The notes under the pieces were generated by a model, which was not told where the DNA came from, did not search any database, and saw only the letters and a list, made by a program, of their open reading frames with translations. From Acidithiobacillus sp. HP-2 (GTDB lineage Bacteria; Pseudomonadota; Gammaproteobacteria; Acidithiobacillales; Acidithiobacillaceae): a stretch of 36,886 bases of DNA. Where the stretch lies: positions 107-36,992 of the forward strand of contig NZ_JACKZA010000023.1 of the NCBI RefSeq assembly GCF_015100155.1, written 5' to 3'. A program made the translations under genes and the position numbers. Below, piece by piece: positions 1-36,886 of this stretch (within the stretch, counting starts at the first letter, position 1; every line of letters begins with the position of its first letter).

Positions 1-481
1 CCCCCCAGAGGGCGTTCAATTTTTTTCGCAAGATCAGCAGCGCAGCCGCCTCGGCTAAGGCCTTGTCTTTGTGACGCAGTTCCCGCTCCAACTCACGAAT
101 CCGTTTCTGGTCTGCACGACCTTGCGCACCCGCTGTCTGTTTCTGTTGGGTGGCGGTCTGCTGCCCAACGATACAGGCATGTTTCCACCCTTTTACCTGG
201 TCTGGATACAGCCCTTTCTCCCGGCAATATGCGCTCAACTCCACCTCGGACAGCAGTGCCGTTTCCACCACCGCTGCCAACTTGGACTCGGCAGACCAAC
301 ACTCTGCGGTCTTCTTGGTCACTGCACTCATCGTCCCACTCGCTATCGCCTGCTTACGCCAATGGTACAGCGTCACATCAGAAATCCCTTCCTGTTTGGC
401 CAGTTCTGGCACAGATAAACTGGTGGGCGGTAACATCTTCTGCAATACAGCGGCCTTACGTTCTGCTGAATAACTCTTCAT
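1..481 (-). CDS. IS3-type transposase OrfA (partial)
   Basis: The minus-strand frame opens at ATG 479-481 and stays open to the left edge (160 codons), so it is cut by the window. The N-terminal part (about residues 1-45) is a helix-turn-helix with the LAKQEGISDVTLYHWRKQA pattern of IS3/Tnp_1 proteins. About residues 118-150 form a charged leucine-zipper-like helix (RIRELERELRHKDKALAEAA) leading to LLILRKKLNALWG. That tail is the usual end of OrfA proteins that pass into OrfB by -1 frameshifting. A run of seven A residues (20-26 on the complement), in phase as A-AAA-AAA, is a plausible slippery site. The DDE-containing OrfB would lie to the left and is not seen. Confidence 0.75.
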   Translation of the reverse strand, partial: MKSYSAERKAAVLQKMLPPTSLSVPELAKQEGISDVTLYHWRKQAIASGTMSAVTKKTAECWSAESKLAAVVETALLSEVELSAYCREKGLYPDQVKGWKHACIVGQQTATQQKQTAGAQGRADQKRIRELERELRHKDKALAEAAALLILRKKLNALWG

Positions 482-513
482 CTCGATAATCCACTTTCCG
501 CCCCCACCCTACA
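1..513 (-). mobile_element. IS3-family insertion sequence, one end (partial)
   Basis: The element runs off the left edge. Its coding part is an IS3-type orfA read on the minus strand. Read outward-in from position 513, the end starts TGTAGGGTGGGGGCGG, a G-rich sequence beginning with the TG typical of IS3-family ends. The exact boundary is uncertain: a second candidate TG end lies at 528. The other inverted repeat and any target duplication are outside the window, so completeness and activity cannot be judged. Confidence 0.65.
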
Positions 514-1423
514 CCTGACTCCATTTCAGAGAGGCGACAACTACCCTGACACCGGGGGTAGGGAGCCGAACGAAATCCCCATCACTAATGAGATTGCCAA
601 TAGACTTTATAATTTTTTTCTCTTTAGCTTCTTGCGCTGCGCGTTGTTTGGCACGGGCTGCTTCTTGATGCTCACTGACCCTGTCTATTGTTTCTTCACG
701 AATGTTGATAAATTCAAGCCACCAGTCCTCTTTTATGGAAAAACGTAAATTACATTGCGGCGTTCTCATCAATAACTTTAACACGCCTACTTGACCAATA
801 TATTCTTTATAATTATCAATTATATTATTGATTTTGCATAGGTCAACTTCTTCTGTTTCAATTTCTAGTCTGCCATTATCGATTTCTAATTCGTATTCAA
901 AATCTTCAAGTTCTAATGTTTCCGTAAAAATAAAAACCGCAGAAGCTCCAAGCACGTGTGCTGCCTCAATATAATCATCAATGCTCCCAATAAAACTATT
1001 GGAATTTATCTCTGAAATCCTTTCTTCCACTTGGATAGGGTAGATATTTTTTGTTTTTAACTTTTCTTTAAGGGCTTCTAAATTCATATTATTATCCTTA
1101 TTGTCATGTGAATTTTCTGAAGTATAGTATTGAGTGTATATTGACGATGATGCCTTGTACTTAGCGAGAAAAAAATGAAGAAATTTATTTACTTCATGAG
1201 TGTTTTCTAAAAAATCCATAACCTCTTTATCATTTTGATCTTCAATAGGGAGATCGTCCGTGTGGTGTTCCAGTATCAGTTGCCACTTTACATCTTCTTC
1301 CTCACTAATGTTGTAATTTTTAAGGAGCCATTCGTACGCCTCTGGTGCGCTATCTAAGCCCTCTTCTCCCCATACTCGGTAAATTTCATGGCGGATATCA
1401 TCTATCAGATCAGACTTGGTCAT
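509..1423 (-). CDS. AT-rich hypothetical protein, 3' end altered by IS insertion
   Basis: I do not recognise this 304-residue protein. It is acidic and rich in Glu, Asp, Asn and Ile, with no signal peptide or membrane segment. Residues about 245-275 form an Ala/Lys/Glu-rich helix (EHQEAARAKQRAAQEAKEKK) that may be a short coiled coil. Base composition is much more AT-rich than the flanking core genes, which suggests recent acquisition. The ATG at 1423 has a weak AAGG about 8 bases upstream. The stop codon TAG (509-511) lies inside the presumed IS terminus, so the last residues are probably encoded by the element and the native C-terminus is lost. It may therefore be a truncated gene rather than an intact one. 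Function unknown. Confidence 0.55.
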   Translation of the reverse strand: MTKSDLIDDIRHEIYRVWGEEGLDSAPEAYEWLLKNYNISEEEDVKWQLILEHHTDDLPIEDQNDKEVMDFLENTHEVNKFLHFFLAKYKASSSIYTQYYTSENSHDNKDNNMNLEALKEKLKTKNIYPIQVEERISEINSNSFIGSIDDYIEAAHVLGASAVFIFTETLELEDFEYELEIDNGRLEIETEEVDLCKINNIIDNYKEYIGQVGVLKLLMRTPQCNLRFSIKEDWWLEFINIREETIDRVSEHQEAARAKQRAAQEAKEKKIIKSIGNLISDGDFVRLPTPGVRVVVASLKWSQV

Positions 1424-1513
1424 ATTAAACCTTGGATTGGAAATCTAACCGTTAATTCTATGGCACGTTCATTGCCGTGTAACAAGAGATGATAATTCTA
1501 TGGATTGTAGATA

Positions 1514-1541
1514 AGACAGAATGCACCATTATGTTTCGTGG
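1514..1541 (+). repeat. 28-bp direct repeat, left copy
   Basis: This copy matches 1803-1830 at 24 of 28 bases in the same orientation. The shared core is AATGCACC followed by TT, TGT and TCGTGG. The two copies are 289 bp apart and bracket the small GDCCVxC gene. They could be ends of a small mobile cassette or a duplicated operator. Neither role is shown by the sequence alone. Confidence 0.6.
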
Positions 1542-1550
1542 GCGTAAAAA

Positions 1551-1766
1551 TTAAGGCGTACAGCAAGTGCTGGAGTTTTTTTGAATGGGTGGACAAGGAA
1601 CCGTACCGAAAGAACAGAAAACACAACAATCACCTTCCTTCGGGCTTAGAATTGCACCGCAGTTTTTGCAATCATAAAACCATTGGCATGCATCCGTTGG
1701 CATCGTTTCTGTTTCTTGGTGCCCACATTTAGGACAAGTGATTACTGATTCTAATCTTATTTCCAC
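1551..1766 (-). CDS. GDCCVxC-type small cysteine-rich protein
   Basis: This 71-residue protein has a C-P-K-C-G-H pair near residues 11-14, a C-K-N-C pair near residues 33-36, and the diagnostic block GDCCVFCSFGTVPCPP around residues 46-61. This matches the family named GDCCVxC domain-containing (seleno)protein. In this copy all the relevant positions are cysteine codons, so no selenocysteine need be invoked. The paired CxxC motifs suggest metal (zinc) binding, and the GDCCVxC block looks redox-active or metal-binding; the family has no established function that I know of. The start is GTG at 1764-1766 with purine-rich GAGG sequence just upstream. The gene stands alone between two 28-bp direct repeats in a region of mobile and decayed genes. 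Confidence 0.8.
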   Translation of the reverse strand: MEIRLESVITCPKCGHQETETMPTDACQWFYDCKNCGAILSPKEGDCCVFCSFGTVPCPPIQKNSSTCCTP

Positions 1767-1802
1767 GAGCCTCGACCCTCAGTAAAAATTTTGTCTTTTA
1801 GT

Positions 1803-1830
1803 AGACATAATGCACCCTTCTGTCTCGTGG
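1803..1830 (+). repeat. 28-bp direct repeat, right copy
   Basis: This is the partner of 1514-1541 (24 of 28 identical). It lies directly upstream of the GTG start of the GDCCVxC gene, which is transcribed towards the left copy. Confidence 0.6.
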
Positions 1831-1943
1831 TCCCAAAACTCTGAACGACAGATCGTCCGGTTTTACTCAGTTCTTTTGTCACCCAGGAGGACCGATTATG
1901 GGACATTACGGTGCCTCTGCTCATTCTGGCCACCAGGTTTTAT

Positions 1944-2171
1944 TCAGTGTTTGTCCGTCTGTATCCCACGGACAGGATTCATGGTCAGGCGGCTTTCCAA
2001 TTCGCGGCGGTGGCTTGCCCCCATACTTTCTACTTCCTCCAGCAGGTTGACCCAATCTACAACACTGATCTGGCGAGTACGCAAGGCCTCCGTCTGATTT
2101 TTTGTCCAGGCGAAGAAATCCTGTTCATACAAACTCGTTGTGGATTGATCAAGCTGTCTTGCCGTAGCCAT
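1944..2171 (-). pseudogene. DUF29 family protein, 3'-truncated
   Basis: The 75-residue product begins like a full DUF29 protein: SLYEQDFFAWTKNQTEALR, then a conserved acidic stretch (VNLLEEVESMG) and a RRELESRL helix. DUF29 proteins are usually about 140-160 residues and continue with a hydrophobic VLLMHLLKWQ-like segment. Here the homology stops at residue about 62 and is followed by 13 unrelated residues (MNPVRGIQTDKH) and a stop, so the 3' half seems deleted or replaced. The ATG at 2171 has a good AGGGGGTG ribosome-binding site. DUF29 has no firmly known function; such genes are common in mobile, multi-copy settings. Confidence 0.65.
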
Positions 2172-2269
2172 GGGACACCCCCTATGTTGGCTTGTCCTGT
2201 GAGGATAATCAGTTTGCTGAGTTAGGAAAAGTTAAGGCAGTTCCGTCTACCCAGTGAGCCTCTCTAGCC

Positions 2270-2500
2270 TCATTCCCCGAGCATAGAGCATTTTACTCTT
2301 TTGAGTATGGCAATCGGGGGCCCGCTATGCTGCAGGGTGGCACCGCCGTGTGATGCTCTCAGTATTTCGATGCCTACTACATCCCCGTGCTCATCATAAT
2401 CCAAAATGACGCCGGGGCTGGCCTCGTCGCTTTCCATAACGGGATGCTCACTTAGCCCTATGGTCAGCGTATCCGTGTCCGGGTCGTAGCGTACTTTCAT
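2270..2500 (-). CDS. DUF2283 family protein
   Basis: The 76-residue product starts MKVRYDPDTDTLTIGL, continues with an acidic ESDEASPGVILDYDEHGDVVGIEILRAS block and ends in a short basic tail. This is the complete DUF2283 fold as normally seen (about 70-80 residues). I chose the ATG at 2498-2500, not the longer frame up to 2743, because GGAGGGG lies a few bases upstream and all family homology begins here. DUF2283 genes often sit beside DUF4258 genes in arrangements resembling toxin-antitoxin pairs. No intact DUF4258 partner is visible: 2501-2743 is open in this frame but shows no homology I recognise. Confidence 0.8.
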   Translation of the reverse strand: MKVRYDPDTDTLTIGLSEHPVMESDEASPGVILDYDEHGDVVGIEILRASHGGATLQHSGPPIAILKRVKCSMLGE

Positions 2501-2800
2501 GATCCCCTCCAATACTTCTCTGATGGTCCTGGCGCACCTGTTCCGGTGGGGAGATTCCCGCTTCGAGAAGGCCCGGTCTGTTTTAGCTCCGCAATTACTG
2601 GTGCGCAATCCAGAAACAGCAGATTTGATCACCCACACCCTGTGTCCGTACTGCTCACCCCTCCCTGGGTAATCAATTCTCATTTTGTGACAGATGTCAA
2701 GCAAGGATTCATAAAACTGTAACATAGCTTTGTTATGGTTCATTCAACATGTAGGTTTTAGTCCGCAAACTATCGGCATTAGCCGAAATGAGGAGCCGCA

Positions 2801-4675
2801 ATGCTATCCATCCGCAAATTACCTTTGGCAGTCGCTATCAGCGTGCTGGGTTTCAGCGCCTTTTCCAATGCCCAGGCGGCCACCGAGGGCCTGCCTTTCA
2901 AGATTGTGGCTTATGATGCCGCCTACACCCTTCATCCCAATGGCAGTTACACCGCGCAAATTCACGAAGTTACTTCTCCGCTCAGCCATTTCGGCGTCCA
3001 GAAGTTTGCCCAGGCCCATAAACAATATCCGGCCAAAATGGCGGATTTGCAGGTCATCAAGGCCTACACCCTCAGTCCTTCCGGTAAAAAATACGACGTC
3101 GACAAAGACAAGATTTATACCCGGACCCTGCCGGTAGTCGCCGATGCGCCGGAATTCAGTGACGCCAAGGCGATCACAGTGGTGTTTCCCCATGTGGCCG
3201 TGGGGGATGATCTGGTTTCGGACTGGCAGGAAGATTTCAAAAAGCCGTATTTCCCGAATCAGCTCAGTATCAGCCATACGGTGCCGTATTTCCTGCAAGC
3301 GGATCAGGTCCACATTGTGGTACATGCGCCGATGGACATGAAACTGCACTGGGCCGGCTCCGGCGCTTATCAGGTCACCCACAGCGTTCAGGGAAATACC
3401 CAGACCATCAGCGCCACGCTCAAACAGGCGCATCCCGAGCCTGTGCAGCCCAATGCCGTGAGCTTCTATCAGGTCAGCCCGACTTTCACGCTCAGCACCT
3501 TTCCCAACTGGGAAGCCATAGGCGATGCCTACTGGAAATACGCCGAACCCGCCGAAAAAGTAACGCCGGAAGTGCAGAAACTGGCGGACAAAATCGCCGG
3601 CAATAAAACGGGTAAGGCAGCGGTGCAAGCCCTCTATGACTGGACCGTCCATCATATCCGCTGGGTGGGCGTGGAAACGGGATTGAGTGGTTATAAACCC
3701 TATCCGGCAGATACAACCATGACACAGCGCTATGGCGACTGTAAGGCCGCTGCCGCTTTATTGGTGGCTCTGTTGCAGGCTCGCCATATTGCCGCCCAGC
3801 CGGTGCTCCTGGGGGCCGGAAACGATTTTGGCCTAGGAAAAGTCGCCAATCTCCAGCGCTTCAATCACGTCATCGTCTATGTCCCTCAGTATGATCTCTA
3901 TCTGGATGCCACCTCGGGTTACGCCCCCATGGGCACCATTCCTTTTCCTGATGTCTACCATCCGGTCATCCTGGTAAGCGATCACTCCAAAATGGCCACC
4001 ACCCCCGGCGATGGTCCCGCAGCCAGTGGCATGACTGGCACGGAAAAAGTCAGCGTCCACGCGGATGGCAGTATGGACGCGAGCGAATCCCTTCACCTGA
4101 GCGGTTATGGCGCCTGGATCTGGAAAGACCTGCTGGCCCGGGTACCCATGAGTGAATATGGGGCCGTCCTGCATCAGGCCTTGGCTCAGGCGGGGGTCAT
4201 GGCCCAAAGCAGTTCTTTGAGTACTTCCCCCACCCATAGCCTCCAGGATCCCTTCACCATTCAGGCCAAATGGCAGACGGCACCCGGCGTTCCCCTCAGC
4301 AATGGCACGCGCATTCATCTGCACTATGGCCTGAATACCGCTTCCCTGCGCAACCTGACCGCCCGACTCAGCAGCCCCACCGTCCACTATCCGGCGTTCA
4401 TGCCCTATGGTCATGGCGAATGGAGTACAGAGGTGACCCTGCCCAAGGGTTTCTCCTGGAAAGTGCAGAAGCACACGGAACAGGTCAAGAATGCCGCCGG
4501 GGAATTCACCGAAACCATTGACCCCCTCAGTGCCGACCAATTGCAGGTGACCTACCACATGGCACTGGCCCATGTGGTGTATAGCCCGGAACAGTATCCC
4601 GAGCTCTATAAGCTCCTCAGTCAGGCCTATGCCATCAGTCAGGAGGGATTTGCGGTATCCGATTTGCACCATTGA
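2801..4675 (+). CDS. Secreted DUF3857 / transglutaminase-like protein
   Basis: The 624-residue protein starts with a signal peptide (MLSIRKLPLAVAISVLGF..., cleavage probably after NAQA near residue 27) and so acts in the periplasm or at the outer membrane. Residues about 35-240 match the DUF3857 beta-rich domain. Residues about 250-400 form a transglutaminase-like cysteine-protease fold with a full triad: Cys314 in RYGDCKAAA, His356 in RFNHVIVY and Asp369 in YLDATSGY. The remaining 220 residues are beta-rich and of DUF3858-like layout. Family members are thought to cleave or crosslink proteins or peptides; the substrate is unknown. AGGAG lies 5 bases before the ATG. It is monocistronic by position, flanked by a mobile patch on the left and an AT-rich insert on the right. 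Confidence 0.85.
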   Translation: MLSIRKLPLAVAISVLGFSAFSNAQAATEGLPFKIVAYDAAYTLHPNGSYTAQIHEVTSPLSHFGVQKFAQAHKQYPAKMADLQVIKAYTLSPSGKKYDVDKDKIYTRTLPVVADAPEFSDAKAITVVFPHVAVGDDLVSDWQEDFKKPYFPNQLSISHTVPYFLQADQVHIVVHAPMDMKLHWAGSGAYQVTHSVQGNTQTISATLKQAHPEPVQPNAVSFYQVSPTFTLSTFPNWEAIGDAYWKYAEPAEKVTPEVQKLADKIAGNKTGKAAVQALYDWTVHHIRWVGVETGLSGYKPYPADTTMTQRYGDCKAAAALLVALLQARHIAAQPVLLGAGNDFGLGKVANLQRFNHVIVYVPQYDLYLDATSGYAPMGTIPFPDVYHPVILVSDHSKMATTPGDGPAASGMTGTEKVSVHADGSMDASESLHLSGYGAWIWKDLLARVPMSEYGAVLHQALAQAGVMAQSSSLSTSPTHSLQDPFTIQAKWQTAPGVPLSNGTRIHLHYGLNTASLRNLTARLSSPTVHYPAFMPYGHGEWSTEVTLPKGFSWKVQKHTEQVKNAAGEFTETIDPLSADQLQVTYHMALAHVVYSPEQYPELYKLLSQAYAISQEGFAVSDLHH

Positions 4676-4746
4676 CCAGCCAGTGAAGAAGGAAGCGAGC
4701 GAATAAAGATGCTGGGGGTTGCAGCCATTGCCGCAAGGAATTGCAA

Positions 4747-5022
4747 ATGCTTGGGATAAAAAAGTATTGGCCTAATGATGGTGGAGTTTTTGAAGCGCTA
4801 AATTTTATATGGCGTAATGGAGTATGCATGGCCGCAAAACCAAGAAATAGATTAATAAGTTTTGTGCTGCTTTTGTGCGGGCCATTTATAATTTATTTTT
4901 TATGGCCTTCAGGAAGCTTACCAGTATATGTAATCATATGTTGGTCTTTAATCATTATGTTATTGATGCTTCGTATTCTGTTTGGTTTGATAAAAATATG
5001 GATTGATAAGATTAACAAATAA
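4747..5022 (+). CDS. Small AT-rich membrane protein
   Basis: I do not recognise this protein. From ATG 4747 it has 91 residues, with two hydrophobic segments (about residues 35-53, ISFVLLLCGPFIIYFLW, and residues 60-84, VYVIICWSLIIMLLMLRILF) and a Lys-rich end. I favour ATG 4747 because AAGGA lies 7 bases upstream. A 64-residue form starting at ATG 4828 (MAAKPRNRL) with GGAG 5 bases upstream is a serious alternative, since residues before it are not hydrophobic. Base composition is much richer in A and T than the preceding gene. It may be co-transcribed with the next membrane protein, 117 bp downstream. Confidence 0.5.
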   Translation: MLGIKKYWPNDGGVFEALNFIWRNGVCMAAKPRNRLISFVLLLCGPFIIYFLWPSGSLPVYVIICWSLIIMLLMLRILFGLIKIWIDKINK

Positions 5023-5139
5023 AAATCTCAGGGAGAATAATTTAGAGTGTTAACATGAATTTCATTAACATGTCTCACCTGGGTAATCTGGGTCTTGGTT
5101 TGCCCCTTGAGATAGCGATCAACCAATAAGGAGATTATC

Positions 5140-5709
5140 ATGTTTGGCAATCAGTTTTTTAATTTAACGAGAAAAAATGATACGAATTATCTTACCACTA
5201 ATTTCTTGGTCCCGATTTATATAATAATAGATAATTCTAATTCTGAAGGTGTTTTCTCAAAAATTGGACGCATCTACGGCGATATAGTCTCATTCAGTTT
5301 TTTTATGTCGCTGCCCCTTATGCTTGTTTTCAACTATTTTTTAAAGTTATCAGAAAATATCGTCAATCAATATATTGTTTTCCCCGCACTGGCGATATCA
5401 ATTGGTTTTATATTTTCTGGGATTGCGGGTATGTTTTTACTTAAACAGAAAATATATTTCGGTTTTGTAAGTCCGTTTAATCCTGGCGCAGTGTCGATGA
5501 GGATGTCTTCACAATTTTTATACTTTAATTCTATAATTTTTATTTTCTATTCTGTGTCAGCATTGTTATCCTTATGGCTTCTCTTTGAAACGTCTGAAAA
5601 TTCCTGGATGCTTGTTGTTCAGGGGTTGGCATCCCTGGTAATTGCTTCTTCGGCAATGTCACTTGGTCTTAAATTGGTGCGGCAAAAGATTATTAACATG
5701 CGTTTTTAA
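5140..5709 (+). CDS. AT-rich multi-pass membrane protein of unknown function
   Basis: The 189-residue protein has about four predicted membrane segments (near residues 48-68, 78-100, 127-150 and 158-178) after a polar N-terminal region that contains a hydrophobic stretch (FLVPIYIIID). No domain is recognised. The ATG at 5140 has a near-perfect AAGGAG 9 bases upstream, so it is probably translated. Composition is strikingly AT-rich compared with the DUF2062 and comEC genes that follow, indicating horizontal acquisition together with the gene at 4747. Its last codons meet the stop of the convergent DUF2062 gene with 4 bases of overlap. Function is not predicted. Confidence 0.6.
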   Translation: MFGNQFFNLTRKNDTNYLTTNFLVPIYIIIDNSNSEGVFSKIGRIYGDIVSFSFFMSLPLMLVFNYFLKLSENIVNQYIVFPALAISIGFIFSGIAGMFLLKQKIYFGFVSPFNPGAVSMRMSSQFLYFNSIIFIFYSVSALLSLWLLFETSENSWMLVVQGLASLVIASSAMSLGLKLVRQKIINMRF

Positions 5710-6269
5710 CGCACTCTGGTCTGACGCAGCCGTCTGCGGTGCAGACGCCAGATCACCCAGATGCGCCAGCCCTGCATAATGCCAAAATAAGTAATCAGGG
5801 CGAGGGTTGCCCCCAGTATCAGGCTGCCTATCCAGGTAACCAGATAGGCATGCCAGAGTCGGTCCCCCATCGCCATGATGCCGATATCACCATGAAATAT
5901 TTGATGAATATCACGATAATGGATGGTGATGGCAGGCGCGATGTGCAACTGGGTGAGTAGCCAGAAACCGAATTCATAACAGGCGAAAAAAAACGGTATG
6001 ATAGTCAACGGACCCGTGACCACCCAGGGCATAACCCAGCCGATGGGAATGTAGGCTCTCCGCCAGAGGCAGAGCAAAGTGATGCTGAGCAAATGTCCAA
6101 AAAATGGCAGGCTTCCAATAAAAGTTCCAATGGCGGCAGCACGGGCGACGCTATGGCGGTGCGGGTGCCAGAGCACCGGGCGTGCCAGATAATGGGTAAA
6201 ACGTCCGAGGGGACGTTTTTTGAGGATTTCCTCACGGGTGGGAAGGCGGACAAATGCGGGTAGGCGCAA
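5706..6269 (-). CDS. DUF2062 membrane protein
   Basis: The 187-residue protein matches DUF2062. A short basic N-terminus is followed by the signature HRHSVARAAAIGTFIGSLPFFG (around residues 38-59, compare NRRSVARAFAIG in relatives). A helical region with PxxxPWVVTGPLTIIPFFF follows, then a final membrane segment and a very basic tail (RLHRRRLRQTRVR). DUF2062 proteins are inner-membrane proteins of unknown role, sometimes fused to glycosyltransferases. The only in-frame start that keeps the whole domain is TTG 6267-6269. It overlaps the 5' end of divergent comEC by up to 16 bp, so the two genes cannot be read from a conventional shared intergenic promoter. Confidence 0.75.
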   Translation of the reverse strand: MRLPAFVRLPTREEILKKRPLGRFTHYLARPVLWHPHRHSVARAAAIGTFIGSLPFFGHLLSITLLCLWRRAYIPIGWVMPWVVTGPLTIIPFFFACYEFGFWLLTQLHIAPAITIHYRDIHQIFHGDIGIMAMGDRLWHAYLVTWIGSLILGATLALITYFGIMQGWRIWVIWRLHRRRLRQTRVR

Positions 6270-8461
6270 TGGGATATTTCCACAACAATATTCGCCCTAG
6301 TGTAGCCAAGCTCTTGCCTGGAACCAAATCCTGGCCGTCTTTGCTTCTGGTGGTGCTGGCTGCCGGTCTGGGAATGGGGCTTTTTCACAGTTTTCGGCAG
6401 TTACCCCCGCTGTGGATTTCCTTGCTCTTATGTCTTGTGTCATTGCCCTTTGCCTGGAAATGGCGACATGGGGTGCTGTTGACTCTGGCTGCTGCGGCCT
6501 TCTCTTGGGGAATCTGGCAGGCTGAGTCGCGCCTGGCTGTGCATTGGACCAGCGCCCGGACTTTTTCGGTGGAGGGACGCATCAGCTCCATTCCCCAACT
6601 GGGCGGGCGCGATTATCGCTTTCAACTGACTCCCGAGCGTTGGTCGGGCGAGTCTCCTGCCGGAAAACATCCCGCCATTTTGCAGATTCACGGATCCCTT
6701 CCCGAACTGCCGGTGGTTGGTCAGCGTTGGCATTTGCAATTGCAGAGTGAAGCACTCAGCACTTTGCCCAAGAGTCCCTTTGCGGATCTTGACCGTAAGC
6801 GCTTCTGGGAGGGTATTGGGGGCGTGGCACGGATCGAGAATGCCCGACTGCTGCCCCCTTCTTTGTGGAATCCGGGTGATCAGATTGCTGCTGCCCGCCA
6901 GACCGTGCTGCAGGCGACCAACATGGCCCTGGACCATGAGTCCGGCGGATTCGTCCAGGCCCTCAGCGTGGGGGTGGGTAACCAGCTTTCCCCGGAAATC
7001 TGGCAGGTTTACCGGGATACGGGTACGGCCCATCTGCTGGTGATTTCCGGTTCGCATGTGGCGGTAGTCGCTGGTCTGATTTTGTGGCTGGTACAATGGG
7101 GCTGGCGGCGTATCCCCTGGCTGGTAACGCGTTGGCCGGCACAAACGGCGGGGGTGATCGCCAGTATTCCGGCCGCCTGGGCTTACGCCAGTTTTGCGGG
7201 CATGCAGATTCCCGGTGAACGCGCCGCCTGGATGATCAGCGCAGCGGCAATAGCCTGGTTGCTGGGCAGGTCACATCAGGCCTGGCAGGGCCTGGCTCTG
7301 GCGGCTCTGCTTATTGTTTTAGGGAACCCCGGAGCTATGGTGGATGTCGGTTTCTGGCTCTCTCTGGGCGCGGTAGCGGCCTTGGTGGCGGTGGGCTATG
7401 GGGAAGGAGGCTGGCGCACCCTGCTGCGCAGTCAATGGGCGGTATTTATTGGCTTGCTGCCGATCCTGGCGGGTCTTTTCGGGCAGATTTCACTGGTTTC
7501 GCCGCTGGCCAATATTCTGGTGATTCCTATGGTCGAGTTGCTGGCGGTTCCGCTTGCCTTGTTGGGAACCTTTCTGGCGCTGCTGGATATGGAGTTGCTG
7601 AGCCGGATACTTTTTCGCCTGGTGGCTGTGCAGATGGACGGGATTACGGCGCTGCTCAGAGCCTTGCTCCAGATTCCTTTTGCCCAGGTACATACCGGCA
7701 CTGGACGGATCTGGGCTTTACTGGCTGCGACAGCCGGACTCAGCATTTTCTTTCTACCCAAAGGTTGGCCCGGTCGCCCTCTGGCATTACTTGGACTGGT
7801 GCCGCTTCTGGTGCCTGCGGAAGGGAATACGAATTTTGAGCTGCGCAATCTCCCGGTACAATCCGGTATGGTCCTGTTTTGGCAAAAAGCCCAGCATAGC
7901 GGCGTGGTGACGGCCAATCTCTGGAAATCTGCTACGCGGCGTGAAGCCGGCCAGGCCCTTGCGGCAGTTTTGCAGCAAAAAGGACTGACCCGGGTCTCGG
8001 ACTGGGTGCGCACCGATATTTCCACACCCTTGCCCGCCCTATCGGCAATACATCAGTGGGGGCCGCCGGGCGCAAGGAACTACCCGCAAAACCCCGGACT
8101 GCTTTCTGTTTGTCGCAAGGATGCCCCCAATCCGCCTGCGGGTGTGCATTTTGTGGATTTGGGTAAAGCTGTCCAGCCCTGTGTGCTGGCTTGGGGAAGC
8201 GGTCCTGATCTGCTGATTCTGGGAGACATGGATTTGGCTACGCTACAGCGCCTCGGAAAAGTTGGGTCTTCGTCTTTTCGGCAGGTCAAACTGGCTTTCG
8301 CTCCAGCCAGTTTTGCGACTGCAGAGCGGGCTTTTCTGGCCGGACTCATGCCCAATGCAGCCATTCACTATGCGGGGGACGACCCATCCGGGATATGGTC
8401 CTGGCAGAACCGGCATTTTGTCCAATCTGTTTCTCCAGTGCGGGCTTACTGGCAAATATAG
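6254..8461 (+). CDS. comEC: ComEC/Rec2-type DNA uptake channel protein
   Basis: The 735-residue membrane protein would move single-stranded transforming DNA across the inner membrane. N-terminal membrane helices (about residues 25-95) precede an extracytoplasmic OB-like domain (about residues 100-205). The competence domain follows, with the typical block GTAHLLVISGSHVAVVAGL near residues 256-274 and about eight further helices to residue 505. The last 220 residues occupy the place of the metallo-beta-lactamase domain. I cannot find the HxHxDH motif or the usual DVGQG opening there, so the nuclease-like metal site seems lost. Start is ATG 6254 (AAGGCGG upstream) or in-frame ATG 6269. It heads the known comEC-exbB-exbD-lpxK-ycaR-kdsB gene order. 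Confidence 0.88.
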   Translation: MRVGAMGYFHNNIRPSVAKLLPGTKSWPSLLLVVLAAGLGMGLFHSFRQLPPLWISLLLCLVSLPFAWKWRHGVLLTLAAAAFSWGIWQAESRLAVHWTSARTFSVEGRISSIPQLGGRDYRFQLTPERWSGESPAGKHPAILQIHGSLPELPVVGQRWHLQLQSEALSTLPKSPFADLDRKRFWEGIGGVARIENARLLPPSLWNPGDQIAAARQTVLQATNMALDHESGGFVQALSVGVGNQLSPEIWQVYRDTGTAHLLVISGSHVAVVAGLILWLVQWGWRRIPWLVTRWPAQTAGVIASIPAAWAYASFAGMQIPGERAAWMISAAAIAWLLGRSHQAWQGLALAALLIVLGNPGAMVDVGFWLSLGAVAALVAVGYGEGGWRTLLRSQWAVFIGLLPILAGLFGQISLVSPLANILVIPMVELLAVPLALLGTFLALLDMELLSRILFRLVAVQMDGITALLRALLQIPFAQVHTGTGRIWALLAATAGLSIFFLPKGWPGRPLALLGLVPLLVPAEGNTNFELRNLPVQSGMVLFWQKAQHSGVVTANLWKSATRREAGQALAAVLQQKGLTRVSDWVRTDISTPLPALSAIHQWGPPGARNYPQNPGLLSVCRKDAPNPPAGVHFVDLGKAVQPCVLAWGSGPDLLILGDMDLATLQRLGKVGSSSFRQVKLAFAPASFATAERAFLAGLMPNAAIHYAGDDPSGIWSWQNRHFVQSVSPVRAYWQI

Positions 8462-8505
8462 GATTGAAAAATCAGATTGCTGCCACTGCCGTTTGTCGGG
8501 TCTTG

Positions 8506-8514
8506 TGCTATATT
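8506..8514 (+). promoter_or_regulatory. Candidate extended -10 promoter for exbB
   Basis: TGCTATATT has the extended -10 TG one base before a TATATT hexamer, 38 bp before the exbB start. No convincing -35 is seen. It would allow exbB and the lipid A genes to be transcribed separately from comEC. Confidence 0.35.
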
Positions 8515-8551
8515 CCTGCTTCGTCCAATCTGATTGAAAGCTGGAGGCGGT

Positions 8552-9172
8552 GTGCAGGAGTTGCTGCAGTTATTTAAACTGGGTGGTTTTGTTCTTCCCC
8601 TTCTGATTCTGCTGGCCGTCATCGCCCTGGCGATTATCGGAAACCGTTTCTGGGTCCTGCGTAAGGCCCGTATTGCGCCCAAGGATCTCGCCCCCCGGGT
8701 CAATGATCTGGTGGAGTCGGGAAAAGTGCAGCAAGCCGTCAAGCTGCTCTATGAAAACGATACCCCATTGGCGCGGCTGATGCTGGTAGCCTTGCAACAG
8801 GCAGGGCAATCCCGGGATGCCATCAAGGAAACCGTCGAAGAAAGTGGTCGGCAGGAAGTCGCCCATCTCGACCGTTTCCTGAATTTTCTGGGCAGTATTG
8901 CCGGGGTTTCGCCCCTGCTGGGTTTGCTGGGCACGGTTTTCGGCATCATGCATGCCTTCGCGGCCATTGGCATGGTCGGGGCGGGTGATCCCAAGGCCCT
9001 GGCCAGCGGCATTGCCGAGGCGCTTATTACCACCGCCAGCGGTCTTATTGTCGCCATCCCCAGCCTGATGTTCTATCGCTATTTCAAGGGACAGGTCGAT
9101 GGAATGGTCCTCGCCATAGAAAAAGAAGCCCTGAAAGTGGTGAACACCCTTTCCGGAGGAGCAGGAAAATGA
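8552..9172 (+). CDS. exbB: ExbB/TolQ/MotA-type proton channel subunit
   Basis: The 206-residue inner-membrane protein has three hydrophobic segments: about residues 11-33 (FVLPLLILLAVIALAII), 105-135 (the LNFLGSIAGVSPLLGLLGTVFGIM region) and 150-180. The family motifs SPLLGLLGTVFG and ITTASGLIVAIP are present. With ExbD it uses the proton gradient to energise an envelope process through a TonB-like partner. The start is GTG 8552 rather than TTG 8534, because GGAGG (8543-8547) is correctly placed for GTG. Its TGA overlaps the exbD ATG (ATGA). In this genomic position, next to comEC and lpxK, the specific partner is unknown. Confidence 0.88.
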   Translation: MQELLQLFKLGGFVLPLLILLAVIALAIIGNRFWVLRKARIAPKDLAPRVNDLVESGKVQQAVKLLYENDTPLARLMLVALQQAGQSRDAIKETVEESGRQEVAHLDRFLNFLGSIAGVSPLLGLLGTVFGIMHAFAAIGMVGAGDPKALASGIAEALITTASGLIVAIPSLMFYRYFKGQVDGMVLAIEKEALKVVNTLSGGAGK

Positions 9173-9573
9173 ACCTGCGCCCGCGCATCAATGAAGAGCC
9201 CGACATCAATGTGGTGTCCATGGTCGACATCGTGCTGGTGCTGCTGCTTTTTTTTATGGTGACCAGCAGTTTTGAGCATCAATCCCATTTATCGATGCAA
9301 TTACCCAAAGCCCAGCAGGCCGCCGCCGGTTTGCCGAAAACGCCCATCACGATTGATCTCAGCGCCAGTGGACAGGTGCAGATGGACAAGCAGCCCGTGC
9401 CCATGACGGATTTGCTGGGACGGCTCAAGGCTCTTGCGGCAAAAGATCCGCAACGCGTGATTGTGTTGCGTGCGGATAAAAACACCACGCAGCAATATGT
9501 GATTGATGTGCTGGATGCGGCCCAGGAAGCGGGGCTGACCCGGATCAGTTTTGCCACTTTGAGTAATCGCTGA
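9169..9573 (+). CDS. exbD: ExbD/TolR-type proton channel subunit
   Basis: The 134-residue protein has a short cytoplasmic N-terminus, one membrane segment and a periplasmic domain of about 95 residues. The proton-relay aspartate is Asp20 in VVSMVDIVLVLLLFFMVTSS. The periplasmic part shows the usual ITIDLSASGQV and VIVLRADKNTTQQYVIDVLD motifs. It forms the stator complex with ExbB, whose stop it overlaps by 4 bases. No tonB gene is seen in the window. Confidence 0.9.
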   Translation: MNLRPRINEEPDINVVSMVDIVLVLLLFFMVTSSFEHQSHLSMQLPKAQQAAAGLPKTPITIDLSASGQVQMDKQPVPMTDLLGRLKALAAKDPQRVIVLRADKNTTQQYVIDVLDAAQEAGLTRISFATLSNR

Positions 9574-9576
9574 GCA

Positions 9577-10248
9577 GTGCGGCTGGAAGGGAGTTCCCTG
9601 CGTTTGGTTGCCCGACTGGCGGCCTGTCTGATCAGGGGCATATCTGCGACTTTGCGCTGGGAAGAGGTTGGCGATGCCCGGGTGCGGCAACTGATTGTTG
9701 CTGGAAAACCTTTTATTCTGGCCTTCTGGCATGGGCGCGGGGTGATGATTACGGAAGCTTACCGACGGGTGGGTGGCCGTGATATTGATGTGCTCATCAG
9801 CGAACATCGGGACGGTGAATTCATTGCCATGACCCTGGCTTACTGGGGATATTCCGCCATACGCGGCTCAACGCGGCGGGGGGCAGTGAGGGGGGGCAGG
9901 GGGATGCTCAGGGCTGCTCTGAGTGGGCGTACGCTGGCCATCACTCCCGATGGGCCCAGAGGCCCCCGCGAAGTGCTGCAGAAGGGGGTCATTGATCTCG
10001 CGCGCATTTCCGGCTTGCCGATTATCCCGGTGAGCTATTCGGCGCGGCGAGCCAGGCGTTTTTCCAGTTGGGATGGTTTTTTGCTGCCCCGCTTGGCAAC
10101 CCGCATTGTCGTTACCTGGGGTGAGGCGCTGTATATTCCCCGGGATGCCGACGATCTTCTCCAAACCGAGCTGCAGAAGCAACTGGAAACAGACATGATT
10201 AATTTGCGCAAACAGGCCGACACGTTGGTGGGCCGTGAGTATGATTAA
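9577..10248 (+). CDS. DUF374 lysophospholipid acyltransferase-like protein
   Basis: The 223-residue protein belongs to the DUF374 branch of the LPLAT superfamily. Motifs include FILAFWHGRGVMI (about residues 46-58), the SEHRDGEFIA block, RGSTRRGAVRGGRGML and ITPDGPRGPREVLQKGV. The last of these resembles the acyl-chain/phosphate-binding motif of these enzymes. Such proteins are expected on the inner face of the inner membrane and are placed with lipid A and Kdo genes, so an acyl transfer in lipid A or phospholipid synthesis is likely but the acceptor is not known. The start is GTG 9577, three bases after the exbD stop. The next gene begins 3 bases after its stop, so it is clearly inside the operon. 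Confidence 0.8.
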   Translation: MRLEGSSLRLVARLAACLIRGISATLRWEEVGDARVRQLIVAGKPFILAFWHGRGVMITEAYRRVGGRDIDVLISEHRDGEFIAMTLAYWGYSAIRGSTRRGAVRGGRGMLRAALSGRTLAITPDGPRGPREVLQKGVIDLARISGLPIIPVSYSARRARRFSSWDGFLLPRLATRIVVTWGEALYIPRDADDLLQTELQKQLETDMINLRKQADTLVGREYD

Positions 10249-10251
10249 ATT

Positions 10252-11397
10252 ATGAGCTATTACGAAAATGGTTTGTTGCGCGGCCGCTGGGCAAGTTGGC
10301 AGGATGCCCGTGCCGGTCGCAGAGGACAGGCCAATGCGCGCTGGGGCTGGATTAAAGCTCCCGGTGAGCGCGGACCTATTCTCTGGATGCAGAGTTTCAG
10401 TGATCCCGACAATCAGCGGCTGGGTATTGAGCTGTCCAGAGCTATCGCCGAAAAACGCCGGGATCTGCGTATGGTCATGACTTTTGAAACGGAATATCCA
10501 CAGTTATTGCAGCAGCATACCGAATCTCTGGAACGGCTGGGCTATGGTTTTGGGCCCTGCGATCATGCTCAGGCCGTGGAGCGCACTCTGGATAAACTCA
10601 AACCGCTGCGTTACCTGGCCTTGGGTCAGATACCGCGCAAGGGGCTGCAGGCTGCACTTGAGCGGCGACAAATCCCCAGCCTGCTCATGGCAGCTGATCC
10701 GCAAAACCTTGTGCCGACCCTGCTCGAAGCCGTATATCCCCGGGATGCGCAACAGGCAGAGCTATGGCAGGGTAAAATCAGCGCAGCGGTGCTGCAGGAA
10801 CCGGTCGATTTTGCGACGCTTTTTACCATTGCCCAGGTCGACCCCAATTTCCGCAGCATGATCAGTGGTACGGATGAGGGACTGCTGTGGTGGGTGGAGG
10901 GGTTGACCGGAAAACAATGGCAGGACTGGCGCCAGGCCTGGGCGGCTTCGCCACTTTCTCGCCAGGGGTTGCTGTTTCTGGGTGGGGCTGAAAGGCCGGA
11001 AGACTTACCGCTGTTATCAAAATGGCGGCGCCAGCCCCTGCCTGCCGGTTCTGTTCTGGCTGTGGATGAAGACCGCTGGTATCCCGCCTTGGCGGCGGCT
11101 GCTCAGGCAGTGCATCTGCAGTCTGCCGCACCTTTCCTGCAGTGGCAGGTTTATGCGGGCTCCCGACCGGTGAGCGTGCATCCCGGAGTTGACCTCAATG
11201 CTGCCCGACAACTCGAAGCCGGTGCTGTGCAAGCCCTCAATAATCCCACTCAGGTGCTTCAGCACTGGCGGGATCTATATGCCGATGTGATGAGTGCGCG
11301 GCAACGCGGCGACGCAACCCGCCGGGTTTTCTGGCAGGAACGACGCCAGGCGGGAGAACGTCTTCCGGAATTTTTGCAGCGGGTTTTTGACTGGTGA
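10252..11397 (+). CDS. Divergent Kdo-transferase-like (GT30/WaaA-like) protein
   Basis: The 381-residue protein has no clear close match that I recognise. Its layout suggests WaaA/KdtA. An [12 protein letters not shown] segment and [16 protein letters not shown] (about residues 43-58) sit where WaaA has QRWGE and [24 protein letters not shown] strand follows, a Rossmann-like half extends to about residue 190, and a C-terminal half (from [14 protein letters not shown]) resembles the nucleotide-sugar domain. The SxGE glutamate, which in WaaA is catalytic, is replaced here by SFSDPDN. There is also no N-terminal membrane anchor. It sits between a DUF374 acyltransferase gene and lpxK, and upstream of kdsB, which makes a Kdo-related role reasonable, although it could be a non-catalytic paralogue. 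Confidence 0.45.
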
Positions 11398-12407
11398 GTT
11401 TCCGCCAGACCCTCGAACAGCAATGGCAGGAGGGTGGCTGGCTCGCCACGAGTTTACGGCCGCTGGGGATGCTGACGGGCGCGGTCGCCACCTGGCGGCG
11501 GCGTCATATCCATGGTCGGGAAGCAGATATTCCGACCATTGTGGTCGGCAACCTGAGTGTGGGCGGCAGTGGCAAGACGCCTTTGGTGGCAGCCCTGGCC
11601 CATTTACTGCGGCAGGCGGGATGGCAGGTTGCCATCATCAGTCGCGGTTATGGAGCGCATCCACCGCATTGGCCCTATCGGGTTCAGGCGCATGATTCTC
11701 CCGAGTGTGCCGGTGACGAACCACTGCTCCTGGCGCAACTGCAGAATCAAACCCAGGCGGTCTATATTTGTCCCGATCGTCACCAGGCCATTGCTGCAGC
11801 CGTAGCCGACGGTTTTGATCTGGCTTTGCTGGATGATGGTTTTCAACACCTCGCCCTGCATCCGGGCTTACGGCTGCTGGTGATGTCTGGAGCCCAGCCT
11901 TTTGGCAACGGCTACTGTCTTCCTGCTGGGCCGTTGCGCGAGCCCCGGGCGGCCCTGGCGGCGGCTGACGCCTTGCTGGTGGATGCTGCCGCAGCCACTG
12001 CCCTGGCGCAGACTGAATCTCCCCCCCAATTCGGTTTTCAGGTGCGTCCTCAGGATTTACAGGCGGTTGCGGATCCACAACGTATCCGCAGCCTGGACAG
12101 CCTGGCCGGAGAACGCTGGACGGCGGTGTCGGGAATAGCCCGTCCGCAACGCTTCGTGGATACCTTGGCTACTCTGGGGGTGGATGTAGATGCGGATGCC
12201 CGGTTTTTCCCGGATCATCACGTATTTACGCGGGCAGATCTGGAGGCGCTGTCTCGCCCCCTCGTCATGACCGAAAAAGATGCCGTAAAATGTCGGAAAT
12301 TTGCGCAGCCTGACGATTGGGCTTTGCGGATTACCGCCGAACTGGCACCGGATTTCATGCCCTGGCTGGAAAGGGCGCTATCAAACTGGAGAAACCATGA
12401 GCATTGA
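11394..12407 (+). CDS. lpxK: Tetraacyldisaccharide 4'-kinase
   Basis: LpxK phosphorylates the 4'-position of tetraacyldisaccharide-1-phosphate, giving lipid IVA, at the inner face of the inner membrane. The 337-residue length fits the family. The P-loop is [19 protein letters not shown] (about residues 46-64). ISRGYGAHP follows, as do the conserved [10 protein letters not shown] and [12 protein letters not shown] blocks and the C-terminal [15 protein letters not shown]...MTEKDAVKC motif. The start is GTG 11394, overlapping the preceding stop by 4 bases, and the ycaR start overlaps its 3' end by 11 bases. This tight coupling is typical of the exbBD-lpxK-ycaR-kdsB operon. Confidence 0.95.
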
Positions 12408-12579
12408 TCGTCGGTTGCTGGATTTGTTGGCTTGCCCCCAATGCAAAGGGAGTCTGCAACCTTGTGCACAGCGTCAGGCCCTGTGTTGCCCGCGTTGTCA
12501 TCTGCAATATCCCATTCGCGATGATATTCCTGTTCTTTTACTGGATGAAGCCAAACCTTACGAGGATAAACCCGCATGA
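12397..12579 (+). CDS. ycaR: Trm112-like/YcaR zinc-ribbon protein
   Basis: The 60-residue protein is a one-domain Trm112 family member: [14 protein letters not shown] at the N-terminus and [24 protein letters not shown] at the C-terminus give four zinc-type cysteines. Bacterial members lie between lpxK and kdsB, as here, and are thought to be small partner proteins; Trm112 proteins activate methyltransferases in other domains of life. The ATG at 12397 has GGAG upstream and lies within the end of lpxK. Its stop overlaps the kdsB start (ATGA). Confidence 0.9.
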
Positions 12580-13334
12580 GTTTTTGTGTGCTTATTCCGG
12601 CGCGCCTGGCTTCTACGCGCCTGCCGCGCAAGGTCATGCTGGATGTCGGTGGTTTGCCCATGATTGAACAGGTACGGCGCCGGGCGCTCGAAAGTGGAGC
12701 TTCCCGGGTTGTTGTTGCCGCTGATCATCTGGAAATCGTTGAATGTATACAGAGCTACGATGGCGAAGCAGTACTGACGTCCACGGCCCATGTTTGCGGT
12801 ACGGAACGTCTTGCCGAAGCTGCGCGTCTGCTGGAATTGCCTGCGGAGGCAATTATCGTCAATCTGCAGGGAGATGAGCCCGGCATGAATCCCGCACTTC
12901 TGCAGGCCACAGCTCAGCTATTGCTCGAAGATGCGGGCTTGCAGATGGCCACGGCTGCAGTTCCCATTGGGCACTGGGATGAACTCGCAGATCCGCATGT
13001 CGTGAAACTGATCCGCAATGATCTGGGCCATGCCCAGTATTTTTCTCGCGCGCCCATCCCCTGGTACCGGGAGCATTTCCCCCTACGGACTGGGGAAACT
13101 CTTCCGGATTCCGGAAGCTGGTGGCGCCATCTGGGTTTGTACGCCTATCGTCATGGATTTCTGCAGGATTATGCGCAATGGCCAGCCAGTGCTCTGGAGC
13201 AGATTGAATCCCTGGAACAAATGCGGGCGTTGGAGCGTGGCGTGCAAATTGCGGTATATTGCGCAGCAGAAGCCCCGGCATCTGGTGTCGATACGGTAGC
13301 TGATCTGGAGCGGGTGCGTACCCTTTTTTCTTAA
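12576..13334 (+). CDS. kdsB: 3-deoxy-manno-octulosonate cytidylyltransferase (CMP-Kdo synthetase)
   Basis: The enzyme activates Kdo with CTP to CMP-Kdo for addition to lipid IVA in the cytoplasm. The 252-residue protein shows the N-terminal nucleotide-binding motif LIPARLASTRLPRKVM, GTERLAEAARLL and VNLQGDEPGMNPALL around residues 90-105. The FSRAPIPWYRE block, the LGLYAYRHGFLQ segment and a C-terminal LEQIESLEQMRAL...GVDTVADLERVR complete the family pattern. It overlaps ycaR by 4 bases and is followed after 21 bases by ppa. Confidence 0.95.
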   Translation: MSFCVLIPARLASTRLPRKVMLDVGGLPMIEQVRRRALESGASRVVVAADHLEIVECIQSYDGEAVLTSTAHVCGTERLAEAARLLELPAEAIIVNLQGDEPGMNPALLQATAQLLLEDAGLQMATAAVPIGHWDELADPHVVKLIRNDLGHAQYFSRAPIPWYREHFPLRTGETLPDSGSWWRHLGLYAYRHGFLQDYAQWPASALEQIESLEQMRALERGVQIAVYCAAEAPASGVDTVADLERVRTLFS

Positions 13335-13355
13335 ACCAACCTCAAGGAGTGTCGT

Positions 13356-13877
13356 ATGGATCTGAAAAAAATACCGGCGGGTAAGTCCTTGCCGGATGAT
13401 ATCAATGTGGTGATTGAAGTCCCCCAGGGTTCTTCCGTCAAGTATGAAATGGATAAAGAAGCGGGCGCAGTCTTTGTGGATCGTTTTCTGTTCACTGCCA
13501 TGCACTACCCTCTCAATTACGGATTTATTCCCAACACCCTGTCTGATGATGGTGACCCCACCGATTGTCTGGTTTGGTCTCCCCAGCCGGTGGCTCCCGG
13601 TACGGTGATCCGGGCGCGTCCGGTTGGTGTACTGATGATGGAAGATGAACACGGTATAGATGCAAAAATTGTCGCCGTACCCCATGAAAAAGTGGCTGGA
13701 GGCTATGCGGACATTCGCGATGTCGAAGATCTGCCGGAAAACCTTCGTCAGCAGATTCGGCATTTCTTTGAGCATTACAAGGATTTGGAGCCCGGTAAAT
13801 GGGTGAAAATGAAGGACTGGGCCAACCTGGCCGAAGCCCGCAAAATCATCGAAGCCGACGTCAAAAGACACGGTTAG
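13356..13877 (+). CDS. ppa: Inorganic pyrophosphatase (family I)
   Basis: The 173-residue cytoplasmic enzyme hydrolyses pyrophosphate, pulling biosynthetic reactions forward. One of these is the CMP-Kdo reaction of the upstream gene, which releases pyrophosphate. The family I features are present: [20 protein letters not shown], the NYGFIPNT block, the signature [10 protein letters not shown] near residues 65-74, and [17 protein letters not shown]. The length is that of bacterial hexameric enzymes. AAGGAG precedes the ATG, and only 21 bases separate it from kdsB. A strong hairpin lies just downstream. Confidence 0.95.
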
Positions 13878-13894
13878 GCTTTTTCCATCGCGTT

Positions 13895-13927
13895 GCTCTG
13901 CCGGGGCTTGCCGCCCCTAAGCAGAGC
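13895..13927 (+). other. Strong hairpin after ppa without U-tract
   Basis: GCTCTGC (13895-13901) pairs with GCAGAGC (13921-13927), and GGGGC pairs with GCCCC inside it. No T run follows, so it is not a classical intrinsic terminator. It may be a Rho-dependent end, an mRNA-stabilising stem, or a bidirectional attenuator at the 3' end of the envelope operon. Confidence 0.45.
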
Positions 13928-13970
13928 AGGCAGACTAAGGGGGTGACTCGCACATGCAGGAGACAACCCC

Positions 13971-14354
13971 ATGTCTGCAGCACCGCCAGTATCCCGGCAA
14001 GCGCAACAAAGAGGCCTGAAAAACTCCTTTCATGCCGCCCTGCACCCTGACGAGCCGCTCTGGCGAAGGGTTCCCAGTCGTGACGAAAACGGTCATCTTC
14101 TCGCTGACTTTCGTATGCTTATCCCCGGATTACGGGATCGTAGCGGCCTGCGTCAGCAGCATACCTTGCGTATTATCAATGCAGTACTCAAACATTATGG
14201 TGCCTGGGTGGTATTTGCAGATATGAACATGCGCACCAATTTGCTTTGGGTGAGTATACGCCCTCGCCCCGGTCTGACCCTCGAAATTCCCGCCGCCATC
14301 AAGACGCTGGTGCCAGAGGCTTTGTTATTGGCTCCATACTGGCGTAGTGCTTGA
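13971..14354 (+). CDS. Hypothetical protein
   Basis: I do not recognise this 127-residue protein. It has no signal peptide, membrane segment or obvious catalytic motif. The N-terminus is basic and low in order, and the middle (RMLIPGLRDRSGLRQQHTLRIINAVLKHYGAWVVFADMNMRTNLLWVSIRP) looks like a compact alpha/beta domain. Codon use resembles the neighbours and AGGAG lies upstream of ATG 13971, so it is probably real. It is followed by an AT-rich promoter region for the peroxiredoxin, so it likely forms its own unit or the tail of the ppa operon. Confidence 0.6.
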   Translation: MSAAPPVSRQAQQRGLKNSFHAALHPDEPLWRRVPSRDENGHLLADFRMLIPGLRDRSGLRQQHTLRIINAVLKHYGAWVVFADMNMRTNLLWVSIRPRPGLTLEIPAAIKTLVPEALLLAPYWRSA

Positions 14355-14399
14355 GCTAATAATTATAATTAGTCTATTATTTAACTAATAAAATATATA

Positions 14400-14428
14400 T
14401 TGACAGTCTAAATCAACTGTGGGATATT
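14400..14428 (+). promoter_or_regulatory. Sigma-70-type promoter for the peroxiredoxin gene
   Basis: A perfect TTGACA (14400-14405) and GATATT (14423-14428) are separated by 17 bases. A very AT-rich UP-element-like stretch (about 14356-14399) lies directly upstream. The start codon is 70 bases downstream. This suggests strong constitutive expression. Confidence 0.65.
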
Positions 14429-14497
14429 GGCTCCAGTAGTGAAGTTGAGCAGTTCCTGACCCGTTGCTTCGTTGGTTATATACAGAGGATGACTCAG

Positions 14498-15154
14498 ATG
14501 ACGATTCGTATTAATGATATTGCTCCAGATTTTACCGTTGATTCCACAGCCGGAAGGATTAATCTCCATGAGTGGATTGGCGATAGCTACGCCATTCTCT
14601 TCTCCCACCCGCGTGACTTCACCCCGGTTTGCACCACCGAATTCGGTGCGGTAGCCCAACTGGCTCCCGAATTCGCCAAGCGCAACACCAAGGTTATGGG
14701 CGTCTCTGTGGACAATGTGGAAGAGCACAAAAAGTGGAAGAGGGATATTGAAGCCTTTGCGGGTGCACCTGCCGATTTCCCGATTATTGATGACACTTCC
14801 CTGCATGTTTCCAAGCTCTACGACATGCTCCCTGCGGATGCCTATCTTCCGGACAGCCGGACGGCAGCCAATACGGCAACGGTTCGCTCGGTATTTATCA
14901 TCGGACCCGACAAGAAAGTTCGGCTCACCATGCTTTACCCCATGTCAGTAGGCCGCAACTTTGCAGAAATTCTGCGGGCCCTGGATGCCATTCAGATTAC
15001 CGATGGGGTGCCGATTGCTACCCCGGCCAACTGGGTACCCGGTCAGGATGTGATCGTAGCCCTATCCCTCAATGATGAACAGGCCAAAGACAAGTTTGGC
15101 GATATCAATATCAAGCTGCCCTACTTGCGGATGGCTAAAGCCCCTAAAAAATAA
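14498..15154 (+). CDS. 1-Cys peroxiredoxin (Prx6 type)
   Basis: This cytoplasmic thiol peroxidase reduces hydrogen or alkyl peroxides. It has the active-site block SHPRDFTPVCTTEFG with the peroxidatic Cys45, the only cysteine in the protein, so resolution must use an external thiol. The Prx6-type long C-terminal arm is present (ANWVPGQDVIVALSLNDEQAKDKF). The protein is 218 residues from ATG 14498. This start is preferred over ATG 14489 because AGAGG (14484-14488) is 9 bases upstream of it but abuts the earlier ATG. A strong promoter and a strong terminator make it a single-gene unit, fitting peroxide defence in a metal-rich acidic habitat. Confidence 0.93.
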   Translation: MTIRINDIAPDFTVDSTAGRINLHEWIGDSYAILFSHPRDFTPVCTTEFGAVAQLAPEFAKRNTKVMGVSVDNVEEHKKWKRDIEAFAGAPADFPIIDDTSLHVSKLYDMLPADAYLPDSRTAANTATVRSVFIIGPDKKVRLTMLYPMSVGRNFAEILRALDAIQITDGVPIATPANWVPGQDVIVALSLNDEQAKDKFGDINIKLPYLRMAKAPKK

Positions 15155-15178
15155 GGGCTGCTAAGTGTCGTAATCATG

Positions 15179-15216
15179 GCCCTGTCAGATCTCTCCAGAT
15201 TTGGCGGGGCTTTTGT
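15179..15216 (+). terminator. Intrinsic terminator of the peroxiredoxin gene
   Basis: A 14-bp stem, with four G-T pairs, is formed by 15179-15192 and 15197-15210 around a CTCC loop, followed by TTTTGT. It begins 24 bases after the stop codon. Confidence 0.9.
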
Positions 15217-15287
15217 ATTTGTTGAATTCTCCCCATTCAGAGCATAGGCTCAAGGATCGGGAGAATATCAGTGGAGGGTTTTCAGCA

Positions 15288-15995
15288 ATGCGCATTCATG
15301 TTCTCCAGCATGTGGCTTTTGAAGGACTGGGTAGTATGGAAACCTGGCTTGAGGACCGCAAAGCCAGAGTGTCCTGGACGCGCTTTTATGAAAATAGCGC
15401 ATTGCCAGCGCCCACAGAGTTTGATCTGCTGATTATTCTCGGTGGTCCTATGAGCATTCACGATGAAGCGATTTATCCCTGGTTGTCTGCGGAAAAACGC
15501 TTTATTGGTGAAACCATAGCGGCGGATTTGCCGATTCTGGGCATTTGCCTGGGTGCGCAGCTGCTTGCCCATGTCTGCGGGGCGCGGGTTGTTCCGGGCA
15601 AGCAGAAGGAGATTGGCTGGTTTCCCGTATATGCGGAAGTATCTGACGCCGATCATTTTCAATTTCCCCGGCAGATACAGGCTTTCCATTGGCATGGCGA
15701 GACTTTTGATTTGCCGCCGGGAGCAACCCGTCTGGCCCATAGTGCCGCCTGTGAGAATCAGGCTTTTCAGATAGGAAATCAAATCATAGGATTACAATTC
15801 CACCTCGAAAGTACGGCGTTCAGCATTGATGCCCTGATCCGGCACTGTGCGGATGAAATCATACCCGATCAGCCTACTATTCAGAGTGTGGAGCAGATGC
15901 TGGATGCTCCTTCAGACGCTTATGAGCAAATCCACGCACAGGTTCAGCGCGTTCTGGATTTTCTCAGCACTCAGGTGCCACAGAAGGTTTTGTAA
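15288..15995 (+). CDS. Class I glutamine amidotransferase (GMP synthase-like)
   Basis: The 235-residue protein is a stand-alone GATase1 domain of the GMP-synthase-like group (COG0518). The nucleophile is Cys87 in LGICLGAQLLAH, and the His/Glu pair is in LQFHLES. The oxyanion-side motif IILGGPMSIHDE is present. It would release ammonia from glutamine or hydrolyse a gamma-glutamyl amide; no synthetase partner is encoded nearby, so the acceptor is unknown. ATG 15288 has GGAGG 10 bases upstream. The longer frame to 15201 overlaps the terminator of the preceding gene and is not used. Its 3' end overlaps convergent selO by 25 bp. Confidence 0.85.
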   Translation: MRIHVLQHVAFEGLGSMETWLEDRKARVSWTRFYENSALPAPTEFDLLIILGGPMSIHDEAIYPWLSAEKRFIGETIAADLPILGICLGAQLLAHVCGARVVPGKQKEIGWFPVYAEVSDADHFQFPRQIQAFHWHGETFDLPPGATRLAHSAACENQAFQIGNQIIGLQFHLESTAFSIDALIRHCADEIIPDQPTIQSVEQMLDAPSDAYEQIHAQVQRVLDFLSTQVPQKVL

Positions 15996-17446
15996 ACTCC
16001 GAAGCTTTCGGGTGCGGGTTGCGCGTAGCTTTCCAGACCGGGGCGTTCAGTAAAAGGCGCGGAGAGGACTTTGAGCAGCTGGTGGAAAAGACTGAGATCG
16101 CGGTTTTGGGTTGCTGCATTCAGGGCTTCTTCCACTTTATGATTGCGCGGAATATAGACGGGATTCACCTGATCCATATGTCGTGCTATTTCCTCAGCCT
16201 GCATGGGTTCCCGCGACAGACGATCCTGCCAGCGTTGCAACCAGACATCCACAGTTGCAGCATCTTCAAACTGGCTGCGCAACGCCGCAGGGTTCCCCAG
16301 AGCTGCAGCCGACAGGCTTCGGGATGCCCGGGTATAATCCACGGATTGACCTTCCAGCGTCGTCAGAAAGTCCTGGGCCAATTCCTGGTCCTGTTCTTCT
16401 TCTGTGTGTAGGCCAAGTTTGGCGCGCATGCCCTGTAGCCAGTAAGCTGCATAAACTTTCGGGAAATGGTTGATGGCTGCGGTCAGCTGGCGAATGGCGG
16501 CTTCGCTGTCAGGATCAACCAGTTCGACAAGAGTTTCCGCAAAACGGGTCAGATTCCACTGGGCGATCAGCGGTTGATTGCCGAAGGCATAGCGTCCCTG
16601 ACTGTCGATGGAGCTGAATACGGTGGCAGGATCGTAGCGGTCCATGAAAGCGCAGGGACCATAATCAATGGTTTCCCCGGCAATACTCATGTTATCGGTG
16701 TTCATGACGCCATGGATGAATCCCACCAGCATCCAGCGGGCAAGCAGCGCCGCCTGCTGGTCGGCGACGGCATTAAACAGGGCCAGATAGGGATTGGTAA
16801 CGGTTTGTGCTGCAGGATAATGACGGGCAATCGTATAATCGGCCAGTTGCCTGACTTTTTCCTGATCATTGCGAATCGCAAAAAACTGAAAAGTACCGAC
16901 GCGGATATGACTGGCAGCAACACGGGCCAAAATGGCACCGGGCAGCGGCGTGTCGCGATGAATAATTTCACCGGTGCTGACGGCAGCCAGTGCACGGGTG
17001 CTGGGAATGCCGAGCGCGGCCATGGCTTCGCCCATCAGATATTCCCGGAGTACGGGGCCGATGGCCGCTTTGCCGTCCCCACCGCGCGAAAAAGGGGTGC
17101 GCCCGGAGCCTTTGAGCTGGAGGTCCCAGCGCCGACCATTCGGGTCCAGTAGTTCACCCAGCAACAAGGCTCGACCATCTCCCAATTGCGGGGATAAATG
17201 GCCAAACTGATGCCCGGCATAAGCCTGGGCCAAAGGCTGCGCGCCCTCCGGAATTTCATTGCCGGAAAAAATGGCAGCGCCCCAGTCACTGTCCAGGACG
17301 GCATCGTCAAGTCCCAGTTGCGTCGCCAGAGCATGGTTGAGAAGCAATATATGGGGGGAAGGCACGGTTGCCGCTTGCCAGGGGGCGAAAAATCCCTCCA
17401 GTTCGCGGGCGTAGCTGTTGTCAAAATGAAAGCCGTAAGTGCTCAT
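15971..17446 (-). CDS. selO: Protein adenylyltransferase SelO (YdiU/UPF0061)
   Basis: SelO is a pseudokinase-fold enzyme that transfers AMP from ATP to protein hydroxyl groups. The 491-residue length is normal. Family landmarks are AYAGHQFGHLSPQLGDGRALLLGE (about residues 75-98), the LQLKGSGRTPFSRGGDGKAA glycine-rich loop (about 109-128), the LREYLMGEAMAALGIPSTRALA helix, the FIHGVMNTDNMSIAGETIDYGPCAFMD catalytic/metal segment and the NPVYIPRNH block. The C-terminus ends KTFCGT, with the conserved penultimate-region Cys; this is cysteine here, not selenocysteine. It converges with the amidotransferase gene, overlapping by 25 bp, and is followed upstream by a palindromic repeat. Confidence 0.95.
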   Translation of the reverse strand: MSTYGFHFDNSYARELEGFFAPWQAATVPSPHILLLNHALATQLGLDDAVLDSDWGAAIFSGNEIPEGAQPLAQAYAGHQFGHLSPQLGDGRALLLGELLDPNGRRWDLQLKGSGRTPFSRGGDGKAAIGPVLREYLMGEAMAALGIPSTRALAAVSTGEIIHRDTPLPGAILARVAASHIRVGTFQFFAIRNDQEKVRQLADYTIARHYPAAQTVTNPYLALFNAVADQQAALLARWMLVGFIHGVMNTDNMSIAGETIDYGPCAFMDRYDPATVFSSIDSQGRYAFGNQPLIAQWNLTRFAETLVELVDPDSEAAIRQLTAAINHFPKVYAAYWLQGMRAKLGLHTEEEQDQELAQDFLTTLEGQSVDYTRASRSLSAAALGNPAALRSQFEDAATVDVWLQRWQDRLSREPMQAEEIARHMDQVNPVYIPRNHKVEEALNAATQNRDLSLFHQLLKVLSAPFTERPGLESYAQPAPESFGVYKTFCGT

Positions 17447-17471
17447 GATTTATCGAACCATCCAGAATTTG

Positions 17472-17542
17472 GCAGAGGACCCGGAGGCTTTCTGTGCTAA
17501 CGGCACGGGCCAAAATTGCGGCAAAGCCGCCGGATCCTCTGC
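17472..17542. repeat. Palindromic repeat element, short form
   Basis: Arms 17472-17491 and 17523-17542 are inverted repeats matching at 18 of 20 bases (GCAGAGGA...CCGG...GGCTTT) around a 31-base centre. The part 17500-17528 matches 29671-29699 at 25 of 29 bases. It fills the gap between the divergent 5' end of selO and the 3' end of clpA. Confidence 0.7.
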
Positions 17543-17553
17543 TGTTTTCAGGT

Positions 17554-19812
17554 TCATTCCTGGGTCACCGCTTCGGGAATCCGCAACTTCACTGCACCAT
17601 CTTCCAGTGTGGCGCTGATCCGGGTGCCCTTGGGCAGATCTCCAAAAAGAATATGCTCGGCCAGAGGCTTTTTCAGGTGTTCCTGAATGACACGCGCCAT
17701 GGGCCGTGCGCCCATTTGCGGATCATAGCCCTTGTCGCCCAGCCATTGCCGGAGTTCAGGACTGATTTCGAGGCTGTAACCCTTGCTGAGGAGCTGCTCA
17801 TCCAGTTCCATGATGAATTTGTCGACCACATGGAGAATGGTGTCTCGAGACAGGGCGCTGAAGGGTACAACCGCATCCAGACGATTTCGGAATTCCGGTG
17901 AAAATATCCGCCGGATGGTTTCCATTTCCTGACCACCTTCCAGTTCTGCAGGCTTCATGAAGCCAATGCTCCCCTTGTTTCGGGACTCAGCGCCGGCATT
18001 GGTGGTCATGATCAGGACGACATTGCGGAAATCCACCGAACGACCGCCAGCATCGGTCAGCTTGCCGTGGTCCATGACTTGCAGCAATACATTGAAAATA
18101 TCCGGATGGGCTTTTTCAATTTCGTCGAGCAGCAGCACGGAATGGGGGTTACGACTGACCGCTTCCGTCAGTTGACCGGCCTGATCATGCCCCACATAAC
18201 CCGGAGGCGCGCCAATGAGACGGGATACCGTATGGCGCTCCATGTATTCACTCATGTCGAAGCGCAATAACGGGATACCCAGCAGGCTGGACAACTGGCG
18301 GCTGAGTTCGGTTTTGCCCACGCCGGTGGGTCCGGAAAACAGGAATGTGCCCACCGGTTTTTCGTGGTGCCGGAGCCCGGCCCGGGCCATTTTGATGGCT
18401 GCGGAAAGCTCATGAATGGCTTTTGCCTGTCCGTAGATGACCAGACCCAGATCTCTTTCCAGATTTTTCAGCGCCTGACGATCATCCAGAGAAACATTTT
18501 TACCGGGAATGCGCGCTACGCGAGCCACCATTTCTTCAATGTCGTGGACGCCAATGCTTTTTTTCCGCCGCGAGGGAGGCAGTAATGCCTGAGCCGCACC
18601 CACTTCGTCAATCAGATCAATGGCTTTGTCAGGCAGATGGCGATCATGAATATGCTTGACCGAAAGCTCCACTGCTGCCCGCAGCGCCGTATCGGTGTAG
18701 CGGAGATTGTGGTGCTGCTCAAACTGGCCTTTCAGTCCGCGCAGAATTTGTACTGACTCTTCCTGGGTGGGCTCTGGAACATCAATTTTCTGAAAGCGCC
18801 GGGTAAGCGCCCGGTCTTTCTCGAAATGCTGGCGGAACTCCTGATAGGTGGTGGCTCCAATACATTTAAGCTCGCCGGAGGCCAACGCCGGCTTGAGCAG
18901 GTTGGAAGCATCCATGGCTCCTCCGGAGGCTGCTCCGGCACCAATGAGAGTGTGAATTTCATCAATGAAGAGAATGCTGCCCGGTTGTTTGCGCAGCGCT
19001 TTCAAAACCGCCTTGAGGCGTTCCTCAAAGTCTCCCCGATAGCGGGATCCGGCAATCAGGGCACCCAGATCCAGTGCGTAAATGGTGACATTCTCCAGCA
19101 TTTCCGGGACTTTTCCGGCGACAATGGCTCTGGCAATGCCTTCCACAATAGCCGTCTTGCCGACCCCCGGTTCGCCGACAAACAAGGGATTGTTTTTGCG
19201 GCGACGTGCCAATACCTGCAAGGCTCTGGTGACTTCCTCCTGACGCCCGATCAGCGGGTCCAGGCGTCCGGCACGGGCCATGGCATTGAGATTGCGAGCA
19301 TAGGCCTGCAGGGGGTCCTTGCTGTTACCCTTTTTTTCGGTACTCCCTTCGATTTCTTCTTCTTCCTCGTCCATGGCTTCATCCTTGCGCATTCCGTGCG
19401 CCAGATAGTTGACAACGTCCAGTCGGGTAACGTGTTCTTTCTGCAAGAAGTAAACCGCATGGGATTCGCGCTCGGCAAACATGGCGACAATAACATTGGC
19501 CCCGGAAACGGCATCCTTGCCTGCGGATTGGACATGGTAGAGGGCGCGCTGAATGACCCGCTGAAAGCCTACCGAGGGTTGGGTGTTGACGGTTCCGGCG
19601 GGGCCCATGGTGGGCACTTTGCGCTCCAGAAAGTTTTGCAATTCCATGGATAGATGCGCAGCATTTCCGCCACAGGCCTTGAGTACATCCAGCCCCTCAG
19701 GGTTATCCAGCAGAGCCAGCAGCAAATGTTCTACTGACGCATACTCATGACCGTACTGACGGGCAATCTGAAATGCCTGGTTGATGGATTTTTCCAAGGC
19801 CTTGTCGATCAT
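17554..19812 (-). CDS. clpA: ClpA, AAA+ unfoldase of the ClpAP protease
   Basis: ClpA unfolds substrates and feeds them to ClpP. The 752-residue protein has the Clp N-domain (about 1-145), an acidic linker ([10 protein letters not shown]), then two AAA+ modules. D1 has Walker [14 protein letters not shown] (Lys219) and Walker [17 protein letters not shown]2 has Walker [16 protein letters not shown] near residue 490 and Walker [14 protein letters not shown]. ALxxxPGS pore loops and D2-small domain motifs ([18 protein letters not shown]) are present. It begins 5 bases after the clpS stop with AAGGAG upstream. clpP is not in the window. Confidence 0.97.
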
Positions 19813-19817
19813 CGGGA

Positions 19818-20126
19818 CTACTCCTTTTCCATGATGCAGCGGAGTGGGTGCTGGTGTTGCCGGGCATCTGCCGTGACCAGAGCGACCTTGGTTTCGGCCA
19901 GATCATAAGGGAATACACCGCAGAGACCCTTACCCTGATGATGTACGGACATCATCACCGCAACAGCTTCCTCATGAGGTTTGTGGAAATAGGCTTCGAG
20001 AACATGCACGACATAATCCATCGGCGTGAAGTCATCATTCATCAGCAACACCTTGTACATCCTCGGCTCTTCCGTCTTCGGATCACGCTCCAGGATCGTA
20101 CTCCGGCGATGCTGCGTTTTACTCAT
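19818..20126 (-). CDS. clpS: ClpS adaptor protein
   Basis: ClpS delivers N-degron substrates to ClpA. From ATG 20124-20126 the protein has 102 residues, normal for the family. The core MYKVLLMNDDFTPMDYVVHVLEAYF carries the substrate-pocket DDFTPMxYVV motif, and HHQGKGLCGVFPYDLAETKV forms the ClpA-binding face. The longer upstream frame (to 20288) runs into the terminator of the ppi gene and is rejected; a GGAG/GGGG-rich site precedes the chosen ATG. It is co-transcribed with clpA. Confidence 0.95.
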   Translation of the reverse strand: MSKTQHRRSTILERDPKTEEPRMYKVLLMNDDFTPMDYVVHVLEAYFHKPHEEAVAVMMSVHHQGKGLCGVFPYDLAETKVALVTADARQHQHPLRCIMEKE

Positions 20127-20247
20127 TTCCCCTGCTCCATGATTGACGTTGTCTGCCTCCATTGTGGCGTCTGCCCCGACCGCTGGCAAGGCGAAACCGC
20201 TTAAACAAACACCCCAAGCCCGATTGGATATGGGGGCGGGCATCGAC

Positions 20248-20276
20248 AAAAAAAAGCGCCGGGAAAATCCCGGCGC
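20248..20276 (-). terminator. Intrinsic terminator of the parvulin gene
   Basis: On the minus strand a perfect 9-bp stem GCGCCGGGA/TCCCGGCGC with a three-base loop is followed by eight T. It separates the peptidyl-prolyl isomerase gene from clpS. Confidence 0.95.
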
Positions 20277-20299
20277 CAGCAGAAGCAAAAATGCTGCAA

Positions 20300-21076
20300 T
20301 TACTTGGTAATGTTGATTTTCGCCTGGCTACGCAGGTTGGATACGAACTTGGCGGCTTCCTGCTGGGAAAGCTGGGCCTTGATACGATCCTTCATGGCAC
20401 TCAGAGGCGGCGGGGTCAAAGCACGCGTCGCCTGTACTTCAATGACATGGTAGCCGAACTGGGTCTGCACCGGGCCTACAGGCTTGTCAATGGGTGCGGT
20501 TTCAACAGCTTGGGCGAAAGGCGGTACCACCATACCAGGAACAATCCAGCCGAGTTCGCCGCCATGGGCTGCACTGGCCTTGTCGATGGAGTCTTTTTCC
20601 GCCAAGGTTGAAAATTTCTTGCCAGCCTTGAGTTCGGCCATGATCTTGTCGGCTTCTGCCTTGGTTTTGACCAGAATATGCCGGACTTCGTATTCTTTTT
20701 TGCCCATGGCCTGCACAAATTTGTTGTAAGCCGCCTGGATATCGGATTCGGGAACTGGATGCTCCTGAACATATTGATCTACAGCGGCATCTGCCAATAT
20801 CTGGCGCTTGGCCATAGCCAGTCGTTCTTTGACATCAGGAGACTGAGCCAGATTATGGCTGGTGGCATACTGGGACAGGACTTCCATGTTGACCAGATTC
20901 TGCACGACCTGCTCGTGGGCATTGGGCTCTTTCGCCAGCGCCGGACTCATGGACATGATGGCCTGGACCTCACTATTGTCGATGGGGGTACCGTTGACAG
21001 TAGCTACGGGAGCAGCAAAAGCAGGTACTGCAAAAGCGCTGATAGTGGCAGCAAGAACGACCGCGCGAAGTTTCAT
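20300..21076 (-). CDS. Periplasmic parvulin-type peptidyl-prolyl isomerase
   Basis: The 258-residue protein has a signal peptide (MKLRAVVLAATISAFAVPAFA, cleavage near residue 22). A SurA/PrsA-like N-terminal helical domain follows (VNGTPIDNSEVQAIM... to about residue 125). The PpiC rotamase domain (about 130-230) has EYEVRHILVKTKAEADKIM, HGGELGWIVPGMVVPPFAQAV and TQFGYHVIEVQ. It should help fold exported proteins, perhaps outer-membrane proteins. It has its own strong terminator, so it is probably a single-gene transcript. Confidence 0.92.
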   Translation of the reverse strand: MKLRAVVLAATISAFAVPAFAAPVATVNGTPIDNSEVQAIMSMSPALAKEPNAHEQVVQNLVNMEVLSQYATSHNLAQSPDVKERLAMAKRQILADAAVDQYVQEHPVPESDIQAAYNKFVQAMGKKEYEVRHILVKTKAEADKIMAELKAGKKFSTLAEKDSIDKASAAHGGELGWIVPGMVVPPFAQAVETAPIDKPVGPVQTQFGYHVIEVQATRALTPPPLSAMKDRIKAQLSQQEAAKFVSNLRSQAKINITK

Positions 21077-21139
21077 AAATTTTCCTTCAGGTTAAGTGAT
21101 GCTCCCCTATTATCCATAGTCACAGACAAAGGGGAAGTG

Positions 21140-21703
21140 TTAGCAGGAACTACGTTGCAGAGGAATTTCTGTTTCCCGTTTTTTTTCAGGACCCAGAAGG
21201 AGTTCCACCAAGGTAAGGGCAAAATCCATAGCCGTACCGGGACCGCGTGAACTGATCAGTGGGCCATCAACGACTACGGCAGAACTTTCATAATGATATT
21301 CCTTGCTGAGCGGATCCAGCACCCCCGGATAGGCTGTTACATGGCGGTTTTCCAACAAGTGTTGGCGGGCCAGCAAGCCCGGTGCCGCACAAATGGCCGC
21401 AATCAGTTTCCCCTGCTGTTTCCGCTGAAGCAGCAACTCCAGTAGAGGGCTGTGTTTTTCAAGGTTTTCAACGCCGGCTGCTCCTCCGGGAAGCACAATC
21501 ACATCCATCTCGGTAGCGGCCAGCTCATCCCAGGTAGTGTCCGGGACCAGGCAGAGGCCGCGACCACCAGTGACTAGACCCGGGCGCAACGCAACGATGG
21601 TCACCTGGCATCCGGCGCGGCGCAGAATGTCACTACAAATAACGACTTCCATATCTTCAAAGCCGTCGGCGACCGGGATGAGTACCTGAATGGCTGAAGA
21701 CAT
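21140..21703 (-). CDS. DJ-1/PfpI (ThiJ/YajL-type) family protein
   Basis: The 187-residue protein has the flavodoxin-like DJ-1 fold: VLIPVADGFEDMEVVICSDILRRAG at the N-terminus with the conserved Glu16, VIVLPGGAAGVENL and the nucleophile-elbow IAAICAAPGLLA with the reactive cysteine near residue 105. The C-terminal ISSRGPGTAMDFALTLVELL matches the YajL/DJ-1 group rather than intracellular PfpI proteases. Members act in protein or carbonyl damage control; the exact substrate is debated. It lies between ctpA and the parvulin gene, same strand, with about 60 bp to the latter. Confidence 0.9.
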   Translation of the reverse strand: MSSAIQVLIPVADGFEDMEVVICSDILRRAGCQVTIVALRPGLVTGGRGLCLVPDTTWDELAATEMDVIVLPGGAAGVENLEKHSPLLELLLQRKQQGKLIAAICAAPGLLARQHLLENRHVTAYPGVLDPLSKEYHYESSAVVVDGPLISSRGPGTAMDFALTLVELLLGPEKKRETEIPLQRSSC

Positions 21704-21813
21704 TAGCCAGCTACCCCGTAATTTTTACTTAAGTGCATGATTGCCAAACTCGCTCATTTCAGAAAACCACGTCGGTTTGACCGCATTTTCATGGGATTTA
21801 TCCCGGTTCAAAT

Positions 21814-23271
21814 TTATTGACCAGAGGCAACAGACAAGGGAATCACTTCTGGAACGCTATGACCATTTTCATCAACAGGTACCGCCTGTTTTTCGAGAAT
21901 CGCCAAAGCCTCGCGTAAGACATAATCTTTTTCCAGATTCGGCTTGAGGACGCTGGCGGCCTCCATGGCTTCTTCCGAAGCAGAGCCACTACTGGTTTTT
22001 GCTGTGACGAGGGCGGGCTTGCTGACCGGTGCCGTGATGGTGTACTGCGGTTTTACCTTGCTGCAAGTATCGGGAGCTTTGAGAACGCCCTGTAATTCCG
22101 ACTCCTTGAGCAGATCTTCATCCATCGCCCGCAGCTGGGGATTGGCAGGCTGAATTTCGACATTGGGCACAATGCCCTGACTTTGAATGGAGCAACCTGC
22201 CGGCGTGTAGTACAGAGCGGTGGTCAGCTTGAGTGCGCCACCATTACTCAGGGGAATGACGGTCTGGACAGAACCCTTACCAAAACTGCGCTGTCCCATG
22301 ACGAGGGCACGATGGTCGTCCTTGAGTGCGCCGGTGACAATTTCGGCAGCCGAAGCAGAGCCGCCATTGATCAGGACGATCATGGGTGCGCCGTGGAGAT
22401 AATCCGGGCCATGTGCCGTAAAGCGCATGTCGCTGTCGGGGGTCCGTCCCTTGGTGTAAACAATCAGTCCCTTATTTAAAAACGTATCTGCTGTTTCTAC
22501 GCCAGCACCCAGGACCCCGCCGGGATTATTGCGTAAGTCCAGAATCAGACCTTTCAGGTGTCCATGGGCGGCTTTTTCCAGTTGCTCCACAGCCTGGCGC
22601 GTTTCCCGACCGGTGTTTTCCTGGAACTGACTGATGCGAATATAGCCATAATCTGGTGCCAGCATGGCGGAGCGTACACTCTGGACCTTGATAATGGCGC
22701 GGGTGAGGGTCAAGCGGATGGGCTGATTCTGATGCGGACGCAAAATGGTCAGGGTGACCTGAGTACCCGCTTTACCGCGCATCATGTCCACGGTTTTCTG
22801 CAGACCAACACCCTGCAATGCCTTGCCGTCAATTTTGACAATCAGGTCTCCGGGTTCGATGCCAGCTTTGGCGGCCGGAGTGCCATCCATGGGGGCGATG
22901 ACCTTGAGCACGCCATGATCTCCGGTTACCTCAATGCCGAGGCCACCAAACTTGCCATTGGTGACCACCTGCATATCCTTGAATTCCTTGGGCGTCAGGT
23001 AAGCAGAGTGCGGATCGAGGGCATTGACCATCCCGCTGATGGCCCCGGTCATCAATTTTTTGTCGGAAGTAGGGTCCACATAATTGGATTTGACGATTTC
23101 AAAGACCTGACTGAGGGTCTGGATTTGCTGCAGGGGGATGTGGTTCTGATCCTGAGCCGTATCTGCATAAGCACTGCCAGCGTAACTGCTGCCCAGGCCC
23201 AGCACCAACAGGACACTGAGCTTGAGGCATGTGCCAGCTGGGCGCGACAGGATGCGATTGAGCGGGATCAT
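21814..23271 (-). CDS. ctpA: C-terminal processing peptidase (S41, CtpA type)
   Basis: The 485-residue protein has a signal sequence (LSVLLVLGLGSSYAGSAYA) and acts in the periplasm. An S41 N-terminal region (about 50-90) precedes a PDZ domain (about 95-180, GGLGIEVTGDHGVLKVIAPM...). The peptidase domain carries the nucleophile Ser307 in NGGSASAAEI and the general base Lys332 in RSFGKGSVQT, 25 residues apart as in Prc/CtpA. The Ala/Ser-rich C-terminus is lower in conservation. ATG 23271 has GGAG 9 bases upstream; the earlier TTG would contain that site. It follows envC by 59 bp, the classic gpmI-envC-ctpA order. Confidence 0.95.
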   Translation of the reverse strand: MIPLNRILSRPAGTCLKLSVLLVLGLGSSYAGSAYADTAQDQNHIPLQQIQTLSQVFEIVKSNYVDPTSDKKLMTGAISGMVNALDPHSAYLTPKEFKDMQVVTNGKFGGLGIEVTGDHGVLKVIAPMDGTPAAKAGIEPGDLIVKIDGKALQGVGLQKTVDMMRGKAGTQVTLTILRPHQNQPIRLTLTRAIIKVQSVRSAMLAPDYGYIRISQFQENTGRETRQAVEQLEKAAHGHLKGLILDLRNNPGGVLGAGVETADTFLNKGLIVYTKGRTPDSDMRFTAHGPDYLHGAPMIVLINGGSASAAEIVTGALKDDHRALVMGQRSFGKGSVQTVIPLSNGGALKLTTALYYTPAGCSIQSQGIVPNVEIQPANPQLRAMDEDLLKESELQGVLKAPDTCSKVKPQYTITAPVSKPALVTAKTSSGSASEEAMEAASVLKPNLEKDYVLREALAILEKQAVPVDENGHSVPEVIPLSVASGQ

Positions 23272-23330
23272 AATGCATTTCTCCAAAAAGCATGGGTCCG
23301 GTTTCCAGGAATCGGAGGATCCGGATGAAA

Positions 23331-24818
23331 TCAGTTGTGAATGTAATCCAGAGGATTGACGGGGTGCCCGGCGTTGCGAATTTCAAAGTAAAGTCCATCA
23401 TTACCCAGTTCACCGCCACTGCCTACCGTGCCTACCTGATGCCCTGCAGCGATTTGTTCACCGACATGGGCATCGGTGGAACCCAGATGTCCATATATGC
23501 TGAGCAGGCTATGACCAATCTGGACAATCACAATTTGTCCGTAACCTCTGAGCGGGCCAGCATAAAGTACCATGCCGGGAGCAATGGCGCGAACCGGTGT
23601 TCCTTGTGCCGCCTGAAAAGTAATACCCTGCCAGTCGAGACCGCCGGTTACGCGCGGACTGCCATAGCGTGCGGTAATGGGACCGTTAACGGGCGCTGGA
23701 TAACGGCCATGGCCGATGATCGGGGTGCTGGGCGGGCTGATGCTCGGGCTGGGAGCAGGCCGGAGTACTGGCGGCGGAGGTGTCGCGGGTGAGACCGGTG
23801 CCGGAACGGGTTTCCGGGGAACCGTGGTAATGTGCGGCGGATGAACTTCGATAGTCGGAGGTGCAGCATTTTCGGCAGCACGTTGGACTTGTTCCGCACG
23901 CTGTTGTTCCTCGGCTTTTTGTACTGCTGCAGCGCGTTGTTCGGCACGTTTTTCCGCAACCATGCGGCGTTGTTGGGCTGCTCTTGCCTCGGCGGCGGCG
24001 CGTGCCTGCGCTGCCGCACGTGCCGCCGCCTCGGCCGCTGCCTTGCGTCGAGCTGCTTCGGCAACAGCCTCCTGGTGCCGGAACTGGACAACCAGACGAC
24101 CCACCAAGCCATTAAGAATATTGGCGTTAGCCTGTAATTCGGCAATTTTGGCCTTGTCTTTGGCGATCCGGTCGGTCAGCTGATTTTCGAGAGTGGCATG
24201 TTGCTGACGCTGCTGGTTCAGGGTGTTTTCCTGGGCCTGGATCTGCGTGGCGAGTTTCACCAATCCCGCTTCTCTCAGCTCTACCTGGTGTTGTGTCTGA
24301 ACGATTTGTGTCGCCGTATTTTGGGTTTTTACAATGAGCGTGCTGCGGGCTTTGGCCAGGGAAGCATAATAAACGCTCATCCGTCCCAATTCTCCGGGCT
24401 TTTCGGTTTGTAGCCAGACTGCGAGGGGAGTTGTACCCCCGAGCATGTAAGCCCCCCGCAATTGTTTACCCAGAATGTCTTTCTGCTGGACTAACTCTGC
24501 CTGCAATCCCGTTATTTTTTGTTTCAGTTCATTGAGCTTTAATTGGGTTTGTTGTTGTTGCGCCTGAATGCCAGCCAGCTTTTTTCGGGTCGTCGCAATT
24601 TTTAGATCAAGCGTCTTAATTTCGTCGCGCAGCTCCGCCTGGGTTTTTTGACCGGCGTTCAGATGGGCCTGGATTTGACCCAGATTCTCGTGGAGATGCT
24701 CCAGTTTTTCGCGGCTATTTTGGATTTTCTCCTGAAGCGAGCTGGCATCAGCTCCCAGTGGAAGTAATCCGGTCAGTATCAGCAGGGTAACCGAACGGAG
24801 CAAAATCCTTGAGGTCAT
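23331..24818 (-). CDS. envC: EnvC-type murein hydrolase activator
   Basis: EnvC activates periplasmic amidases during cell division. The 495-residue protein has a signal peptide (about 1-25, LLRSVTLLILTGLLPLGADA), then a long coiled coil (about 28-230, rich in Gln, Leu and Lys). An Ala/Arg/Glu-rich helix (about 235-310) and a Pro-rich linker follow. The C-terminal LytM/M23 domain covers about residues 365-495. The M23 metal ligands are only partly kept: YGHLGS retains one His, but the HFE position reads LYFEIR, as in the non-catalytic EnvC of E. coli. It starts directly at the gpmI stop with no gap, so it is co-transcribed with gpmI and probably ctpA. Confidence 0.93.
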   Translation of the reverse strand: MTSRILLRSVTLLILTGLLPLGADASSLQEKIQNSREKLEHLHENLGQIQAHLNAGQKTQAELRDEIKTLDLKIATTRKKLAGIQAQQQQTQLKLNELKQKITGLQAELVQQKDILGKQLRGAYMLGGTTPLAVWLQTEKPGELGRMSVYYASLAKARSTLIVKTQNTATQIVQTQHQVELREAGLVKLATQIQAQENTLNQQRQQHATLENQLTDRIAKDKAKIAELQANANILNGLVGRLVVQFRHQEAVAEAARRKAAAEAAARAAAQARAAAEARAAQQRRMVAEKRAEQRAAAVQKAEEQQRAEQVQRAAENAAPPTIEVHPPHITTVPRKPVPAPVSPATPPPPVLRPAPSPSISPPSTPIIGHGRYPAPVNGPITARYGSPRVTGGLDWQGITFQAAQGTPVRAIAPGMVLYAGPLRGYGQIVIVQIGHSLLSIYGHLGSTDAHVGEQIAAGHQVGTVGSGGELGNDGLYFEIRNAGHPVNPLDYIHN

Positions 24819-26351
24819 TTAGGCAGTCTGTACCAGATTTTTTCCACCCATTTCCGGCGGTATGGGCATACCCATGAGATGCAGAAGCGTTGGCGCAAGA
24901 TCTTCCAGAGCACCGCCCGACAAGAGCTCGGCGGGTCGTCCGATATACAATAGGGGCACCGGGTTGCAGGTATGCGAGGTGTGTGCCTGTCCACTTTCGG
25001 TATCCAGCATCTGCTCAACATTCCCATGGTCTGCGGTAATCAGGACTTCTCCACCGACATTACGGACGGCGCTGACAATACGTCCGAGGCTTTGATCGAC
25101 GGCCTCTACTGCAGTAATGGCGGCACTGAGTTTGCCGCTGTGACCAACCATATCGGGGTTGGCAATATTGCAGACGATGGCATCATATCGGCGACTTTCC
25201 ACCTGCTCTACCAGCGCATCCGTCAGAGCGTTCACACTCATTTCCGGCTGCAGATCGTAGGTGGTGACCTTTGGAGAAGGAATCAGAATCCGGTCTTCGC
25301 CAGGATAAACAGTTTCGTCACCACCATTCAGAAAGAAGGTTACGTGCGCGTATTTTTCCGTTTCCGCAATGCGTAACTGATGTAATCCATGTTGGGCAAG
25401 CCATTCCCCGAAGGTATTTTTGAGCCGGGTCGGAGGAAAAGCTACATGGACGTCAAAATGTTCACTATATTCAGTGAGGGTCACAAAATCTGCGAGTTTG
25501 GGTGTGGCCTGACGGGGAAACCCGTCGAAGTCGGCCTCAATGAAGGGGCGGGTAATCTGCCGGGCGCGATCAGAACGAAAGTTCATGAACAGGACGGCGT
25601 CATGATCCTGAATACAGATGGGTGTGCTGCCGATTTGTGAGGGGGCAACAAATTCATCACTTTCGCCCCGGGCATAAGCGGCCGCCAGCGCCTCCTGACC
25701 CGTGGCATAGTGGGTACCTTTGCCAAGAGTAAGCAAATCATAAGCTTGTTGTACCCGATCCCAGCGGTGATCCCGATCCATGGCATAAAACCGACCAATC
25801 AGCGAGGCCAGTTCTCCACCGTGGGCTTTCAATTCGGCTGACAGTTTTTCCAGAGAATTTTCCGCACAGCGGGGTAGGGTGTCGCGTCCATCCAGAAAAG
25901 CATGTACGTACACCCGTTCCGCTCCCCGACTTCGAGCCAGACGCAGGGCGGCAAACAGGTGTTCTTCGTGGGAATGAACCCCCCCCGCCGAGAGTAATCC
26001 AAGGATATGGACCGCTCCGCCCTGAGCTTTGGCCGTATCAACTGCCGCACAAAGTGCGCTGTTTTTATAGAAACTTGCGTCCATGATGCCACGGTTGATG
26101 CGTTCGTATTCCTGGTAAACAACCCGTCCGGCCCCGATATTGATATGCCCGACTTCACTGTTGCCCATCTGCCCGCCGGGCAGCCCTACGGAAGCCCCGG
26201 AGGCATTGAGGAGGTTATGAGGATGGCTACGCCACCAGCCGTCCCAGTTAGGCGTATGGGCCAGGGCAATGGCATTGTTTTCAGGATCTTCGCGATAACC
26301 CCAGCCATCCAGGATTAGCAGCAGTACGGGGCGCGGTGTGTGGGCCATCAA
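24819..26351 (-). CDS. gpmI: 2,3-bisphosphoglycerate-independent phosphoglycerate mutase
   Basis: This Mn-dependent enzyme interconverts 3- and 2-phosphoglycerate in glycolysis and gluconeogenesis. The 510-residue length is normal. Seen are the metal-binding LLILDGWGYRED (about residues 11-22), the phosphoserine site GGQMGNSEVGHINIGAGR (around residue 62), HAFLDGRDTLPR, the GRFYAMDRDHRWDR block, and the second metal set VCNIANPDMVGHSG and VLITADHGNVEQM. In a cell fixing CO2 through the Calvin cycle it links 3-phosphoglycerate to the lower pathway. It heads the gpmI-envC-ctpA unit. Confidence 0.97.
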   Translation of the reverse strand: MMAHTPRPVLLLILDGWGYREDPENNAIALAHTPNWDGWWRSHPHNLLNASGASVGLPGGQMGNSEVGHINIGAGRVVYQEYERINRGIMDASFYKNSALCAAVDTAKAQGGAVHILGLLSAGGVHSHEEHLFAALRLARSRGAERVYVHAFLDGRDTLPRCAENSLEKLSAELKAHGGELASLIGRFYAMDRDHRWDRVQQAYDLLTLGKGTHYATGQEALAAAYARGESDEFVAPSQIGSTPICIQDHDAVLFMNFRSDRARQITRPFIEADFDGFPRQATPKLADFVTLTEYSEHFDVHVAFPPTRLKNTFGEWLAQHGLHQLRIAETEKYAHVTFFLNGGDETVYPGEDRILIPSPKVTTYDLQPEMSVNALTDALVEQVESRRYDAIVCNIANPDMVGHSGKLSAAITAVEAVDQSLGRIVSAVRNVGGEVLITADHGNVEQMLDTESGQAHTSHTCNPVPLLYIGRPAELLSGGALEDLAPTLLHLMGMPIPPEMGGKNLVQTA

Positions 26352-26414
26352 TTTCCTCTAAACCGAGAAAGAATACAAATTAAGGGCGCATTAAAGCAGA
26401 TCAGGCGAATTCTG

Positions 26415-28901
26415 TCATGGGGTCATCACCAGTGGTTTGAGATGCCAGATATCCGCATTATATTCCCGAATGGTGCGGTCGCTGGAAAATACGCCGCTGG
26501 CAGCACTGTTCAAAATACTCAGACGCTGCCATTCGGTCTGGTCACGCCACAATGCGGCCGCCTCCTGTTGTTTCAGCTTATAGCTGGTGAAGTCGGCCAG
26601 TACCATCCAGGGGTCATGTGGATTATTCAGGGTGTGTATGATGGGATCAAAAATACCCGGTTCAAAGGCATTGAAATACCCGCTGTGCAGGAGGTCCATC
26701 ACTCTCTGCAGATCGTGGTCGGCCTGCAAATAAATTTCTGGTTGATAGTTGCCCCTTAACTGACTGACTTCCTGGGCATTCAGGCCAAACAGAAAAAAGT
26801 GTTCGGGCCCGACGGCATCGCGGATTTCAATATTGGCACCATCCAGCGTACCGATCGTCAGTGCGCCGTTCATCATGAACTTCATGTTGCCGGTTCCTGA
26901 GGCTTCCTTACCCGCCGTGGAAATTTGCTCGGACAAATCGGTGGCTGCACAAATCTGTTCCATAAGGGAAACCCGATAGTCCGGCAGGAAACAGACCCGC
27001 AAGCGACCGGCGGTATCGGCATCATGATTGACCACGTTGGCAATGTTGTTGATGAGTTTGATGATCCGCTTGGCCATGAAATAACCGGGGGCGGCTTTCC
27101 CGGCGAATAGCACATTACGCGGGGTGACTTCGGAGCCTTCACCACGTTTGATGCGATCGTAAAGGTGAATGACATGGAGGGCGTTGAGCAGTTGCCGTTT
27201 GTATTCATGAATGCGTTTGACTTGGGTATCGACCATGGCACCCGAAATAAAATGCACACCGGTTTGTTCCAGAACCAGCCTGGCGAGGCGGGCCTTGTTG
27301 ATTTGGCGGACCGCATCCCAACGTTTGCGGAAAGTGGCGTCTTCTGCAAAGGGGGCCAGAGCCTTGAGATGATCCAGGTCGTTCTTCCAGTCAGGACCAA
27401 TCTGCTCGGTAAGCAGTTCCCGCAAGGCGGGATTGGCCCATTGCAACCAGCGCCGGGGCGTGACGCCATTGGTTTTGTTGTTGAACTTTTGGGGCCAGAG
27501 CTTATGGAAGTCGGCGAACAGCTCGTCGCAAAGCAGTTCCGTGTGCAGTGCGGCTACGCCGTTGACGGAAAAGCTCCCCACCACCGCCAGGTGAGCCATG
27601 CGGACCATTTGTTCGCCATTTTCCTCGATGATGGACAGGCGTTGTAGCAAGGCATTATCCCCTGGTGCCCGACGGGCCACTTCCTGCAGGAAACGCCCAT
27701 TGATTTCAAAAATGATTTCCAGAAGGCGTGGCAGGAGTTGGCGAAACAGGCGTACCGGCCAGCGTTCCAGAGCCTCTGGAAGCAGGGTGTGGTTGGTATA
27801 GGCCATGGTGTGGCTGGTGATTTTCCAGGCGCTATCCCAGTCCAGGCCATGTTCATCCATCAGCAGGCGCATCAGTTCCGGCACTGCGCAACTGGGATGC
27901 GTATCGTTGAGCTGAAAACAGTGATGTTTGGCAAAATGGGTAAAATTTTCACCATGTACAGCGACCCAGTCGGCCATCACATCCTGAAGACTGGCTGAGG
28001 CCAGAAAATACTGCTGACGCAAGCGTAGTTCCTTACCATTTTCACTGCTGTCATTGGGATAAAGCACCATGCTGATATGTTCAGCATTATTTTTAGCTGC
28101 TACAGCTTCGGGATAGGCACCCGCATTGAATTCGCCGAGATCAAATATGTCGGTGGAGGCGGCGCGCCATAGCCGCAGGGTGTTGACGACCTCATTGCGA
28201 TAACCCGGTATGGGAATGTCATAAGGGACAGCGAGGACATCGTGGGTATCCACCCAACGATGATGTAATTTGCCCTGAGCATCCTTATACACATCGCTGC
28301 GCCCGAAAAAATGAATGTGACGCACGCGTTCTGGTCGTTTCAGTTCCCAGGGGTAACCATTTTTCAGCCAGTGGTCGGGTTCTTCGACCTGCTCGCCCGC
28401 CCGAATTTCCTGACGAAACATGCCATAACTGTAGCGTATGCCATAACCCGTGACGGGGAGCCCCAGTGACGCACAACTATCGAGAAAGCAGGCAGCCAGA
28501 CGACCCAGTCCGCCATTCCCCAGACCCGCATCGGGTTCTGTCTCAATGACGTCTGTCAATTGTCGATGTTCCTGCTCAAGGACTGTCCCGGCCGCTTCTT
28601 CCAGCCCCAGATTGAGCAGGGTGTTACCCATGGTACGGCCCAGCAAAAATTCGAGAGACAGGTAAAAAGTGCGCTTACCTTTCTCTTCCGCCACTTTTTG
28701 CTGGGTTTTTTTCCAGCGTTCTACCAGGCGATCACGCAGGCTCATGGATAGCGCGGTATATACATTAATTTTCGAGCCGGTTTCTGCTTCCGCACCCAAG
28801 GTATGAAACAGGTAATGCCGGGTATCGGAGCACAGGCTGCTGGCATCCATACCAAGAGGGGGTAAGACACAGGCGTTTTTCGCAGGACGTCTGGCAGGCA
28901 T
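26415..28901 (-). CDS. glgP: Glycogen/maltodextrin phosphorylase
   Basis: This PLP enzyme releases glucose-1-phosphate from alpha-1,4-glucans. From ATG 28901 it has 828 residues, typical of the family. Landmarks are TFYLSLEFLLGRTMGNTLLNLGL, ETEPDAGLGNGGLGRLAACFLDS and NGVTPRRWLQWANP. VKRIHEYKRQLLNALH is also present, as is the PLP signature EASGTGNMKFMMNGALTIGTLDGAN with Lys674. ATG 28899-28901 is preferred to ATG 28914-28916 because AGGAG is 8 bases upstream of it. No other glg gene is in the window. It is about 60 bp from gpmI, possibly read through into it. Confidence 0.96.
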   Translation of the reverse strand: MPARRPAKNACVLPPLGMDASSLCSDTRHYLFHTLGAEAETGSKINVYTALSMSLRDRLVERWKKTQQKVAEEKGKRTFYLSLEFLLGRTMGNTLLNLGLEEAAGTVLEQEHRQLTDVIETEPDAGLGNGGLGRLAACFLDSCASLGLPVTGYGIRYSYGMFRQEIRAGEQVEEPDHWLKNGYPWELKRPERVRHIHFFGRSDVYKDAQGKLHHRWVDTHDVLAVPYDIPIPGYRNEVVNTLRLWRAASTDIFDLGEFNAGAYPEAVAAKNNAEHISMVLYPNDSSENGKELRLRQQYFLASASLQDVMADWVAVHGENFTHFAKHHCFQLNDTHPSCAVPELMRLLMDEHGLDWDSAWKITSHTMAYTNHTLLPEALERWPVRLFRQLLPRLLEIIFEINGRFLQEVARRAPGDNALLQRLSIIEENGEQMVRMAHLAVVGSFSVNGVAALHTELLCDELFADFHKLWPQKFNNKTNGVTPRRWLQWANPALRELLTEQIGPDWKNDLDHLKALAPFAEDATFRKRWDAVRQINKARLARLVLEQTGVHFISGAMVDTQVKRIHEYKRQLLNALHVIHLYDRIKRGEGSEVTPRNVLFAGKAAPGYFMAKRIIKLINNIANVVNHDADTAGRLRVCFLPDYRVSLMEQICAATDLSEQISTAGKEASGTGNMKFMMNGALTIGTLDGANIEIRDAVGPEHFFLFGLNAQEVSQLRGNYQPEIYLQADHDLQRVMDLLHSGYFNAFEPGIFDPIIHTLNNPHDPWMVLADFTSYKLKQQEAAALWRDQTEWQRLSILNSAASGVFSSDRTIREYNADIWHLKPLVMTP

Positions 28902-28937
28902 GATGTGGCTCCTCATGTGCGGATGGTCGACACTCCC

Positions 28938-28966
28938 ATCATAGAATGATGTTATGGGGAATTGAA
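28938..28966 (-). promoter_or_regulatory. Candidate sigma-70 promoter for glgP
   Basis: On the minus strand TTCAAT (28961-28966) and TATGAT (28938-28943) are 17 bases apart, about 37 bases from the start codon. The -10 is good, the -35 weak. Confidence 0.35.
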
Positions 28967-29112
28967 AGGGGTTATGGTGCCGAGATTGGCGATTATTTCC
29001 TGGATGGACATTATTTCAGATCGGCATGGCAAAGATGCTAATCTTGAGGCGATAAAAATACATTTGACCAGAGATCCGGTCAGTTATTCATCCCTTTGAA
29101 AAGGAGTCGTTC

Positions 29113-29499
29113 ATGGCTAAATCTTTGGCAGATTATATTCGCAGTGCTCGGAGTCAAATTCGTGAAGTGGATTGCGATACTCTGGAAGACTGGCTGCGTA
29201 CCCGCGACGACTTGGTGCTGGTGGATGTGCGGGAAGCCCATGCTTTTGTCGAAGGGCATCTACCCGAAGCCATTCATGTTCCTCGAGGCTATCTGGAAGC
29301 CCTTGCTGATCCGGATTACGGCCATTGCCACCCGGTGTTGTCCCAGGCGCGGGATCAGGTGGTGGTGTTGTATTGTGACAGCGGAACGCGTTCCGCACTT
29401 TCTGCCGTCACTTTGCAGGAAATGGGTTTTAACGAGGTATATAACCTGGGTGGCGGCATCAATGTCTGGGATGCAGAAGACAAGCCCATTGTGACCTGA
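29113..29499 (+). CDS. Rhodanese-like single-domain sulfurtransferase
   Basis: The 128-residue cytoplasmic protein is one rhodanese domain. It has LVDVREAHAFVEGHLPEAIHVPRG (about 37-60), then the active loop CDSGTRS with Cys88, followed by MGFNEVYNLGGGINVW. It can carry persulfide sulfur, for example from thiosulfate or other reduced sulfur compounds; in a sulfur-oxidising cell it may serve sulfur trafficking, but the acceptor is unknown. AAGGAG lies 7 bases before the ATG. It stands alone between divergent glgP and a 200-bp palindrome. Confidence 0.92.
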   Translation: MAKSLADYIRSARSQIREVDCDTLEDWLRTRDDLVLVDVREAHAFVEGHLPEAIHVPRGYLEALADPDYGHCHPVLSQARDQVVVLYCDSGTRSALSAVTLQEMGFNEVYNLGGGINVWDAEDKPIVT

Positions 29500-29532
29500 T
29501 GCGTTGAGCTTCAATATGCGTTGAGCTTCAAT
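29500..29532 (+). repeat. 16-bp tandem direct repeat at palindrome edge
   Basis: The same 16 bases (TGCGTTGAGCTTCAAT) occur at 29500-29515 and 29517-29532, one base apart. The second copy overlaps the outer end of the large palindrome by 8 bases. Confidence 0.8.
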
Positions 29533-29724
29533 CGGGCCGCTGGCAGCAAGGCTTTTTGCTCCAACGTCCCTTGCCTGTTGTTCTAGGGCTCATCCTGCTG
29601 TCAGGAGAGAACTCGCCCTGCGGGCTCAAACAGCTCTCCTTACGGGCGCAGGATTTCGCCAAGAACAACAACGGCTCGGGCCAAAGTCGCTGCAAAGCCT
29701 TGCTGCCAGCGGCCCGATTGAAGC
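29525..29724. repeat. About 200-bp palindromic element (MITE/REP-like)
   Basis: The outer arms are a perfect 31-base inverted repeat: 29525-29555 pairs with 29694-29724. The inner parts pair imperfectly (GTTGTTCT, ATCCTGC and AGGAGAG segments recur inverted), so the RNA or a single DNA strand would fold along nearly its full length. The 29 bases 29671-29699 recur at 17500-17528. No reading frame is supported. It lies between the convergent ends of the rhodanese and the adenosine-kinase-like genes and may terminate both. Confidence 0.8.
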
Positions 29725-29735
29725 GACGGCATTAA

Positions 29736-30677
29736 TTACTCAATCTGGCCTCCAAAATTTTCCTGGTAACGTTTTTTGAATTCGCTCCAGGTGAAATGAT
29801 GATTTTGGGTGCCAGCCGTTTCAATTTTGTAGGCGCCCATCAACGAGGCAATTTTGCCACTGGTTTCCCAGCCCAGATTATGTTCAAGGCCGTAAAGCAA
29901 ACCTGCCCGATAGGCGTCGCCGCAACCGGTGGGATCAAGTACTGCCTTGGGTTTGGCCGCAGGAATCTGCGTTTCCTGGTCTTCGTGGTAGATGATGGAA
30001 CCCTGCTCGCCTTTGGTGACGATCAGCGCTTTCAGGCGTTGGCGCAACTCCGCGACGCTTAAGCCGGTACGAGCCTGAACCATCTGGCATTCATAGTCAT
30101 TAACCGTCAGATAGTCGGCCATATCAATGAGACGGGTCAGGGTTGCTGCGTCAAACAGCGGCAGTCCCTGTCCGGGATCAAACAGTGTGGGAATGCCTGC
30201 GCGGGTCAAGTCCTCCAGATGCTGGATCATGGCCCCCAAACCATCGGGTGAGACAATGGCCCAGTGCACATCGCTGGGGATTTGTCCGTCCAGATGGTTT
30301 TCCTGGGCCATAAACATTGCACCTGGATGAAAAGCGGTGATCTGATTGTCGTCCAGATCGGTGGTGATAAAAGCCTGCGCCGTGTAATGATCAGGGAGGA
30401 TGCGAATCAGATGGGTATCCAGCCCCTGCTGTTTTATATGCTCAAGGTAGGGTGTGAAATCCTGACCGGCGGTGCCGGCAATGACGGGGTTTCCTCCCAG
30501 CAGCTTGAGATTGTAAGCAATGTTACCGGCACAACCGCCAAAATCGCGACGCATTTCCGGTACGGTAAAAGACACATTCAACATGTGTACCTGCTCAGGC
30601 AGGATGTGGGCCTTGAAACGGTCCTGAAACACCATAATGGTATCAAAGGCCAGTGATCCGCAGACGAGTGTGGACAT
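29736..30677 (-). CDS. PfkB-family kinase, probable adenosine kinase
   Basis: The 313-residue protein has PfkB features: FGGCAGNIAYNLKLLGG (substrate Gly-Gly motif, about residues 35-51), VNDYECQM, LIVTKGEQGSIIY and the C-terminal signature LDPTGCGDAYRAGLLYGL with the catalytic Asp. Sequence alone does not separate adenosine kinase from other PfkB sugar kinases, but it faces the metK-ahcY-metF genes, where removing adenosine would pull SAH hydrolysis forward. ATG 30677 has AAGGAG upstream; the longer frame (to 30752) lacks homology. It is transcribed away from the outer-membrane protein gene. Confidence 0.82.
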   Translation of the reverse strand: MSTLVCGSLAFDTIMVFQDRFKAHILPEQVHMLNVSFTVPEMRRDFGGCAGNIAYNLKLLGGNPVIAGTAGQDFTPYLEHIKQQGLDTHLIRILPDHYTAQAFITTDLDDNQITAFHPGAMFMAQENHLDGQIPSDVHWAIVSPDGLGAMIQHLEDLTRAGIPTLFDPGQGLPLFDAATLTRLIDMADYLTVNDYECQMVQARTGLSVAELRQRLKALIVTKGEQGSIIYHEDQETQIPAAKPKAVLDPTGCGDAYRAGLLYGLEHNLGWETSGKIASLMGAYKIETAGTQNHHFTWSEFKKRYQENFGGQIE

Positions 30678-30799
30678 GGCAACTCCTTGTTGGGTTTTTG
30701 TCAAATTGTTGGGTTGGGTGTGGTATTTTTGCTGAAAACAGGCTATTATCATAACAGGTTTTTACGAATTGTGTTGTCCTGTCCGGGGTGGGTCTGGTC

Positions 30800-31405
30800 A
30801 TGAACAGGGGTCTGTGTACATTACTGGCGGTTGCCATGCTGGCTTTTGCCGTTCCGGCCTGGGCTGCGGGTTCTGCTGCCCACGATCAGACCTATGTGAA
30901 CCTTTTCGGGGGTAATACTTTTTTCAGTGGTGGCAGTGGACTTGCTCATCATGATGGTAATGCGGTGCTGGGATTGCGTTTCGGGCAGCGTCTCAGCGCG
31001 CACCTGGGTGTCGAGGCGCAGGTTGCTGCGGCTTTTGCCCATTTGCAGGATGCTGCACCCAATGCTGACGCTAACCAGTACAGTGGCGCGCTGCTCGGCA
31101 ATGTGTATGCCTTTGCCAGTCCGAACACCCCCTATGTTTCTCTGGGTCTGGGTGCTTCCAGTAATCGCTTTAATCAGGATCTGGGGCGCGGTACTTCGCT
31201 GATGGGCGTATTGGGACTGGGTTATCAATATTCCCTGGGGGATCATTTTGGGTTGCGCCTGGATGTCCAGGATCAACTGCTGTTCAATACCCCGACGCCC
31301 AGCGCCGCAAACCTCAACAATGTGCAGGTGACGGGCGGTATTTCCTATTTTTGGGGCGGCAGCAAAAAATCTGCCTTTCCAGTCATCGGCCCTTCCCATC
31401 CCTGA
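30800..31405 (+). CDS. Outer-membrane beta-barrel protein
   Basis: The 201-residue protein has a signal peptide (NRGLCTLLAVAMLAFAVPAWA, cleavage near residue 23). Alternating amphipathic strands rich in Gly and Tyr follow (YVNLFGGNTFF, VSLGLGASSN, GLGYQYSLGDHFGLRLDVQ, NVQVTGGISYFWGG), typical of an eight-strand OmpA-like or acyloxyacyl-type barrel. No peptidoglycan-binding domain is present. The final Pro-rich tail after SYFWGG is unusual, since barrels normally end in an aromatic residue. ATG 30800 follows a G-rich stretch; GTG 30788 in frame is possible. Function unknown. It precedes metK by 128 bp. Confidence 0.7.
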   Translation: MNRGLCTLLAVAMLAFAVPAWAAGSAAHDQTYVNLFGGNTFFSGGSGLAHHDGNAVLGLRFGQRLSAHLGVEAQVAAAFAHLQDAAPNADANQYSGALLGNVYAFASPNTPYVSLGLGASSNRFNQDLGRGTSLMGVLGLGYQYSLGDHFGLRLDVQDQLLFNTPTPSAANLNNVQVTGGISYFWGGSKKSAFPVIGPSHP

Positions 31406-31466
31406 AGCTTGAGTGGATTTTGTTTGCGGGGTGAGCGTCTTTCACTTCGCTTGGCCGTGTATCCTT

Positions 31467-31475
31467 TGCTATAGT
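31467..31475 (+). promoter_or_regulatory. Candidate extended -10 promoter for metK
   Basis: TGCTATAGT has TG one base before TATAGT, with no good -35, 58 bases upstream of the metK ATG. It resembles the candidate element before exbB. Confidence 0.4.
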
Positions 31476-31533
31476 GCGCTCTGTCCCCGTCGACGATCAA
31501 TTCATCGGCCACGCCAGCAAGGAGCCTGAACGC

Positions 31534-32703
31534 ATGTCCAAAAGCCATCTTTTTACTTCTGAGTCTGTTTCCGAAGGTCATCCCGATAAGGTCGCAGACC
31601 AGATTTCCGATGCTATCCTTGATGCCATTCTGGCGCAGGATCCGCGTGGTCGGGTAGCCGCTGAAACCCTGATTACTACCGGCCTTATTGTTCTGGCCGG
31701 CGAAATTACGACGACGGCTAACGTCGATTACGCAGACGTTGCCCGTCAGACGGTGCGCCGGATTGGCTATGATTCATCGGAAATGGGCTTTGACTGGGCC
31801 TCCTGCGCGGTAATGCAGACGCTCGACAAGCAGTCTCCGGATATTGCTCAGGGTGTGAATGAAGGAGCCGGTCTGGATCTGGACCAGGGCGCTGGTGATC
31901 AGGGTCTCATGTTTGGTTTTGCCTGTGATGAAACCGACGTGCTGATGCCAACTCCCATTTATTTCGCCCATCGTCTGACCGAACGCCAGGCTCTGGTACG
32001 TAAGGATGGCCGCCTGCCCTGGTTACGTCCCGACGCCAAAAGTCAGGTGACGGTGCGGTACGAAGATGGTCGCCCGGTGGCTATTGATGCCGTCGTCCTC
32101 TCCACCCAGCACAGCCCGGATATCAGTCATGCAGATCTGGTGGAAGCGGTGCGGGAAGAAATCATCAAGCCGGTATTGCCGCCGGAAATGCTGCACAAGG
32201 ATACCAAATATCTGATTAACCCTACCGGACGTTTTGTCATTGGCGGACCCGTAGGCGATTGTGGCTTGACGGGTCGCAAAATCATTGTAGACACCTACGG
32301 TGGTCAGGGCAGTCACGGCGGCGGTGCTTTTTCAGGTAAGGATCCGTCCAAGGTGGACCGTTCTTCTTCTTACGCTGGTCGTTACGTGGCCAAAAATATT
32401 GTTGCTGCAGGTCTGGCGAGCCGCTGTGAAGTTCAGGTGGCTTACGCCATTGGGGTATCCCAGCCGGTCAGTCTGATGGTCGATACCTTTGGTACCGGCA
32501 AAATTGATGATGATCGTATCGCTGCACTGGTCCGTGAACATTTTGATCTGCGTCCCAAGGGCATTATTCAGATGCTGGATCTGCTCCGTCCGATTTATGG
32601 TAAAACCGCTGCTTATGGGCATTTCGGTCGTGAAGAACCGGAATTTACCTGGGAACGGACCGACAAGGCCGCAGCCTTGCGGGATGCTGCTGGATTGCGA
32701 TAA
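31534..32703 (+). CDS. metK: S-adenosylmethionine synthetase
   Basis: MetK makes SAM from methionine and ATP in the cytoplasm. From ATG 31534 (AAGGAG 11 bases upstream) it has 389 residues, as usual. Signatures are [19 protein letters not shown] at the N-terminus, [16 protein letters not shown] (about residues 114-129), the [22 protein letters not shown] block, [16 protein letters not shown] and the C-terminal [12 protein letters not shown]. It is the first gene of metK - SAH riboswitch - ahcY - metF. Confidence 0.97.
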
Positions 32704-32715
32704 AAAGACCTCTGT

Positions 32716-32732
32716 GCGGAGAACCTCTCCGC
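32716..32732 (+). other. Hairpin between metK and the SAH riboswitch
   Basis: GCGGAG (32716-32721) and CTCCGC (32727-32732) form a perfect 6-bp stem with a five-base loop. No U-tract follows. It starts 13 bases after the metK stop and may protect or process the metK 3' end. Confidence 0.4.
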
Positions 32733-32740
32733 CGGAAGTT

Positions 32741-32792
32741 CGGGCCGAGGAGCGCTGCAATCGCCAGGTCTCTGGTGGTCAGGCTCGGCCCG
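32741..32792 (+). promoter_or_regulatory. S-adenosylhomocysteine (SAH) riboswitch
   Basis: A perfect 9-bp P1 stem joins 32741-32749 (CGGGCCGAG) to 32784-32792 (CTCGGCCCG). Inside it are the hallmark GAGGAGCGCTGCAA, an internal CCAG/CTGG stem, and the conserved CAGGCTCGG at the 3' side. This is the SAH riboswitch consensus as I know it. SAH binding normally raises expression of the downstream ahcY, so the toxic by-product triggers its own removal. It lies 53 bases upstream of the ahcY start. Confidence 0.93.
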
Positions 32793-32844
32793 TTTTCCTT
32801 CGTGTAAAACCGCGCTCGCTTTCATGATCAAAGGAACGACCACC

Positions 32845-34251
32845 ATGAATGCTGTGCTTAAAACGGGTGAAGACTTTAAAGTAGCTGATATGTCTCTGGC
32901 CGCCTGGGGACGTAAGGAAGTCCGTATTGCTGAAACGGAAATGCCGGCATTGATGGCGATTCGCCGGAAATATCAGGCTCAGCAGCCCTTGCAGGGCGCA
33001 CGCATTGCGGGCTGTATTCATATGACCATCCAGACCGCTGTACTTATCGAAACCCTGGTGGCTTTGGGGGCTGAAGTGCGCTGGTCTTCCTGCAATATTT
33101 TTTCTACGCAGGATCAGGCAGCCGCAGCTGTTGCGGCTGCAGGTGTTCCGGTTTTTGCCTGGAAGGGAGAAAGCGAGGAAGAGTACTGGTGGTGCGTGGA
33201 GCAGACCATTACGGGTCCTGACGGCTGGCGCCCCAATATGCTGCTGGATGATGGTGGAGACCTGACGGGATTGCTCCATGAGAAGTATCCCGAGTTGCTG
33301 GAAGGCATCCATGGTGTTTCCGAAGAAACGACTACAGGCGTGCATCGTCTTTGGGAAATGGCCAGGGAAGGTAAGCTCAAGGTGCCCGCCATCAATGTCA
33401 ACGACTCGGTGACCAAAAGCAAAAATGACAACAAATACGGTTGTCGTCACTCCCTCAATGATGCCATCAAGCGGGCCACGGACCATCTGCTGTCCGGTAA
33501 ACGCGCCCTGGTTTTGGGCTATGGTGATGTGGGCAAGGGCTCAGCAGCTTCCCTGCGTCAGGAAGGCATGATTGTGCGCGTCACCGAAGTGGATCCCATT
33601 TGCGCCATGCAGGCCTGCATGGACGGTTATGAAGTGGTTTCTCCCTACAAAAAGGGTATCAATGATGGTACCGATGCTTGTATTGATCAGGATCTGCTGG
33701 GCCAGACTGACTTGTTGGTAACCGCTACCGGTAATTACAATGTCTGCGATGCGGGCATGTTGAAGGCACTCAAGAAAGGCGCTGTCGTTTGTAATATTGG
33801 TCATTTCGACAATGAAATTGATACGGCTTTCATGCGCGCCAACTGGGCCTGGGACGAAGTCAAGGCTCAGGTGCACAAGGTGTATCGTGATGCACCTGCA
33901 GGCAAGGACTTTGATGCGGACAGTGATGATTACCTGATTCTTCTTTCTGAAGGAAGGCTGGTGAATCTGGGCAATGCTACCGGGCATCCCAGTCGGATCA
34001 TGGATGGTTCTTTTGCCGATCAGGTGTTGGCGCAGATACACCTTTACGGGGAGCGCTTTGCTGACCTGCCTGCCGCGCAGAAGTCTTCTCACATCAGCGT
34101 CACCGTCCTGCCGAAAACCCTGGATGAAGAAGTGGCCCGTTACATGGTGGAAGGTTTTGCCGGGGTGCTGACCCAGTTGACAACGGCCCAAGCCGAATAT
34201 CTTGGCGTTGACGTCCACGGGCCTTTCAAGAAAGACGCGTATCGTTACTGA
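32845..34251 (+). CDS. ahcY: Adenosylhomocysteinase
   Basis: The NAD-dependent enzyme splits SAH into homocysteine and adenosine. From ATG 32845 it has 468 residues. Landmarks are [26 protein letters not shown] near the start, [20 protein letters not shown]-like [41 protein letters not shown], the NAD-binding [13 protein letters not shown] and the C-terminal [13 protein letters not shown] 32845 is chosen over ATG 32824 because AAAGGA is 9 bases upstream of it and the homology starts there. Control is by the SAH riboswitch. Its stop overlaps the metF start by 1 base. Confidence 0.97.
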
Positions 34252-35069
34252 TGGCGCACTCCGTCGAGTTTTTTCCGCCAAAAAATGCTGCAGGCGAAGA
34301 ACGCCTGCAGGAAGCCATCCGCGCCTTGCTGCCTTTAAAGCCGGAGTATGCTTCAGTGACTTTTGGAGCAGGTGGTTCTACGCGAGAACGGACTTTCGCC
34401 ACGGTGGACATGATCCGCAAGGATTATGATCTGGAAGCTGTCCCGCATCTCTCCTGCATTGGCTCTACGGAATCGGGTATCCAGGAAATTCTGGAAGATT
34501 ACCGGGCTCAGGGTATTCAGCGTATTGTTGCCTTGCGTGGTGATTTACCAGAAGGCATGAGTAATCCGGGTCATTTTGAATACGCAGCCGATCTGGTGGC
34601 TTTTATCCATCGGTTCGGTGGGTTTAAAATTTATGTAGCCGGTTATCCGGAAGTGCATCCCAAGGCCGTTTCTGCTGAAGAGGATTTACAACATCTCGTG
34701 GAAAAGGTGCAGGCGGGTGCAGATGCGGTTATCACCCAGTATTTTTATAATCCCGATGCGTATTTGCAGCTTCGGGATGATTTACAGCGGCGGGGTGTTG
34801 ATGTGCCGATTGTAGTGGGTGTCATGCCCATCACTAACTTTGAACAGATTTCCCGTTTTTCGGCCATGTGCGGAGCCGAGTTGCCGCAATATTTGCGGCG
34901 CCGCATGCAAGCCTATGGCGAAGATCTGCAGTCCCAATATCAGTTGGGGATTGAGTTGCTGAGTCGGCAATGTGAGACCTTGCTCTCGCAAGGCGCACCC
35001 AGCCTGCATTTTTATACGCTGAATCAGTCCGAGGCGACAACGGCTATCTGGCAGAATCTCGGGCTTTAA
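34251..35069 (+). CDS. metF: 5,10-methylenetetrahydrofolate reductase
   Basis: This FAD enzyme makes 5-methyl-THF for methionine synthesis. The 272-residue protein is a little shorter than E. coli MetF (about 296). Motifs are SVEFFPPKNAAGEERL at the N-terminus, YASVTFGAGGSTRERTF (about residues 34-50), PHLSCIGSTESGI, IVALRGDLPEG, VAGYPEVHPKA, DAVITQYFYNPDAY and the VVGVMPITNFEQI strand. Start ATG 34251 overlaps the ahcY stop (TGATG), so the two are translationally coupled and share the riboswitch. Methionine synthase itself is not in the window. Confidence 0.96.
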   Translation: MAHSVEFFPPKNAAGEERLQEAIRALLPLKPEYASVTFGAGGSTRERTFATVDMIRKDYDLEAVPHLSCIGSTESGIQEILEDYRAQGIQRIVALRGDLPEGMSNPGHFEYAADLVAFIHRFGGFKIYVAGYPEVHPKAVSAEEDLQHLVEKVQAGADAVITQYFYNPDAYLQLRDDLQRRGVDVPIVVGVMPITNFEQISRFSAMCGAELPQYLRRRMQAYGEDLQSQYQLGIELLSRQCETLLSQGAPSLHFYTLNQSEATTAIWQNLGL

Positions 35070-35125
35070 GTACTTTTGACGTCGTTATCCAAGCCTCGAA
35101 AGCGTGGGTAATGGCGTGTTTTGTG

Positions 35126-35153
35126 TTGACCGGCTGGTAACCTTTGTTACACT
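35126..35153 (+). promoter_or_regulatory. Promoter of phosphoribulokinase gene
   Basis: TTGACC (35126-35131) and TACACT (35148-35153) are 16 bases apart. A GTAAC/GTTAC inverted repeat lies in the spacer and overlaps the -10. A near-palindrome (TTCAAGGT / ACCTTTGAA, 35157-35174) covers the likely start of transcription. These may be operator sites, for instance for a CbbR-type regulator, but no clear T-N11-A box was found. Confidence 0.5.
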
Positions 35154-35219
35154 GACTTCAAGGTGACCTTTGAATATATGGGTCAGCAAAAGAATTTTTT
35201 ACTATAAGAGGTTCATACC

Positions 35220-36092
35220 ATGTCTAAAAAGTATCCTGTTGTTGCAGTCACCGGTTCTTCGGGAGCGGGTACAACTACTGTCAAACATGCATTTCATGAC
35301 ATTTTTCGGCGCCTGAAGATCAACCCGGTCATCATTGAGGGAGACAGCTTTCACCGTTATAACCGGGCGGAAATGCGTGAAGCTATTGCCCAGGCAGCAG
35401 CAGAAGGTAAGACCATCAGCCACTTTGGTCCCGAAGGTAATGATTTTGAGTCTCTGGAACGTCTGTTCCGTAGTTACGGAGAGACCGGGCATGGCCAGAT
35501 GCGTTACTATGTGCATGATGATGTGGAAGCGGAACTGCGGGGTAGTGCCCCGGGAACCTTTACGCCATGGCAGGATATGCCTACGGGTACGGACCTGCTT
35601 TTTTATGAGGGTCTGCACGGTGGGGTGAAAACCGAAGATGTGGATGTCGCCAATTATGTGGATCTCCTGGTTGGTGTCGTGCCGGTTGTGAATCTCGAAT
35701 GGATCCAGAAAATCCATCGTGATAATGCCCAGCGTGGATATTCGGCTGAAGCCATCGTGGACACGATTTTGCGCCGCATGCCGGATTATATTCATCACAT
35801 TACTCCCCAGTTTTCGCGCGCGCATATCAACTTCCAGCGCGTACCTTTGGTAGATACGTCCAATCCTTTCATTGCCCGGGATATTCCTACGCCCGATGAG
35901 AGCATGGTAGTCATTCGCTTTCGGGATCACAAAGTTGAGCATTTCCCGACCTTGTTGCAGATGATTCCCGGAAGCTTCATGTCGCGTTCCAATACCCTGG
36001 TCATTCCGGGTACGAAAATGGGCTTCGCCATGGAAGTGATTCTCGGGCCGCGTATTGAACAGATGCTGGATGAAAAAAAGGAAGCACTCTGA
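35220..36092 (+). CDS. prkB: Phosphoribulokinase (class I, bacterial)
   Basis: The enzyme phosphorylates ribulose-5-phosphate to ribulose-1,5-bisphosphate, the CO2 acceptor of RuBisCO. The 290-residue length and the P-loop VTGSSGAGTTTVKHAF (about residues 10-25) are those of the proteobacterial, NADH-activated octameric class. Also present are IIEGDSFHRYNRAEMR, SHFGPEGNDF, LLFYEGLHGG, NLEWIQKIHRD and the RVPLVDTSNPFIARDIPTPDES segment. It has its own promoter and terminator, so it is controlled separately from metF. No RuBisCO or other cbb gene is near. Confidence 0.96.
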   Translation: MSKKYPVVAVTGSSGAGTTTVKHAFHDIFRRLKINPVIIEGDSFHRYNRAEMREAIAQAAAEGKTISHFGPEGNDFESLERLFRSYGETGHGQMRYYVHDDVEAELRGSAPGTFTPWQDMPTGTDLLFYEGLHGGVKTEDVDVANYVDLLVGVVPVVNLEWIQKIHRDNAQRGYSAEAIVDTILRRMPDYIHHITPQFSRAHINFQRVPLVDTSNPFIARDIPTPDESMVVIRFRDHKVEHFPTLLQMIPGSFMSRSNTLVIPGTKMGFAMEVILGPRIEQMLDEKKEAL

Positions 36093-36118
36093 TAGCGCGT
36101 TAGTTTCATCCTGATGAC

Positions 36119-36152
36119 ATCCGGTATCGGTAACATCGATACCGGATTTTTT
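36119..36152 (+). terminator. Intrinsic terminator of phosphoribulokinase gene
   Basis: A perfect 11-bp stem (36119-36129 with 36137-36147) with a seven-base loop is followed by a T run. It lies 26 bases after the stop codon. Confidence 0.95.
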
Positions 36153-36194
36153 ATGTCCTGCACTTCATGTGGTGAAAGTCAGATCAGCAGTTTC

Positions 36195-36233
36195 TGTCAT
36201 GACACGACTGCGGCGTTGTCATGACGTGTCATG
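36195..36233 (+). promoter_or_regulatory. Candidate enhancer sites for a sigma-54 activator
   Basis: TGTCATG occurs three times, at 36195, 36217 and 36227. The first is part of a perfect 10-bp palindrome (TGTCATGACA, 36195-36204). Spacings are 22 and 10 bases, about two and one helical turns. They lie about 115-150 bp upstream of the -24/-12 promoter, the usual place for bacterial enhancer-binding protein sites. Confidence 0.6.
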
Positions 36234-36345
36234 CTGGATCGGAAGAAATATAAACAGTTCTATTTGAATGATGCGTTGATGCTTGCTCATGATAAACAAA
36301 TCGTTACAAATAATTTTTGGGTTTTTTAGAGGTTTGTTGAGAGTC

Positions 36346-36361
36346 TGGCCCCTTTCTTGCT
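36346..36361 (+). promoter_or_regulatory. Sigma-54 (-24/-12) promoter of the DUF3034 gene
   Basis: TGGCCCCTTTCTTGCT has the invariant GG and GC separated by 10 bases, and agrees with the TGGCAC-N5-TTGC consensus at nearly all positions. The ATG is 57 bases downstream, so the start of transcription would be about 36373. Transcription would need an ATP-dependent activator. Confidence 0.8.
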
Positions 36362-36417
36362 GTGTGTTTTTATGAGTGCTCTGACACTCAAGAACCGCTT
36401 AACGGCTAGGAGGAGGT

Positions 36418-36886
36418 ATGAAAATTATGGGTAAGTCTGCAAAATCACCCGCTACAAAAGCAGTCATTCTGGCAGTGGCCTGCACGCTGGGTGCATTGGT
36501 CCCTGTGGCCGCCAACGCGGCGATAGGTTCGGCCTGTTTATTTGGCCAGGGCCGCATTTTGGGTACAGGAGCAGTAACGGCGATAGACGGTGCCGCTGGT
36601 GGTGGTATCAACCCCTGGGCAGTGATTTCGGGCTATGGCACCAACCAGCAAATTGGCGCGACCGCTTTTTATTCGCACGTATTGCTGAACAACTACAATA
36701 TGGACGCCTATGGCGCATCGGTCGGACTCTTCAACCGTATTGAGCTTTCTTTTGCCCGCCAGAGTTTTGGGTTGGGGAACACCGGCGGAACTTTGGATGG
36801 AGAGATCAATGATTTTGCCTACGGCGGAGGTGAAACTGCTGCTCAGCGTGCTGCACCAGCCTCGGCCATTCTTGACAAAGCAGGTC
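36418..36886 (+). CDS. DUF3034 family outer-membrane protein (partial)
   Basis: The frame opens at ATG 36418 (alternative ATG 36427) and runs off the right edge, giving 156 codons. A repeated AGGAGG directly upstream favours strong translation; spacing fits ATG 36427 best. A basic N-terminus and hydrophobic segment (AVILAVACTLGALVPVAANA) form a signal peptide. The mature part contains INPWAVISGYGTNQQIGATAFYSH and the DUF3034 hallmark NNYNMDAYGASVGLFNRIELSFARQSFGLG. The family is predicted to be a beta-barrel, of unknown substrate. The sigma-54 promoter points to expression in response to a specific signal. Confidence 0.82.
   Translation, partial: MKIMGKSAKSPATKAVILAVACTLGALVPVAANAAIGSACLFGQGRILGTGAVTAIDGAAGGGINPWAVISGYGTNQQIGATAFYSHVLLNNYNMDAYGASVGLFNRIELSFARQSFGLGNTGGTLDGEINDFAYGGGETAAQRAAPASAILDKAG

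Follow-up and report, generated by a model that had tools for sequence, protein, structure and literature searches.

Li et al. are said to have dealt in 2017 with FisR of Cupriavidus pinatubonensis JMP134, whose target is reportedly pdo-sqr, and we take the regulatory cysteines of this protein to be residues 53/64/71. One-component sigma-54 activators of genes for sulfide and sulfane sulfur are already known. According to the accessible portions of three reports, three conserved cysteines let FisR of C. pinatubonensis respond to reactive sulfur, and the protein switches on the sigma-54 transcription of genes for sulfide oxidation (PMC9774590, PMC12170894, PMC8469610). In Acidithiobacillus ferrooxidans, sigma-54 promoters precede tetH and cyd, the class of the cyd activator not being given in the available portions of the source (PMC5506826). 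A survey counts as bEBPs those with a receiver domain, and its accessible text makes no mention of the FisR-type activator described here (PMC12194929).

The locus considered here lies at the end of a 36,886-nucleotide stretch of DNA from Acidithiobacillus sp. HP-2, analysed as a whole and called the window. The 5' part of a DUF3034 gene (36418-36886, + strand, ATG at 36418) is cut by the end of the window and of its contig (C18, 36,992 bases). Between it and a gene at 35220-36092, which we read as phosphoribulokinase-type, is an intergenic region of 325 bases (36093-36417). The initial annotation had described three TGTCATG elements on one helix face, about 115-150 bp upstream of a -24/-12 promoter, and we recover this arrangement in full. 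TGTCATG occurs on the + strand at exactly 36195, 36217 and 36227, spaced by 22 and then 10 bp, or roughly two turns and one turn of the helix, and the box centres are 116-148 bp before the GG of a sigma-54-type -24/-12 promoter, TGGCCCCTTTCTTGCT (36346-36361, + strand), in which GG (36347-36348), ten bases and GC (36359-36360) make up the GG-N10-GC pattern. Since TGTCATG is also found on the - strand at 36198-36204, overlapping the + strand copy at 36195-36201, box 1 (36195-36204) is a full palindrome, TGTCATGACA. Box 2, TGTCATGACG (36217-36226), is a palindrome with one mismatch that includes + strand TGTCATG at 36217-36223 and is 22 bp from box 1, and box 3 (36227-36233, + strand), 10 bp farther on, is a TGTCATG half element. 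From these elements and the comparisons below, we regard it as very probable that the region serves a DUF3034 operon as enhancer and sigma-54 promoter, under the control of a FisR-type activator.

Other features of the region include an intrinsic-terminator-like hairpin (36119-36147, + strand; 13 pairs, then a T run, by consensus match only) that is situated 3' of the phosphoribulokinase-type gene and separates it from DUF3034. A consensus scan detected no sigma-70-like site in 36090-36430. Between boxes and promoter, AAACAAATCGTTA (36294-36306, + strand) has one mismatch to an IHF consensus and is at a comparable position in five of six genomes, but this candidate site is weak and not above chance, because 525 of 2000 shuffles also yield one. 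At the 3' end of the region, the promoter alignment reveals a conserved leader, CCGCTTAACGGCTAGGAGGAGG (36395-36416, + strand), that ends in a ribosome-binding site, AGGAGGAGG (36408-36416). This leader has at most one change across six genomes, whereas much of the DNA 5' of it varies. An RNA element in the leader was considered and rejected, folding being no better than in shuffles (z +1.19), and no Rfam family reached gathering scores in 36000-36886.

Each element by itself is unremarkable, because the window holds nine TGTCATG where 6.3 are expected and 11 sigma-54-like sites (at most two mismatches) where 8.4 are expected; they carry weight only in combination and through conservation. Three forward TGTCATG in the 325-base region arose in 0 of 5000 dinucleotide shuffles, and two were reached in 9 of 5000. 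When 17 genomes of the genus were searched with the DUF3034 gene of the window, eight matched. The six strong matches (G000, which is the present genome, G001, G009, G010, G015 and G016) make up the promoter alignment, and G005 and G014, with weak DUF3034-like matches (34% identity, ~75 residues), were excluded. In the boxes and -24/-12 site, 41 of 42 columns are invariant, compared with 62 of 218 other columns (Fisher 2.6e-18), the G001 and G010 rows having been excised around the exact promoter string and hence being unable to vary there. G009, which forms the most diverged pair with the window, is identical to it in 41 of 42 site columns and in 99 of 218 others, and each of the five relatives has 15 or 16 of the 16 bases of the -24/-12 site in common with the window. 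Box 1 keeps its first nine bases unchanged in all six genomes and varies at the tenth; what is conserved is therefore TGTCATGAC in boxes 1 and 2 and TGTCATG in box 3. Boxes and -24/-12 site appear as invariant islands in all six genomes, as the promoter proposed in the initial annotation leads one to expect in related species, and together they form a conserved footprint.

The same annotation had implied a dedicated enhancer-binding activator and a genome that encodes rpoN. One match to PF04552 (2.3e-69) represents rpoN, and the sigma-54 activator domain has 20 matches in the genome, 16 of which are strong. Among the 16 strong loci (3.5 kb each), paired boxes, TGTCATGACATGTCATGACA, are present at only one, on contig C2 (locus L013). 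The gene there (G000:C2:42664-44088) encodes the activator that we call FisR-type. Exact TGTCATGACA is found at six places in the genome, two of them in tandem at C2:42514-42533, immediately 5' of this activator. The boxes are between the activator and a divergent dsrE promoter, where a sigma-54-type site, TGGCATATTTACTGCT, precedes genes matching DsrE, TusA and a pyridine-nucleotide-disulfide (SQR-like) enzyme. The SQR-like protein scores 290 bits with the type III SQR model, below the cut-off of 525, and the 267-residue protein encoded after it, which has no match in Pfam, is presumably DUF1641. The present assembly places fisR on contig C2, apart from the contig of the window.

The activator contains PAS_4, Sigma54_activat and HTH_8 domains, all above the Pfam cut-offs, and its PAS domain carries C-x10-C-x6-C, a motif common to eight aligned relatives. 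We call it FisR-type because this motif is shared with a relative in Cupriavidus metallidurans CH34 and because published FisR responds to reactive sulfur through cysteines. Among solved structures (35 matches at 1e-10), the best-scoring stretches fall within residues 130-472 and none reaches the PAS region, and no NCBIfam model is above its cut-off among the matches listed (25 of 29). The AAA+ loop of the protein encoded at L041:6665-8092 reads GAFTGC, not the usual GAFTGA, in four Acidithiobacillus rows and in a row from the same order (G042); GAFTGA is kept in three distant rows of the alignment. Judged by sequence, the boxes at the DUF3034 promoter match those beside a sulfur-sensing type of activator, and the DUF3034 gene is therefore probably on when the cell handles reactive sulfur.

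To gauge how specific the boxes are, we used the tandem pattern TGTCATG-N1-28-TGTCATG, for which a reversed-pattern control gave no occurrence in any of six genomes. The present genome has tandem pairs nowhere but at the FisR and window loci and, once, within a long coding frame, and the complete genome G016 has them at the FisR and DUF3034 loci alone. Pairs that do not fit comprise two inside frames in G009 and two inside frames in G002, a genome without FisR; G003 has one further pair between frames. A 20-base tandem pattern (at most three mismatches, three genomes; control, 0-2 hits per strand) found the activator/dsrE region, the window-type promoter and four three-mismatch places elsewhere, and also a second DUF3034/dsrE intergenic region in G000 and G016. 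With a 17-base tandem pattern (at most one mismatch, seven further genomes), all 12 of 12 rows were at FisR or DUF3034 promoters. We did not count as regulatory the single exact copies of TGTCATGACA elsewhere (G000, G016, G009, G003 and G002), which fall within mechanically called open frames or at their starts. Two genomes carry the same interframe TGTCATG pair, 33 bp apart and away from fisR (L064, G003:C1:184008; L065, G007:C1:1792174), with no DUF3034 match in either genome; this pair is a possible further target. The distance from boxes to GG is 114-148 bp in the window-type promoter (window and G009), and 124-154 bp for dsrE (five genomes measured). For the second DUF3034 copy it rises to 185-276 bp, and in three distant genomes it falls to 80-90 bp, taken to the nearest forward box.

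Boxes adjoin FisR orthologs well beyond the present genome. Within the genus, orthologs at 1e-100 occur in 10 of 17 genomes, each with adjoining boxes, and the other seven have no match at this threshold. When one genome per species was scanned, 247 relatives emerged, and the best 80 of them are what we call FisR-type loci. These include close relatives of one another and span Acidithiobacillus, Sulfuricella, Sulfuriferula, Thiobacillus, Burkholderiales, Chromatiales, a few Nitrospirae and others. In 38 of the 80, compared with 3 of 2810 control chunks from the same loci, an exact box lies in the 350 bp that precede the FisR PAS match, a stretch that takes in some coding sequence because it ends at that match. 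When one mismatch is allowed, the counts are 55 of 80 and 21 of 2810, which leaves 25 loci with no box of this quality. C-x10-C-x6-C is found in 79 of 80, a figure that is partly selected, because the loci are the best 80 of 247 and one of the two search patterns held the first cysteine. At least one queried sulfur gene is near 54 of the 80, and 20 have no queried neighbour, many contigs being short. DUF3034 is found in only seven of the 80 when flanking DNA is compared, and one of these (L133) amounts to 29 residues. At two loci (L136 and L137) the boxes form two groups, of which one is beside an SQR-like gene and the other directly 5' of the FisR-type gene. This arrangement reads as if FisR might also control itself.

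The initial annotation had raised the prospect of a sigma-54 activator beside DUF3034, and several genomes have one near the operon. In G009 and G016, one cluster of ~8 kb holds both the DUF3034 operon and fisR, in the order boxes-promoter-DUF3034-globin-OmpA-DUF4878-C92-HiPIP facing DUF1641-SQR-like-TusA-DsrE-promoter-boxes-fisR. By the order in relatives, from which the arrangement 3' of DUF3034 in the present genome is inferred, the operon would start with DUF3034 and continue with genes for a secreted globin and an OmpA-type lipoprotein, a gene that we take to be DUF4878, one of C92 amidase-like type and, last, an Iro-like iron-sulfur gene, whose 69 bits fall short of the family cut-off of 100. 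Other genomes show further arrangements. In G042, outside the genus, DUF3034 is divergent from a FisR-type gene, with four TGTCATG and a sigma-54-like site between them. In G172, also outside the genus, it stands in line behind dsrE-tusA-SQR-like-DUF1641, near a FisR-type gene. It adjoins a FisR-type gene outside the genus in G283 and G275, and is near one in Acidithiobacillus sp. YTS05 (L134) and in a Halothiobacillaceae bin (L160), where it follows a gene that we read as flavocytochrome-like. DUF3034, fisR, boxes and a sigma-54-like site are together again in distant genomes whose DUF3034 is ~30-38% identical. The elements, the footprint, the pairing of box with regulator and these gene orders are computed results.

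In a class sample of 369 genomes, DUF3034 is present in 18 and the FisR PAS domain (1e-20) in 63, although some FisR genes may be missed, as at most 12 candidates were scored per genome. FisR PAS is detected in 8 of 18 genomes with DUF3034 versus 55 of 351 without it (Fisher 0.005). Boxes are found within 400 bp upstream of DUF3034 in six of the eight genomes with FisR versus none of the ten without it (Fisher 0.0015), by a rule (a palindrome with at most two mismatches plus at least two half-boxes) that was set, and the counts made, after the table had been inspected. The palindrome criterion alone gives seven of eight versus none of ten, and a good sigma-54 site (at least 10 of 12 positions) is upstream of DUF3034 in five of eight versus none of ten. 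In G296 a GG-N10-GC site is nearer to a likely later start codon, and in G101 the DUF3034 start is approximate, with a stop inside the frame. G010 is an exception that speaks against the model, as it has a DUF3034 promoter with all boxes and no clear FisR (best PAS match 2.5e-17; ~180 contigs). G374 and G223 are exceptions too, having both FisR and DUF3034 with no convincing boxes before DUF3034, G374 showing one two-mismatch palindrome at -386. In G016, fisR is in two pieces with a frame at the break that looks transposase-like by eye (L060 and L062; G016:C1 2853057-2855902), and both box promoters are kept.

Because the ten sampled genomes without FisR have neither boxes nor a good sigma-54 site upstream of DUF3034, the FisR link is not a trait of the whole DUF3034 family. 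In seven of these ten (L096, L097, L098, L099, L103, L104 and L105), a frame that looks GGDEF/EAL-like by eye is 5' of DUF3034, mostly with a globin-like gene 3'. This neighbourhood suggests that the barrel-globin pair may have another use, linked to cyclic-di-GMP. In a tree of 24 DUF3034 copies (midpoint root; L108 excluded as a duplicate of L121), the FisR-linked copies fall in two groups; they may have a single origin.

The identification of the gene as DUF3034 in the initial annotation is borne out by the PF11231 profile, which matches the G009 ortholog at 6.4e-96 (321 bits) and, with 102 bits against a cut-off of 25, the copy in the window over the 82 positions that it contains. G000 and G016 have three DUF3034 copies each (L042, L043 and L044). 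One copy faces away from a second dsrE-type gene, three tandem boxes lying between them, and the third (on C3 in this genome) is in the order HiPIP-globin-DUF3034 and lacks boxes. The multiple copies probably caused the contig to break at the end of the window. An AlphaFold2 model built with six sequences (L133, with its 29 residues, excluded from the alignment) has 12 strands and ends in Phe, with a mean pLDDT of 57.7 and a pTM of 0.59. The C-terminal residue is Phe or Tyr in all six aligned rows, and a signal peptide was judged by eye. Outer-membrane barrels dominate the fold matches among those listed; FapF (5o65, Z 20.0), KdgM (4pr7, Z 17.9), NanC (2wjq, Z 17.4) and the COG4313 channel (4rl8, Z 16.9) are among the best, but differ from DUF3034 in sequence (8-11% identity). 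At this identity and at the mean pLDDT of the model, the fold class alone is supported and no substrate can be named. The most likely product, on this model, is an outer-membrane channel of 12 strands. Next to DUF3034, a globin-like gene is found in the clusters of the Acidithiobacillus type and in L134, L160, G296, G374, G197 and G226. Globin is not part of every FisR-linked case, since tblastn found none in the DNA compared for G042, G172, G283 and G275.

These results bear differently on other explanations of the locus. That the boxes and GG/GC site arose by chance, with DUF3034 transcribed from an undetected sigma-70 promoter or by read-through, is highly improbable: taken singly, either element is about as frequent in the window as chance would allow, as such a reading needs, but no shuffle produced the three forward elements, nearly every site column is invariant, and the region shows a terminator-like hairpin behind the upstream gene and no sigma-70-like site in the consensus scan. 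A sigma-54-dependent promoter at which a different one of the 16 activators, such as a response regulator of TspR or NtrC type, recognises the boxes, with the proximity of FisR being coincidental, would accommodate both the number of strong activator loci and the retention of boxes in G010, where no FisR was detected. We think it improbable, given that paired boxes occur only at the FisR locus among the 16, that an exact box precedes 38 of 80 FisR-type genes as against 3 of 2810 control chunks, and that boxes before DUF3034 track the presence of FisR (6 of 8 versus 0 of 10).

A different case is that in which all elements are read as proposed and the PAS domain responds to another oxidant, a metal, or a sulfur species such as tetrathionate, so that only the signal differs from that of the preferred explanation. 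The cysteine spacing in 79 of 80 loci (a partly selected figure), the presence of at least one queried sulfur gene near 54 of 80 loci, and a review whose accessible text has FisR responding to reactive sulfur via three conserved cysteines make this alternative unlikely, although it deserves more weight than either of the others: the sulfane-sulfur signal is a predicted one for this ortholog, FisR of Acinetobacter baumannii is said in the available portions of its report to be without cysteines (PMC7315123), and the operon contains the Iro-like iron-sulfur gene, itself below its cut-off (69 bits as against 100). The initial annotation had left the signal as sulfur or metal. The regulator type and the neighbouring genes favour sulfur, and nothing beyond the Iro-like gene in the operon speaks for metal.

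Under the preferred explanation, in which a FisR-type activator controls the DUF3034 promoter, we infer FisR binding, its signal, sigma-54 dependence and a role for DUF3034 as follows. FisR dimers would bind the phased tandem 10-bp boxes of the TGTCATGACA type on one helix face, and sulfane sulfur would modify the three cysteines of the PAS domain, starting ATP-driven opening as review text describes it for FisR. DNA looping would bring FisR to RNA polymerase-sigma-54 held at 36346-36361, where the AAA+ ring would open the complex, with transcription predicted to start near 36372 and to read DUF3034 through to the Iro-like iron-sulfur gene. The dsrE-tusA-SQR-like-DUF1641 operon would be served by the same FisR and boxes, and the output would be envelope proteins (the DUF3034 barrel, globin, OmpA-type and iron-sulfur proteins) along with cytoplasmic sulfur carriers. 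Because DUF3034 is most likely an outer-membrane channel, the operon probably adds a cell-envelope part to sulfane-sulfur handling. That DUF3034 itself has a role in moving sulfur species is a tentative idea. It is conceivable, with similar reserve, that DUF3034 and the secreted globin, induced by FisR, provide a way across the outer membrane for sulfur in zero-valent or polysulfide form, as an envelope counterpart of the cytoplasmic DsrE-TusA carriers.

If the proposed control is true, a FisR-controlled barrel would be a candidate for the step that moves insoluble sulfur through the outer membrane of sulfur-oxidising acidophiles, and more generally for the passage of elemental sulfur through that of sulfur oxidisers. 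An uncharacterised outer-membrane family gains a candidate regulator, signal and partner genes, and the FisR-type regulator gains a sequence box usable for target prediction in many sulfur oxidisers. The results also give predictions for biomining Acidithiobacillus species, whose sulfur-energy regulation is partly known. The literature searched, outside which the original FisR paper falls, yielded no report of a FisR box, of a wide pairing of such a box with genes of FisR type, or of a DUF3034 operon as a FisR target. Within that literature, no title treats FisR together with Acidithiobacillus, and a search with TGTCATGACA gave no FisR title among the matches listed.

Among the systems most similar to the one proposed here, the tetH and cyd sigma-54 promoters of A. 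ferrooxidans likewise drive energy genes within this group of bacteria, and their activator genes adjoin the targets (PMC5506826, in the portions accessible). TspS/TspR of caldus-type species is also a case of sigma-54 control, and the available text of the survey has activators beside their targets for hupS-hupL and TspR (PMC12194929). However, the tetH activator and TspR are, according to these same portions, two-component response regulators, unlike the PAS-type one-component activator found here. FisR of A. baumannii, as described in the accessible text, resembles the present system in being divergent from its target operon, in having a predicted sigma-54 promoter and in responding to sulfide, but is stated there to be without regulatory cysteines and has other target genes (PMC7315123). 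The closest relative of the activator in the plasmid collection, from C. metallidurans CH34 (43.8% identity over 98% of the query), has C-x10-C-x6-C as in the activator found here, and the 800 bases scanned near its gene contain no TGTCATGACA with at most two mismatches. With C. pinatubonensis JMP134 FisR, as known from the accessible parts of its literature, the candidate shares its type, a sigma-54 activator that carries three regulatory cysteines and serves genes of sulfide oxidation; it differs in its targets, which here are predicted to be dsrE-tusA-SQR-like-DUF1641 together with the DUF3034 outer-membrane operon, and in its host, which is an acidophile.
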